Part shown: positions 1-64,000 of the stretch, one piece after another
How the letters are laid out: each line of letters begins with the position of its first letter
How positions within the stretch are numbered: position 1 is the first letter of the stretch
DNA from: Bacteroidetes bacterium 43-93
Lineage (GTDB): Bacteria; Bacteroidota; Bacteroidia; Chitinophagales; Chitinophagaceae
Direction of reading: 5' to 3'
Length of the DNA stretch: 64,000 nt
NCBI GenBank assembly: GCA_001897855.1
Contig: MKUO01000011.1
Location: forward strand, 1 to 64,000
Notes under the pieces: generated by a model
Told to the model about the DNA's origin: nothing
Database searches by the model: none
The model's input: the letters and a program-made list of their open reading frames with translations, nothing else
Translations under genes and position numbers: made by a program

Positions 1-12
1 GCTAAGGGAGCG

Positions 13-43
13 CAAAGATAAGAGCCTTTTTTCTTTTCGCAAA
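13..43 (-). promoter_or_regulatory. Leftward Bacteroidota-type promoter: -7 TATCTTTG (complement of 13-20) and -33 TTTG (complement of 40-43), 19-nt spacer
   Basis: Exact match to TAnnTTTG / TTTG consensus on the minus strand; same architecture repeated at 163-193. Confidence 0.65.
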
Positions 44-162
44 ATTTATTTCGAAACTTTATTTTTCTAATGAATTTCTACTACTCTTACTTACCACACT
101 CTTCACTCTCTCACCCTCCGTTAACCGCTTTAAGAACTTACCCCTTTTCGTTGTTGGGAGTG

Positions 163-193
163 CAAAGATAAGCACGTTTTTCACTCTGCCAAA
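163..193 (-). promoter_or_regulatory. Second leftward Bacteroidota-type promoter: TATCTTTG (complement of 163-170) and TTTG (complement of 190-193), 19-nt spacer
   Basis: Same motif, spacing and GGGAGYGCAAAGATAAG context as the element at 13-43. Confidence 0.65.
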
Positions 194-265
194 AACTTTT
201 CAAAAATTCTTTTTCATGATATAAACTTCCTAACGAAAATCATAGCTTTATAGAAATACACAACC

Positions 266-688
266 ATGCGCAAATACACTATCCTAGCGGCTTTCATCGC
301 AAGCATCATTACAGTAAGCAGTTGCAAATACATGAGCAAGGAACCAAGCAACGAAGTAAATGCTGCTAACAATGAGAAGTTGAGAACTGAATTGAAAAAA
401 GCTTACCCAAGCCTGAACCAGGCATACATCGGTGCCGCGGTTATAGACTTCCATGACATCACCGTAAATCTTGGCGATAAAGAGCTCTATAATATGAGTG
501 AAGCACAGCAGCAGGAAGCCGCTAAAAACATAGCGCAAATAGTGTACAATATATACGATGCCAATAACTACCTGGATAAGGGTACTTTGATACTTACAGA
601 GTCTGAAACGGAAATGCCCAACGCAAGCATGCCCAGCAAAACATACGACCTGCATCTGGCAGAGATAGTTAAAGAGCACGAAAAGTAG
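266..688 (+). CDS. Small exported protein, probable lipoprotein, unknown function
   Basis: 140-aa ORF with signal peptide and a Cys after it (ITVSSCKYMS). Confidence 0.65.
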   Translation: MRKYTILAAFIASIITVSSCKYMSKEPSNEVNAANNEKLRTELKKAYPSLNQAYIGAAVIDFHDITVNLGDKELYNMSEAQQQEAAKNIAQIVYNIYDANNYLDKGTLILTESETEMPNASMPSKTYDLHLAEIVKEHEK

Positions 689-764
689 CGGCATGGTTTT
701 ACTAAACGGTTTTGATTAAACCATTAGTAAACAAATAGCTCTAAGCATAGACAATTTCAGGCTC

Positions 765-3578
765 ATGAATTTACGAACGGCTATTCTACCCGTATTGCTA
801 TTGTGTGCTCAAATCATTCAGGCACAACCTTTTACAATATCCGGTACCTTCATTGATAATAAAGATAAAAGCGGCCTACCCGGCGTTACTGTCACCATTG
901 CACCGCAAAACGACAGCACCGGCAAGACAGGCTCCGTTAGCGATGTAGATGGTAATTATACACTAACGGTACCTGTAGCTGGTAAGTATGTTTTTAAAGC
1001 CAGCTACATAGGCTATGCAAACATCAGCAGGACCTTAGATGTAACCGGGAATGTAGCAATGGGACAAGTAGCTATGAGCCCAGCCTCCTCTACCCTGCAA
1101 AATGTAACCGTAGAAGCTAAGCAGATAAGGGGCGAACAACTGGGAGATACCAGCCAGTTCAATGCCAATGCTTTTAAAACCAACCCGGACGCTACAACGG
1201 AAGACTTGCTGAATAAAATGCCGGGGATATCTACACAGGATGGCACATTAAAGTCTAATGGGGAAGATGTGAAACAGGTACTGGTGGATGGCAAGCCTTT
1301 CTTTGGCGATGACCCTACAACAGCTATAAAAAACCTGCCTGCAGAGGTGATAGATAAGATACAGGTGTTTGACAAGCTAAGCGACCAGGCACAGTTTACA
1401 GGTTTTGACGACGGACAATCCACCAAAACAATCAACATCGTTACCAAACAGGGCAAAAACAATGGTCAATTCGGCAAGATATATGCGGGATATGGGACTG
1501 ATAACAAATACCTGGCGGGTGGTAATGTCAACTATTTTAAAGGCGATACTCGTTTATCGTTGATTGCCATGTTCAATAACGTAAACCAGCAGAATTTTGC
1601 GACAGACGACTTATTGGGTGTTGTAGGCAATTCCAGTGGACAAACTCGCGGCGGCGGTGGGTTTCAGCGCATGGGAGGAGGTGGCCCCGGTGGCAGAGCC
1701 GGTAGAGGTGGGCCGGGTGGCGGGAGCGACATAGGTAACTTCCTTGTAGGACAACAAGGCGGTATTACTACCACAAGCTCTGTAGGACTTAACTATAGCG
1801 ATAACTGGGGAAAGAAGATAAAAGTAAGCGGTAGCTATTTCTTTAATTCAACCGATAATGTCAATAATACAACACTTCGCAGGCAATACATCACTGCAAG
1901 AGACAGTAATTTGGTATATAACGAGGTGAGTAACACAGATCAGAAGAATATGAATCACCGTGCGAACCTGCGACTGGAATACACTATTGATTCTTCCAAC
2001 TCGATAATATTAGTACCACGCGTTAGTATTCAAAACAATACACTTACCAGCGCACTAACAGGCAATAACACCCTGCCGGTAGATGTAGCATATGGCAACA
2101 CTCAGACCAATAATACAGCCAACAATAATGGTTACAATTTCTCTAACAACCTGTTGTATCGCCATAAGTTTGCAAAACGCGGAAGGACCATATCCTTAAA
2201 CATCAACACACAATTCAATAATAAAACAGGTGATGGCAGCTATCAATCGCATAGCCAGCTACCTACAGACACCAGCATGTTAGATCAGCAGTATAACCTA
2301 TCATCAAATGGCTATACCATTGCTCCGAGCCTTAACTATACAGACCCCATTGGCAAGAAGAGCATCCTGCAGGCAAACTACTCCCCTTCCTATACCAGCA
2401 ATAAATCAGATAAAGAAACCTATGATAGAAATCCTGCTACAGGAACATATACAGATGCGGACACCTTACTGAGTAATAAGTATAATAACACTTATACCAA
2501 GCAACGTGGTGGCCTTGCCTATCGTTTCAACGACAAGAAGACCAGTTTTTCTCTAGGAGTAGATGCAGCTTACGCAACTTTAGACGGAGACCAGACATTT
2601 CCGCAGGCATTTACCTTGTCTAAAAACTATACAAACGTACTACCAAGCGCTATGTTCAACTACCGTTTTAGCAGAACACAAAACCTGCGGCTAATGTACC
2701 GGACAAGTACAGACGCACCCTCCATCAGCCAGTTGCAGAATGTGGTAGATGTAAGTAATCCTTTGTTATTAAAAACAGGTAATACGGATCTGCAACAATC
2801 ATATACACATACTTTAATAGCACGGTATGGTAACACCAATCCTAAGACTGCCCATACCTTCTTTGCATTTGCTTATGCCTCTCTTATAAACAACTATATT
2901 GGTAACGCCACATATATACCTGCACGCGATAGTATGGTAAATAACGTATTGGTGGGCAGAGGTAGCCAGATAAGCCTGCCTGTAAACCTGGATGGCAATG
3001 TGAATACGCGCACCTTTATTACCTATGGCCTGCCTATAAGCTTTATAAAAAGCAACCTGAATCTGAATGCAGGCTTTACATATAGCCGTACGCCGGGTTT
3101 GATCAACTACGCTAAAAACCTATCTGATAATTATACTGTAAACGGTGGTGTAACTATTAGCAGCAATATTAGCGAGAAGATCGACTTTACCATTAACTAT
3201 ACCGGTAATTATAATACCGTGAACAATACGATACAGACACAATCCAATACCTCTTATTATTCGCAAAATGCTTCTTTGAAAGTTAACTGGCTACCATATA
3301 AAGGTCTTGTATTGAATACCAACATCACTTACACATCTTATGCTGGTTTAACAGATAGTTACAATCAGAATTTTGTATTGTGGAATGCATCGATTGGCTA
3401 TAAATTCCTGAAAGACCGCTCGCTGGAGGCTAAGATATATGTTTATGATATCCTGAACCAAAACAGAAGTATATCAAGAAATGTAACGGAAACATACATT
3501 GAAGACAGCTATACCAATGTACTGAAACAATATTTCATGTTTAACCTTACATATACACTCAGGAGGTTTAAAAGTTAA
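765..3578 (+). CDS. Outer membrane beta-barrel / TonB-dependent receptor-like protein with N-terminal carboxypeptidase-regulatory-like domain
   Basis: 937 aa; signal peptide; SGTFIDNKDKSGLPGVTVTI..., plug-like TTEDLLNKMPGISTQDGTLKSNGEDVKQVLVDGKPFFGDDP. Confidence 0.85.
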   Translation: MNLRTAILPVLLLCAQIIQAQPFTISGTFIDNKDKSGLPGVTVTIAPQNDSTGKTGSVSDVDGNYTLTVPVAGKYVFKASYIGYANISRTLDVTGNVAMGQVAMSPASSTLQNVTVEAKQIRGEQLGDTSQFNANAFKTNPDATTEDLLNKMPGISTQDGTLKSNGEDVKQVLVDGKPFFGDDPTTAIKNLPAEVIDKIQVFDKLSDQAQFTGFDDGQSTKTINIVTKQGKNNGQFGKIYAGYGTDNKYLAGGNVNYFKGDTRLSLIAMFNNVNQQNFATDDLLGVVGNSSGQTRGGGGFQRMGGGGPGGRAGRGGPGGGSDIGNFLVGQQGGITTTSSVGLNYSDNWGKKIKVSGSYFFNSTDNVNNTTLRRQYITARDSNLVYNEVSNTDQKNMNHRANLRLEYTIDSSNSIILVPRVSIQNNTLTSALTGNNTLPVDVAYGNTQTNNTANNNGYNFSNNLLYRHKFAKRGRTISLNINTQFNNKTGDGSYQSHSQLPTDTSMLDQQYNLSSNGYTIAPSLNYTDPIGKKSILQANYSPSYTSNKSDKETYDRNPATGTYTDADTLLSNKYNNTYTKQRGGLAYRFNDKKTSFSLGVDAAYATLDGDQTFPQAFTLSKNYTNVLPSAMFNYRFSRTQNLRLMYRTSTDAPSISQLQNVVDVSNPLLLKTGNTDLQQSYTHTLIARYGNTNPKTAHTFFAFAYASLINNYIGNATYIPARDSMVNNVLVGRGSQISLPVNLDGNVNTRTFITYGLPISFIKSNLNLNAGFTYSRTPGLINYAKNLSDNYTVNGGVTISSNISEKIDFTINYTGNYNTVNNTIQTQSNTSYYSQNASLKVNWLPYKGLVLNTNITYTSYAGLTDSYNQNFVLWNASIGYKFLKDRSLEAKIYVYDILNQNRSISRNVTETYIEDSYTNVLKQYFMFNLTYTLRRFKS

Positions 3579-3698
3579 TGGTTATACATTTAATCTATGC
3601 ACATAAACATATAGTCAACCATTTAACCATTTCATTATCAGTATAAAAGAAAAGAGATAATTTCAAGGCAGTTCTTATTTTTATATAAAATACTGTAC

Positions 3699-5309
3699 TT
3701 GAAAAATACTGCTACTACATCTAATAGTACTGCCAAATCTCTTGCGCAGAACAAACTACTGATCATATCTTTTATAGAAGGCTCCTGCGTAATGGTAGCA
3801 GAGCTGGCCGGCGGTAAAATGCTGGCGCCTTTCTACGGCACCTCTCTATATGTATGGGCATCTACCCTGGCACTTACATTAGGTGGTTTAACTATTGGTT
3901 ATTACCTGGGAGGAGAATTGAGTAAACGTGATCTTGAAAAAAGGCAGAAGGCCTTGTTTACCATACTGGCCATTGCATCTACATTGGTAATGATCATGCC
4001 CATGCTTGCGGATTTTATTATGAAGCGAACTATGGATATGAGCTTTCTTACGGGCGTCATTACTTCACAATTTATCTTCCTCCTGCCGCCCATAATGGGT
4101 ATGGGTATGGTAAGCCCCTTGCTTATTAGTATGATAGCCGAGCATAATGCCTCTGGCAAGGCGGCGGGATTAGTATATGCGGTGTCAACACTAGGAGGTG
4201 TTATCTCTACCCTGCTTACAGGCTTTTGGCTGGTACCCGTTGTGGGTATTTCCCTTCCCTGTATTGTAATAGGCGCTTTGCTGCTGATCCTTACACTCAT
4301 CATTTTAAGGCCGGGGAAAAAGAACTCTGCAGCTATGCTGTTGCTTGTTTTGCTGATTCCGTCTTTTTTTTTCTATAGTACAAGGGGGCAGCAGAATACA
4401 GACAAATATAAAGTGCTCTATCACACAGAGGGGATACTGGGCCAGGTAAAAGTGGTTGACTTTAACTACCAACTTCGCGACCGGGAAGTACCTGCACGTG
4501 TAATGCTTGTGAATCACAATTGGCAAACGTGGATAGACCGTACAAATCCTGATTTTAGCTTTTTGTACTATACACGTTTCACCCATGCAGTAATCTCTAA
4601 CCTTCCGCCGGGTAGCAGTGCGTTATTGATAGGTTTAGGTGGTGGTACGGTAGCACGCCAGCTGGAGCGGTATAATGTAAACTATGATGCGGTGGAAATA
4701 GATGGCCGCTTACCCAAACTGGCAGAGCAATACTTCGGGCTAAAACATGCAGTCGCTAATACTGCGGTAGATGACGGAAGACATTATATCAATATCTGCA
4801 AAAAAAGGTATGACCTCATTATCATAGATGCATTACTGGGCGATAATGTACCATCTCACCTGCTGAGTGAAGAATGCTTTACTGAAATGAAAGATCTCCT
4901 GACCAATAACGGTAAAATATTTGTAGAGTTTGATGGCATTACCGAAGAGGAAGATGGTACTGCTCAAAAGCTGCTTTACAATACCCTGGTCAAGGCAGGA
5001 TACAGCACACGCATATTTTCATCCTACCCACGCAAGGTCGATTATGACTGTATGTTTGTTGCTACCAAAGGAAAAGATAATAACTATGATACCGCTCAGG
5101 TTGTTACAGACACCTACTTCCCTATTAAGGGCGATCTTAAGAAATTTGAGATAACAGATATGCTCAATAACCCGCACGAAGAGATCATTACTGACAATAA
5201 TCCTGTGCTCGACTTTTACCTGAAAGACAGGGTTGTAGCTTTTCGCCACGATTATTTAGGTAAATACAATGCAGAGTTTATGGAAGACCAGATGTCTTTC
5301 TTCAAATAG
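3699..5309 (+). CDS. Fused membrane / spermidine-synthase-like protein
   Basis: 536 aa; N-terminal multi-TM region, C-terminal methyltransferase fold with LLIGLGGGTVARQLERYNVNYDAVEID; TTG start assumed. Confidence 0.75.
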   Translation: MKNTATTSNSTAKSLAQNKLLIISFIEGSCVMVAELAGGKMLAPFYGTSLYVWASTLALTLGGLTIGYYLGGELSKRDLEKRQKALFTILAIASTLVMIMPMLADFIMKRTMDMSFLTGVITSQFIFLLPPIMGMGMVSPLLISMIAEHNASGKAAGLVYAVSTLGGVISTLLTGFWLVPVVGISLPCIVIGALLLILTLIILRPGKKNSAAMLLLVLLIPSFFFYSTRGQQNTDKYKVLYHTEGILGQVKVVDFNYQLRDREVPARVMLVNHNWQTWIDRTNPDFSFLYYTRFTHAVISNLPPGSSALLIGLGGGTVARQLERYNVNYDAVEIDGRLPKLAEQYFGLKHAVANTAVDDGRHYINICKKRYDLIIIDALLGDNVPSHLLSEECFTEMKDLLTNNGKIFVEFDGITEEEDGTAQKLLYNTLVKAGYSTRIFSSYPRKVDYDCMFVATKGKDNNYDTAQVVTDTYFPIKGDLKKFEITDMLNNPHEEIITDNNPVLDFYLKDRVVAFRHDYLGKYNAEFMEDQMSFFK

Positions 5310-5313
5310 AACA

Positions 5314-5673
5314 TTAAATACGCTCCATCAGTTCCAGCTTATTCTTCCACGGGTCTAATATAGAGACCCTGCGATAGCCCGGTATGGGTAATTCTTCTTT
5401 TACAGTAAGGCCTTTATCTGCAAGACGTTTCCTTATCTCGTCCAGTCCCTGCACTTCAAATGCGGGAAATCTTTTGGTAGGGTATATCTCTGGTTCAATG
5501 CCAAGGTGCAATTCGCTATTTCCTGCACGGTACCATACCCCTTCTATATTTTTGGGTTTGCTGATCTCTTCCATACCCAATATCCCTGTATAGAAAGCAC
5601 GGGCATCATTTTCAAAGCCTATGGGTATGCATATTTGTACATGGTGCAGCTTTATAAAATTGATCAGGGACAT
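5314..5673 (-). CDS. VOC (glyoxalase/bleomycin resistance) family protein
   Basis: LHHVQICIPIGFENDARAFYTGILGMEEI ... RRVSILDPWKNKLELME. Confidence 0.8.
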   Translation of the reverse strand: MSLINFIKLHHVQICIPIGFENDARAFYTGILGMEEISKPKNIEGVWYRAGNSELHLGIEPEIYPTKRFPAFEVQGLDEIRKRLADKGLTVKEELPIPGYRRVSILDPWKNKLELMERI

Positions 5674-5696
5674 GAGGCATTATTTATATACGTAAG

Positions 5697-6227
5697 TTAA
5701 TACCTGTCTTTGATATTTGATACACCCTCTCCCCTGCTTACGATACCTTTTTTATATAATTCATCCATAAAAGCAATCAGCTCGTCTTTTTTATTAGTGC
5801 CTATCAATATTTTTTTACCTTCTTTAGTTACTAATTGCAGCCCCTTATCTCCAGATACATTGATGGCCTTGCCATTTTTAATACTGTACCGTAAACCCCA
5901 CCCTCCGTATTCCATTATAGGGTTGTATTTGCGAACATAGGCTTCTGCAACATCCTGCCATAATAACTGTTTAGGTTTATTACCAAAAAACACAAACCGA
6001 TACTTTACACCCGTTTCATCAATATCTGTCTCCATCCTCATAAACCATAACATAAAAAATACCAGCAAAGGAATGCCCAGTAACAACAATACCTGCCAGT
6101 GAAACACACCTGTTTTCTTATAGTCCATTAGCTCTATCAATGGGGAGGCCGATGTACTAATGAACGAAACTAAAAGCAGGGCCCATAACCAGCCCTGCCT
6201 GAAATTTTGTACTTCGTTATAATTCAT
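5697..6227 (-). CDS. Membrane protein with PH-like cytoplasmic domain, unknown function
   Basis: 176-aa ORF with two N-terminal TM segments. Confidence 0.55.
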   Translation of the reverse strand: MNYNEVQNFRQGWLWALLLVSFISTSASPLIELMDYKKTGVFHWQVLLLLGIPLLVFFMLWFMRMETDIDETGVKYRFVFFGNKPKQLLWQDVAEAYVRKYNPIMEYGGWGLRYSIKNGKAINVSGDKGLQLVTKEGKKILIGTNKKDELIAFMDELYKKGIVSRGEGVSNIKDRY

Positions 6228-6230
6228 TTT

Positions 6231-6827
6231 CTATTCTTTGATATTGGGTACCGGCAATTCTGCACCAATCATTGTATTAATATCATTTATCCTTGTATCG
6301 CCTAAAGACCTTAGGAATGCTGTAATGTCATCCCCATAGCTCCTTTTCGAATATGCGTATAACAAAATACCCTTACTATCTCCTAATTGCACCTGCTTAT
6401 ATCTATAAATGATAAACTCAACGACTGTCATCTTATCATTAACGCTCTCTCCCAATAAACAATCAAGGATCATTTCTTTCCCGTCAGGGCTCTTCATCAG
6501 TTTGTAGTGACAAACAGGATCTGTCTTTTTGCGATTGTTAAGCTCAGCTACTTTTACAGCTACAGCATCGTCAACTGTCATTTCCTTTTTCAACAGATGT
6601 ATCGCCAACATTTGTTTGAAATGATCCGGGTCTTGCCCTTTAGGAAGATATTCCTGAACATAGTAATTAACATCAGGCTTATCTGACCACGCGAGGCTAA
6701 ATTGATCATTCGCAAAAGTTAGTGGGCCGGGTATCCCAATTCTTTCAGATACATTTTGTGAATATGTGTTGTACCCATAACCACAAAGGAGAAATGATAT
6801 GACTAATACCTTTCTTAGCAAATTCAT
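6231..6827 (-). CDS. Exported protein of unknown function, paralog of 6870-7478
   Basis: Signal peptide; shares IGxPGPxxFxNxxFxLxxS...YYVQEYLPKG...MTVDDAVAVK with the neighbour. Confidence 0.65.
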   Translation of the reverse strand: MNLLRKVLVISFLLCGYGYNTYSQNVSERIGIPGPLTFANDQFSLAWSDKPDVNYYVQEYLPKGQDPDHFKQMLAIHLLKKEMTVDDAVAVKVAELNNRKKTDPVCHYKLMKSPDGKEMILDCLLGESVNDKMTVVEFIIYRYKQVQLGDSKGILLYAYSKRSYGDDITAFLRSLGDTRINDINTMIGAELPVPNIKE

Positions 6828-6869
6828 ATTATATAGAGTTTATTATAAAAGAGCGGTCAGAAATACTAA

Positions 6870-7478
6870 TTATTGTTTTGTAGTAATAACGGGTAATGAC
6901 GCGGCCATCAGTTCGTTCATGTATTTACTGCGGTTGTCTTTTGCAGTTTTAAGAAATGGTGTAGTTGCCGTACCATAGCTGCGCATGGTAAACGTGTACA
7001 CCATCAATGCTTTCTTACCATCCACCATTACCTCTTTATAGCGAAATACATTTATTTCTGCCGAGGTAACGGCATTATTTTTTCGTTCACTATTAATAAA
7101 ACCTAATACCGATTCGTTACCAACAGGGCTATCTGTAACCAGGTAATCGCAGGAGGGATCATTTTGCTTTTTACGCTCAAGGTCTGCTGTTTTTCTTTTC
7201 AGCGCATCTGCTACGGTCATGTTATCGGCGACAAAAACATGTATGCCCATTTTCTGATTGAAATGCTCGAGCGTTTCTTTTGCAGGCAAGTACTCCTGCG
7301 TATAATAAAATGCTTTGGGATGGGTAGATGATACCAGTTGAAATTTTCTGTTGTTAAAAGATATAGGGCCCGGCTGGCCTATCAGGTCTTTCCCATCTGC
7401 GGCCCTCACCTGCCAAACTGCAGATAACAATAATACGATAGAAGCAAAAAGTTTTACGGTAGTGGTTGATCTGTTCAT
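6870..7478 (-). CDS. Exported protein of unknown function, paralog of 6231-6827
   Basis: Start moved to internal Met (MNRSTTTVKLFASIVLLLSAVWQVRAA) because the longer ORF start (7550) overlaps a terminator hairpin. Confidence 0.65.
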   Translation of the reverse strand: MNRSTTTVKLFASIVLLLSAVWQVRAADGKDLIGQPGPISFNNRKFQLVSSTHPKAFYYTQEYLPAKETLEHFNQKMGIHVFVADNMTVADALKRKTADLERKKQNDPSCDYLVTDSPVGNESVLGFINSERKNNAVTSAEINVFRYKEVMVDGKKALMVYTFTMRSYGTATTPFLKTAKDNRSKYMNELMAASLPVITTKQ

Positions 7479-7534
7479 CAAATTATTCCTTTTATACATT
7501 AAACAATCGACTATGGGTAAAAATACAGAAAAAA

Positions 7535-7558
7535 AGCCCCTGCAGGTCAACAGAGGCT
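7535..7558 (-). terminator. Rho-independent terminator for the DksA-like gene
   Basis: AGCCCCTG...CAGAGGCT hairpin, followed on the minus strand by a T-rich run. Confidence 0.55.
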
Positions 7559-7582
7559 ATTCTATTAAATGGTTTTAACTTA

Positions 7583-8803
7583 CTATTTATTGCTCATGAT
7601 CTTCTTAGCTTCGATGCTAAGAGTGGCATGTGGTACGGCACGCAGGCGAGCTTTATCTATCAGCTTACCGGTAACGCGGCATATACCATAAGTTTTGTTT
7701 TCGATACGGATCAGCGCTTTTTCCAGGTGGTTGATGAACTGGATCTGGCGGCTGGCGAGCTGCGCTAATTGTTCGCGCTCCATAGCACCACTGCCGTCTT
7801 CCATATTCATGTAGCGGTTTTCGGTATCTTCCGTACCTGCTTCATCTTTGCGGGTAATAAGCCCCTGCAGGTATACTAATTCTTTTCGTGCGCTTTCTAA
7901 GCGGCCTTGTATAAGGTCTTTAAATTCGTTGAGTTCTTCGTCACTATAACGGTACACTGGTCCTTGCATTTGTTCAGGTTCATCTAATATGGAACGCGTA
8001 AATTCCGGTTGGTAATTGATCATTGTTTTGCCGGCATCGTCTTTCGATTTGGCTTTGTTTTCCAAACGACGGTGGGCTACTATCACCTGTGGTTTCTTCT
8101 CTGCACCACGTACAGGTGTAGCCTGCTTGGTGGGCCCTGCCACAGATGCTGTTGCCGCAGATGCAGATGATGGCCTTGAAGGCAAGGCACCTTTTGCAAA
8201 TGTGGTAACGGTTTTAGTAATATGCGTTTTTGCTCCGCCCGACTTTTTAGCCGCTGGTTTTGCAGCTACCGGTGCCGGCTTTACAGGCTCTGCCTTTTTA
8301 GGAGCAGGTGCCGGTGCAGGTACCGGCTTGGGAGCTGGTGCTGCTTTCTTTACCGGTTCTGCTTTTTTAGCTGCCGCTTTAGGAGCGGGTGCCGGTTTAG
8401 CTGCCGCTTTTTTAGCAGGTGCCGCCTTAGGGGCAGGTGCTGCTTTTTTAGCCGCCGCTTTTGGGGCAGGTGTCGCTTTTTTTGTACTTGATACGGTCTT
8501 TTTCAATGAGTTAGCTTTTTTCGAGTCCACTTTTTTAGTGGCTGTCACCTTCTTGGCCGGGGCTGCAACCTTTTTAACAGGTTTTGCCTGGGCGGCCTTC
8601 TTAGCAACAACCTTTTTAGCAGGAGCCGCTTTTTTAGCGGGCGCTGCTTTCTTGATATTCTTTTGAGGCGTTGCCTTCTTCACGTTCTTATTCTTCCCGG
8701 CCACAGATTTGCTGGCAGCTGGCTTTGCTGCTGTCTTTTTTGCGTTTTTTGCAGGCGCTGTAGTTTTCTTTACTGGCTTGGCTGCCGCTTTTTTAGTGGC
8801 CAT
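7583..8803 (-). CDS. TraR/DksA-like protein with a long N-terminal Ala/Lys/Pro-rich (histone H1-like) tail
   Basis: N-terminal ~200 aa KKAAPAKKAA-type repeats; C-terminal SARKELVYLQGLITRKDE...IENKTYGICRVTGKLIDKARLRAVPHATLSIEAK. Confidence 0.8.
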   Translation of the reverse strand: MATKKAAAKPVKKTTAPAKNAKKTAAKPAASKSVAGKNKNVKKATPQKNIKKAAPAKKAAPAKKVVAKKAAQAKPVKKVAAPAKKVTATKKVDSKKANSLKKTVSSTKKATPAPKAAAKKAAPAPKAAPAKKAAAKPAPAPKAAAKKAEPVKKAAPAPKPVPAPAPAPKKAEPVKPAPVAAKPAAKKSGGAKTHITKTVTTFAKGALPSRPSSASAATASVAGPTKQATPVRGAEKKPQVIVAHRRLENKAKSKDDAGKTMINYQPEFTRSILDEPEQMQGPVYRYSDEELNEFKDLIQGRLESARKELVYLQGLITRKDEAGTEDTENRYMNMEDGSGAMEREQLAQLASRQIQFINHLEKALIRIENKTYGICRVTGKLIDKARLRAVPHATLSIEAKKIMSNK

Positions 8804-8810
8804 AGCGTGA

Positions 8811-11800
8811 TTAATTTTTATATATTAACACTTTAAGAACTGATTCATTTACCTCAATTTCAGTACCATCTGATATTGCAGGCACAATCTCTAACCTATC
8901 TGCCAAAATTTCCGTGCAAATATAATCCCTAAAATTTAATATGGCAGATTTTAATGGTTCGTGCTCTTCTATATTAACATTGATACGGTCTGTAAGTTCC
9001 AGTCCCGTTTCTTTACGTATTTTTTGAATACGATTCACCAGCTCACGTGCATTACCCTCATCCTGCAATTCGGGTGTCACGGTGATATCCAGAGCAACAG
9101 TTAAGTTACCTTTATTGGCTACTGACCAACCCGGTATATCTTCTGCTATGATCTCTACATCGTCCGTCCCTATGGTTACCTGCTCCCCATCTATGGTTAG
9201 CTGATAAGCTTTTTGTTTTTCCAGCTCTGCTATCTGGTGCTGGTCCATTTGGTTGATAGCAGCAGCCACAGCCTTCATCTTAGCACCCATACGGGCACCA
9301 AGCGACTTGAAGTTTGCCTTTATCTTCTTCTTTATAAATCCTTCTGTTTCAGTTAGATATTCAATTGACTTTACATTTACCTCACCTTTCACCAATTCTT
9401 CGATCAATTGCACCTGTCCTTTCATGTGCGCATCTAATACAGGTATCAATACCTTTTGCAACGGCTGGCGAACTTTGATATTCACCTTCTTACGCAGCGA
9501 CAATACCAGCGATGATATATCCTGTGCCAGTTGCATACGCTCTTCCAGCTCTGTATCTATAATGCTCTCATCCACATCAGGGAAGTCTGCCAGGTGTACT
9601 GACTGCGCTTCCAGGCGATGGGTAACTCCATTAAGATTGGTATATAACCAGTCTGCAAAGAATGGCGCTATCGGGGCCATCATGATAGAAAGTGTTTCCA
9701 AACATTCATATAACGTTTGATAAGCACATATCTTATCATGTTCATACTCTCCCTTCCAGAAACGGCGACGGCACAGGCGAACGTACCAGTTACTCAAGTG
9801 CTCATCGAGGAATGTTTCCATAACCCGGCCTGCCTGTGTAGGTTCGTAATCGTCCATATAACCTTCCACTTCCTTTGCGAGGCTTTCCAGCGACGACAAT
9901 ATCCAGCGGTCTATTTCCGGACGCTGATCGTGTGGTATATATTTCTCTTTAAACGTAAAACCATCGACGTTAGCATATAAAGCGAAGAACTGGTAGGTAT
10001 TGTACAATGTACCGAAATACTTCCGCTGAACCTCTCTAATTCCTTCTAAATCAAAACGTAAGCTATCCCACGGACTTGCATTGGTAATGAGATACCAACG
10101 GGTAGCATCTGCACTATATTGCTCTATGGTATCGAATGGATTGATGGTATTGCCGAGGCGTTTACTCATCTTATTGCCATTCTTATCCAGCACCAGGCCG
10201 TTGCTCACTACTGTCTTATAAGCCACGCTGTCAAACAGCATTACCCCCAGGGCATGGAGGGTATAGAACCATCCGCGTGTCTGATCCACACCCTCTGCAA
10301 TGAAATCTGCCGGGAAGTTGTGATGCAGGGTCTTATCTGCATGGTTCTCAAATGGATAATGCAATTGCGCATAAGGCATTGCTCCACTATCAAACCATAC
10401 ATCTATCAGGTCCGGTTCGCGGGTCATAGCCTTGCCGCTATCACTTACCAGCACTATCTGGTCTACATAAGGTTTATGCAGATCAGCAGCTAATGCTTCA
10501 GCATCCTGATTGATATTCAATAACTTATTAGCCCTACTTATCTCATCCTTCAATTCTTCTACACTACCTATTACACGTATTTCACTACCATCGTCAGTAG
10601 CCCACACAGGTAGTGGAGTACCCCAATAGCGACTGCGGCTCAGGTTCCAGTCTACCATGTTTTCCAGCCACTTACCAAACCTTCCTTCACCGGTAGTTTT
10701 AGGTTTCCAGTTGATGGTCTTGTTTAGTTCTATCATCCTGTCCTTAACGGCAGTAGTCTTGATGAACCATGCATCAAGTGGATAATAGATCACCGGCTTG
10801 TCGGTACGCCAGCAGTGTGGGTAGGTATGTTCATATTTTTCAACCTTAAAGGCTTTACCGTTTTTCTTTAATATATCAACGGCTATGATCACATCCGTAT
10901 CCTGCCAGTCAGGATTGTCTTTATAATTTTTTACATATCTGCCACTCAACTCGCCCATGTAGTCGGTAAACTTACCTTCCTTATCTACCATGGTGAGGAT
11001 GCCTATATTATTCTTTTTACCTACACGATAGTCGTCTGCACCAAAGGCAGGGGCTGTGTGTACAATACCGGTACCATCTTCCGTTGTAACGAAATCGCCT
11101 GTTATTACCCTCCACGGATCGCCGCCTGCTATCTCCGCTGTATTACCCTCGTAAGGCAGCAATTGCTCGTAACGGCAACCTTCTATATCTTTTCCTTTAA
11201 ACTCTTTAATGATCTTCCAGGGTATCAGTTTGGTTTCTGCATTATATCCTGCAAAGTCGCCATTCTCCCCTTCCTGCTTAAAGTATTTATGTAGCAATGC
11301 CTTTGCAAGTACCACATTTACAGGCTGATGTGTGTATTGGTTGTATGTGCTAACTAATACATAGTCTATATTGGCACCAACTGTAAGTCCGCAGTTGCTT
11401 GGCAGCGTCCACGGTGTAGTAGTCCATGCCAGGAAGTGTACCGGTGCGCCGTTCGTTGCTTCGAACAGGAACTCAGATTCCTTATTGCGGATAGCATGGA
11501 ACATAGCCACTATTGTAGTGTCCTTTACATCCTTATAAGTACCGGGCATGTTCAGTTCGGCATTACTCAGGCCAGTACCTGCTGCCGGGCTGTATGGTTG
11601 TATGCTGACACTTTTATATAAGTATCCCTTTTCATGCAATTGCTTCAGCGCCCACCAGAGTGTTTCTATATACTTGTTATCGAAGGTGATGTACGGGTCG
11701 TTCATATCTACCCAATACCCCATCTTCTCGGTAATATCCTCCCACTCCTTCTTATAACGCATTACCGCTTCGCGGCATTTCTTATTATAATCTTCTACAG

Positions 11801-12152
11801 ATATTTTTTTACCGATATCTTCCTTAGTGATGCCCAGTTCCTTTTCCACACCCAGCTCTACCGGCAGGCCATGGGTATCCCAGCCCGCCTTACGGCGCAC
11901 CTGATAGCCCTGCATGGTCTTATAACGACAGATCAGGTCTTTGAGCGTACGGGAAATAACGTGGTGAATACCGGGCATACCGTTGGCACTTGGCGGCCCT
12001 TCATAAAAAACGAAGGGGTTGGATGCGTTACGGCTTTCTACACTTTTCTTAAATATATCATTAGCCTTCCAGCGTTGCAGTACTTCCTGCTCTATGGATG
12101 GCATGTTTAAACCTTTATATTCTATATACTTATCGCTCATCTTTGGTCTCAA
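8811..12152 (-). CDS. ileS: Isoleucyl-tRNA synthetase
   Basis: 1113 aa; class I signatures near GPPSANGMPGIHHV (HIGH-like) and KMSKRLGN (KMSKS). Confidence 0.97.
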   Translation of the reverse strand: MRPKMSDKYIEYKGLNMPSIEQEVLQRWKANDIFKKSVESRNASNPFVFYEGPPSANGMPGIHHVISRTLKDLICRYKTMQGYQVRRKAGWDTHGLPVELGVEKELGITKEDIGKKISVEDYNKKCREAVMRYKKEWEDITEKMGYWVDMNDPYITFDNKYIETLWWALKQLHEKGYLYKSVSIQPYSPAAGTGLSNAELNMPGTYKDVKDTTIVAMFHAIRNKESEFLFEATNGAPVHFLAWTTTPWTLPSNCGLTVGANIDYVLVSTYNQYTHQPVNVVLAKALLHKYFKQEGENGDFAGYNAETKLIPWKIIKEFKGKDIEGCRYEQLLPYEGNTAEIAGGDPWRVITGDFVTTEDGTGIVHTAPAFGADDYRVGKKNNIGILTMVDKEGKFTDYMGELSGRYVKNYKDNPDWQDTDVIIAVDILKKNGKAFKVEKYEHTYPHCWRTDKPVIYYPLDAWFIKTTAVKDRMIELNKTINWKPKTTGEGRFGKWLENMVDWNLSRSRYWGTPLPVWATDDGSEIRVIGSVEELKDEISRANKLLNINQDAEALAADLHKPYVDQIVLVSDSGKAMTREPDLIDVWFDSGAMPYAQLHYPFENHADKTLHHNFPADFIAEGVDQTRGWFYTLHALGVMLFDSVAYKTVVSNGLVLDKNGNKMSKRLGNTINPFDTIEQYSADATRWYLITNASPWDSLRFDLEGIREVQRKYFGTLYNTYQFFALYANVDGFTFKEKYIPHDQRPEIDRWILSSLESLAKEVEGYMDDYEPTQAGRVMETFLDEHLSNWYVRLCRRRFWKGEYEHDKICAYQTLYECLETLSIMMAPIAPFFADWLYTNLNGVTHRLEAQSVHLADFPDVDESIIDTELEERMQLAQDISSLVLSLRKKVNIKVRQPLQKVLIPVLDAHMKGQVQLIEELVKGEVNVKSIEYLTETEGFIKKKIKANFKSLGARMGAKMKAVAAAINQMDQHQIAELEKQKAYQLTIDGEQVTIGTDDVEIIAEDIPGWSVANKGNLTVALDITVTPELQDEGNARELVNRIQKIRKETGLELTDRINVNIEEHEPLKSAILNFRDYICTEILADRLEIVPAISDGTEIEVNESVLKVLIYKN

Positions 12153-12307
12153 AAACGCCCGGGTATAACATTCAGGATAGGAACACTACACCTTAAGCTA
12201 CTGAAAAATCAGGCGCGAAGTTAGGGAGAATTTTTGTGATTTGATAGTTATAAAGGGGGATTTATATATGTTACCGGAGCAGCTTTTACATTACCTTTAA
12301 GATTAAG

Positions 12308-12484
12308 ATGAAAAGGCTTTTCTACCTCGTTGTATCTATTGCCATCACCCTGGTGCTCATGGCCACATTTTTAAAGCCCTGGAAACGGCAGCTTACCACC
12401 GCAGCCATTATATTATTACTTATAAGCATGGGTATGTATTTTATATACCTGCTGCGGAACGGCAAACGTATTGATCGCAGTTAA
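12308..12484 (+). CDS. Small membrane protein (58 aa), unknown function
   Basis: My translation: MKRLFYLVVSIAITLVLMATFLKPWKRQLTTAAIILLLISMGMYFIYLLRNGKRIDRS; two TM segments; below the ORF-track cutoff. Confidence 0.5.
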   Translation: MKRLFYLVVSIAITLVLMATFLKPWKRQLTTAAIILLLISMGMYFIYLLRNGKRIDRS

Positions 12485-12490
12485 GGAAGT

Positions 12491-12772
12491 GTTCAATAGT
12501 GTTCAACTGTTCAACATGTTCAACCAATTGAACATTTGAACACTGTGTTTACTCTGTTCACGGTGTTCACGATGTTCATCTTGTTTACGGTGTGAACATG
12601 AACAGAACTGTTCCGGGGTGTTCCAGTGTTCCAGGTGTTCCATGGTTGGAACGGTGGAACGGTTGGAACACTTTCCAGACTTTTCATCTTTCCAGGCTGG
12701 AAAATTGGAAAATGGATATTCTGTTTCACGTGTTTCATCTGTTTCATTAGTTTCGGGGTGAAACAGAGAAAC
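12491..12772. repeat. Array A: five consecutive blocks of ~9-bp-periodic hexamers, each followed by its reverse complement (order GTTCAA, GTTCAC/GTTTAC, GTTCCA, TTTCCA, GTTTCA)
   Basis: e.g. GTTTAC/GTTCAC/GTTCAC/GTTCAT/GTTTAC starting at 12547,12556,12565,12574,12583 then GTGAAC, ATGAAC; GTTTC(A) at 12723,12732,12741,12750 then GAAAC-type at 12759,12768. Confidence 0.9.
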
Positions 12773-12862
12773 AAGATGGTCTCACAAAACATGTAAACCT
12801 ATTCTTCCAATCATTTCACAACTTTCTTTCGGGTTCAAGTTCTGAAGTGTTAGCTTAGAGCA

Positions 12863-13603
12863 ATGTCCTACCGATCCAAACACATGCAAACTGGTTCTGT
12901 TTCTGTAAAGGATGCAATCAATGAAGGTCTTAAATCAGCTAAAAGACCCTTATATAGCATACCTATCCTACCTACGATCGTGTGTATTGTACTAATATAC
13001 TATACACACTCATTTGTATACTTATTACTTATTCCATTTAGCATAACATTATCTGTTTTCTATTCAAAAAAGGCTACCAACAAATGGAGGCTCTGGGCAT
13101 ACAGATATGTCAACGATATTCACCAATTGCAACGCTCAGCGGAATATGCAGGTTTACTACCTTATCAATCTTACAATAAACCAAACGCTTTGGCCACACA
13201 TACTGAAAAAGAAGAACTGAAGGAGTTACAGAAAAGATTTGAGGAGGCTGAAGGTTTCATTGATGATAAAACCATCCCGTCAGAAACAGTAATCACTCCA
13301 GGAGCTGATTTTACTAAGCAATTCCCAAAGGTTACATTGACCCAATCCGGAATTTTGCTTTATCCCGGCAAGCTGATACCATGGGATCATGTATATAACG
13401 AACGCATACCTTCTATAACCTATTTATACGCCTCAGCACGTACTGGTGGCTATAATAATTCTTCCTCTGAGCGGGTATTCAGATTCAATACAGATGACAA
13501 TTATTATGAATTTCAATTAGGGAGTCTTACTACTACGGTATGGATGCTTGATTTACTACTATATACTTACAGAGGGCGTTTCACAACCAAACAGTCTATG
13601 TAA
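12863..13603 (+). CDS. Membrane protein of unknown function
   Basis: 246-aa ORF with two TM helices near residues 35-70. Confidence 0.6.
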   Translation: MSYRSKHMQTGSVSVKDAINEGLKSAKRPLYSIPILPTIVCIVLIYYTHSFVYLLLIPFSITLSVFYSKKATNKWRLWAYRYVNDIHQLQRSAEYAGLLPYQSYNKPNALATHTEKEELKELQKRFEEAEGFIDDKTIPSETVITPGADFTKQFPKVTLTQSGILLYPGKLIPWDHVYNERIPSITYLYASARTGGYNNSSSERVFRFNTDDNYYEFQLGSLTTTVWMLDLLLYTYRGRFTTKQSM

Positions 13604-13833
13604 TTTTCCATTTTCCATTTTCCAGGCTGGAAAACGTGGAAAATCCTGTTTCATCTGTTTCACCATGAAACCATGAAACAGATGAAACCTGTGAAACACT
13701 ACTTTTAATATGTTCTGTTCACGTGTTCACTCTGTAAACACCATGAACATCGTGAACAAAGTGAACAGGGTAAACAACAGTGTTCAACTGTTCAATCGGT
13801 GGAACATATTGAACACTTGAACACCATTGAACA
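13604..13833. repeat. Array B: periodic inverted-repeat blocks (order TTTCCA, GTTTCA, GTTCAC, GTTCAA)
   Basis: TTTCCA at 13605,13612,13619 then TGGAAA at 13628,13637; GTTTCA at 13648,13657 then TGAAAC at 13666,13674,13683,13692; begins right after the stop codon of the upstream CDS. Confidence 0.9.
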
Positions 13834-13881
13834 CTTCCCTTTCTTTCTACGATATAAATATATTATCTTGATACATCTATC

Positions 13882-15168
13882 ATGATTAAAAAGCTGGCAT
13901 TACCATTATTACTTTGTTTCCAATTTGGAGTAGCTTACTCACAGTCGGCACATAATTCTGTATCAGATTATGATTATTACACTTTTGCTGACAGGGAACC
14001 AATTTACAGGGATGAGTTTAACGACACCAGCAAGAATAATAAAGAGTGGCTAAATACCAACGATACCTATTTCCTAATTAATATCTCGAATGGCTGTCTT
14101 GTTATCACAAATAACGGAACGGATTACACAGCATCAGACTATACACTTAAGTTTGAATATCTGAGAGATTTTGAACTGGAGATATCGGCTAAGGTAGAAA
14201 GTCCTAAACGCAGAGACAGGAGTGGCATCCTGTTTTGGGGTCGAGACTCAAGCATATCTAAATATAATGGGCAATTTTTATATTTCAGTCATGGGAAACA
14301 TATCCTATTCAACCAAACCGGAGCAGAAACAGAAAACTATAGATTACCCCTACCCGACTTTACATTCAATGACAAAAAAGACTTTAATATTTATACTATA
14401 AGAAAGGTGGATAATGACTATTATCTATTTATCAATCATATATTATATAAAAAATACCCTTACTTCCCGTTAAACGGACAGCTAATAGGACTGGGAGCAT
14501 CTTCTAACGGTTCAACAGCATATTACGACTATATACATATTGATTATCTCAACAGGCATGAACTGAATAATCCTACAGCAGAATTTAAAGCTGGCACCAT
14601 AGGTTTGAAAACTTTTTTAAATGACCGTTTAAGCTTTACACTTGGCGCAGCATATGAATGTATGAGAGGCAGATTCCTGGTGCGGTATCGTGTAGATATT
14701 ACCGGCAAAGTTGATAGCATTATATCGTTGAGTGCATATGATATACTGAACCAGCAAACAGTAAAAGCATTGAATGAAACCGGTAATGGCTGGATACCCG
14801 CACACCACAAAGGCACACCTATGGCCTCGTGGAATAAGATGATAGTTGAATTCAGGCTCAATAGTAAAGGCAATTGTCCCCAACCGGTTTATTATTATGA
14901 CTTGGCAATGAAGTATTACAAAGAAGATAATATACCAATGTCAATTGAGAACTTCAAAACGTCTATAGGCGAAGATTTTGCAGATATCAAATCACTATAC
15001 AACCTATCTATGATATACATCAATCAGCAGCAATATGACAGTGCAGCCATCTACCTGAACAGAATAAACGAATTGAGGTCGATACCGGAATTGGATATCA
15101 AACAGGTAAATGAACAAATTGCCAAGACAGATGCAGATATGTATATTAAACAGTATTGCAAGCAGTAA
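13882..15168 (+). CDS. Exported protein with concanavalin/LamG-like domain and C-terminal TPR-like region
   Basis: Signal peptide; YRDEFNDTSKNNKEW...FELEISAKVESPKRRDRSGILFWG; C-terminal YDLAMKYYKEDNIPMSIENFKTSI...LYNLSMIYINQQQYDSAAIYLNRI. Confidence 0.6.
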   Translation: MIKKLALPLLLCFQFGVAYSQSAHNSVSDYDYYTFADREPIYRDEFNDTSKNNKEWLNTNDTYFLINISNGCLVITNNGTDYTASDYTLKFEYLRDFELEISAKVESPKRRDRSGILFWGRDSSISKYNGQFLYFSHGKHILFNQTGAETENYRLPLPDFTFNDKKDFNIYTIRKVDNDYYLFINHILYKKYPYFPLNGQLIGLGASSNGSTAYYDYIHIDYLNRHELNNPTAEFKAGTIGLKTFLNDRLSFTLGAAYECMRGRFLVRYRVDITGKVDSIISLSAYDILNQQTVKALNETGNGWIPAHHKGTPMASWNKMIVEFRLNSKGNCPQPVYYYDLAMKYYKEDNIPMSIENFKTSIGEDFADIKSLYNLSMIYINQQQYDSAAIYLNRINELRSIPELDIKQVNEQIAKTDADMYIKQYCKQ

Positions 15169-15457
15169 TTTCCAATTTTCCATTTTTCCATTTTCCAGGC
15201 TGGAAACGTGGAAAATCCTGTTTCATCTGTTTCACCATGAAACAATGAAACACGTGAAACACTACTTCTGATATGTTCTGTTCACGTTCACACTATGAAC
15301 ATCGTGAACAAGATGAACAGGGTAAACAAGAGTGTTCAACTGTTCAATTTGTTGAACACCTTGAACACTTGAACACCATTGAACACCTCTACTGTTCCAA
15401 CCGTTCCACCGTTCCAACCATGGAACACATGGAACACATGGAACACTTTGGAACACC
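15169..15457. repeat. Array C: periodic inverted-repeat blocks (order TTTCCA, GTTTCA, GTTCAC, GTTCAA, GTTCCA)
   Basis: First ~200 bp near-identical to array B; final block GTTCCA at 15394,15403,15411 then TGGAAC at 15421,15430,15439,15449. Confidence 0.9.
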
Positions 15458-15548
15458 CTGCTTTTTGGTATATATTTTGTTGTAACCTCACAAAACCCGC
15501 CTACCCTGTTTATCATGACATAATATTTCAATACTTTCACAGCACTCT

Positions 15549-16307
15549 ATGAAGCACTTACTACCTATATTGATATTGTTGCTCTCCTATTCGTCTTATG
15601 GTGCGGGCGATACCGTACATTATAGGTACAAGCACCCCAACCAGGCTTCCATCATACCCTTTATCAGCTACTGCCCCGGCGGGCCCGATATGCTGCCTGC
15701 AAAACATGGACTGGACGGTAGTTTTATTAACTATGCCGGACTTGGACTGCGCGGACAATCATCGCACAAATACTGGCAGGCGGGACTTGCGCTGGAAGTT
15801 GGCGGCACACAAGTAAAGGCTACTGTGAATAAGGGCTACCAGGATCCTGCAAGACATGCCTTCAGCACTCAACTGATGAATGATAATGTGTATTGCCGGG
15901 AACGTTATATCAGCTCTTACGTGTACCTGCATGGCAAGATCGGTTTCTTCCGTCAGCATGTGCAACTGTTCGCGGGTATCATGGGCAGCCTTTCTGTAAA
16001 TGGTGCTGCCAGCAATTACAGCTATTTTGAATATAACAGTCCTTCGGGCAAACTCTTATTAATGAGTGCCCCATCAAATGGCTTGCTACCGGGCTATGGC
16101 GGACAGGCGGGCATCGCCGTAAAACTTGCCAAAAAACTATATCTCGTTGCACAGGCGGAAGCTAGAAAAACCAGGGCCTATGCTTATGTACTCGATCCCC
16201 AAAGGGCTGATGATAGGTTTGATAACAACACCACCCTTCAATACGCACATTTTTATTATCACTATTGGTATTACCCGGTATCTATCGGTGTGAGGTTTTC
16301 GAGGTAG
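15549..16307 (+). CDS. Exported/outer-membrane-like protein of unknown function
   Basis: 252 aa; signal peptide; Gly/aromatic-rich beta-strand-like C-terminus ending YPVSIGVRFSR. Confidence 0.55.
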   Translation: MKHLLPILILLLSYSSYGAGDTVHYRYKHPNQASIIPFISYCPGGPDMLPAKHGLDGSFINYAGLGLRGQSSHKYWQAGLALEVGGTQVKATVNKGYQDPARHAFSTQLMNDNVYCRERYISSYVYLHGKIGFFRQHVQLFAGIMGSLSVNGAASNYSYFEYNSPSGKLLLMSAPSNGLLPGYGGQAGIAVKLAKKLYLVAQAEARKTRAYAYVLDPQRADDRFDNNTTLQYAHFYYHYWYYPVSIGVRFSR

Positions 16308-16324
16308 TGGCCTATATAACTAAA

Positions 16325-16990
16325 ATGAACAGACTACTATTAACAATTACTCTGCTGCTAACCTTAGCTATAACAGCACATGCCCAGTCAGATGCACTTA
16401 TTTACAGGTCTGTCCGGGATTTTTATAACAATAAGTATATGACTGCCAGCGTGTACCTCATCCAACACGATAACGGGGATGATGAGTGGATAGGCGCAAA
16501 TATCTATAAATTCAAAGCTGTTAAGAACAGGCACCTGACGATGGGCATCAAGGAAAGTTGTTTTGCTTTACAGTACCACGATTCTTTGTTTCTTAACTGT
16601 ATAGACCTGCTGCATGTAAACGGCTATGCCAATGTATTGATGCGTGCAGGGCCATACTTATTTTTTAATACTATAGCATCTAATGTGCGCGAACATAGGA
16701 AGTATATCCCTAAAGGGCCAAACAATAATGCTGCAGGAGCAATGATAGCAGGCGGACTGATCGGCGGAGCTGTTGTAGGTGCATTGTCCTCACCTGTTGC
16801 CGATCATGTAAGGGTAAACTACCTATATAATATGGATACCGGCGAAACAGATGTGATGACACCTGAATTGCTGGCAAGCATGTTATCTAAACGTACCGAT
16901 CTGCTGCAACTGTATCGAAACAGCGGTATGCCCGATGATGATGGTACTTATTATTGGTATTTATCAAGATTGTTTGGGATAGAAAAGTGA
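16325..16990 (+). CDS. Exported protein of unknown function
   Basis: Start placed at MNRLLLTITLLLTLAITAHAQ (signal peptide) rather than the ORF-track start 16265, which overlaps the upstream CDS. Confidence 0.6.
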   Translation: MNRLLLTITLLLTLAITAHAQSDALIYRSVRDFYNNKYMTASVYLIQHDNGDDEWIGANIYKFKAVKNRHLTMGIKESCFALQYHDSLFLNCIDLLHVNGYANVLMRAGPYLFFNTIASNVREHRKYIPKGPNNNAAGAMIAGGLIGGAVVGALSSPVADHVRVNYLYNMDTGETDVMTPELLASMLSKRTDLLQLYRNSGMPDDDGTYYWYLSRLFGIEK

Positions 16991-17100
16991 GTTGATAACC
17001 CTGTACCAAATAATAACTCCCGAATAATAATAAATTTACTATGCAATACCCAAGCTATTAGCTGTTTTTACCGTCTAATAATGTGTAATAACTGCATATC

Positions 17101-18381
17101 ATGAAAAAGCACCACTATCTGTTATTAATTTGTTCCATAATATTTTCCACTGCCTCCGCCTCAGGCAAAAAATTAAAAGTATTATTCCTTGGTAATAGCT
17201 ATACCTATGTAAATAACCTGCCGCAAATGACAGCCAATATTGCTGCATCAATGGGAGATACACTGGTATGGGATATAAATGCACCGGGCGGACAACAGAT
17301 CAGCGGACATTTTTCTGACCGGGTAAGTATAGGCAAAATAAAACAGGGAGGCTGGGATAATGTAGTGCTACAGTGTCAAAGCCAGGAAACTGCTCTGCCA
17401 GACAATTCAGTACAAACAGATGTATATCCCTATATCACTTTACTGGATAGTGTTATTAAACGTCATAATCCCTGCGCAGAAACCATATTATATATGACAT
17501 GGGGACGGAAAAATGGCGATGCCGATATGTGCGCAGCATATACACCTCAATGGCCCTACTTTTGCAGCTATCAGCAAATGGATAGCATCATAAGAGTACG
17601 CTATACCAAAATGGCTAACGATAATAAAAGTGTTGTTTCCCCGGTGGGCGCAGTAAAGCATTATGTACGGCTCAATTATCCATCTATAGAGTTGTACCAG
17701 TCTGATGAAAGCCACCCGAGCGTTGAGGGAACATACGCTGCGGCATGCGCATTCTACACTACTTTATTTGGTAAAGACGCCTCAGCAGCAAAATATGATG
17801 GTGGCTTAAGTGCATCTGTAGCCGCCAATATACGCACCGCAGCAAAGAAAGTAGCATATGATAGCCTTAGCTACTGGAACATTGGCAAGTATAAACTCAG
17901 AGCAGACTTTAGTTATACAGCAATAGGACAGCAAGTCAGTTTTAAGAACAATTCTGCCAATGCCATCTCCTATAACTGGGACCTGGGCGATGGACAAACT
18001 TCCACCTTATCAGCCCCATCACACACGTATGCTAATCCCGGTACATATATCGTACGTATGATAGCTACCAACACAACGTGTGCCGATACTACTTATACAA
18101 CCCTGCAGCTAAACCCTACAGAAATAAAGGGCCCCTCCTCTATCGACGACCTGGTATTCCCCAATCCGGCGCATGACGAATTGAATATTGCCAACATGAT
18201 GTTTGTGAATGGCGACTGTACGATTACTATTTTAGATAATATTGGCAAACTCGTGTACAGGCAACCGGGCAAGCCACAGCTAATACAAAAAATAAATATC
18301 GCACATCTTTCAGCCGGTATTTATTACCTGCAGGTATCCAACACTAATACCCGGAAGACATTTACATTCATAAAAGAGTAA
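17101..18381 (+). CDS. SGNH-hydrolase-like protein with PKD domain and T9SS C-terminal sorting domain
   Basis: LKVLFLGNSYTYVNNLPQM...SDESHPSVEGTYAAA; PKD YNWDLGDGQTSTLSAPSHTYANPGTY; C-terminal VFPNPAHDELNI...LSAGIYYLQVSNTNTRKTFTFIKE. Confidence 0.85.
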   Translation: MKKHHYLLLICSIIFSTASASGKKLKVLFLGNSYTYVNNLPQMTANIAASMGDTLVWDINAPGGQQISGHFSDRVSIGKIKQGGWDNVVLQCQSQETALPDNSVQTDVYPYITLLDSVIKRHNPCAETILYMTWGRKNGDADMCAAYTPQWPYFCSYQQMDSIIRVRYTKMANDNKSVVSPVGAVKHYVRLNYPSIELYQSDESHPSVEGTYAAACAFYTTLFGKDASAAKYDGGLSASVAANIRTAAKKVAYDSLSYWNIGKYKLRADFSYTAIGQQVSFKNNSANAISYNWDLGDGQTSTLSAPSHTYANPGTYIVRMIATNTTCADTTYTTLQLNPTEIKGPSSIDDLVFPNPAHDELNIANMMFVNGDCTITILDNIGKLVYRQPGKPQLIQKINIAHLSAGIYYLQVSNTNTRKTFTFIKE

Positions 18382-18442
18382 CAGCCACGCCGTCAGTAAT
18401 ACAAGATGCTATAACCGGGATAGCTATTATATTTGTCCCCTG

Positions 18443-19327
18443 ATGAAGTATAGTGCTTTACTGATAATTATCGCATTGTTTTGCAGTTCTATGGGCTGCT
18501 CTACCTCTAAAAACCTCCAACGCGATCAACCCTATTCTATTAGCTGGAGCGATGATCCTGTTTGGGGAGAGCCGGTAAGCTTCTACAGTGATGCCCCTAT
18601 CACCAGTACTTATCTTTGGGACTTGGGCAATGGCCGCACATCTACCCTGATGCAGCCAAAATATACTTATGGCAAAGCCGGCAACTATACTATATCACTG
18701 ACATTAGATCATAAAAAAAGGAAGAAGATATCTAAGCAGATACATATAGGCAATATGCCTGTGTATAGATTTTACACCATAGCCACCAATACCGATACCG
18801 TACAGTTTACATCTACAGCAGATAGTGGCAGTACCTATCACTGGGATTTTGGAGATGGCAACACATCTACCTTGCCCAATCCGGCACATGTATTTACACA
18901 ACCCGGTGTGTACAATATTACATTGAAGGTGAATAGCCGCACCGCATTTTGTAATAATCCGGTGTTACATGTAGCACAAGACCCATTATATACTTTTAAA
19001 ATATCAGGCAAGAGAATATTTTATGGCAGTACCAACATTACCATTGCGCAAAAAAATACAATAACACCTGTCAGCAAAGCTGCATACACTATAGGCTACA
19101 CAGATAAGCTAACATTGATCACGCCAAAGTTTAGCGAGCAGTTTTTTTCAGAGCCTGTTATGTATAATCCTATATTCTCTGCCGGCAATATACTCACCTA
19201 CACAAGTGCCAATACCACACTGCGCTACGATACCAGGGCCGATACAGTGTATATAGAACAACACTATGTGCAGGTGCCTGGCAAAGACACAATTCGTGCC
19301 TTCAATACAGCGCATACTGCTAAATAA
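18443..19327 (+). CDS. Lipoprotein with two PKD-like domains
   Basis: Lipobox-like CSSMGCSTS; YLWDLGNGRTSTLMQPKYTYGKAGNY and YHWDFGDGNTSTLPNPAHVFTQPGVY. Confidence 0.75.
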   Translation: MKYSALLIIIALFCSSMGCSTSKNLQRDQPYSISWSDDPVWGEPVSFYSDAPITSTYLWDLGNGRTSTLMQPKYTYGKAGNYTISLTLDHKKRKKISKQIHIGNMPVYRFYTIATNTDTVQFTSTADSGSTYHWDFGDGNTSTLPNPAHVFTQPGVYNITLKVNSRTAFCNNPVLHVAQDPLYTFKISGKRIFYGSTNITIAQKNTITPVSKAAYTIGYTDKLTLITPKFSEQFFSEPVMYNPIFSAGNILTYTSANTTLRYDTRADTVYIEQHYVQVPGKDTIRAFNTAHTAK

Positions 19328-19419
19328 TATTGAGCAACATCAGCATTTGGTGTGACCATCATCATTTTCCTGCTACACAGTCCACGGTACCTTAGCATTG
19401 TAATTAAAACATACTCGTC

Positions 19420-19674
19420 ATGAGAAACACAGGCAAGGCACTATTAGGATTGGCAGCAGCATTTGCTGCAGGTGCAACAATAGGTGTTCTTTACGCACCG
19501 GATAAGGGCGACCGTACCCGCAGAAGGCTGACACGCAAGGGACGGCTGATGTATGATGACATGCAGAACGCCTATGAAGAAGGCAAGGACACCCTCGAAG
19601 ACCTGCGCGACACCCTGAAGGACAACCTGGAGAGGGTGAATGACGAGATCAGCAGATTAAAAAAGTGCAATTAG
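19420..19674 (+). CDS. YtxH domain protein
   Basis: LLGLAAAFAAGATIGVLYAPDKGDRTRRRL. Confidence 0.85.
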   Translation: MRNTGKALLGLAAAFAAGATIGVLYAPDKGDRTRRRLTRKGRLMYDDMQNAYEEGKDTLEDLRDTLKDNLERVNDEISRLKKCN

Positions 19675-19785
19675 ACATAACAAACAGGTAGCCACCTCGG
19701 AACGGCTCAATTTCCGACACAGCTAAATTTTTCATCTTCTCTCATATACTGAGGTACGTTACCAACAATGACAGACAAGGCAGAG

Positions 19786-19817
19786 ATAGCTCTCGTAATG
19801 GGGAGCTATTTTTTTTA
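19786..19817 (+). terminator. Rho-independent terminator
   Basis: ATAGCTC ... GAGCTAT followed by a T run. Confidence 0.6.
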
Positions 19818-21733
19818 TTCCTTTATCACTTTCTGATTATACCTGTTCCCATTACTATCAGTAATTTGTACCAGGTAAGTACCGGGTAACCAGTCTGCAG
19901 CTGCGATCTGTTCTGTTTGGTTTGTTGCAGTAAGCTGAATGATCTTCCTGCCATATAGGTCATAAATAACAACAAATGCACTGGCCTGCAAGCCATCAAG
20001 GGTAAGCATATCGTTTACCGGGTTAGGGTATAGCTTATATCACCTGCAGACAGAACGTTGGCAATGCTGTTAGGGAAAAGATATACCTGCCTGCAATAAG
20101 TATTATCCCCGCAACTGTTCGTGACCTTTAGGCATACTATATAACTACCACTGTCTTTATAATTATGGGTTGGGCTTGCTGTTGTGGCAGTATCCCCATC
20201 CCCAAAATCCCATCTGTAAGTACTGATACCCGACGAACCTGTGTAGGTAAAATTGGCTGTTTGCCCTGTCTTAGTCATACTAAACTGTGGCTCGGGAATA
20301 TTGGTGCAGTTGCAATTGCTATGACCATACTTGGCTAGATACCAGTCCGATTCTCCACCAACTTTAACAAGGGTATTGCCTGCAACAGTAAGTGTAGTAT
20401 AGAAATTACCACCTATATACACATTGTCCCTGCCATCAGAAACGGTCGCATATTCTTCACATCCCGATGCAGGTAACTGATCAATACCAAGCACCTTGCC
20501 CGTAGTAGTATTGAACCTTGTTATAAATGGACGATATCCGCTATTCTTCGGAAGGTTGAAGGAATCATCATAATCCTGCCATTTTAAAAGACCGGGAAAT
20601 TTACCATGTAATAACACTTCGCCGCTATTACGCAGGGTTATGCCGCCATCCACAAAAGTAGCAGCGTTGGTTTTTGCTTCCACACCCCATAATACATTGC
20701 CATTGCTGTCCATCTTTATTACAGTAGGACTTATATATATGCTAGACAATTTATCCTTAAATCCATTAAATGTTTCTCCAACATCCAGCAACATGGCGGC
20801 ATATATACTGCCTTCGCCATCAATACCCAGAGTACCTGCAACACCTCCAACATCACCTGCATCCCCCTGCTTGCACCATATATATTTACCTGTTTTATCG
20901 AAAGCAGCTATGTACTTACTGCTAATAAGTGGAACGCCATTCACGTTCATAGTTGATGTATTTCCGTACCCTGCATAATAGAATCGTCCGGACCTTTTAT
21001 CTCTTGTCATATGTCCAACACCCACCAGCGATTTCAGATCAAGTGTTTTCACGCTATTTCCGTAGCGATCATATTCTAAAATATAGTCGTTCATAGCAGA
21101 CACAACCAAACCTCCGTTCAGATATTCGCCGGGATACATTTGCCACATCCAGTATATAGTACCTGAACTGTCTACGCTTAATCCAAGGTCCAGCGAATTT
21201 ATTCTACCCGTTGGTCCAATGGTGTCTGATTGGGGTTGGCGCATCCATTTGTAATTACCTGCTGTATCGTACTTTATCAATGTAATGCCTTTATATATTT
21301 TACCTGCTGTTGTAAAGCTGGTATCTGTGTCAATATTGATCGTGGTGTTAGACTGGCTCCTATCCAGTAAACAGCTTATGTAGACGCCATCCAACTTATC
21401 TGTACACACTTCAAAACCATAATCTTTACTTGGCCCTCCTATTACTTTCCACCACCTTAATGATCCATGGCAGTCAAAGCTTGCTAATACTACATCAAAT
21501 GCTCCATTACCATTTTTTACATCACCATCTACATTTACACTTGCCTGTGCCACATGCCCAACGGCATATACATTACCATGCACATCCACAGCCATACTGT
21601 TTACATGTTCCCATTCGCTGCCACCAGTTGTTTGCGCACTGCCTGCACGTTTGCCCCATTGAAAGGATTGGGCATATCCCCTGCTAAATAATAACAGCAG
21701 CATAAACAGCAAATATGTAATGGCCCCTTTCAA
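19815..21733 (-). pseudogene. PKD/T9SS cargo protein interrupted by a -1 frameshift near its C-terminal sorting domain (ORFs 20015-21733 and 19815-20009)
   Basis: Intact paralog 21738-23654 continues ...SAGDLRIYPNPVKDMLTLDG...; this copy reads ...SAGDISYTLTR* and MLTLDGLQASAF... resumes in the next frame. Confidence 0.75.
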
Positions 21734-21737
21734 TTTT

Positions 21738-23654
21738 TTATTCCTTTATCACTTTCTGATTATACCTGTTCCCATTACTATCAGTAATTTGTACCAAGTA
21801 GGTTCCTGGCGACCAGTCAGTAGTATTGATATGTTCCGTCTTACCTTCAGCAATCAGTTGTATAATTTTTCTACCATAAACATCGTACACAGTAACAGAT
21901 ACTCCTTGTTGAACACCATCAAGAGTAAGCATATCCTTTACAGGGTTAGGATATATCCTTAGATCTCCTGCCGATAAAACATTATAGATACTATTAGGAA
22001 ATAAATATACCTGCCTGCAGTAAGTATTATCCCCGCAACTGTTCGTGACCTTTAGGCATACTATATAACTACCGCTGTCTTTATAATTATGGATTGGGCT
22101 TGCTGTTGTAGCAGTATCTCCATCCCCAAAATCCCATCTGTAAGTACTAATGCCCGAGGAACCTGTGTAGGTAAAATTGGCTGTTTGCCCTGTCTTAGTC
22201 ATACTAAACTGTGGCTCAGGGATATTGGTGCAGTTGCAGTTGCTATGGCCATACTTGGCTATATACCAGTCAGATTCTCCACCAACTTTAGCAAGGGTAT
22301 TACCCGCAACCGTAAGTGTAGTATAGAAATTACCACCTATATACACATTATTCCTGCCATCAGAAACTGTAGCGTATTCCTCGCAGCCCGATGCAGGTAA
22401 TTGATCAATACCAAGCACCTTCCCGGTAGTAGTATTGAACCTGGTAATAAACGGGCGATAACCGCTATTAAATGGAAGGCTGAAAGAATCATTAAAGTTC
22501 TGCCATTTTAAAAGACCCGGAAATTTACCATGTAACACCACTTCACCGCTATTACGCAGGGTTATGCCGCCATCCACAAAAGTAGCAGCGTTGGTTTTTG
22601 CTTCCACACCCCATAATACATTGCCATTGCTGTCCATCTTTATTACAGTAGGACTTATATATATGCTAGACAATTTATCCTTAAATCCATTAAATGTTTC
22701 TCCAACATCCAGCAACATGGCGGCATATATACTGCCTTCGCCATCAATACCCAGAGTACCTGCAACACCTCCTACATCACCTGCATCCCCCTGTTTGCAC
22801 CATATATATTTGCCTGTTTTATCGAAAGCAGCTATGTACTTACTGCTACTAAGTGGAACGCCATTCACGTTCATAGTTGATGTATTTCCGTACCCTGCAT
22901 AGTAAAACCTACCTGATCTTGTATCCCTTGTTAGCCGGCCACCTGCAACCATCGATTTTAGATTCAACGCGCTGTTAAAATTTCCGGATCTATCATATTG
23001 CAAAATATAATCACTAGTCTGAGGCACATTAAGCGTTCCATAAAAATATACGCTAGCCGCCATTTGCAGCATCCAATATACATTGCCTGCACTATCAACA
23101 TTTAGCCCCAGATCACCTGTATTAATATATGTATTGAGGCTTATTGTATCTGCCTGGGGGGCGCTCAACCATTTATAATTTCCAGCAGTATCGTACTTGA
23201 TCAAGGACAGGCACTTATTCGTTTTACCTGAAAAAGTAGTATCACTATCTATATGTATCGTATTGCCTCCCTGGCTCCTATCCAGTAAACAGCTTATGTA
23301 GACGCCATCCAACTTATCTGTACACACTTCAAAACCATAATCTTTACTTGGCCCTCCTATTACTTTCCACCACCTTAATGATCCATGGCAGTCAAAGCTT
23401 GCTAATACTACATCAAATGCTCCATTACCATTTTTTACATCACCATCTACATTTACACTTGCCTGCGCTACATGGCCTACCGCATACACGTTACCATGTA
23501 CATCCACGGCCATACTGTTTACATGCTCCCATTCGCTGCCACCAGTTGTTTGCGCACTGCCTGCACGCCTGCCCCATTGAAAGGATTGGGCAAAAGAAAC
23601 ATTACAAAAAAGAAATAATATCAGTGAAAAATGAAAAGAGTAGTTTTTTTTCAT
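21738..23654 (-). CDS. PKD-domain, T9SS-sorted secreted protein (tandem paralog)
   Basis: 638 aa; signal peptide; YRWDFGDGDTATTASPIHNYKDSGSY; C-terminal RIYPNPVKDMLTLDG...GTYLVQITDSNGNRYNQKVIKE. Confidence 0.85.
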   Translation of the reverse strand: MKKNYSFHFSLILFLFCNVSFAQSFQWGRRAGSAQTTGGSEWEHVNSMAVDVHGNVYAVGHVAQASVNVDGDVKNGNGAFDVVLASFDCHGSLRWWKVIGGPSKDYGFEVCTDKLDGVYISCLLDRSQGGNTIHIDSDTTFSGKTNKCLSLIKYDTAGNYKWLSAPQADTISLNTYINTGDLGLNVDSAGNVYWMLQMAASVYFYGTLNVPQTSDYILQYDRSGNFNSALNLKSMVAGGRLTRDTRSGRFYYAGYGNTSTMNVNGVPLSSSKYIAAFDKTGKYIWCKQGDAGDVGGVAGTLGIDGEGSIYAAMLLDVGETFNGFKDKLSSIYISPTVIKMDSNGNVLWGVEAKTNAATFVDGGITLRNSGEVVLHGKFPGLLKWQNFNDSFSLPFNSGYRPFITRFNTTTGKVLGIDQLPASGCEEYATVSDGRNNVYIGGNFYTTLTVAGNTLAKVGGESDWYIAKYGHSNCNCTNIPEPQFSMTKTGQTANFTYTGSSGISTYRWDFGDGDTATTASPIHNYKDSGSYIVCLKVTNSCGDNTYCRQVYLFPNSIYNVLSAGDLRIYPNPVKDMLTLDGVQQGVSVTVYDVYGRKIIQLIAEGKTEHINTTDWSPGTYLVQITDSNGNRYNQKVIKE

Positions 23655-23700
23655 GATGTCGCATATTGGGTTATTACAATTTAATCATAAAATATTAAAT

Positions 23701-23732
23701 AACCATAGCAAGCTTTTACACCTGCTATGGTT
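23701..23732 (-). terminator. Terminator hairpin downstream of the 1607-aa PKD protein
   Basis: AACCATAGCA ... TGCTATGGTT, 10-bp perfect stem. Confidence 0.6.
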
Positions 23733-23759
23733 ATTATTCTTAGACATTACACGCAAAGA

Positions 23760-26700
23760 CTATTTTACAATACTCAACTTACTGTTAAGCACTGCTTTAC
23801 CGTCTTGCTTCATTACTACCTGGTAAACACCTGGTGCAAAATCATCCAGCGATAATTGCCAGCTTCCCTTAGCGCCTTGTGCATCCCTGCGCTGCATCAT
23901 CCTGCCGGTAATATCATACACTTCCAGGCAGCGGTTTTTGCCCTCACCTGTCCATGTATAATCTATCCTCGTACTGTTGTTAGCCGGGTTAGGGGCAATC
24001 AGCAACTTCAATGGGCCTGAACTTACGATCGTTTGATCACCATCATGTGATAATGAAGTAGTTCCTTCTTTGCCTTGAGGGTTACATCCTGTTGTAGTCA
24101 CATACATATCGCCGCTGGTAGCATTACACCAACCGTTATCCAAATACAAGTTGAATGTACCAGGTGCATCAATGTTCAGGTTCGGATAGTCAATCGGAAT
24201 ACCTCCGCCTGCCCATACAGGCAAGCCATTTTTCAGGTATTTCCATTGTACAAAAGACCATATAGGACCTGTGATCAGGTAAGTCTTCTTCGGACAAATT
24301 TCCCAGCATCCTGTAGGGAATATCCACAGGTACTCTTTCGGATCTTTTGGCACCCAAAGTGTATTCCTGCTTACGCATCCGTACTGGTCTGTAAATGTGA
24401 CTTGGTATTTACCACCTGCATACACAGATACCGGTGTACCACTCTGGCCCGTATTCCAGTTAAACGTACCCGGTCCACCGGCAGTGGCAGATAGCTGCAC
24501 TTCATAGGTAGTGCAATTAACAATACTGAACGACGGATTTGGTGGCGCCGGAGTTCCATGTACGATTACATTAAATATTGCACTTGTTTTGGTACAGTAT
24601 CCTCCTAATCCATCAGGAACAGAAACAGTTACCTGGTAGGTATGTGTACCCGGACTGCTGTAGATGTCCGTATAGCTTGGAGTTGTAATCGCTGTTGGCG
24701 AACCGTCAACGGTCCAGCTATAAGTGATATTAGGATCGCTACCAGCATAACCGTTCAATGTATAGCCAACATTTTCGCATTGATCGCTATCACCTGTAAT
24801 CACTGCGTCGGGAACTTGTACTACTACTAACGTGTCTCCCAAAGTACTCTCCACACAGCCATACTGATCCTCTACGTGTACCCAGTAATACCCGGATTCA
24901 AACACATTAAATGGACGATATGTGGTATGTGCCATCAATGTATTATCATTATACCAATCGTAATAAGGTGGAACCGGTAATACCGTACCTGCATTAGGAG
25001 CATAGTCGAGCGTTACTGTACTTCCCTCACATGCGTGATTTGTTGACAATGCTGTTCTACCCTTCAGATCATCTGGTACAATACGGATACGTTTGGTAAT
25101 GGAAGCTACACAACCATAGTCGTCGGTTACTGTAAGTCGCACGTTGTACAAACCGGCAGCACCATATACCCTGTAAGGGTTGTACTGGTTATTACCACTC
25201 AGGTCGCCAAAATCCCAATCAGCAAACATACCTGAAGGCGTACTCGTATTGGTAAACTGTACAGATGCCTCTTGTTCACACGTAACTGGCCTGTAGAAAG
25301 AGAAAGATGCTACAGGCAACGCCGGCACATTAATAACCACTGTAGTGGTACAGTTTGCATACGGCGACAAAGACTGTATCACATTGATCGTATGTGGCCC
25401 CGGAGTAAGGAAGCCTGAATAGGTCTGCGAAGAACCTGACGAAGTTGGCGGTCCGGTAACAGGCACATCTATATAGAAGGCATAGTTAGTACCAACAATA
25501 CCTGGTCCTGCAGTAAGTGTCACGCCGCGTCCGCCACCAGAGCTGGTACAATTGTAATCTTCCTTCAGGTCTGGTTTATATGGAATGATAACAGTTGTAT
25601 CATGGCACACGGTACAGGTATCGCCTACCATATCATCATATGTAGCGCAGTAGCGTATGGTATGATTTCCATAGTCAAAACTATTGGTCATACTAAACTC
25701 AGTACCACCCAAGCCATAAGAACTGAAACCTACGATCTCGCTCCATGTATAGCTACCCGGTATATAACCTGTAGCGGTATGGGTTGAGTTGAAGGTGTAT
25801 GTTTGGCAAGAGCCGTTAACTGCAGATGTAATACCCGTAGAAGCCGGTATCATCAGGTTACAAGGACATACATTCAATATGAACAAGGTATCCGTCATTG
25901 CCGGGCAACCGTTGGATGAGGTTATCTGCACTGTGTAATAACCAAATGCACTTGCCGTATAAGTAGAACTTGTAGCACCGGATATTGGAGCGCCGTTAAA
26001 ATACCACTGGAATGACGAAGCAACAGGTCCACTCACATACGTGGCTGTAAGCAATTGCGAGAATGTGTTACAGAAACTGATACGTCCATAGCTGCCCCAT
26101 GGAGATATACCATACCTCGATATCGGCTTCACCAAAATACTATCGATCACACTGTCTTTACCGGGACAGGTGTAAGGATTGTAAATGATGGCCTTGACAG
26201 TTTTATATACGTTAACTGTGTTGTATATATCATAGGTGTAATCTACACTGGCATCATCAGTGAATGACGGCCGTCCATCGCCAAAATTCCACAATACAGA
26301 TGTACCACCTGTGTTCAATGTTGCAGTGAACTGTGTACTATCACAAATAGTGGCAGGTAATGTTACAAAGAATGGCGGCGGGAATTGCCCGATATGTATC
26401 AGTATAGAATCCTGGTAGGTATCAAAGCAACGCCTCATTTTACAACGCAGCCATACCGTGCCCGAGGTCTTATTAAATAAGATAGTCGGATTCGGAGTAC
26501 CATCGCCACTGGCAACACTGGCCATCAGTGGGTTAGAAAGTGTCCACTCATATGTTTCACCGGTTGTATAGGTAGCAAAGTAGCCATGATAGCTGCTTGG
26601 ACAAACACTATCCGGCCCTGTAACTGCGAGGTTCACAATTAGTGGATGCACCGTATCTGTGATGGTATCAGAAGGACAGTAAGGCATTTCCTTGCTTGTC

Positions 26701-28583
26701 CTCCAGGAATAGATCACAAACGGGCCTGATGAAGAAAGATTCATCTTAATGAAACTTTGCTTACCGCTACCCGCATTTACTGTACCATTGAGCATGCCCC
26801 AGTTATATAAAGTACCAGGCAGGTCATTACCTGCTATAAACTTCATCTCTACCCCTTTACAGAAGTATTTAGGCCCTATGATCGTATCCGGTGGTGCCGG
26901 TAACGAATCTACTTTTATATATAAAGGAGAAGGAGGGCAGAAACTTGTACCACTTACCTCCAGCTTATATATACCTACTTCATCAAAGTACGCAGGGAAA
27001 CTGCTGGTTGATGTAGCCGTTTGCGTGGCGGTACTTGGTTTGGTCAGTATCCAGTTGCCCGGATGCCCATATAGTGTATTATATGTTACCGTAGAACCAA
27101 AACATGCTTTGTCCGGACCGTCAATCGATTCAGGATCCAACACGTTAATGTTGATGGTAGCCTTGCCACCACATCCAAGTAATGTATTTTTATAAATACA
27201 TGTAATAGTTACCGGCCCTCCAACAGATGTATTCAGCACTATTTCATTAGGCTGATCCGTAGTGCCCAATGTGGCACCTGTACCGGTAGAAATGCTCCAG
27301 TTGAATTTGGTAGTTGGCCATTGCGGCAACCTGTATATGTATTGGCTGTTAGGGCATACAATAGTTGGCCCTACAATCGTACCGATATTCATTACAATAG
27401 GCACTTTAGCAACGGAGAATGCACACGGCAAGCCACAACCGGATGCGTCAAACATCACATAGCCAAAGCCATCAGGGCCCGGGGTATCCCATTTTATCTG
27501 AACCGTGGTAGGGGTTGCCGAAACGATGGTACCTCCTATTACAGACCATGCTCCCGGGCAAGTCGATGCAACACTGTAGTTTGCAACTTCATTCTGGCAC
27601 ACCACCCTTGGGCATTCTATCTTCATACGCACATTCGGATCTACTTTTATCAGGATAGAATCCGTTGTAGAGCATCCACAAGCATTGGTTACCGTAAGCT
27701 TAGCCCAATAAGATGTAGGCATACTACCAATAGTAGTGTACTGATGCGTTATTGGTGTTAAGAAACCTCCCACAGCATTGCTGAATGTTCCATCACCAAA
27801 ATCCCATCTCCAGGATACTATCGGAGACCCGGCCGGTGCCATAGAACCGTCAAGAAATACGATCTCTGTACTATCACATACATTGAGCACCCGCATATTA
27901 GTATCGGGCAGTGCTATGATATGCGCAATGGGAGCATCTATTACGTCAATACATACGGTCTTTGTACCCTGGCATCCATTAACGGTAGTTTCATTAACGG
28001 TAATAGAAGCAGACCCTGCACCACCCCAGCAGATACGGGCGCTGTCCCCATCAGGGTCAAGCGGAGTAATGCTAACTGAACCTGAAGCAGACCAGGCGAA
28101 CGTACTGCCTGCTGCCCCCCATGCGTGGTAAACAACACAACTATAGGCACAAACCTTTATACAGCCCGTATCATCAAACTCTGGTTTAGGAACCCTGTTA
28201 TCAAACACGGTATCACCCAGGTGTTGGCAGGCAACCCTGGTGTCTGTGGTTATCAACGGCTTTGGCGTCGGATACACGGTAACCGATAAGATGCCGGAAT
28301 CTATTGGAGCACCGGCGGCATTATGCATTACTACTTTTACATTATCTGTACCTGCGAGCCCCCAATAGATAGTAGCGCTGCTGCTACTACTGGTAAGCAC
28401 GGTACCAAGAGATCCGGATGTCCATGTGTAAGTAAAACCAGGCGTTGGTGTAATGGTGTAGGTGTGGCTTGTCTTCTGGCAAACATTAACGTCTCCGCTA
28501 ATGACCGGTGTCTGTCCCCGCGCCACACTAAGGCAAAAGAACATCATTGCACCGATGAGGGCAACAATTGGATTGTTTTTCAT
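23760..28583 (-). CDS. Large multi-PKD T9SS-secreted surface protein
   Basis: 1607 aa; multiple WRWDFGDG / ADWDFGDLSG-type PKD motifs; C-terminal LLIAPNPANNSTRIDY...GVYQVVMKQDGKAVLNSKLSIVK. Confidence 0.9.
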   Translation of the reverse strand: MKNNPIVALIGAMMFFCLSVARGQTPVISGDVNVCQKTSHTYTITPTPGFTYTWTSGSLGTVLTSSSSSATIYWGLAGTDNVKVVMHNAAGAPIDSGILSVTVYPTPKPLITTDTRVACQHLGDTVFDNRVPKPEFDDTGCIKVCAYSCVVYHAWGAAGSTFAWSASGSVSITPLDPDGDSARICWGGAGSASITVNETTVNGCQGTKTVCIDVIDAPIAHIIALPDTNMRVLNVCDSTEIVFLDGSMAPAGSPIVSWRWDFGDGTFSNAVGGFLTPITHQYTTIGSMPTSYWAKLTVTNACGCSTTDSILIKVDPNVRMKIECPRVVCQNEVANYSVASTCPGAWSVIGGTIVSATPTTVQIKWDTPGPDGFGYVMFDASGCGLPCAFSVAKVPIVMNIGTIVGPTIVCPNSQYIYRLPQWPTTKFNWSISTGTGATLGTTDQPNEIVLNTSVGGPVTITCIYKNTLLGCGGKATININVLDPESIDGPDKACFGSTVTYNTLYGHPGNWILTKPSTATQTATSTSSFPAYFDEVGIYKLEVSGTSFCPPSPLYIKVDSLPAPPDTIIGPKYFCKGVEMKFIAGNDLPGTLYNWGMLNGTVNAGSGKQSFIKMNLSSSGPFVIYSWRTSKEMPYCPSDTITDTVHPLIVNLAVTGPDSVCPSSYHGYFATYTTGETYEWTLSNPLMASVASGDGTPNPTILFNKTSGTVWLRCKMRRCFDTYQDSILIHIGQFPPPFFVTLPATICDSTQFTATLNTGGTSVLWNFGDGRPSFTDDASVDYTYDIYNTVNVYKTVKAIIYNPYTCPGKDSVIDSILVKPISRYGISPWGSYGRISFCNTFSQLLTATYVSGPVASSFQWYFNGAPISGATSSTYTASAFGYYTVQITSSNGCPAMTDTLFILNVCPCNLMIPASTGITSAVNGSCQTYTFNSTHTATGYIPGSYTWSEIVGFSSYGLGGTEFSMTNSFDYGNHTIRYCATYDDMVGDTCTVCHDTTVIIPYKPDLKEDYNCTSSGGGRGVTLTAGPGIVGTNYAFYIDVPVTGPPTSSGSSQTYSGFLTPGPHTINVIQSLSPYANCTTTVVINVPALPVASFSFYRPVTCEQEASVQFTNTSTPSGMFADWDFGDLSGNNQYNPYRVYGAAGLYNVRLTVTDDYGCVASITKRIRIVPDDLKGRTALSTNHACEGSTVTLDYAPNAGTVLPVPPYYDWYNDNTLMAHTTYRPFNVFESGYYWVHVEDQYGCVESTLGDTLVVVQVPDAVITGDSDQCENVGYTLNGYAGSDPNITYSWTVDGSPTAITTPSYTDIYSSPGTHTYQVTVSVPDGLGGYCTKTSAIFNVIVHGTPAPPNPSFSIVNCTTYEVQLSATAGGPGTFNWNTGQSGTPVSVYAGGKYQVTFTDQYGCVSRNTLWVPKDPKEYLWIFPTGCWEICPKKTYLITGPIWSFVQWKYLKNGLPVWAGGGIPIDYPNLNIDAPGTFNLYLDNGWCNATSGDMYVTTTGCNPQGKEGTTSLSHDGDQTIVSSGPLKLLIAPNPANNSTRIDYTWTGEGKNRCLEVYDITGRMMQRRDAQGAKGSWQLSLDDFAPGVYQVVMKQDGKAVLNSKLSIVK

Positions 28584-28966
28584 GATTCGTGTATTTTAAG
28601 GTGAAAGAAAACTTTATTGATATAATGCACTTATATCACAGATCGATCTTCTTATCGGGGTTCACAGGAATCGATGAAACTATTGTATCCTATAGGGAGG
28701 ACATAAGGATGCTTACGGCAGATTCCAATGAAGGAACCGTTTGGATATCCTAATATTGAAGACGGGAAAAGAGTAGCGCGAACGCATGGTTTGTAGTGTG
28801 TATAATGCTTTCATGTTGGTGTGTTTTAAAGATGGTTGGGATAGCTGCATCACATTTTTTGTGATACGTTACAAAGTTTCAGAATATTATTTCACAAAAA
28901 CAACCGTTAAAACACCCATTTTTTGATAATTTATTTTACACGCTTTTTAACCTGATAAATAAAAAA

Positions 28967-28992
28967 GGCACTGCAAAATGAATTGCAGTGCC
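28967..28992 (-). terminator. Terminator downstream of the 332-aa outer membrane protein
   Basis: GGCACTGCA AAATGAAT TGCAGTGCC with a T run on the minus-strand 3' side. Confidence 0.75.
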
Positions 28993-29016
28993 AATTATCA
29001 AAAATAGATAGTTTTA

Positions 29017-30015
29017 CTAGAACATAAAGCTAATACCAAGGGTACCACCATAACTAACTTGCTGGTTCTTGATAGTGTTGTTCAGTACAGAATTATACGT
29101 GCCAATTTTATCCGTTAGACGTGTATTCCAGTTATCAGAGCTGTTACTAAAATTTTGGTACATATAATAGCCGCCCACCTGCAATCCTATATGATTGCTA
29201 AGCCTAAAGGTTACCTGTGGCTGAAATATAACACCGATTGTACCGTTTTTATAATTAAACGTTCCGGATGCCCCGGCCGATTCATTTAAGCCAACATTAT
29301 ATCCTTGTGCTTTAAAGCTGTTAAAATAAGCTACCTGGCCACCATCGCCTTTAGTACGATTGTATTGGTCTTCAGTAATCAACCAGTCAGATCGGTCAGG
29401 AACAGGCGAGTTGTCATACACGGTAGTATATCCATCTCCTGTTTGCGCATACTTGTAGGCTGCTTCATAATTAAAGGTGCCGCTACCGGTATAGTCCACT
29501 TTGGTTTGCACACTATAAGTAATGCCCGCGTCTATCATAATACCAACCACTTTCGATAGCTGCGTGCGGTATTTAACCACAACCGGTATCGCAATGTTAG
29601 TAGTCTTTAGTGATTCCTTCACAGGCCCTTGGGCGGTGATCATTTGCCTGTAGGTCGCGTTTTGGAAATCTGTTGACTGGTATTGCACCGCCCAATTGTT
29701 AAGACTTAGGTCGCCATCGTGGGTAGCATACATTACACCGGTTGCTATGCCCCACTCCCTGCGCTTATCAAAGAAGAACCCTATCTGCAGGCTACCGCCA
29801 TAGGAGGTCTTGTTATCAAAGCTGGTACTTTCAGGCACCCTGTTGTAGATAGCATTGGTATAGTTCAAGCCTGTGGTACGCATGCTCATCTTTTCCCATA
29901 CACCACCTATCATACCATTGACGCCTATATACCACCTGCCTATGTGCGCATTACTCTGTGCGTTGGCTGCAACAGCCAGGCTCATTATTCCTATTATATT
30001 CAGAAGCTTTTTCAT
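29017..30015 (-). CDS. Outer membrane beta-barrel protein
   Basis: 332 aa; signal peptide; alternating strands; terminal aromatic (GGTLGISFMF); 14 bp downstream of the adhesin gene. Confidence 0.7.
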   Translation of the reverse strand: MKKLLNIIGIMSLAVAANAQSNAHIGRWYIGVNGMIGGVWEKMSMRTTGLNYTNAIYNRVPESTSFDNKTSYGGSLQIGFFFDKRREWGIATGVMYATHDGDLSLNNWAVQYQSTDFQNATYRQMITAQGPVKESLKTTNIAIPVVVKYRTQLSKVVGIMIDAGITYSVQTKVDYTGSGTFNYEAAYKYAQTGDGYTTVYDNSPVPDRSDWLITEDQYNRTKGDGGQVAYFNSFKAQGYNVGLNESAGASGTFNYKNGTIGVIFQPQVTFRLSNHIGLQVGGYYMYQNFSNSSDNWNTRLTDKIGTYNSVLNNTIKNQQVSYGGTLGISFMF

Positions 30016-30029
30016 AAGCGAAATTCTCT

Positions 30030-33000
30030 TTAGTTTTTAATGAAACGAGATGTATTTACCCTTGTACCATTTTGCAGCACAGTTACCATATAAACCCCTG
30101 CAGATATATCAGAAATATCTACTTGCGCTCCTTTATTGATAAATGTGCCAGACTTGATGCGTTTACCCGATACATCATATACCTCATAGCTAAGGTCATT
30201 TACAACTCCGCTAACTTCAATGTTCACCATTTCTGTTGCAGGGTTTGGATAAACACGAACAGTGGTTGCTTCTTCGTTTATCGACTGTATGCCGGTAGCC
30301 ATGTTATAATAGCTCTTCTGCTGGCAACCATTTTTCATGGTCATCACCCAATAGTTCCTGTTAACGAAATCGGGGTTCGGATTGTAATAATCCTGGCCTG
30401 TCTCTTTAGCTATTATTGCAGAGTCAAGTGTAGTAACATCATCATAGCCCCACACGTAAGCATCCACATCGTTTTGCAGGCATACAAACCTGTTGTTTAT
30501 GTAGATCACTTTAGGATTTTGGGCATCATTAGCACCTACAGTTACTGTATAGGTAGCCTTACTACGGCAACCGGTACTGGTAATAGTAGAAGTGAGGGTA
30601 ATAACACTCATTCCTTCTTTCGGGAAGCTGATCAATGCATTTTGTGCGCGATTACTACTTTGCGCCCAAACTATTGCATTACTGGCCGTCCAGATATAAC
30701 TGCTACCTGCAGGTGCCGGCAATGAAGCACCAAAGTTTTGATACATAGTTTGCTCGCAAACCGTGTTTGCAGGTTTTACTGATATTGTAGCAATTACCGG
30801 TGTTGGATGCACAGTTAATACTACATTCTGGGTATTGCTGCAACCATTGGCAGTTAATGTATACACATAAGTAACATTAATATCCTGTGCAGTTGAGTTG
30901 GTCAGCACTTCATTGATAGCACCCTTGCCGGAAGAAGTGGCTGGTGTAATACCTGAAACCTGGGCACGTGTCCATGTCACAGTGGTGCCTGGCGTTGCAC
31001 TTGCAGGATTATACACAAACGCATCATCGCTACATATAACACCTGTGAGTGACGTACTTAATTGCGGTGTTGGGTTCACCACCAAAGTAAAGCTTTGGGT
31101 GTTAGTACAGCCATTCGCGATAAGTGTATAGTTATAAGTAACAGTTACCGGTAATGGTGTAGTATTGGTCAATGTCTCAGATATAGAACCGGTACCACTG
31201 CTTGCCGGGGTACTGATACCCGTTACTGCGGCACGTGTCCAGGAGAAGCTGGTACCCGCAGTAGCACTTGTTGGCGTATAAGAGGCCAATGTGTTGTTAC
31301 AAATTGGACTTACGACAAGTGGTGAGCTCAACTTCGGAGTAGGATTAACAATCACCGTTACATCCTGGGTGTTAGTACAGCCATTGGCATCCAGCGTATA
31401 AGTATATATTACACTGATTGGATCCGCAGTAGTATTTTCCAATGATTCATTAGGATCATTTACACCATTTGCCGCAGGATTAGAAATGCCTGTGATGGCA
31501 GCACGGCTCCAGCTAAAGCTGGTACCCGTCGTTGCGCTTGCAGGCAAATAGGTAAACAGATCGTTATTACATATTGGTGCAGGCGTCAGTGTAGTTGACA
31601 ACTTCGGAGTAGGATTTACCGTATAAGTAAATGTACCTGTATTTCCTACACAGCTATTAGCGGTTGGTGTTACGGTCACGGTTGCTACCACCGGAGCAGT
31701 AGTTATGTTAGTTGCAAGGAACGATGCTATATTACCTGATCCGGAGGCCGCAAGGCCAATTGATGTTGTGTTATTGGTCCAGGCAAAGGAGGTTCCAGTT
31801 ACAGAGCCGGCAAAGTTTACCGCGCTTGTGCTGGAATTATTACACAAAACCTGGTTAGCAACCACATTCACATCAGGTGTTGGATTTACCGTATAGGTAA
31901 ATGTACCTGTGTTACCTATACAACTATTAGCGCTTGGTGTAACAGTTACTGTAGCCACAACAGGAACACTGGTAGTATTGGTTGCAGTGAATGCACCGAT
32001 ATTGCCATTACCCGTTGCTGCAAGGCCAATGGAAGTTGTGTTGTTTGTCCATGCATAAGCTGTACCACTTACCGATCCGCTAAAGCTTACAGAGTTTGTG
32101 GTAGCACCGTTACATAATGTTTGGTTAGCCACTGTATTTACAGTTGGAGTTGGATTTACGGTAATAATAAAGCTCTTGTTACTGCCTACGCAACTGTTAG
32201 CACTTGGCGTTACCGTAACGGTAGCAAGTACAGGCACATTCGTGCTGGCAGTTGCGGTAAACGAAGCTATATTACCGGTGCCTGAAGCCGCAAGGCCTAT
32301 AGATGTAGTACTGTTAACCCATGCATAGCTGGTGCCACTTACAGATCCTGTAAAGTTCACTGCCGTAGTTGCCGCATTATTACAAACCGTTTGATTTGCT
32401 ATGGCATTAACATCAGGAGTAGGATTAACTGTTATATTAAACGACTTACTGCTACCTATGCAACTATTTGCAGATGGCGTAACAGTAACAGTAGCAATAA
32501 CAGGCGCACTGGTAATATTGGTAGCTGTAAATGCAGCAATATTACCCGTTCCTGAAGCCGCAAGCCCAATCGAGGTTGCGCTATTGATCCATGAATAAGT
32601 AGTACCACTTACAGAACCGCTGAAATTTATTGCAGTTGTAGTAGCACCGTTACATAATGCCTGGTTTAAAATAGTATTCACATCAGGTATTGGGTTAATA
32701 ACCACTGTAGCACTGCTCAACATAGAGCGGGTACACGTGGTAGTAGTGTTCGTTGCTATCACTGTATAAATCCCCGCTGCAGTTTGGTTACCAAAGCTTA
32801 TAGCAAAACCGGTGCCTGTTACTGGGCTGCCTGTAGCTACAACGCCATTATATAGCTGATAAGTAGTATTTGTTTCGCTACCACTTAACCCGATTGCTAC
32901 GCCTGCCCCGCCTGCGCAATATGCGCCACCACCGGTTACACTGTATTGCACAATAGCTGGTGGCTGTGTAATGGTATATGTTTTATTTGCAGTACAACTA

Positions 33001-36000
33001 TTAGCATCCGTTACAGTTACTGTATAAGCACCGGCTACAAGGCCACTGGCTGTAGCGCCCGTACCGCCGCTTGGCGACCAGGAATAAGTATAACCCGGTG
33101 TACCGCCTGTTGGAGTGACAGTGGCACTACCGTTAGCTAATCCGAAACAGGAAACATTTGTTTGAGAACCTGTTGACAAGCTAATAGCAGTAGGTTGGGT
33201 TACTGTGAAGTTCTTATTCAGTGTACAAGCATTAGCATCTGTAATAGTAACCGTGTAAGCACCCGCAGTAAGGCCGGTTGCTGTGGCTGCAATACCTCCA
33301 GTCGGAGACCATGAATATGTATAACCCGGTGTACCACCGCTAACTACTACTGCAGCTGTACCATTGCTACCGCCATTACAGCTAACATTGGTTTGAGAGG
33401 TAGATGCAGTTAATGCAGTTGGCTGCGTTAATGTAAAGTTTTTGGTTAGCTGACAAGTATTCGCATCTGTTATCGTTACTGTATAGCTACCTGCAACAAG
33501 GCCGGTTGCTGAAGCCGCAGTACCGCCGCTTGGAGACCAGGAATAAGCATAACCCGGTGTTCCACCGCTAACCACGACACTGGCTGCACCATTACTACCT
33601 CCATTGCAGGAAATATTGGTTTGGGAAGTGCTGGCAGTCAGAGCTGTTGGTTGTGTTATAGTAAAGTTTTTAGTTAAAATACAAGTGTTACCATCCGTAA
33701 CGGTTACTGTATAGCTGCCGGCAGTCAAACCTGTTGCTGTTGCAGCCGTGCCGCCACTTGGAGACCATGAGTAATTATATGGGCCGGTGCCACCTGTCAC
33801 ATTTACACCTGCAGTACCATTGCTGCCACCATTACAGCTCACGTTAGTTTGAGAAGTTGATGCAGCAAGTGCTGTTGGCTCGGTAATAGTGCAATTTTTC
33901 GTAATAGCACATGCATTAGCATCTGTAACTGTAACTGTATAAGTACCTGCTACAAGGCCGGTTGCTGTGGCTGCTATGCCGCCACTCGGCGCCCATGAAT
34001 AGGTATACCCGGGAGTTCCTCCGCTTACGGTTACCGTCGCTGTACCGTTGCTGCCACCGTTACAGCTCACGTTTGTCTGAGACGTAGACGCACTTAATGC
34101 CGTAGGCTCTGTTATGGTAAATGTTTTGGTCATGGTACAGCTGTTGGCGTCAGTAATAGTTACTGTATAAGTACCAGCAGCAAGCCCAGTAGCCGTTGCT
34201 GCAGTACCGCCACTTGGAGACCATGAGTATGTATAACCAGGTGTACCGCCACTAACTACTACACTCGCAGTACCATTGCTGCCGCCATTACAACTCACAT
34301 TTGTTTGAGAAGTAGATGCGCTTAATGCGGTAGGTTCTGTTATAATAAAGTTTTTAGTAGAAGTACAACTATTAGCATCTGTAATAGTTACCGTATAGCT
34401 ACCAACAGAAAGCCCGGAAGCTGTAGCAGCAGTGCCGCCACTCGGAGACCAGGAATAGGTATAACCCGGTGTACCGCCGGTTACAACTACAGCCGCAGAA
34501 CCAGTGCTGCCGCCATTACAAGCAACATTTGTTTGAGATGTGCTGGCTGTTATTGCAGAAGATTGAACTAGTGTAGCATTTTTAGTTGTGGTACAACCGT
34601 TAGCATCGGTGGCCGTAACTGTGTAAATACCTGCTGAAAGGCCGGTTGCTGTTGCAGCCGTGCCACCACTTGGCGACCAGGAATACGTATATCCCGGTGT
34701 GCCGCCTGTTACAGATACAGTTGCCGCACCTGTACTACCACCATTACATGCAATATTTGTTTGTGAGGTTATTGTTGCAGTCATTCCCGACGAGGGCTGT
34801 GTCAAAGTAGCGTTTGCAGTTGCTGTACAGCCATTATTATCTGTTACCGTTGCTGTATAACTACCCGCTGACAAGCTTGTGGCTGTTGCAAAACTGCCGC
34901 CGGTTGGCGACCAGGAATAACTATAAGGAGCAGTACCCCCACTACCTGCAACCGTAGCCGAACCGGTACTGCCACCGTAACATGCAAGGTTTGTCTGGGC
35001 TGTTATAGAAGCTGACAAAGATGCTGCCGGCTGGGTAATTGTAAAGTTTCTTGTTGTCTGGCAGGTATTATTATCGGTGATCGTCACTGTATAGCTACCT
35101 GCAGCAAGGCCTGTAGCAGTAGCTGCTGTACCACCGCTGGGCGACCAGGAATAACTATAAGGCGAAGTGCCGCCACTTACGCTTACTGTAGCGGTACCAT
35201 TGCTTCCACCACGACAGCTTACATTTGTTTGAGAACTTGTTGCAGATATTGCAGGGGGCTGTGTTATGGTAAAATTCTTAGTAGCGGTACATGCGTTGGC
35301 ATCTGTAATAGTTACAGTATAATTACCGGCAGCAAGGCCGGTTGCAGTAGCTGCTGTACCACCACTTGGCGACCAGGAATAAGTATATCCGGGAGTCCCT
35401 CCGCTTACGCTTACTGTAGCTGTACCGTTACTACCACCATTACAACTTACATTATTCTGAGATGTAGTAGCTGATATTGCTGAAGGTTGAGTGATGGTAT
35501 AATTACGTGTAGCAGTGCAGCCTTTGTTACTGGTAACTGTAACTGTATAGCTACCCGCACTGAGCCCGGTTGCCGTTGCAGCAGTGCCTCCACTTGGCGA
35601 CCAGGAATAAGTATATGGCGTTGTACCGCCACTTGGCGTAACAGTAGCGCTACCATTACTACCACCATTACAGGATACATTGGTCAGGGAACCACTTGTA
35701 GAGACTGTTTCAACTGTTAATGTAGCTGAGGTGGTAGTTGCAGCAGGACTAACAGCACCTGTAGCAACCATTCTGTAAGAATAGCCATCCATACCCGATG
35801 TAGCACCTGTAATAGTAAGTGTAGTACTAGTGGCACCGGAGTATACCCCGCCGTTGCTGATATTTCCAAAACCTAATCCCTGGTTCACCTGCCATTGGTA
35901 GCTGGTAGCATTACTGGCCGCTGCTGTAAATGAAGTATTACCACCGGAGCAAGCAGTTTTGTTACTCGGGTTTGTGGTTATAGATGGTGCTGATGCTGAC

Positions 36001-36461
36001 CCCGTTACCGTATAGGTCATTGTCCATGAAGAACCTGTAGAAAAGTTGGCGAATACCAGTGTAGTTACGGGCCCACTTAAAGGATAGGATGCATAGCTAC
36101 CGGGAATGCTGCCCGAACCTGCACCCGGCCCATTGTAATCGCCAACGCCTACCACGCTTACGCCACCGCTAAATCCACCACCGGATATGCTATAGCTAAT
36201 ACCGGTGATCTGCAGACCAGAGGAAAGGCTGATCGTGAACCAATCCTGCCCATCAGCTGTAGTAGCCAATGTACCGCTTACTGTGTATGTACCGGCAGAT
36301 GAGATGCTCAGGCTATTACCCGGCGAACTGTTTGAAAGATCTGTACCTTCAGAATAAAGTACAGTAGCCCGTCCCGCCAGGCTTGCTGAAAGTAGGAATA
36401 GTAACAGGACAAATGATTTCCTGACGTTCATGGGAATACGTCTGACGTAAAAGTGCATCAT
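30030..36461 (-). CDS. Giant SprB-repeat adhesin, T9SS cargo
   Basis: 2143 aa; about 12 tandem repeats of type [59 protein letters not shown], then VNPTPDVN.../VNPTPKLS... repeats; C-terminal [17 protein letters not shown]. Confidence 0.93.
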   Translation of the reverse strand: [2143 protein letters not shown]

Positions 36462-36622
36462 AGCAATTTTTGTGTTAATGAATGAATATCGGATCAGCCG
36501 GTATGGTGATCTAATGTGACCTCTATTGTAACTAGCGACAAATATCTAAAATACTTACTACAAATGAAAGGGTGAAAAACACCGGAACTCCATAAATCTT
36601 TTAGAGAACGTAATTTAGCTTC

Positions 36623-37114
36623 ATGCATGTACCGGATAATTCCTTAAAAACCAGCTCCTATCATTTCTTTAAAGGTTCCTGGAGCTTTAATCGTGACATC
36701 AAAATTGATAACGGAATAACAATATATGGAACAGCTACCGGCAACGCTGTTTTTGAACCTAAAACAGAATTTACAGACTGCAATACACTTATTTACTCCG
36801 AAAAAGGTATGCTTACTATCAGTCAAACCCAGGTAACATCCACTTTCCACAGAAGCTTCAGATATGTTTTTGCTGATACGATGGCGGTTTATTTCAATGA
36901 TGGGGTGGATATAGGTAAACTATACCAGGAATACCGGTCAGATGAAAACAAACAAACATTTACTTCATCAGATGCACATCTTTGTGTAGCAGACAATTAT
37001 AATGCAGAATACAAGATTTTTGACGACAAGAGCTTTCGGTTAATACAATCTATACAAGGGCCTAAAAAAGACTTCCTAATTATTACTGACTTCCAAAAAA
37101 GCATTATTAAATAG
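36623..37114 (+). CDS. DUF6314-like family protein
   Basis: FKGSWSFNRDIK...GTATGNAVFEP...FRYVFADTMAVYFNDG...HLCVADNYNAEYK...IQGPKKDFLIITDF. Confidence 0.65.
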   Translation: MHVPDNSLKTSSYHFFKGSWSFNRDIKIDNGITIYGTATGNAVFEPKTEFTDCNTLIYSEKGMLTISQTQVTSTFHRSFRYVFADTMAVYFNDGVDIGKLYQEYRSDENKQTFTSSDAHLCVADNYNAEYKIFDDKSFRLIQSIQGPKKDFLIITDFQKSIIK

Positions 37115-37146
37115 CAAAAACACATTGTTGTTTACAAAATATTTTT

Positions 37147-37177
37147 TTTGCTGATAAAAAATATTGCTCTTACTTTG
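37147..37177 (+). promoter_or_regulatory. Putative his operon promoter: TTTG (37147-37150), 19-nt spacer, TTACTTTG (37170-37177; one mismatch to TAnnTTTG)
   Basis: Position and spacing match the Bacteroidota consensus just upstream of the leader peptide. Confidence 0.5.
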
Positions 37178-37195
37178 CATCACAATACGGTAATT

Positions 37196-37252
37196 ATGTT
37201 ATTCAATCAGCTGCATCATCATCATTTCCATACCTCGCACAGGCGGGCATGA
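37196..37252 (+). CDS. hisL: His operon leader peptide MLFNQLHHHHFHTSHRRA (6 His in 18 aa)
   Basis: Short ORF with cat cat cat cat ttc cat acc tcg cac, between promoter and attenuator hairpin, upstream of hisG. Confidence 0.85.
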   Translation: MLFNQLHHHHFHTSHRRA

Positions 37253-37282
37253 AATGACATGCAGTTAAGCTAAATATCTTTC

Positions 37283-37316
37283 ACAGCCGCCTGAGTATCT
37301 CGGGCGGCTGTTTCTT
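37283..37316 (+). terminator. His attenuator terminator hairpin
   Basis: ACAGCCGCC (37283-37291) / GGCGGCTGT (37303-37311) then TTCTTTT; alternative pairing 37241-37246 AGGCGG with 37287-37292 CCGCCT. Confidence 0.85.
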
Positions 37317-37355
37317 TTACTCCAACTGGTTTACTCGGGCATCAACATCCTCAAA

Positions 37356-38213
37356 ATGAGTAAACTAAAGATCGCAATTCAAAAAAATGGCCGCCTGAGT
37401 GAAAAATCACTGCAGATGCTTGCAGAATGTGGGTTAAGGTTATCAAACTACGACAGGAAACTAAAAGCTGAGGCTTCAAATTTCCCAGCCGAGGTATTAT
37501 TTCTCCGCGACGATGATATACCTCAGTACGTAGAAGATGGCGTAGCAGACATCGGCATTGTTGGTGAAAACCTTGTAGCCGAAAAATCAAAAAACATATC
37601 GGTTGTCCGCAAGCTGGCCTTTGCACAATGCAGGTTATCTCTTGCTATTCCCAAAGATGAGCCTTATGAAGGATTACATTATTTTCAAAATAAGAAAATC
37701 GCCACCAGCTACCCTAATACCCTGAAAAACTATCTCGACAAGCAGGGCATCAAGGCACAGATAGAAGAAATTGGCGGCAGTGTAGAGATAGCTCCGGGCA
37801 TCGGCCTGTCACAAGGGATATTCGATATAGTAGGCACCGGAAGTACATTATTGATGAATGGGCTGAAAGAAGTAGCCGTTGTGATGCAAAGCGAGGCAGT
37901 CCTGATTGCTAATACCAACCTGCAACCCTCCAAACAACAAATACTCGATCAGCTCCTTTTCAGGATAAAGGCTGTAAAGGATGCAGCTTGCAACAAATAC
38001 ATATTGCTTAATGTGCCTGACAATTGCCTCTCGCAGGTAATCTCCTTATTGCCGGGCATAAAAAGTCCTACGGTTATGCCGCTTGCTATACCCGGTTGGA
38101 GCAGTGTGCACACGGTTATCAAAGAACAGGCGTTCTGGGAGGTAATCTCTCAACTGAAAGAAGCGGGTGCAGAAGGCATTCTTGTATTAGATATAGAAAA
38201 AATGATAGCATAA
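37356..38213 (+). CDS. hisG: ATP phosphoribosyltransferase
   Basis: LKIAIQKNGRLSEKSLQML; IVGTGSTLLMNGL; first gene of his operon. Confidence 0.96.
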   Translation: MSKLKIAIQKNGRLSEKSLQMLAECGLRLSNYDRKLKAEASNFPAEVLFLRDDDIPQYVEDGVADIGIVGENLVAEKSKNISVVRKLAFAQCRLSLAIPKDEPYEGLHYFQNKKIATSYPNTLKNYLDKQGIKAQIEEIGGSVEIAPGIGLSQGIFDIVGTGSTLLMNGLKEVAVVMQSEAVLIANTNLQPSKQQILDQLLFRIKAVKDAACNKYILLNVPDNCLSQVISLLPGIKSPTVMPLAIPGWSSVHTVIKEQAFWEVISQLKEAGAEGILVLDIEKMIA

Positions 38214-38214
38214 A

Positions 38215-39504
38215 ATGAAACAGGTGAACTATCCTAAAAGGGAAGAATGGAATGATCTGTTCTTGCGCCCCGTACAAGAGCAGGAAGAGCTGGGCAATAC
38301 CATTAGACAGGTATTCAGAACCATTGCGCAAGATGGAGACGCAGGTGTTTTGAAATACACACAACAGTACGACTACCCGGAAGCTAAAGTAATCTCAACC
38401 GTTTCCCTGGCCGATGCGGGTAATAAACTATCCGACGAACTTAAAAATGCCATACAACTGGCCCAAAATAATATAAGCAAATTCCATAGCACACAGATAG
38501 AACACCCTATAAAATTAGATACTATGCCGGGTGTAACCTGTTGGCGTGAAAGCAGGCCTATTGATCGAATTGGAATATACATCCCCGGCGGCAGTGCTCC
38601 TCTTTTTTCTACTGTACTGATGCTTGCTATCCCTGCACAACTGGCAGGATGCAGAGATGTGATACTTTGTACCCCACCCGACCGTAATGGCAACATAGAC
38701 CCTGCCATACTATATGCGGCATATATTACCGGGGTTTCTAAAGTCTTTGCGATAGGCGGTGCACAAGCCATAGCAGCAATGGCAATAGGTACGTCAACTA
38801 TATCACGGGTAGATAAAATATTTGGCCCCGGCAACCAATATGTTACTGCTGCCAAAACCTATGCCCAGCAATTAGGCATAGCCATTGATATGCCGGCAGG
38901 CCCCAGCGAAGTACTGATCATCGCAGATAAACATGCAAACCCGGCTTTCGTAGCAGCAGACCTGTTGTCGCAGGCAGAGCACGGAGCAGACAGCCAGGCA
39001 ATTTTACTATCCGACAGCAAAGACACTATAGACAATGTGCTAAGCGAGTTAAGTATTCAATTATCATTACTGCCGCGAAAAGCAATAGCACAACAGGCAT
39101 TACAAAATAGCCGGGCAATATTATTAAGCAACCTGGATGAATGCATCGATTTCAGTAATGGATATGCCCCGGAGCACTTAATAATCGCAACAGAGAATGC
39201 TGAAGAACTGGCGGACAAGGTGAATAACGCAGGTTCTGTATTCATCGGCAAATACAGCTGCGAAAGCGCCGGGGACTATGCAAGCGGCACTAACCATACA
39301 TTGCCCACCAACGGTTATGCACGTAACTATAGCGGTGTATCTGTAGACAGTTTTTTAAAGAAGATCACATTTCAGCGAATTACTGCAGAAGGCATTTTCA
39401 ATATTGGTCCGGCTATAGAAACACTTGCTGCAGCAGAGGGACTGATAGCCCACAAAGAGGCCGTAACCATAAGGTTAAACGCATTAAACAACATTAAAAA
39501 ATAA
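38215..39504 (+). CDS. hisD: Histidinol dehydrogenase
   Basis: IDRIGIYIPGGSAPLFSTVLMLAIPAQLAG; DMPAGPSEVLIIAD; APEHLII. Confidence 0.97.
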   Translation: MKQVNYPKREEWNDLFLRPVQEQEELGNTIRQVFRTIAQDGDAGVLKYTQQYDYPEAKVISTVSLADAGNKLSDELKNAIQLAQNNISKFHSTQIEHPIKLDTMPGVTCWRESRPIDRIGIYIPGGSAPLFSTVLMLAIPAQLAGCRDVILCTPPDRNGNIDPAILYAAYITGVSKVFAIGGAQAIAAMAIGTSTISRVDKIFGPGNQYVTAAKTYAQQLGIAIDMPAGPSEVLIIADKHANPAFVAADLLSQAEHGADSQAILLSDSKDTIDNVLSELSIQLSLLPRKAIAQQALQNSRAILLSNLDECIDFSNGYAPEHLIIATENAEELADKVNNAGSVFIGKYSCESAGDYASGTNHTLPTNGYARNYSGVSVDSFLKKITFQRITAEGIFNIGPAIETLAAAEGLIAHKEAVTIRLNALNNIKK

Positions 39505-39512
39505 TTCAAGCT

Positions 39513-40538
39513 ATGCGAAGCCTGTCTTCATTAGTACGACCAAATATTTTATCGCTCGCACCCTACTCCAGTGCCAGAAGCGAATATTCAGGGAAAGGAA
39601 GCGTTTTCTTAGACGCAAACGAAAATCCATTTGGCATATATAATCGCTACCCCGATCCGATGCAAAAAGCATTAAAGGAGGAGCTGTCTGGCATCAAAAA
39701 TATAAACCCGGAAAGCATATTTATCGGTAATGGCAGCGATGAAGTAATTGATTTGTGTTATAGGATATTCTGCCGCCCCGGCGTCGACAATGCCATTACC
39801 ATAATTCCATCGTATGGAATGTATGACGTTTCAGCGGCCATTAATGATATCAATCTTATTAAAATTCCATTAGATCAAAACTTTCAGCTCGATGCCAACA
39901 TGCTATTACCATACAATAATGATGAGAATACAAAGCTCCTGATCTTATGTTCGCCTAATAACCCAACCGGCAACCTGCTGGAAAACATAGATGATGTTAT
40001 CAATAATTTCGAGGGCATTGTATTAGTAGATGAGGCTTACATAGACTTTGCAGGAAGCCTATCCTATATTCAGAAATTGGCTACACACCCCAACCTCATT
40101 GTCACACAAACCCTGAGCAAAGCATATGGCTTAGCTGCAGCACGTGTTGGCATAGCCTATGCTTCCCGCGAAATTATTCGCTTGTTCAACAAGGTAAAGC
40201 CGCCTTACAATGTCAGTGCCCTGAACCAATCCGCAGCCCTCACTGCCTTGAAAGAAAGGGAAGAGTATGAAAACCAGAAGCAATTACTACTCACAGAACG
40301 TAAGCGTGTTGCAGAGGTGCTGATCAATGCTCCTGCTGTAAAAAAAGTATATCCGTCAGATGCCAATTTTTTACTGATAGCAGTGGATGGTGCTAACGAA
40401 TTATATCAATATCTCTTAAATCTTGGCATCATCACACGCAATAGGAATACGCAAATACCCGGCTGTATTCGTATCACTATCGGCACGCCAACAGAAAACG
40501 ATGAATTATTGAACGCCATTCTGCAATTCTCAATTTGA
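39513..40538 (+). CDS. hisC: Histidinol-phosphate aminotransferase
   Basis: DANENPFG; LCSPNNPTGN; TLSKAYGLAAARVG. Confidence 0.97.
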   Translation: MRSLSSLVRPNILSLAPYSSARSEYSGKGSVFLDANENPFGIYNRYPDPMQKALKEELSGIKNINPESIFIGNGSDEVIDLCYRIFCRPGVDNAITIIPSYGMYDVSAAINDINLIKIPLDQNFQLDANMLLPYNNDENTKLLILCSPNNPTGNLLENIDDVINNFEGIVLVDEAYIDFAGSLSYIQKLATHPNLIVTQTLSKAYGLAAARVGIAYASREIIRLFNKVKPPYNVSALNQSAALTALKEREEYENQKQLLLTERKRVAEVLINAPAVKKVYPSDANFLLIAVDGANELYQYLLNLGIITRNRNTQIPGCIRITIGTPTENDELLNAILQFSI

Positions 40539-40547
40539 TATATAACA

Positions 40548-41639
40548 ATGAAAAAAGTATTATTCATAGATCGCGACGGAACATTGATCATTGAACCACC
40601 AACAGATTACCAGGTAGACAGCCTGGAAAAACTGGAATTCTATCCACAGGTATTCAGGTATCTCTCCATGATAGCTGAAGAGCTGGATTACGAACTGGTG
40701 ATGGTAACCAACCAGGACGGGCTGGGCACTTCTTCCTTTCCTGAAGCGGCCTTTTGGCCGGCACACAACAAAATGATGGATGCATTTGCAAAAGAAGGCA
40801 TCCGGTTTTCAGATATTTTAATAGATCGTAGCCTGCCGGTTGATAATGCCCCTACGAGAAAACCGGGCACTGCAATGCTTGGCAGATACCTTACAAGCGA
40901 TTATGACCTGTCACGTTCCTTCGTCATTGGAGATCGCATCACAGACGTACAATTAGCCCAAAATCTGGGTGCTAATGCTATATACTTAGGCAACGAACTA
41001 CAGGCATCGGCTATACTATCCACTACAAGCTGGAAAGACATCTACCATCTCCTGAAGAAACTCAACAGAACCAGCAAGACCGTACGCAAGACAACGGAGA
41101 CGAATATAGAAGCACAGGTAAACCTCGATGGCAATGGGCAATATAATATTAAAACAGGTGTTGGCTTTTTCGACCACATGCTGGAACAGGTTGCCAAACA
41201 CAGTAGTATAGACATTTCCATTTCGGTACAAGGAGATCTCCACATCGACGAGCACCACACTATAGAGGATACCGGCCTTGTATTAGGTACTGCCATTAAG
41301 GAAGCATTAGGTAAAAAAACAGGTATAGAACGCTATGGCTTTTTATTACCAATGGATGATTGCCTGGCTCGGGTAGCAATAGATTTTAGTGGCCGTCCAT
41401 GGCTGGTTTGGGATGCGCCATTCCTACGTGAAAAGATTGGCGATATGCCTACAGAAATGCTGTTTCATTTTTTCAAATCGTTTAGCGATGCTGCAGGATG
41501 CAATCTGAATATCACTGCAACAGGCAACAATGAACACCACAAGGCAGAAGCCATTTTTAAAGGATTCGCAAAGGCAATAAAAATGGCAGTAAAGCAGACG
41601 GGCGAACAAACCATTCCAAGTACAAAAGGTTCTATATGA
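40548..41639 (+). CDS. hisB: Bifunctional histidinol-phosphatase / imidazoleglycerol-phosphate dehydratase
   Basis: N-terminal [13 protein letters not shown]-terminal [34 protein letters not shown]. Confidence 0.97.
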
Positions 41640-42211
41640 TAGCTATCATTCAATACGGTGCAGGTAATACAGGCTCGGTGCAGAATGCCCTAAATAGACT
41701 TGGTGTGCAAAGCATCATAACTGACGATGCTGCTACTATAAAAAATGCGGAAAAGGTGATCCTCCCCGGTGTTGGTGAGGCAAGTACAGCTATGCAGTCC
41801 TTGGCTACCACAGGGCTCGACAAACTAATTCCAACACTCAGGCAACCTGTATTAGGCATTTGCCTGGGTATGCAATTGCTTTGTAACAGATCTGAAGAAG
41901 GTGACACCACTTGTCTTGGAGTATTTGATGCGGATGTAATAAAATTTCCAACAGGCCACATCGTACCGCATATGGGTTGGAATAATATAACAGACATAAA
42001 AGGAGAGCTGTTACTGGGCGCGAACGATGCCGATGTATACTTTGTACATAGCTACTATGTACCTGTATGCGCAGATACCATTGCCACCTGCAACTATATC
42101 CTGCCCTTTAGCGCAGCTATGCAGAAGAATAATTTTTATGCAACACAGTTCCACCCCGAAAAATCTGGCGGTATTGGCGAGCAGATATTAAATAACTTTT
42201 CAGCTATATGA
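41636..42211 (+). CDS. hisH: Imidazole glycerol phosphate synthase, glutaminase subunit
   Basis: [36 protein letters not shown]. Confidence 0.97.
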
Positions 42212-42948
42212 ATATTATACCCGCTATAGATATCATCAACGGCAAATGTGTACGTCTGCAGCAAGGAGATTACAACAAAGTAACCACCTACCTCGCAGAT
42301 CCACTCGATATCGCATTACAATACCGGGATCATGGGCTGCAATACCTGCACCTTGTAGACCTGGACGGAGCTAAAAACGGGAAGGTGACGAATCACAGGG
42401 TATTAGAGCAAATTGCCCGTGCTACTGATCTCATCATAGATTTTGGTGGTGGCATCCGTACAGATGCGGATATACAACTTGCATTTGACAGTGGTGCTAG
42501 CAAAATAACACTCGGCAGCATTGCCATCAAAAAACCTGCTACAGTAATAACATGGCAAAAGAAATATGGTAGTGACAAGTTAATACTCGGTGCCGATTGC
42601 AACAATGGAAAGATCGCCATTAATGGATGGGAGGAAACAACGTCTATAGGCATTAATTCTTTTATACAAGGATATAAAGAATACGGTCTTACACAAGTGA
42701 TGTGTACCGACATAGCCTGCGACGGTATGCTGGCAGGCGCGTCTGCAGAACTATACAAAGCCATACTGGCAGAAAATATCGATATACAGCTTATAGCAAG
42801 TGGCGGTATTCGCTCCATAGACGACGTAAATACATTAAAACAAATTGGTTGCGACGGTGCCATTATTGGCAAAGCCATCTACGAAGGCTTTATCCAACTA
42901 AACGAACTAAGAAACTATGTTGAAGAAACGAATAATACCTTGTCTTGA
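42208..42948 (+). CDS. hisA: ProFAR isomerase
   Basis: [48 protein letters not shown]. Confidence 0.97.
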   Translation: MNIIPAIDIINGKCVRLQQGDYNKVTTYLADPLDIALQYRDHGLQYLHLVDLDGAKNGKVTNHRVLEQIARATDLIIDFGGGIRTDADIQLAFDSGASKITLGSIAIKKPATVITWQKKYGSDKLILGADCNNGKIAINGWEETTSIGINSFIQGYKEYGLTQVMCTDIACDGMLAGASAELYKAILAENIDIQLIASGGIRSIDDVNTLKQIGCDGAIIGKAIYEGFIQLNELRNYVEETNNTLS

Positions 42949-43669
42949 TATAAAGGACGGTCGAACAGTAAAAGGCACCGGATTTATAGACTTAAAAGAT
43001 GCCGGCGACCCGGTAGAGTTGGCTCAAAAATATGCTTTGCAGGGCGCAGATGAGTTGGTATTCCTGGACATAACTGCCACCGTTGAGAACCGCAAGACAT
43101 TGTGCGAACTGGTAGAAAAGATAGCAACCGCCATCAACATCCCATTTACGGTAGGCGGTGGCATACGTACCGTTGATGATGCTGCACTGCTTATCAGGTC
43201 CGGAGCAGATAAGGTGAGCATTAATTCTGCTGCATATAACAACCCGGCGCTGATACAAGACATCGCTACACGTTTTGGCACCCAATGCGTAGTAGTGGCA
43301 ATCGATGCAAAGCAGATTGACAATATATGGAATGTATTTACCAATGGCGGACGGACCGATACGGGATGTGAAGTGACAGTATGGGCACAGAAAGCGGTAG
43401 GCTATGGAGCAGGCGAGATATTGCTCACCTCTATGGATAACGATGGTGCGCGAAATGGATATGCCATCAGCCTGACAAATGCTGTTTGTGATACCGTCTC
43501 TATCCCCGTTATAGCATCAGGTGGTGCAGGATGCGAAGAAGATTTTTCTACTCTGTTCAAAACCACCAAAGCAAGTGCCGCACTCGCTGCAGGTATTTTC
43601 CACTATAATAAGCTATCCATCCCCCAACTAAAAGACTATTTAAAAACCAACCAAATACCGGTAAGATGA
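42917..43669 (+). CDS. hisF: Imidazole glycerol phosphate synthase, cyclase subunit
   Basis: MLKKRIIPCLDIKDGRTVKG; VGGGIRTVDDA; LLTSMDNDGARNGY. Confidence 0.97.
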   Translation: MLKKRIIPCLDIKDGRTVKGTGFIDLKDAGDPVELAQKYALQGADELVFLDITATVENRKTLCELVEKIATAINIPFTVGGGIRTVDDAALLIRSGADKVSINSAAYNNPALIQDIATRFGTQCVVVAIDAKQIDNIWNVFTNGGRTDTGCEVTVWAQKAVGYGAGEILLTSMDNDGARNGYAISLTNAVCDTVSIPVIASGGAGCEEDFSTLFKTTKASAALAAGIFHYNKLSIPQLKDYLKTNQIPVR

Positions 43670-44253
43670 AACCAGATTTTAATAAAGGGAACGGGTTACT
43701 ACCCGCCATCATACAAGATGCCTACACCATGCAGGTTTTGATGCTTGGGTATATGAACGAAGAAGCACTTACCCAAACCCAGGCTACCGGCTTAGTAACA
43801 TTTTATAGCCGCAGCAAGCAACGCTTATGGACCAAAGGTGAGACTTCCGGCAACACTTTATCGGTGGTCGATATAAGCCAGGATTGCGACGCAGATACCA
43901 TTTTAATAAAAGCCAAACCCTATGGACCTGTTTGCCACAAAGGCAGCCAATCATGTTTTGGTGATGAAACCAATAAGGGTTTCCTATACCAGTTAGAGCA
44001 AACTATTAACCAACGCATCAACGAAAAAAATCAAGCCTCTTATACTAATAAGTTATTCGAAAGAGGAATCAATAAAATAGCGCAGAAAGTAGGAGAAGAA
44101 GCAATAGAACTTGTTATCGAAGCAAAAGACGACAATATTGATCTCTTCAAAAACGAAGCGGCAGACCTCCTCTACCACATGCTGATATTATTCAAAGCCA
44201 AAGGGATTAACCTGGAAGATGTAGAGGCGATTTTGAAGGAACGGAGGAAGTGA
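43666..44253 (+). CDS. hisIE: Bifunctional phosphoribosyl-AMP cyclohydrolase / phosphoribosyl-ATP pyrophosphatase
   Basis: MLGYMNEEAL; SRSKQRLWTKGETSGN; C-terminal KVGEEAIELVIEAK. Confidence 0.96.
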   Translation: MKPDFNKGNGLLPAIIQDAYTMQVLMLGYMNEEALTQTQATGLVTFYSRSKQRLWTKGETSGNTLSVVDISQDCDADTILIKAKPYGPVCHKGSQSCFGDETNKGFLYQLEQTINQRINEKNQASYTNKLFERGINKIAQKVGEEAIELVIEAKDDNIDLFKNEAADLLYHMLILFKAKGINLEDVEAILKERRK

Positions 44254-44336
44254 TAAGACATCTTAGGCATGACTGGTGTATTGAACCGCTACCCAGCTCC
44301 TGTCTTCATACTGAAAGCCGCGTCCTTAAAAGAAAA

Positions 44337-44384
44337 AGGGTTGCTCTTAATCGAGCAACCCTCTGGAATTTCTAAAGAAATTCC
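44337..44384 (+). terminator. Two stacked hairpins ending the his operon
   Basis: AGGGTTGCTC ttaatc GAGCAACCCT (44337-44362), then GGAATTTC taaa GAAATTCC (44365-44384). Confidence 0.65.
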
Positions 44385-44389
44385 CGTCA

Positions 44390-44438
44390 GTAGCGAAGAC
44401 GGGAGTTGAACCCGTGACCTCAGGGTTATGAATCCTGC
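44390..44438 (-). tRNA. Truncated tRNA-Met(CAT): 3' half only (anticodon arm through acceptor 3' strand); likely att site
   Basis: Minus strand CAGGATTCATAACCCTGAGGTCACGGGTTCAACTCCCGTCTTCGCTA; no D-arm or acceptor 5' strand upstream; integrase adjacent. Confidence 0.7.
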
Positions 44439-44569
44439 GGCAAATGATTTTATATGGATTAATATGGGCTAAAAGTACCTATTTAAATGCATTTTGTGGA
44501 TAACTCATTTCGTAAAAATACAGCGAAAACCACCAAATGTTGTAGTATTGTTGTAGTAATTTTTTTACC

Positions 44570-45778
44570 GTGGCAAGCATAAAAATCGTACTTCGAAAAG
44601 AAATAAAAAAGGATGGCACATCACCACTCGCAATCCGTATCACGAAAGATCGCAAGACTTCGTACATCTACCTTGAGTACAGTATCCCTCAGAATGACTG
44701 GGATGCTAAAGCAGAGCGCGTAAAGAAATCGCATAGTAATTCCACACGGCTTAATAACTACCTACTGGCAAAAAAGGCCGAAGCAAATAATGAAAGCCTC
44801 GAATTGGAAACGATACAAAAACACGTCAGCGCGCAGACAGTGCGTAAACGCATCAAGCCGACCGCTCAAGGCTCAGTATTCGCACAGGCCGATCTGTATA
44901 TTGAGCGCCTGAAGCAAGACAGAAAATACAACCGGTATAAAGCAGATAAGCCTCGCGTAGAGCGACTAAAAGAGTTTTTGAAATATGACATAACATTCCC
45001 AGATCTCACAATTGCATTGATAAGACGTTTTAAAGCCTGGTTGAAAGCTGAACATCAAGTGTCAGAGCGCACTGCTATGAACTACCTTGTTGTAGTTCGT
45101 TCTATATTTAGTCAGGCAATCGGTGAAAAGGTTTGCGATTATAAATACTATCCATTTGGAAAGGGAAAAGTTCAGATTAAGTTTCCTGAAAGCTTGAAGA
45201 AGGGCGCTACAGCTGAAGATGTAGTTGCAATAGAAGAGCTGGACTTGTCTGGTAAACCACTATTGAATCATGCCCGAAATGTCTGGCTATTTTCATTCTA
45301 CTTTGCAGGCATGCGGGTATCAGATCTGTTTCGCCTTAAATGGTCCGATTTCCATGCCAAGCGCCTCTATTATTCGATGGGCAAGAACAACAAAGGTGAT
45401 AGCATTAAAATTCCAGAAAAAGCAGAACACATTCTAGCACAGTATGCCTCGCAAAGGGATAAAACTGACCTTGTATTTCCAGAATTGAAGGGGCTAGACT
45501 CACTGGACGATTTATTTCTCGTACAAATGCGCATCAAAACTAAGTTGAAGGTGATCAATAAAGCGCTTAAAGAAGTTGCTCGAACTGCCTCTGTAAGCAC
45601 CCCAATAACAATGCATATTTCGCGACACACTTTTGGTAGTCTTTCCGGTGACCGTATCCCAATCCAGATGCTCCAAAAACTGTATCGTCATAGCAGTGTT
45701 TCTACGACTATTGGCTATCAGGCCAGCTTTATTCACAAGGATGCAGATGAGGCTTTGGAAGCAGTAATTGGCAAATAG
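44570..45778 (+). CDS. Tyrosine recombinase / site-specific integrase (Bacteroidota type)
   Basis: 402 aa, GTG start; SAM-like region; C-terminal HISRHTFGSLSGDRIPIQMLQKLYRHSSVSTTIGYQ. Confidence 0.9.
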   Translation: MASIKIVLRKEIKKDGTSPLAIRITKDRKTSYIYLEYSIPQNDWDAKAERVKKSHSNSTRLNNYLLAKKAEANNESLELETIQKHVSAQTVRKRIKPTAQGSVFAQADLYIERLKQDRKYNRYKADKPRVERLKEFLKYDITFPDLTIALIRRFKAWLKAEHQVSERTAMNYLVVVRSIFSQAIGEKVCDYKYYPFGKGKVQIKFPESLKKGATAEDVVAIEELDLSGKPLLNHARNVWLFSFYFAGMRVSDLFRLKWSDFHAKRLYYSMGKNNKGDSIKIPEKAEHILAQYASQRDKTDLVFPELKGLDSLDDLFLVQMRIKTKLKVINKALKEVARTASVSTPITMHISRHTFGSLSGDRIPIQMLQKLYRHSSVSTTIGYQASFIHKDADEALEAVIGK

Positions 45779-46095
45779 TATGACCACTCCATGGAATATC
45801 TATTTTCTTCACTCCACAATTACACCAGGAAATTCCGTATAAAGGCTTCAAAGCAAGGAAGTGACCGCATAGTGTATTACATAAGTTATTTTACTACTGG
45901 GCGAATATTAAATCTATGTTTATAGTCTTCTTTTTCAAACCATTCTTTACCAGTTATCTATATTAGGTTGTATTATTGGCAATCAGGCTTCCCCAGTCGC
46001 CAATATTTGGAATGCCCATTACAAAATTTTATCGATTTGGAAACTCGAACGTCCAAAATCATTTACTACTGATAAATAACTTAGGGTTATAGACG

Positions 46096-46559
46096 CATGG
46101 AATGAACTATAGTGACATGGCATTTCATATCAAAAAAGACATAAAAGACGGACGCATAACCTATCGAAGACGGAAAACAAGCAAGCTGTATGACACAAAA
46201 TAACAGAGAGTTTATTTCAGATTTTAAACTATTATGTTAATTCAAATCCTGATAGTGCTTTCGTTTTTCCAATCATAAAACACGATAACCCTATGTTTCA
46301 ATATAAAGATATCCAATGGTCTAGAAAGGTCTACAATAAAAAGCTAAAACAATTAGCTGATCTCTGTAACATTAATAAAAATCTGACAAGCTATGTAAGA
46401 AAGCATTCTTTCGCAACACAGGCAATGTTAAATGACGTTCCATTGAATGCTATCATCAGCATGTTAGGCCATTCTGATTTAAAAACGACTCAAGTTTATT
46501 TAAAATCTCTTCCGGAAAATATGTTAGATCAGTACAGCGATAAAATCCTGAACCTATAG
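46096..46559 (+). pseudogene. Decayed second integrase (catalytic-domain remnant with internal stops)
   Basis: GMNYSDMAFHIKKDIKDGRITYRRRKTSKLYDTK* then ORF 46293-46559 SYVRKHSFATQAMLNDVPLNAIISMLGHSDLKTTQVYL. Confidence 0.75.
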
Positions 46560-46579
46560 GTTTTATCTCTTATTGCACG

Positions 46580-46832
46580 CATCTCACCACGGCTCACGTA
46601 AGCGATTTAACAAAAAGCTAAAAGTAATTGCTGAACTCTGTGGCATCGAAACTAACTTAACTAGCTATGTTAGCAGGCATTCATTCGCAACACAGGCACG
46701 TTTGGAAAGTGTACCTGTGGACGTATTAGTGTGATGCGTGGCCACTCTAGTATCAAGAAAACCCAAGTTTATTTGGCGAGCCTACTAAATAATATTTTGG
46801 ATGACTACAACTCGATGGTGCAAATCTCATAG
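46580..46832 (+). pseudogene. Third integrase remnant, frameshifted
   Basis: LKVIAELCGIETNLTSYVSRHSFATQARLESVPVDVLV* then, in another frame, ISVMRGHSSIKKTQVYLASLLNNILDDYNSMVQIS*. Confidence 0.75.
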
Positions 46833-46841
46833 GGGTTAAGG

Positions 46842-49800
46842 TTAGTTTGGATTGATATAATTGAATAACCAGTCTCGCCTGCTGTCCTGTACTGCAATCT
46901 GAAACTCATTAACAATAATTTGCATCAAATGTTGTAAGGCATTCGGATCTGTGTTATTTACCATTTCAAGTTTTGACAAAAGCAAAGATAATCGCTCCGC
47001 CGTAGCCTGCTTTCTTGCATAGTTTGCACACACACTTCTAACAAATGGAATTAAGACATACTTTATAACAGCTGACTGTTTGTCAATTGTACGCTCTATG
47101 TACGGGACTATATTCATTAATTGTATTATGCTCCGTTCGTCATCTTTTATCTTTGTGAAAGTACCAGCTAGTGCAAGTAGTTGTAGATGCTTTTCCTCGT
47201 CGATCGTTGAATAGCTGTTAGCGATGTTTACTAAAGCGTCGATGTCGCAACTATCGGAAAAACTCTTTTGAACAATTTCAACAATTTTCTCCCACCGCAC
47301 CTTATCAGATGCAGCTGGTAGATAGCCCGTTACTAGATTGATAAGAGACTGCTTTAATTTGTCGTAATCATGATAGTTATCTAAGTACGCCGTGTTAACC
47401 TGTAGCATCATCGGTATTAAGCAAAATGCAATAATCGTATCCTCAGCGGTGTTCCAGTATTCGCTAGGCTTATCGTCTTGAATTTCGTCAAAAGATACTT
47501 TTGTAAGAGAGTTATAGCGATCTATGCCAGTGCGAGTAAAATAAGCAGCCAAAAGCCCGTTTGTCAAATACTGTTCAAATGCAGTTTCAAACTTTTTATT
47601 TATTAAGGGATACTGACTACAGGAAATTGAAACTAGTTGCATGACACCAATGTCATCAGCTGCCCTTGCTGTGTCAAAGGCTTTGTTTGCCCAAAATTCT
47701 GCTTCTTCCGCAGAGCCAAGCCTACTTGCTAAGTCGGCAAGATGCACAAACATCAAACAGTCATTTTTCGCGTTATAGCGATCACGATGTTTGTCATCAT
47801 TGTTATTTACAGTAAAAATTCCAACCGTTGGGACGAGCTCGTGAAATTCAGGATGTGAAACCCAAGATAGAATGTGACCAGTAAAGCCAAAAATTCGATA
47901 CCATTTAGGATCTACTTCCCCTTTGGCTTTTATGCTGAGTAACATTTCAACTACTTCGCCAAACTCATTTAATGCTTCCAAAGCGTAGTCATTCAACCAA
48001 TAAGCTAGCGCTAACTCAGCTTTATATTGGAGATGATCGGTTTCAAATGGGCTTATTATTTGGATTAGGTCATAAGCCGTTTTCACCATCGTTAGTGCAA
48101 AGCTTTTATTTTCTGCTGCAACTATGGATGCGTTGTAAACTAATGTTTCAGGGAAAGTATGCTGTTTATAGCAATTCAGCGCGACAGCTTCGCTAATCAG
48201 TGAATGTGAGACTTCGTTCGGATAAAGTGCCTTGCCAATGGTTGAAACTAATAGGTACTTTGAAGTAGGGTTTTGATATGCATCCTCCATTGATTGAATT
48301 TCTGCCAACATGGATTCCTTATCGGTAGAAAAATAATAGCGTATTCTAAAAATTTCCGCCTCGACGATCGCTGCAAGATCTCCGTTATAATCCTGCAAAA
48401 ACTCTTTCAGTCGGATAAGCTGTTCGAGAATACTCGCTCTATAATCTTCGTTTGTCTCAATCTGCTTTGAATCGCTAACAATCCTACTTTTTAGTACAGA
48501 TATGCCACTCGAAAAATCATCATAGCCACCTTCAAGTATGTTTACACCTAATTCCCTCTTTGTTCTCGCAACTGCACTCATCCACATATCCACTTGATCG
48601 GCGGTTCTTATAAACTGCACTGGAGACCATAATACCAACCCAAGAATTTTCAAATCTAACTTGAGATCGCCCTTCAGTTCTAATACTGATATATGATCGA
48701 GCACAAAATTATAATACTCGAAAAACTCTTCTGAATTGGTATCGAAGCCAGAAAGTATTGAGATAGCCAAGAAGAACTTTTCCTGGCTTGAATTGCTAAC
48801 TTTGTATAGCATTTTTAAGTCTTGTACAAAGCGACTGTAGTCTTTGCCAAGCATTTGATTTAAACGTCTTTGCTCAGTTCTAACAATTGTTTTTATTCCG
48901 ATGCTCATATTTACGGGCAGAGGCATTTCTGACCATATGGCCAAGTAACCCCATTCTTCAGCATACTTCGCATCTTCTATAGTTGTCGCTGAACTTAGAA
49001 CCATCGCTAGTACACGCCCTGCTTCATTCACATCTTCAGCCTGTACATATAGATTGATTACTCTGTAGGCAGAGATCTGATCTAATTTTTTGTCCTTAAG
49101 TAAAACCACAGCAGCAGCGTTATACACCTGTCTGACTTTTTCGGCCGAGAGATTTTTCTTGCCGATATCGAATATAAGAGGCGAAGTAAGGTAATTCTTA
49201 CCTTGAGTCTGTATCCATATATTAACAAGCTGGGACAGGCGTTCACTAGGAAAATCAATACCAACTTGCACCTCACCAATTGTTTGCACCATATCGAAGG
49301 GGTATTCCCAATGGATTAAACTCAATCGATAAAGTAACTCACGTGAACTTGGATCCTGGATATAATTAGCTATTGTCTCTTGTGCATCATCCAATATCTC
49401 TTCGGTTATCTCTCTATCAAGTATAGCTTGAACTGCTTCTTCATCTGTCTCTACAGGAAGGTCGCGGAGGTGATAAATGACTGATGTAATTAATCGTGGA
49501 TTTCTTCGTGTTTTTGTAGAGATGAAACCAATATGCGGATAGTAAATTTCCTTTATGCCGCTGTTACGCATGTACTCCAAAATCTCCGCATCAGTGAAAC
49601 TCAGATCATCATATGTAACTAAGGTATCAGCAAGCACGTACTCACGGACTGGTCGAGCAACGTTGTGATTACTTGTTGTTAGAAAGTGACAACTAGCAGA
49701 CTTTGCTTCAGTTGCGATAGCTGAAAGCAGAATTGCTAGTTGGCTGGAATTAGTCAAACTTGGAAGATCATTAACGACAATAATACTATTACTAGGCAAT

Positions 49801-51074
49801 GATGATATTATCTGTGCCAGCCAGTCTTCTGAGGGTAGCTCCCTATTTTTGCTTACGCTGTTTGCTAGAAACGATTGAAGTACTAATAGCGCTTGCGCTT
49901 CGGTATTGAATGATCGTAAATCGAGCCAATGCACATTTTGATATCGTGCTGCCACCAAGGCAGCCAATTGCGTTTTTCCAGTGCCATTTATGCCTTGGAG
50001 ATTAACCCAACTACTGCGGGTAAATAAGTATATTACTGAATCAACTTTTCTTTTGCGCTGTGAGGCATTATTCACTAATTGTGGGGGTGCAATAGAAAAT
50101 GGAAGCTGCTGATAATTATAAACCGCATCTATCTTTTCAGACAAGTCGGCTCTTGCAATCAGTCCAGACAAGAGGTTCCTTTGCTCGCCTAGCTCTCTCT
50201 TTATGTTTGCGATTTCCTCGGAAACTAAATTGAGGATACCGAGAATAACTTTCAAAAGTTGCTCATCCTTTCCGTCGAGCTTAGGTAGCGTTAATTGTTG
50301 TTGAAACTCCTCTCTCCCGAGATATTTTTCTCCTTTTTGGCAAAGTATTTTAAAAACGTGTAGAAATAGTCTTGCGTACAAATCATTGATGTCTATGTCT
50401 TCCGTTATAAGGATTTCTATTAGTTGCGCTTTTACTTCTTCGGCTACAGAGTGTTCGCTACCACTGCTAAAGCTCCATTGAAATGATCTAACAAAATCAT
50501 GAAAGAAGTCTACATCTTCCATTTGTTTCACCATTTCCTCGTAAAATTCTATACTAGCTTCGTCCTTCTCGTCTTTATCTTTTTTTGCTTGCACTTTTTC
50601 CTTGCTGGCTTGGAACTTACTTATTATGTGAGACTGAATCTTCTTTAGGGTTTCATTGCCATCGTCTTTTTGCGTTCCATTATGGATGCCTATCCATTTT
50701 TTTATCCCTGCTTCGCTTTTTTTAAAGATAGCGGGACGTTCTACTCCATACTTAGTATTTGTCACAAATCGGAAACGCAACTTAAGTGTTGGATTGTTCT
50801 TTCGATGCTGATAGAAATTGACGATACTTTCCAACGTCGTTTCAGATGTAAGTGTTAAGTTTTCATCTCTATGCTTTACTTGTCCAAGCTCGCGATCTAC
50901 TTCCCCACCTTCAATAGTTTGTTTAACAATGTCAAAGTCTTCTCCTTTCTCAAGCTCCAGTCTTTCGTTTTCTTCTAATTTAATCCATTGAAGAATTGTG
51001 GTATCAACTTGATATACGTAGCCCCTGATTGTACTCCAGGCATCCCTATTTTTTATTTCCTTAAAGTCTTTCAT
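46842..51074 (-). CDS. Candidate defence effector: Cap4/DUF4297-like nuclease N-terminus + STAND-like NTPase + helical (TPR-like) C-terminus
   Basis: IRGYVYQVDTTILQWIKLEENERLELEKGEDFDIV...ELGQVKHR; Walker A LQGINGTGKTQ; Walker B-like SIIVVNDLP; CHFLTTSNHNVA; long helical C-terminus. Confidence 0.7.
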   Translation of the reverse strand: MKDFKEIKNRDAWSTIRGYVYQVDTTILQWIKLEENERLELEKGEDFDIVKQTIEGGEVDRELGQVKHRDENLTLTSETTLESIVNFYQHRKNNPTLKLRFRFVTNTKYGVERPAIFKKSEAGIKKWIGIHNGTQKDDGNETLKKIQSHIISKFQASKEKVQAKKDKDEKDEASIEFYEEMVKQMEDVDFFHDFVRSFQWSFSSGSEHSVAEEVKAQLIEILITEDIDINDLYARLFLHVFKILCQKGEKYLGREEFQQQLTLPKLDGKDEQLLKVILGILNLVSEEIANIKRELGEQRNLLSGLIARADLSEKIDAVYNYQQLPFSIAPPQLVNNASQRKRKVDSVIYLFTRSSWVNLQGINGTGKTQLAALVAARYQNVHWLDLRSFNTEAQALLVLQSFLANSVSKNRELPSEDWLAQIISSLPSNSIIVVNDLPSLTNSSQLAILLSAIATEAKSASCHFLTTSNHNVARPVREYVLADTLVTYDDLSFTDAEILEYMRNSGIKEIYYPHIGFISTKTRRNPRLITSVIYHLRDLPVETDEEAVQAILDREITEEILDDAQETIANYIQDPSSRELLYRLSLIHWEYPFDMVQTIGEVQVGIDFPSERLSQLVNIWIQTQGKNYLTSPLIFDIGKKNLSAEKVRQVYNAAAVVLLKDKKLDQISAYRVINLYVQAEDVNEAGRVLAMVLSSATTIEDAKYAEEWGYLAIWSEMPLPVNMSIGIKTIVRTEQRRLNQMLGKDYSRFVQDLKMLYKVSNSSQEKFFLAISILSGFDTNSEEFFEYYNFVLDHISVLELKGDLKLDLKILGLVLWSPVQFIRTADQVDMWMSAVARTKRELGVNILEGGYDDFSSGISVLKSRIVSDSKQIETNEDYRASILEQLIRLKEFLQDYNGDLAAIVEAEIFRIRYYFSTDKESMLAEIQSMEDAYQNPTSKYLLVSTIGKALYPNEVSHSLISEAVALNCYKQHTFPETLVYNASIVAAENKSFALTMVKTAYDLIQIISPFETDHLQYKAELALAYWLNDYALEALNEFGEVVEMLLSIKAKGEVDPKWYRIFGFTGHILSWVSHPEFHELVPTVGIFTVNNNDDKHRDRYNAKNDCLMFVHLADLASRLGSAEEAEFWANKAFDTARAADDIGVMQLVSISCSQYPLINKKFETAFEQYLTNGLLAAYFTRTGIDRYNSLTKVSFDEIQDDKPSEYWNTAEDTIIAFCLIPMMLQVNTAYLDNYHDYDKLKQSLINLVTGYLPAASDKVRWEKIVEIVQKSFSDSCDIDALVNIANSYSTIDEEKHLQLLALAGTFTKIKDDERSIIQLMNIVPYIERTIDKQSAVIKYVLIPFVRSVCANYARKQATAERLSLLLSKLEMVNNTDPNALQHLMQIIVNEFQIAVQDSRRDWLFNYINPN

Positions 51075-51098
51075 GTGTTTCTAGTCGTTGGTAATAGA

Positions 51099-51947
51099 TC
51101 AAGGAGAATTTCTTTTGCTAACACTACTTACAGAGTAGGTGTCGGAATTTGCTTCGTGATGAAATACAAATTTAATTATTCGCTTGGGTCCAACAGGCAT
51201 ATCAGCAACCCAAAAAGGCTTGTCTCGCCTTTCTTCGTAGAGCTCGCAGAAAAAAAAGCCATTAATTAGATAGCGAAAAATTTGTGACGGATGGCTTAGA
51301 CTATAATTTTCTTTGACAGTAGAAAGAGCTACACCTTTATACGTGAAGTGCTTGTAAGCATGAAAGACGCCACTGGTAAATTCAGATACACCTTTGGGGT
51401 CGGGATCAATTTGGCGGAAGAATGTAACTCTTAAAAGTTTCCCTACCGGCTTCCCATTTCTAAGTTCAGTGATATAGGCAAAATTATCGATGCCTAAAAA
51501 ATCATCAAAGGCTTCTCTTGACCCTTCCGGTACTGTTTCATAAAGAGCATCTAAAACATCCTTCGCATTACGCGTTCCAAATTTTTCTTTGTGTAGTTCT
51601 ATCGCTCTTGGTAATGTGCTATGTATTACATCATAGAATACTCTAGTTGCGCCTATTGCGAATATTCTTTTTTTATAAAAGATCAAATGCCATTTATCTC
51701 GTGATAAACCTATATGTGCATGTGTCTGCTTTTTGTGCTGTGGGTTCTTCTTATGGACATTATTTTCATGATTGAATAATGCCTCTGATTTTTTCTCAAT
51801 GTATTCGTGTAGCTTTTCAAAGTCAGCATCATCTATTCGCTTTTTAAACTTGATTTTATGATATGAATACCGATCAGAAATGTAGAAGCATACTTCCGAA
51901 CAGACATCCAACAACCGCTGCCATAGCTGTATTATTATAGTTTTCAT
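51099..51947 (-). CDS. Protein of unknown function, upstream partner of the STAND-like gene
   Basis: 282-aa ORF, same strand, 24 bp upstream of the 1410-aa gene; no family recognised. Confidence 0.65.
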   Translation of the reverse strand: MKTIIIQLWQRLLDVCSEVCFYISDRYSYHKIKFKKRIDDADFEKLHEYIEKKSEALFNHENNVHKKNPQHKKQTHAHIGLSRDKWHLIFYKKRIFAIGATRVFYDVIHSTLPRAIELHKEKFGTRNAKDVLDALYETVPEGSREAFDDFLGIDNFAYITELRNGKPVGKLLRVTFFRQIDPDPKGVSEFTSGVFHAYKHFTYKGVALSTVKENYSLSHPSQIFRYLINGFFFCELYEERRDKPFWVADMPVGPKRIIKFVFHHEANSDTYSVSSVSKRNSP

Positions 51948-51970
51948 TTTTGTGACATGCTTGCATTTTA

Positions 51971-51978
51971 CAAAGCTA
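51971..51978 (-). promoter_or_regulatory. Putative -7 element TAGCTTTG of the two-gene island operon
   Basis: Exact TAnnTTTG on the minus strand just upstream of the 51947 start; no clear -33 element. Confidence 0.35.
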
Positions 51979-52824
51979 AATATATAACTCTAAAAACGCG
52001 ATGTTTTAGATTTCAAATATTCCAGTCGGAAACATGCCTTGATGCGCTCGATATAACGGCCGAAGAGTTTTTCTAACATTGTAACGATAAATGCCAGGTG
52101 CACTATAAGCATCAGTAAAAAACATGATTAAGTATATCTTCTACCGCTGTTGAAATCTATACGAGAATCACTCATAATGCAAATTTAATCCGAATATGGC
52201 TGATCAGTAAAATTTTACAGATTTATTGTTTCAGTAAATTAACACAAGGTATATTATAACTCATGCCTCCTATAGAATATCCTCATTTCTTGTTATCAAA
52301 CAATTGTATTGTAAAGTTATATAAACCCGAATTCCAATTGTGATCTACTGAATATGAGAATACTGAATAATACTTCTATCTAATTATTTTTTACAAAAAT
52401 GTGGCTGGTTGAAATATTTTTTTACATTAGCTGCGAAATACGAATGTCCTTATTGGCATTCTTGTACATTCTATCGTTTGTTGTTTTTTTAACAATACCT
52501 ACCACGAATAATAACGTAATTTGCACCTATAAATCAATTATGAATATTGCCGGTATATACGATAAAATACAAGCCTGTCTCATTACAGGTATTGCCGGTA
52601 TGCATACTAATAACGAAAATTCAATTCTCGGTAAGGTCTATTATTTCTCAAGTTTCAAAGACTTTAACACTATTTCCCGGGCCTGTATTTAACCTAGGTT
52701 CGGGTTTGCTTCCACACCATCCAAATATTTTTGTATCCATCAAAGGCTAGCTGAAATGTTTGAGCCGCCATTTACATTCGGCCGGCTATAATTAAGTTTT
52801 ATTAAAATCTAAAACTGTATAGTT

Positions 52825-53211
52825 ATGAATACACGTGCTAAAAATCCAGTTATTGTTACCGAGGAGGATTACCAGCTACTGAAAGGGTATATCAATCCTG
52901 ATCTTGACAGAGAAGATGAACTGACATTAAGCGGTGAACTCAAAAGAGCTGTCATTGTAAGTAACGATGCATTTCCTTCACATAACGTTCGACTTAATTC
53001 GAGGGTATCAGTATTGAATTTAGAAACAAACAAAGTTATTGAGTTCACACTCGTAATGCCCGCCCATGCTGATATGCAAAAGAATAAAGTGTCTATCCTT
53101 ACACCAATGGGTGCAGCGTTGATAGGATTTCGAAAAGGTGAGGAAGTTCAGCTGAAAGTTCCGGGAGGACTTAAAAGATTCAGGATATTGGATGTTTGTA
53201 ATAATAAGTAG
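52825..53211 (+). CDS. GreA/GreB-family / Rnk-like (nucleoside diphosphate kinase regulator-like) protein
   Basis: VRLNSRVSVLNLETNKVIEFTLVMPAHADMQKNKVSILTPMGAALIGFRKGEEVQLKVPGGLKRFRI. Confidence 0.8.
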   Translation: MNTRAKNPVIVTEEDYQLLKGYINPDLDREDELTLSGELKRAVIVSNDAFPSHNVRLNSRVSVLNLETNKVIEFTLVMPAHADMQKNKVSILTPMGAALIGFRKGEEVQLKVPGGLKRFRILDVCNNK

Positions 53212-53233
53212 TTTTTACATCTGCATATATTGC

Positions 53234-53272
53234 AAGCTGCCTTTCCAGGCAGCTTTATTATTTTTTCTTAAT
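53234..53272 (+). terminator. Rho-independent terminator of the Rnk-like gene
   Basis: AAGCTGCCT ttcc AGGCAGCTT followed by TATTATTTTTTC. Confidence 0.85.
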
Positions 53273-53708
53273 ACATCTAAATCTAATTTCCATGTCTTGT
53301 ACAATACAGACAAAATGTCAAAAATCCTTTGAAAGGACTCTTTTATTTCTATTTTCAAAACATACTGTTTGCTTCTATATTTGTTACAAAGCATGGGGAA
53401 TGTTAAATGTTTTCCCATGTTTATTGTGCATCTTTAAAAAATAATTATTATAAACCGTCAAAAAATTCAGCGATGATCTCTCCGTTTGTTCAAAAGGATC
53501 GTAGTCAATTTGATAAAAGAAATATACCCACAATCAGATTATGTTCGACGATGTCGTGAAGAACATATTGACGAATTTGATCGTTAAGGCTGTGGATAAT
53601 AATCTGAGTTTCATAAAGGATATTTAAAAGATGAATAGACCAGTGCCCCAATTATTAATATTAAATAATGCTATCTCCAACGAAACAAAAACATATTTAA
53701 AATATTAT

Positions 53709-54143
53709 CTATATATTAATGAGATACGCGAGGTTATCATTAATAGCCTCACACAGTTCACTAATTTTCCTTCGGTTACAAAGCTGTTTGAATGAATCTC
53801 TGATTACTTTATAATCATCATGTATAGGGCATGGATGAGAGGCCGAGCATTTACTTAACCCAAGTCCGCATTGGTTGAATACCTCGTCGCCATCAATAGC
53901 TTGTACAATAACAATGATCTTCTTTTCCCGCTGCTTATCAGTAATATAAAATCCTCCGTTAGGGCCTTTTACACTATTAATAATATTTTCTTTCACCAGC
54001 TTCTGCAGAAGTTTGCCTACTGTATGCTCACTCTCATCTATGTATTGGGCTATCTCCTTTATGCCTGATCTTGCATTGGCATCCTTTTGAGAGCCTATAT
54101 ATATTACCGCTTTAATAGCTGCCTTGCATGTTACGCTCAACAT
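53709..54143 (-). CDS. Rrf2-family transcriptional regulator with Cys cluster (NsrR/IscR-like)
   Basis: AAIKAVIYIGSQ...GIKEIAQYIDESEHTVGKLLQKLVKENIINSVKGPNGGFYI; CGLGLSKCSASHPCPIHD. Confidence 0.88.
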   Translation of the reverse strand: MLSVTCKAAIKAVIYIGSQKDANARSGIKEIAQYIDESEHTVGKLLQKLVKENIINSVKGPNGGFYITDKQREKKIIVIVQAIDGDEVFNQCGLGLSKCSASHPCPIHDDYKVIRDSFKQLCNRRKISELCEAINDNLAYLINI

Positions 54144-54218
54144 ATTGCTACATTACTGTTCATCAACAATATTATACTTTAATCATGAATTTCTATGGAT
54201 GACTTTAGTTGCCACAGT

Positions 54219-54542
54219 TTAATGACCTAAAAATTGCTTCCCCCTTTCAGATATCCTTTCATAACTCCATGGCGGATCAAAAACTAAATCTACTTCTACG
54301 CCAAAACCCGGGAAGCTGCCCTCAAGGCTCCTGATAACGTTGTCCCTGATGCTTTCACCCATTGGGCAAAACTGCGTTGTCAGGGTCATCGCGCAAAAAA
54401 TCTTTCCATTCACTTCATCAAAATCCACCTGGTATATTAAGCCCAGATCAACAACGTTTAATCCTATCTCCGGATCATACACATGCTCCAGTGCGGAAAG
54501 CGCCAATGCGCATTGATCGTTATTGTTAGTTATCATTTCCAT
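54219..54542 (-). CDS. Metal-sulfur cluster assembly factor (MIP18/DUF59 family)
   Basis: ALSALEHVYDPEIGLNVVDLGLIYQVDF...MTLTTQFCPMGESI. Confidence 0.9.
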   Translation of the reverse strand: MEMITNNNDQCALALSALEHVYDPEIGLNVVDLGLIYQVDFDEVNGKIFCAMTLTTQFCPMGESIRDNVIRSLEGSFPGFGVEVDLVFDPPWSYERISERGKQFLGH

Positions 54543-55824
54543 TTTCAGCTTTGTGTTGCATAATTGATAGTACGTTTACAGCATACATTACAGATGTGAT
54601 GATGAGCAACACAGCCCCACTCTGCAGCAATAATACGGTTGATGTTAAAATGCCTATCGAAAAAACCGCGAATCCCAGCAAATAGGCAACACTCATTATT
54701 CTGAAATTCTTATGATTGAATATATCCTTTGGGCTGGGCGTTTTGCCCGATACACTTCTTTGATGATACACTTTGTTCCATACAATGAAAGGAAGGGTTT
54801 TGAAGGTCATTCCGAGAATAATTGCAGTTATCCATCCAAAGAAAATAGTAAACCCATATGTGGTAATGATTGTTGACTGCTTTTTAGTAAGTCCCGACAG
54901 GATTATAATAAGTAACAGCAATAGCACAGGGAGCAGCATCATTAAGACGGATAGCAGAGATACCTTCACCTGGTTATCTATCTGTTTGCGGATCCTCTGT
55001 TTTGCTGACTTATAACAATAATAAATAAATCCGGTTACTGCTGATAAGAACAACACGGCAGGCACTATTATTAACACTTCTTTGGCCTGCAATAAAAACA
55101 ATATCGTATAGCAGAGCAAGGCGCCGTTTATCAACCCATAGATCCACCACAACAATCGGGTATTGGTGTACTTAGATATCATAAACATAGGTATCAGCCG
55201 GGAGCCCACGCCCGTTATCAGCAGGAAAAACCAGCCTATAATCCCTAAATGTGCGTGCAGTGGCAAATACCTGATCGAATCCTCAGGCAGCAGGATATGG
55301 ATAAAGTTTAGCAAAAGTATAAACCCCAATGTAACTGTAAACAATAACCAGCCAGTTGCAGTCAACACAAATATTGCATGCACATTTTCGTTGTGGCTTT
55401 CTGAGATGCTTAGCGCAATATTGATCAGAAAACTAAGTACCGACAAAACGATGAGGCTGCCCCCCACTATAGCCGGGGCGCCCATGTTAAAAAAAAAGAA
55501 AGCATACACGAGCAAGGGAATACCTATTGCAGCCAAAATAAAGGAGGCATAGGCTAATCTTTCGCTATATAGCCGTCCTTCAATAATTACCGGAACAAGC
55601 TGATGGCTTGCACCTAGTATGATCATGGTACCCCATCCCAGTGCCATTGTATGGGTAGTAGCAAGCACCCGTGGCTGAAAGTAATGATGCAAAAGTGTGC
55701 CGGACGAAAAGAAAAGCATGATCGTTGCCACGACAAAAGATAATGCAGCGTACATATAAAATGGAAGAACAACTTTGTAGGACGTTGTTTTTACTGCGGC
55801 ATTATTTGTATTCGGAGCAAACAT
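54526..55824 (-). CDS. Multi-TM NnrS/heme-copper-oxidase-subunit-I-like membrane protein
   Basis: 432 aa, ~12 TM; conserved-looking His positions (ATTHTMALGWGTMIILGASHQLVPV; LPLHAHLGIIGWFFLLITGVGSRLIPMF). Confidence 0.6.
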   Translation of the reverse strand: MFAPNTNNAAVKTTSYKVVLPFYMYAALSFVVATIMLFFSSGTLLHHYFQPRVLATTHTMALGWGTMIILGASHQLVPVIIEGRLYSERLAYASFILAAIGIPLLVYAFFFFNMGAPAIVGGSLIVLSVLSFLINIALSISESHNENVHAIFVLTATGWLLFTVTLGFILLLNFIHILLPEDSIRYLPLHAHLGIIGWFFLLITGVGSRLIPMFMISKYTNTRLLWWIYGLINGALLCYTILFLLQAKEVLIIVPAVLFLSAVTGFIYYCYKSAKQRIRKQIDNQVKVSLLSVLMMLLPVLLLLLIIILSGLTKKQSTIITTYGFTIFFGWITAIILGMTFKTLPFIVWNKVYHQRSVSGKTPSPKDIFNHKNFRIMSVAYLLGFAVFSIGILTSTVLLLQSGAVLLIITSVMYAVNVLSIMQHKAENGNDN

Positions 55825-55825
55825 A

Positions 55826-56641
55826 TCATGCTTTGAAAATGATCAGATGCACTTCGCTATCGCTTATCTCCTTTATACGGTAATCGAATTTTCTCTCCTG
55901 CAACTCAGGCAGTAGAAAAACAGGTATTCGCTTATGAAACACGTATAAGGCTTTATCGGCAAGAAGATGCTCCAGTTCACTAAGTATAGTCAGCATAGGT
56001 TGCGGCATTTCCATATGCCTGACGTCAATCGTCACCAGGGCGTTTTCATATTTTCCAACAATACCGCCCCAGTCTCCTCCGGTGTTTGACTGCGGCTGTT
56101 TGAACACCGCTTCGGTTTCCTTATAGAAATAAGTATGCACCTCGTTATCGTCAATTGTTTCCACGTAATATTCATACCCTTCCTTCTTCAATATTTGTAT
56201 CAGCGGTGTTGGTTCAAAACTATTGATCAGTTTTAATACTTCTCCCTTTGCCAGCTTCTTAAGCCTTTCTACAATATTCTTAAAAGGATCTTTACCACCT
56301 TCAATTACAGGGCGTACATCCAGTTCTTCTACACGGATACAACCGATGCGCAACATAAAATCAGGCTTCGTGATATCTTCTTCCTTCTCTTCTGCAGAAG
56401 TCCTGTCAATTACAAATCCCAGTGGCTGAAGTTTACTGAAAAACACATCTATATCACAACCACCCGCTTTGCTTGCCATTTTTATGGTTGTTCGGGCAGC
56501 CATAATTCTTCGCAATACGGGGTTTCTAAGCTTTTCAAACCTGGGTGTAATACTAATGATGGCCTCCAGCGCCGCGGGATTGGATTTTATAATGGTGGCC
56601 AGCTTTGTATTGGCATTAATAACGTTAGGTGATTTATTCAT
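55826..56641 (-). CDS. DUF2249-domain protein with DUF1858-like N-terminus
   Basis: NANTKLATIIKSNPAALEAI...; C-terminal ELDVRPVIEGGKDPFKNIVERLKKLAKGEVLKLINSFEPTPLIQILKKEGYEYYVE. Confidence 0.7.
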   Translation of the reverse strand: MNKSPNVINANTKLATIIKSNPAALEAIISITPRFEKLRNPVLRRIMAARTTIKMASKAGGCDIDVFFSKLQPLGFVIDRTSAEEKEEDITKPDFMLRIGCIRVEELDVRPVIEGGKDPFKNIVERLKKLAKGEVLKLINSFEPTPLIQILKKEGYEYYVETIDDNEVHTYFYKETEAVFKQPQSNTGGDWGGIVGKYENALVTIDVRHMEMPQPMLTILSELEHLLADKALYVFHKRIPVFLLPELQERKFDYRIKEISDSEVHLIIFKA

Positions 56642-56678
56642 TTGTTTGTTGCTATTAGTTTTCCTTAACCGGGTGTAT

Positions 56679-57101
56679 TTATGCCTTATCCAATTGCTGT
56701 AGTTCCTGTTCTATTTTGGTTACGTCCAGACCTTTCTCGGCACAAACCTCTTTTACGGTCTTTTTGCCCTCGCAACTAAAATCCAATCCATATTTTTTGA
56801 AAACTTCTGCCTTGCGCAGATCTTTTGCAGCTATTTCGCCAAGTGTTTCATCGCTGTCGCTCATTCGGCGTTTGCTTATTTTTACCTTCCACCATTCCGG
56901 GCCTTGCTCCTGGTACTCCCAGATAAATATATTACCACGTTCTCCTATCAGCTGATAATACAGAGGCTTAGGATCATGATCGTTGTGTAGGATCAAACTT
57001 TCACCTTCGTGCAGCTTGTCAAATTCGGCAAAAATGGTAGGATGTTTTTGCCTTGGCTCAAGCAATGTTACGTTCAAAATGTTCTCTGCTGTTGCGTTCA
57101 T
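56679..57101 (-). CDS. DUF2249 protein with C-terminal ScdA_N/DUF542-like segment
   Basis: RQKHPTIFAEFDKLHEGESLILHNDHDPKPLYYQL; AEVFKKYGLDFSCEGKKTVKEVCAEKGLD. Confidence 0.8.
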   Translation of the reverse strand: MNATAENILNVTLLEPRQKHPTIFAEFDKLHEGESLILHNDHDPKPLYYQLIGERGNIFIWEYQEQGPEWWKVKISKRRMSDSDETLGEIAAKDLRKAEVFKKYGLDFSCEGKKTVKEVCAEKGLDVTKIEQELQQLDKA

Positions 57102-57157
57102 TTTTGATGTTTTTAGTTAACTGTATATGCAAAAGTACAAATAACCTCCAAATAAAG

Positions 57158-57169
57158 GTATTTAAATAC
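57158..57169. promoter_or_regulatory. Palindromic operator candidate GTATTTAAATAC
   Basis: Perfect 12-bp palindrome upstream of the 57101 start, 20+ nt upstream of a minus-strand TACTTTTG -7 element. Confidence 0.4.
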
Positions 57170-57201
57170 TTTTTTTATTTGAAAGCTCTTTTTATACTAA
57201 T

Positions 57202-57230
57202 AAAAAACGAAGGGCATTGAATTCCCTTCG
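57202..57230 (-). terminator. Terminator of the cytochrome oxidase gene
   Basis: CGAAGGG ... CCCTTCG with a T run on the minus strand. Confidence 0.75.
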
Positions 57231-57255
57231 TCAAATAATAGCCCCAATCTGTAAA

Positions 57256-59064
57256 CTAATGCGCCTCTTCGTCCTTTTGTAGTGGTACTGTTTGGTGTAT
57301 AAAATCACCTCCCTTTCCATCGTCTTTGTAGTCATAAGGCCAGCGGTAGACCTCCGGTATCTCATCTTCCCAATTACCGTGCGGAGGTACTACCGGCGTC
57401 GTCCATTCGAGTGTGGTAGCATTCCATGGATTTTGCGTAGTTACTTTCTTACCTCTGAAAATGCTGACAAAGAAATTAATGATGAACAGGAATTGACTAA
57501 TGAACACGAAGACAACAATAATACTTATAAATGTATTTAATCCCTGGAATGGCCGGAAGGTTTCCCAGGCACTATAATCGTAATAACGTCGGGGCATCCC
57601 TGCAATACCCTCGTAATGCATCGGCCAGAATATCAAATATGCACCGGCAAACGTTATGAAAAAATGAATGTAGCCTAGTGTATTATTCATAAACCGACCA
57701 AACATTTTTGGAAACCAATGGTATATTCCCGCAAACATTCCCATAAAGGCAGATACTCCCATAACTATATGGAAATGCGCAATGACAAAATAGGTGTCAT
57801 GAAGATGGATATCCAAAATAGAATTACCTACCCAAATGCCTGTGAGCCCCCCTGATATGAAAGTGGAAACAAATCCCAGCGCAAACATCATAGGGACGGT
57901 AAATTTTATATTACCTCTCCATATCGTTGTAAGCCAATTGAAGACCTTTATTGCGGAGGGTACTGCTATTATCAAAGTCATAAGAGTAAAGATGGAGCCA
58001 AGGAAAGGACTCATACCCGATACAAACATATGGTGCGCCCATACCAGAAACGATAAAAACATAATCGCCGCTAATGATATGATCATCGCGTAATATCCAA
58101 AAATGGGTTTCCGGCTATTTATCGCAAGCACTTCAGAAACTATGCCCATAGCAGGCAAAATAATTATGTACACTTCCGGATGTCCAAGAAACCAAAACAA
58201 ATGCTGATAAAGAATTGGCGAACCTCCGATATTAGATAACGCTTTGCCACCAATAAAAACCTCAGACAGATAAAAACTGGTACCAAAATTTCTGTCAAAG
58301 ATCAAGAGAACGAATGAAGACAATAATACAGGAAATGACAGTATCCCGATAACAGCTGTAAAGAGGAACGCCCAAATTGTCAGAGGCATCCGACGCATAT
58401 ACATGCCCTTCGTCCGCATGTTTAGTATAGTGCTTACATAATTCAATCCGCCTAGTAATGTAGATACGACAAACAGAGCCAAACTGATAAGCCAAAGATC
58501 CATTCCTAGTCCCGATCCGAGCGAGGCCTCTTTTAATGCACTAAGTGGCGGATAGGCAGTCCAACCGCCGGACGCAGGACCTGTCTGTACGAATAAGGAT
58601 GCGAACATAACAACGCTTGCTGCGAAAAAGAACCAGTACGAAAGCATGTTCATAAAAGGAGACGCCATATCCCGTGCGCCAATCTGCAGGGGTATAAGCA
58701 AATTGCTGAATGTTCCGCTTAATCCCGCAGTTAATACAAAAAAGATCAGAATTGTACCATGCATCGTAACAAGCGCGTAGTAGAATTCCGGACTTAATTT
58801 TCCACCCTTGGCCCAGTCGCCCAAGAACTTTTCCATTATCGGGAAACTATCATTCGGGAAGCCCAGTTGCAATCGAAAAAAAACAGAAAAAAGCCCTCCA
58901 ATTACCGCCCATATAATCCCTGTTATTAAAAACTGCTTTGAAATGATTTTATGATCCTGGCTAAAGATATACTTTGAAATAAAGTGCAGCTCTTTATGAT
59001 TGTGTTCCTGTCCGGCTTCTGCGCTTTCTGTTTTAGTAACTTCAAGAATGTCAATATTACTCAT
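57256..59064 (-). CDS. Cytochrome c oxidase subunit I (heme-copper oxidase)
   Basis: 602 aa; HGTILIFFVL; WFLGHPEVYIIILPAMGIVSEV; HHMFVSGM; HDTYFVIAHFHIVM. Confidence 0.93.
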   Translation of the reverse strand: MSNIDILEVTKTESAEAGQEHNHKELHFISKYIFSQDHKIISKQFLITGIIWAVIGGLFSVFFRLQLGFPNDSFPIMEKFLGDWAKGGKLSPEFYYALVTMHGTILIFFVLTAGLSGTFSNLLIPLQIGARDMASPFMNMLSYWFFFAASVVMFASLFVQTGPASGGWTAYPPLSALKEASLGSGLGMDLWLISLALFVVSTLLGGLNYVSTILNMRTKGMYMRRMPLTIWAFLFTAVIGILSFPVLLSSFVLLIFDRNFGTSFYLSEVFIGGKALSNIGGSPILYQHLFWFLGHPEVYIIILPAMGIVSEVLAINSRKPIFGYYAMIISLAAIMFLSFLVWAHHMFVSGMSPFLGSIFTLMTLIIAVPSAIKVFNWLTTIWRGNIKFTVPMMFALGFVSTFISGGLTGIWVGNSILDIHLHDTYFVIAHFHIVMGVSAFMGMFAGIYHWFPKMFGRFMNNTLGYIHFFITFAGAYLIFWPMHYEGIAGMPRRYYDYSAWETFRPFQGLNTFISIIVVFVFISQFLFIINFFVSIFRGKKVTTQNPWNATTLEWTTPVVPPHGNWEDEIPEVYRWPYDYKDDGKGGDFIHQTVPLQKDEEAH

Positions 59065-59231
59065 TTTTAATTCTTAATTAAGAAATTGTGGAAGTGGTTA
59101 GCGTTTCTCAACGCGTATCAAAAAAACAATTGAGATATCGCGCAACAAAATTAGCAGCAATCATATCGCTCAATTTTATCTAATTGGACAAGTATTTATT
59201 CATACCAGCCAATCCTTCTGATTGAATAGCT

Positions 59232-59933
59232 TTACCACAACATTGCTTCCAGCTCGATGCTGCGGGGGAAAAGTATATTGTTCTCAAGGTGAATACAGAA
59301 TGTCACCTCTTCCTCAAATACTTCCAGTAATGCGCACGTAAGGTGATAAAGGTTATCATGTTCAGAGACAAGACTATCTTTACTTAACTTCCCTATCTTA
59401 TTAAAGCATTCAATACAAAATCTGTGCTTCCAGGTTATTTTGCTGGTAATCTTCTCGCCATAGCACGCGAAGGCCTGATTTACAAGACCTACTCGCTTTT
59501 CCTGATCACACATTGCAACAATGTATGGGAACAATCCTGATTCCTCATATTTCAAACAAGCCCGCAAAGAATCTGTTAAACATTCAAACAATCTTCGTAT
59601 CCTTCCGGAATTATAGGCACCGTTTATTTCGAAAACCTTTTCAACGTAACTGGCTAAAATAGGTATCCGGGTCAGTATAGAACTGTGATATCTCTTCCTT
59701 ATGTGCTGGACGAGTACATCAAGCGGCCACACAACGTAATCGCTGGCTAGAGTATCCTTTGAAAAACTACATTCAAAAATCAATGAAAGTTCTTTTTGCA
59801 GTCGCTCATCACATACTTCTTTAACCAATCTATTACCGTCGCATGAAAAATTAATATTGCATTTCCTGAAGATCACCGCTGTACGATAATCTGCGACAAC
59901 GACATCGCTGATGGTACAATATCCAATATCCAT
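59232..59933 (-). CDS. RIC/ScdA-type iron-sulfur cluster repair protein (DUF542 + hemerythrin-like)
   Basis: AVIFRKCNINFSCDGNRLVKEVCDER; hemerythrin-like SEHDNLYHLTCALLEVFEEEVTFCIHLENNILFP. Confidence 0.8.
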   Translation of the reverse strand: MDIGYCTISDVVVADYRTAVIFRKCNINFSCDGNRLVKEVCDERLQKELSLIFECSFSKDTLASDYVVWPLDVLVQHIRKRYHSSILTRIPILASYVEKVFEINGAYNSGRIRRLFECLTDSLRACLKYEESGLFPYIVAMCDQEKRVGLVNQAFACYGEKITSKITWKHRFCIECFNKIGKLSKDSLVSEHDNLYHLTCALLEVFEEEVTFCIHLENNILFPRSIELEAMLW

Positions 59934-59962
59934 TACCGTGTTATCTTAAAACTTAAGAACAA

Positions 59963-60229
59963 TCATTTAGCTGAGGCGCGATGCCTGATTTGCCCGTTTT
60001 TCTTCTTCTTTATATCATGTTGCGTAACATCCTTTTCTATAGCAGATTTTGACCTGATATAAAAAAAGAATAGAAACAAACAGATAAGAAACACTATTAC
60101 CGGAAAAAATGAAGGAATATCGGAATCTTCAGATTGGGCATTTGCACATGCTGGCATTAGAGACAATATGCTGATACAAACAAATGTACGGGTCGATACA
60201 AATTTCAACTTCAAGATCTGCATACTCAA
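59963..60229 (-). CDS. Small exported membrane protein (88 aa), unknown function
   Basis: Signal peptide followed by TM SFFPVIVFLICLFLFFFYI. Confidence 0.45.
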   Translation of the reverse strand: MSMQILKLKFVSTRTFVCISILSLMPACANAQSEDSDIPSFFPVIVFLICLFLFFFYIRSKSAIEKDVTQHDIKKKKNGQIRHRASAK

Positions 60230-60318
60230 TTTTTTACAGTAAAATTAAATATGCGGTGAGGATACTGCTTTTGTAAAATAGCCAACTATTTAATCATTCC
60301 GGCCATGCATGAAATACA

Positions 60319-61104
60319 TCAGCTTTTTCGAAAGTCGGACGGACGGGATTGGGTAAACAAATAGAACGCATTGCTGAATGCTCCGACAGAATCGTATCCA
60401 ACCTGGAAAGCTATGTCGCCAATAGGTTTTTGTGTTTTTACAATCATCTCGATAGCCTTCACCATACGAAGCGTTTTAAGATATTGCAGGAAGGAGATAT
60501 GCAAATGCGACTGAAACATTCGCGACATCGACCGCTCGCTAAGATTGAAATGCTTACTTAAATATTTTAGGCTTATCGGTTCTGCAATATTCTTTTCAAG
60601 AAATCTTATTATTTGCTGCATTCGTTCGTCATCAGTGATTGGTAAAACAATTGGCAACGCATTATTATTCAGCTGCGGGAGTAATTTTTTTAACGATACT
60701 AAAAAGTCAAAATTGTAGTTTTTACTGTTTACATGGATGCCATCCCACTTCTCCGTATAATTGATCATTTGAATCAATAGTTCATTCGCGGGATAGATAC
60801 CAAGCTTATCATAAAAAGGATCATCCTTATCATCTGAAGAATAAAAATACAGGGACCTCAGTACAGTAGCAGAATGCCCGATCCTCAATATATGGGGCAT
60901 ACCTTTAGGAATCCAGAAATAATGCCGGGCAGGCACTACATAGGTTTTATAATTGACCGTTATGTACGCAATGCCACCCTCAACATAACTAAGCTGCCCT
61001 TTTTTGTGTGTATGCAAGGGTATCAGTTTTTCTGATTTTTCATGCATTACGAAGACAGATTGCAATTGTCTGTCAATATCGGGCAATGAAGCGATAAGTC
61101 CCAT
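60319..61104 (-). CDS. AraC-family transcriptional regulator with cupin sensor
   Basis: IPLHTHKKGQLSYVEGGIAYITV; HTH ISLKYLSKHFNLSERSMSRMFQSHLHISFLQYLKTLRM...IGDIAFQVGYDSVGAFSNAF. Confidence 0.92.
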   Translation of the reverse strand: MGLIASLPDIDRQLQSVFVMHEKSEKLIPLHTHKKGQLSYVEGGIAYITVNYKTYVVPARHYFWIPKGMPHILRIGHSATVLRSLYFYSSDDKDDPFYDKLGIYPANELLIQMINYTEKWDGIHVNSKNYNFDFLVSLKKLLPQLNNNALPIVLPITDDERMQQIIRFLEKNIAEPISLKYLSKHFNLSERSMSRMFQSHLHISFLQYLKTLRMVKAIEMIVKTQKPIGDIAFQVGYDSVGAFSNAFYLFTQSRPSDFRKS

Positions 61105-61287
61105 ATAGTCTGGCGCTACGTATTAAAAAGATCGATGGCGCTTTTCGCGCTACATCCTAACTCAAAGATAATTATAACATAGTGGCCTTAGTACATTTGG
61201 CCGGATTGAATAAAAATATGGCTATTATAATAAACTAACGTACCTCGGCCTCCTGTACCTTCGCACTCCAAATTTTCTATATACAAT

Positions 61288-62619
61288 ATGCGCAAGATGA
61301 AGTTAGTTATACTCTTGCACCTTATCTCTAATTTTTCTTTTGCTAATACCGGCGTATCAGCTACCGCCCAGGCCGATACTTTGCGCATTTCCCTAAAAGA
61401 AGCCTGGCAGAAAGCGGAAGAGTATAACCGGCTATTTGAAATTAAAAGGAAAACGGTTGCTGTTCACCAGGAAGAAGTTAGAAATAGCCAGTTAGAACGT
61501 ATTCCGGAAGTCGGCGTAATGGGAAGCGCGGAAAAAGCAACAAATATTCCCATCTATGATAATGGTCTGTTTTCTAAGCCAAGTCAGCATGAGATAATCC
61601 ATACTTTATATCGTGTTGGAGCAGATCTATATTTAAATATCTACAACGGCAACAAGCTTAACCTGAAAATTGAGCAGGAAAAAACGCTGCATCAGATCAG
61701 CGAGATCGAACGGGACCAAACCTTATCGGATATACATTACAAAACGGCTGCACTATATCTCGACCTGCAAAAATCCATCATATTCAAAAATTTGATCGAA
61801 GAGGATATTGCAGATCAGGAAAAACAATTGAAAGAAATAAAGGCATTTCACAAAAACGGAACAACACTCAAGAGTGATGTGTTACGTGTAGAACTCGACC
61901 TGTCGAAACGTAAAATGGCGCTGGTAACAGTAAACAATGACATCTTAATTGCAACTCAAAAGCTGAATATAATGATTGGCGAGCCCGACGAAACGATTTT
62001 GCTGCCAATAGACATACTTGCCGAACAGGATAAAAACACATCCTATGAGCAATATCTTACAGAAGCCTTACAGCATTCATTTTCTTATCACATATCCGAA
62101 AAGCAAACGGATCTTACCAGGATACATCTGAAACAGATCAAAGCAAACGTTCGGCCAAAGCTCGGCATATACGGAGATTTTTATTATGCCAATCCCCAGA
62201 TATTTCTTTACCCATACAATCCCTTTTGGTATTCATTAGGAATAGCAGGAGTAAAAGCATCTTTCCCTTTATCTGAATTATACCTGAATGTGCACAAAAG
62301 AAGAGCTGCCCAACTGGAATTAGAAAAAGAAGAAGAACAACACAGAGACACCGGGGATAAAGTACGGCAGCAGGTAAAAGAGGCTTACCTCCGATATGGG
62401 GAGTCACTGGTAAGAATACAGGTTGCCGAGGTAAATGTTCAACAGGCGGAAGAGAACGCGCGCATCATAAAAAACACCTATTTCAACCAGACATCGTTGA
62501 TCACTGACCTGCTTGATGCCGACATACAGTTATTGCAAACCCATTTTGAACTGGAAGCTGCACGTATTATGGCAAACGATAAATATTATTTACTACAAAA
62601 CATTGTGGGTACTCTTTAG
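61288..62619 (+). CDS. TolC-family outer membrane efflux protein
   Basis: LRISLKEAWQKAEEYNRLFEIKRK...; C-terminal NTYFNQTSLITDLLDADIQLLQTHFELEAARI. Confidence 0.9.
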   Translation: MRKMKLVILLHLISNFSFANTGVSATAQADTLRISLKEAWQKAEEYNRLFEIKRKTVAVHQEEVRNSQLERIPEVGVMGSAEKATNIPIYDNGLFSKPSQHEIIHTLYRVGADLYLNIYNGNKLNLKIEQEKTLHQISEIERDQTLSDIHYKTAALYLDLQKSIIFKNLIEEDIADQEKQLKEIKAFHKNGTTLKSDVLRVELDLSKRKMALVTVNNDILIATQKLNIMIGEPDETILLPIDILAEQDKNTSYEQYLTEALQHSFSYHISEKQTDLTRIHLKQIKANVRPKLGIYGDFYYANPQIFLYPYNPFWYSLGIAGVKASFPLSELYLNVHKRRAAQLELEKEEEQHRDTGDKVRQQVKEAYLRYGESLVRIQVAEVNVQQAEENARIIKNTYFNQTSLITDLLDADIQLLQTHFELEAARIMANDKYYLLQNIVGTL

Positions 62620-62623
62620 ATAA

Positions 62624-63688
62624 ATGAAAAAAAAATATTCAGTTACAGACAGGCTGATTACAAGGATAACCGGGTGGATAGCGGGAGTGATTGTCATAAC
62701 ACTAGCTATCTGGGGCATATACACTCTCTGGGGATATTATATATACGAACAAACAAACGACGCCCAGGTCGAGGAATATGTCAACCCGGTTATTTCCAGA
62801 GCCGGAGGGTTTATCGTTGCAGTCAAGTTCGAAGAAAATGAGCATGTTAAAAAAGGAGATACACTTTTGATCATCGACAACCGGGAATATATATTACAAC
62901 AACAACAAACTGAGGCTTCGATCAAAAAAGCGGAAGGGCAGCTAAGTGTATTGGAAAGTAATATCCACACGCTGGAAAGGTCGGCGGCAGCTTCGCAGGC
63001 GCAAATAACAGCAACAAATGCAAAGGTATGGAAGCAGCAACTTGATTTTGATCGCTATAAACAATTATACAACGAGGAATCTGCCACTAAGCAGCAACTT
63101 GAAAACATGCAGGCAACACTTGATATTAATAAAAGCGATCACAAGTCTGCGCAGGAAAACTACGATGCCGCCATTTCACGGATAAACGATATACGCGCAG
63201 AAAAAACAGTTGTATCGGCTGAACTTGCGCGGCTGAATGCCTTGCTTGACAGGAACAAACTGGATGTAAGCTATACGATCATTACGGCACCTTATTCGGG
63301 AAGAATGGGGAGGCGCACGGTAGAAGTAGGACAAATGATAGACGCAGGCCAGGCACTTGCGTTTATTGTGAATAACGAAACCGACAAATGGGTGGTAGCT
63401 AATTACAAAGAAACGCAGGTTGCCCATATGCATATAGGTGATTCCGTTAAAGTTGTTGCTGACGCCTATCCCGGCAAAGAATTTAAAGGAACTATCATTT
63501 CCCTGTCACCCGCTACAGGTTCCAGCTTCTCACTGCTGCCACCCGATAATTCTACAGGCAACTATGTAAAAATCGTTCAAAGAATTCCTGTGCGGATACG
63601 TATCGATGGCAACCGAAGGGATAATGAGGTGCTGAAGGTGGGTATGAATGTTAACGTATATGTACCTAAGGGGCAACACAATGGATAG
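62624..63688 (+). CDS. HlyD/EmrA-like membrane fusion protein
   Basis: TNDAQVEEYVNPVISRAGGFIVAVKFEENEHVKKGDTLLIID; TIITAPYSGRMGRRTVEVGQMI. Confidence 0.92.
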   Translation: MKKKYSVTDRLITRITGWIAGVIVITLAIWGIYTLWGYYIYEQTNDAQVEEYVNPVISRAGGFIVAVKFEENEHVKKGDTLLIIDNREYILQQQQTEASIKKAEGQLSVLESNIHTLERSAAASQAQITATNAKVWKQQLDFDRYKQLYNEESATKQQLENMQATLDINKSDHKSAQENYDAAISRINDIRAEKTVVSAELARLNALLDRNKLDVSYTIITAPYSGRMGRRTVEVGQMIDAGQALAFIVNNETDKWVVANYKETQVAHMHIGDSVKVVADAYPGKEFKGTIISLSPATGSSFSLLPPDNSTGNYVKIVQRIPVRIRIDGNRRDNEVLKVGMNVNVYVPKGQHNG

Positions 63689-64000
63689 CGCTATTCCGAT
63701 ATTCAAAAATTGGGCACCGGAATGGTTGATACGTATCATTCTTTTTTCCCTGCTGCTTCCAAGCATTGTTCTGTTCTTTTTACCGCTGGCAAATATCAAT
63801 GCCGCTGCCGGTTACTATGGCAGTGAGCCGGCAGATATACAGTTTTCAGTCGCCCTGTTCTATGCGGGCTATGTTGGATTTTACAGCCTGGAACGCCGTT
63901 TCTTTACTTACCTGGCTACTAAAGAGTATTTCATAGTATTCACATTCTTACAAATCCTTACCAGTTTCATTTGCTATCATACACATGAATTATATATTCT
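63681..64000 (+). CDS. Inner-membrane efflux transporter (MFS/DHA2-like), truncated by window end
   Basis: My translation MDSAIPIFKNWAPEWLIRIILFSLLLPSIVLFFLPLANINAAAGYYGSEPADIQFSVALFYAGYVGFYSLERRFF...; overlaps HlyD stop by 8 nt. Confidence 0.65.
   Translation, partial: MDSAIPIFKNWAPEWLIRIILFSLLLPSIVLFFLPLANINAAAGYYGSEPADIQFSVALFYAGYVGFYSLERRFFTYLATKEYFIVFTFLQILTSFICYHTHELYI

Follow-up and report, generated by a model that had tools for sequence, protein, structure and literature searches.

Inverted arrays of iteron-like words as probable ends of small gene cassettes in Bacteroidetes bacterium 43-93 and its genus

Introduction

In the integrative element SGI1 an iteron origin (rep-oriV) lies directly downstream of rep, with four 17-bp direct repeats that are read by the initiator (PMC7433901). 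RSF1010 carries ssiA and ssiB, single 40-nt hairpins of fixed sequence, one per strand, that are read by the RepB' primase (PMC4434180). Other systems with some likeness to the arrays described here are the mobilizable transposons of the Tn4555/NBU kind (PMC5704250), integron attC cassettes and REPs, which are dispersed copies of one consensus (PMC3733652).

Here we analyse array A, a cluster of hairpin blocks at positions 12491–12772 of the window (the whole 64,000-nucleotide stretch of DNA from Bacteroidetes bacterium 43-93), together with arrays of the same build in this genome, its genus and the Bacteroidia. As in SGI1, an integrative element carries short repeats immediately 3' of a replication gene, and a DNA-binding replication protein is their likely reader. 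However, the repeats are 5–6 nt words at 8–10 bp steps in both orientations, the likely reader is predicted to be the helicase's own helix-turn-helix (HTH), the arrays of the genus are duplicated in inverted form around cargo, and those of the window have no helicase gene alongside. In RSF1010, too, two hairpin sites occur in a replicon that encodes a helicase and a primase of its own, whereas the arrays of the genus consist of multi-copy words and the word tracks the helicase HTH. The cfxA circle of B. fragilis (CP103138.1) resembles the Tn4555/NBU elements in having integrase, excisionase, AAA_25, DUF6371 and mobilization genes; the cassettes of the genus, at the loci read, have neither integrase nor mobilization genes, and their arrays flank the cargo as inverted pairs. 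Small gene cassettes, imperfect hairpin sites and cargo exchange recall integrons, but the arrays have no attC core, the site sequence changes from cassette to cassette and inverted arrays lie on both sides. Like REP/BIME elements and CGTC-tagged REPs they are palindromic and intergenic, and several arrays of the genus have CGTC-like units nearby, yet the arrays have an architecture in common rather than a sequence and are few per genome.

We propose, with a probability of about 0.55, that array A forms the left boundary of a small gene cassette and that inverted arrays of iteron-like, putative protein-binding words mark the ends of this cassette.

Results

Array A consists of five hairpin blocks

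The 282 bp of array A divide into five blocks, each with 2–5 forward copies of one 5–6 nt word followed by 2–3 reverse-complement copies. All features below are on the plus strand.

12491–12772, array A, multi-word array of left-end type with five hairpin blocks; its ortholog A' in the related genome G014 is 78% identical
12491–12541, block 1, GTTCAA at 12491, 12501, 12509 and 12518; TTGAAC at 12528 and 12536
12547–12603, block 2, GTTTAC at 12547, GTTCAC at 12556 and 12565, GTTCAT at 12574, GTTTAC at 12583; GTGAAC at 12592, ATGAAC at 12598
12610–12669, block 3, GTTCC at 12610, 12620, 12628 and 12637; GGAAC at 12648, 12656 and 12665
12672–12711, block 4, TTTCCA at 12672 and 12689, with a degenerate TTTTCA at 12681; TGGAAA at 12698 and 12706
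12723–12772, block 5, GTTTC at 12723, 12732, 12741 and 12750; GAAAC at 12760 and 12768

An earlier note on this DNA had described these word copies and hairpin blocks, and a direct rereading agrees with it: the repeat score of the array is 43, against a mean of 0.92 and a maximum of 10 in 2000 dinucleotide shuffles. The 9-bp periodicity that the note gave to the whole element holds exactly for blocks 2 and 5 alone, whereas the step is 8–10 bp in blocks 1 and 3. Folding is strong (z = −7.9 as DNA and −7.1 as RNA; equalled by 0 of 200 shuffles).

We agree with the earlier note that array A is not a CRISPR, a REP, a microsatellite or a single terminator. An intrinsic terminator was rejected because no GC-rich stem with a T tract was found in 12200–15700 (0 terminator-like sites versus a shuffle mean of 2.2), and a scan of the window against Rfam gave 0 matches. 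A match to PDB entry 8vd6 ('CAP repeat') was set aside, as its source is a protein-design paper.

The strength of the RNA fold raises the question of a function in RNA, either as 3'-end hairpins that end or stabilize transcripts or through nested left–right pairing that folds the cargo mRNA. Arrays do start immediately past stop codons, and the forward words of one array are able to pair with the reverse words of the other. The 3'-end role, suggested in the earlier note, is nevertheless disfavoured by the lack of any terminator-like site or Rfam match, by an array in a Bacteroides element that lies inside a coding region, and by the covariation of word and protein helix described below, which a role in RNA leaves unexplained. 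We consider a function in RNA quite unlikely.

Arrays A, B and C enclose two genes in the window

Searching the genome with array A as query identified two further arrays, B and C, both inverted relative to A. The unit reads ileS, A – 246-aa gene – B – 428-aa gene – C, 252-aa gene.

8811–12152, minus strand, ileS, left flank, conserved in G014
12308–12484, plus strand, 58-aa ORF, whose end lies 6 bp ahead of array A
12863–13603, plus strand, cargo gene 1 (246 aa), without Pfam or PADLOC match; array-free homologs in the genomes G002, G005, G008 and G013
13605–13832, minus strand, array B, inverted versus A, right-end type, 85% identical to C, starting 2 bp past the stop of the 246-aa ORF
13882–15168, plus strand, cargo gene 2 (428 aa), with a weak C-terminal TPR match; its 430-aa G014 ortholog lies between A' and C'
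15169–15454, minus strand, array C, inverted versus A, right-end type, starting immediately past the stop of the 428-aa ORF; C' in G014 is 76% identical
15549–16307, plus strand, 252-aa ORF, right flank, conserved in G014

The earlier note had considered array A alone. More can be learned from the inverted pair A...B/C, taken as a unit with the enclosed gene or genes.

The counterpart in G014 is simpler and reads A' – 430 aa – C'. Since A matches A' (78%), C matches C' (76%) and B is nearest to C (85%), the window has two things that G014 lacks at this locus, the 246-aa gene and one array of right-end type. A and B are mutually inverted, so the 246-aa gene cannot be gained or lost by plain recombination between the two. 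In the aligned pairs A/A', C/C' and B/C', word positions differ by 1–3% and spacers by 20–21%. Something keeps the words in these arrays; the simplest cause would be a factor that reads them, although multi-register pairing or gene conversion could contribute.

Neither cargo gene of the window matched a defence model in a PADLOC scan, and a tblastn search of plasmids with the 246-aa protein gave no match. The DNA of the 428-aa gene has diverged by 26% from its G014 ortholog, compared with 7.5% for ileS and 14% for the 252-aa gene. A 90-aa ORF on the minus strand (12520–12792) runs over array A; we reject it as a gene because it is a by-product of the 9-bp period, and it carries a risk of false-gene annotation. 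A comparable ORF, of 92 aa, overlaps array C.

The architecture recurs in the genus with many words

That such arrays may form a recurring class was raised in the earlier note, which left the matter to a scan of the genome and its relatives and a check against known repeat families. The outcome favours such a class: further arrays turned up at many loci, in most species of the genus and elsewhere in the class, and those of the window match no Rfam family. Within this genome they are rare: on the basis of our searches and of 800 kb sampled from two other contigs, in which no convincing array was seen, it holds three multi-word arrays, all in the window, and two helicase-linked cassettes with other words on contigs C21 and C12. 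The GTTCA pattern matches only arrays A, B and C in this genome. GTTCA-type arrays were found in it and in eight others of the 15 genomes of the genus; outside the genus, the only one of 86 genomes to match the pattern did so with a plain tandem repeat.

What the arrays share is their build. Many words occur in the genus (GTTCA, GTTCC, GTTCG, GTTTC, TTTCC, GTCCC, GTACG, GCTCA, GCCCA, ATTCAC and others), and all arrays read have 8–10 bp steps and forward-then-reverse order. The number of words per array has a mode of 6 (15 of 45 arrays).

Two smaller elements accompany some of the arrays. A REP-like palindrome, CGTCATTGCGAGG...GAAGCAATCTC, similar to CGTC-tagged REPs (PMC3733652), adjoins or separates arrays at ten loci (L161, L162, L163, L166, L168, L169, L176, L179, L195 and L218); array A showed none. 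Near cassettes at L174, L190, L191, L195, L203 and L218 lie small ORFs that start with a GIY-YIG-like sequence (GGAVYILSSPNRxTLYIGVTS).

The hairpins might be the ends of a known single-strand mobile system, such as integron attC or RAYT/IS200-type elements. Single-gene cassettes with imperfect hairpins do resemble attC cassettes in outline, and CGTC-type REP-like palindromes are present near many arrays. However, array A has 0 GTTRRRY sites, of the attC core pair GTTRRRY/RYYYAAC, the word varies freely between cassettes, and no Y1 transposase (Y1_Tnp) gene is present in G002, G005, G006 and G011, all of which carry arrays. Both the attC and the REP/RAYT assignment were rejected on these grounds, and we regard an origin in either system as highly improbable. 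A Y1_Tnp-type gene does lie on the contig of the window in this genome (G000:C11:73298-73647), ∼ 9 kb past the window, and is broken by a stop and a frame change.

Inverted arrays enclose changing cargo

Arrays in the genus are mostly paired and enclose one gene or a small gene group. The members of a pair share their word; for 25 of 30 pairs the inverted match is better than the direct match, and 21 of the 30 score higher than the 95th percentile for arrays paired across loci. Read outward from the cargo, multi-word arrays have their words in a largely mirrored order.

At a given locus similar arrays hold different genes according to species. The cargo at the FdhD locus is a 203-aa, an ApeA-like or a 428-aa protein, that at the PhoH locus measures 145/141 aa or 235 aa, and many different cargo genes lie between the arrays of helicase–DUF6371 loci. 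The PhoH locus is array-free in G000, G014, G010 and G011, where intergenic divergence obscures the exact junctions; the site of the C21 cassette, sought in G014, fell at contig ends. At the loci read we saw no transposase or recombinase, no target duplication and no clean junction for the cassettes of the genus.

These observations bear on whether the arrays are passive repeats, tandem and inverted duplicates of short length spread by slippage and gene conversion where intergenic sites are variable, with inverted copies that homogenize each other and cargo that is swapped by homologous recombination in the flanks. Greater likeness within pairs than between arrays elsewhere would be expected under gene conversion, just as different cargo within similar arrays at one locus would be expected under flank recombination, and array-free homologs of the cargo exist. 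On the other hand, spacers drift while words stay, the architecture is restricted everywhere to 8–10 bp steps and forward-then-reverse order, the inverted A and B cannot have gained the 246-aa gene by recombining with each other, and passive spread does not predict a word that varies with the recognition helix of the helicase next to it (see below). We therefore think passive spread unlikely. We suggest instead that the words most likely serve as iteron-like binding sites for a protein and that the inverted arrays mark cassette ends.

The array word tracks the recognition helix of the AAA_25 helicase

Across the Bacteroidia, single-hairpin arrays start directly past the stop codon of an AAA_25 ATPase gene and ahead of a DUF6371 gene. 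Profiles group the AAA_25 protein with primase/helicase and DnaB-like proteins, and DUF6371 with primases. In Bacteroidia elements the order helicase – array – DUF6371 occurs without cargo, often with an integrase-like gene and often near an mnmE-like gene (both assigned by reading the sequence). One such array belongs to the cfxA circle CP103138.1, which from its gene content may be Tn4555 itself; it has a GTCCC array and a matching helix in its AAA_25 protein. The array (within L408:740-1102) is translated as the C-terminal tail of that protein; it falls inside the helicase coding sequence, at its 3' end, and 3 bp from the next gene.

The C-terminus of the AAA_25 ATPase is an HTH whose recognition helix varies with the word of the array. 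GTTCA is paired with [VI][SA][VL]xxVN, GTTCC with IGLxxVN, ATTCC with IGAxTVN, GCTCC with IGTGTVS, GTCCC with xKSx/SKTx, CGTAC with SEGA and GTAAC mostly with xHMKV. Over 47 loci, helix and word similarity are correlated with r 0.52, and with a partial Mantel r of 0.50 once ATPase similarity is removed (0 of 5000 permutations), figures that are strong but are not clean probabilities because the sequences are related, a kinship that inflates the covariation, and some words were assigned by eye. For the ATPase domain the corresponding value is only 0.20. Where ATPase domains are 98–100% identical but the helices differ, the words are mostly different as well (L194, L224, L226 and L227, and the pair L216/L217 of this genome, whose helices are those for GCTCC and GCCCA). 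Prediction of the word from the helix succeeded in 24.8 of 40 leave-one-out cases (permutation mean 3.2) and at 9 of 11 previously unused viral-contig and plasmid loci. These data are consistent with a model in which the HTH binds the word of the adjoining array, which we regard as most likely.

Phage-type AAA_25-like homologs without an HTH were array-free in 11 of 11 cases; L397–L407 are large-phage contigs with AAA_25-like helicases of this kind. HTH-bearing homologs without an array also occur (L258, L279, L280, L286 and L290). DUF3987 genes that lack an AAA_25-type HTH have arrays past their stop codon, mostly with GTTCR words (L161, L168, L210, L211 and L212), and thus another reader may exist. 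No AAA_25 gene was found near arrays A, B and C; the two of this genome sit elsewhere, on contigs where the words are different, and a search of G000 and G014 found neither a further HTH of this type nor another protein with the right helix. Orthogonality of words between helicases that share one genome was not significant (P 0.33), and we therefore make no claim of incompatibility.

The same covariation would suit regulation as well as replication. The arrays could be operators at which the helicase HTH, or another HTH protein, represses or co-ordinates expression of the cargo, with no role in replication or mobility. The upstream array sits between helicase stop and cargo start, as an operator would, and many cargo genes are defence effectors that would call for control. 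A second, inverted array with the same word nevertheless sits behind the cargo, cargo varies between like arrays at one locus, and in integrative elements the array parts the helicase from the primase gene where there is no cargo, lying in Bacteroides inside the coding end of the helicase. An operator role is, in our judgement, improbable; it and passive spread are the main rivals of iteron-like words at cassette ends.

Among the three functions suggested in the earlier note, protein binding is thus the one best supported, by the covariation of helix and word; a mobile element is supported as far as the cassettes go, and not as to mechanism.

Cargo is enriched in defence genes

PADLOC models matched 15 of 30 cargo proteins at a cut-off of 1e-5, compared with 3 of 20 genes of similar length drawn at random from the same genome (Fisher P 0.016); some of the scanned cargo was chosen for a defence-like look, and the 30 represent most of the cassettes found. 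The types comprise SIR2/ThsA-like, GajA/OLD, FRG, GmrSD-like, ApeA, bSEFIR, TIR, AbiU and Fic-like proteins as well as candidate systems.

Discussion

Iterons, mobilizable elements and defence cassettes are all known. Inverted word-matched arrays that bound single genes and are tied to a helicase HTH match none of the systems tested. In the open-access literature we found no description of such arrays or of the helix/word relation, nor of DUF6371, AAA_25 or Chitinophagaceae repeats in this role.

We envisage the hairpin block, in which one word is repeated about six times at 8–10 bp intervals and in both orientations, as the basic unit. In its simplest form a single block lies directly behind the gene of an AAA_25 replicative helicase, and the HTH of this helicase most likely reads the word. 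Helicase, array and primase together resemble the replication module of Bacteroidota integrative mobilizable elements, and in the genus this module appears to have turned into a vehicle for one cargo gene at a time, frequently an anti-phage one, flanked on either side by inverted arrays that match. Arrays of several words, such as A, consist of several blocks stacked, in an order largely mirrored at the two ends. We speculate that the arrays are helicase-loading, origin-like sites at the cassette ends, and that loading at both ends lets the cassette replicate or move.

A bolder proposal, which we hold only tentatively and with some doubt, is that these are an undescribed class of Bacteroidota mobile defence cassettes. 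Each would be bounded by inverted arrays of its own barcode word, to be read by the HTH of a replicative helicase; this helicase would load at both ends and, with the DUF6371 primase, would drive replication or transfer of the cassette; multi-word arrays would then record successive capture by helicases of different specificity.

If an operator or origin role held for the helicase-linked arrays alone, the arrays would stand nearer to known kinds. Should the words mark cassette ends as we propose, they would provide a simple sequence signature by which to find single-gene defence cassettes of the Bacteroidota, many with cargo of no known function. The helices would constitute a natural recognition code for a helicase-fused HTH, in which an octamer of the helix corresponds to a 5-nt word and a one-residue change from T to K matches the change from GCTCC to GCCCA between the two helicases of this genome. 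In the arrays, the replication module of mobilizable elements of Bacteroides, among them the one that bears cfxA, would also have a candidate origin, and there would be a testable lead as to how single defence genes come to be shuffled when no transposase is obvious.
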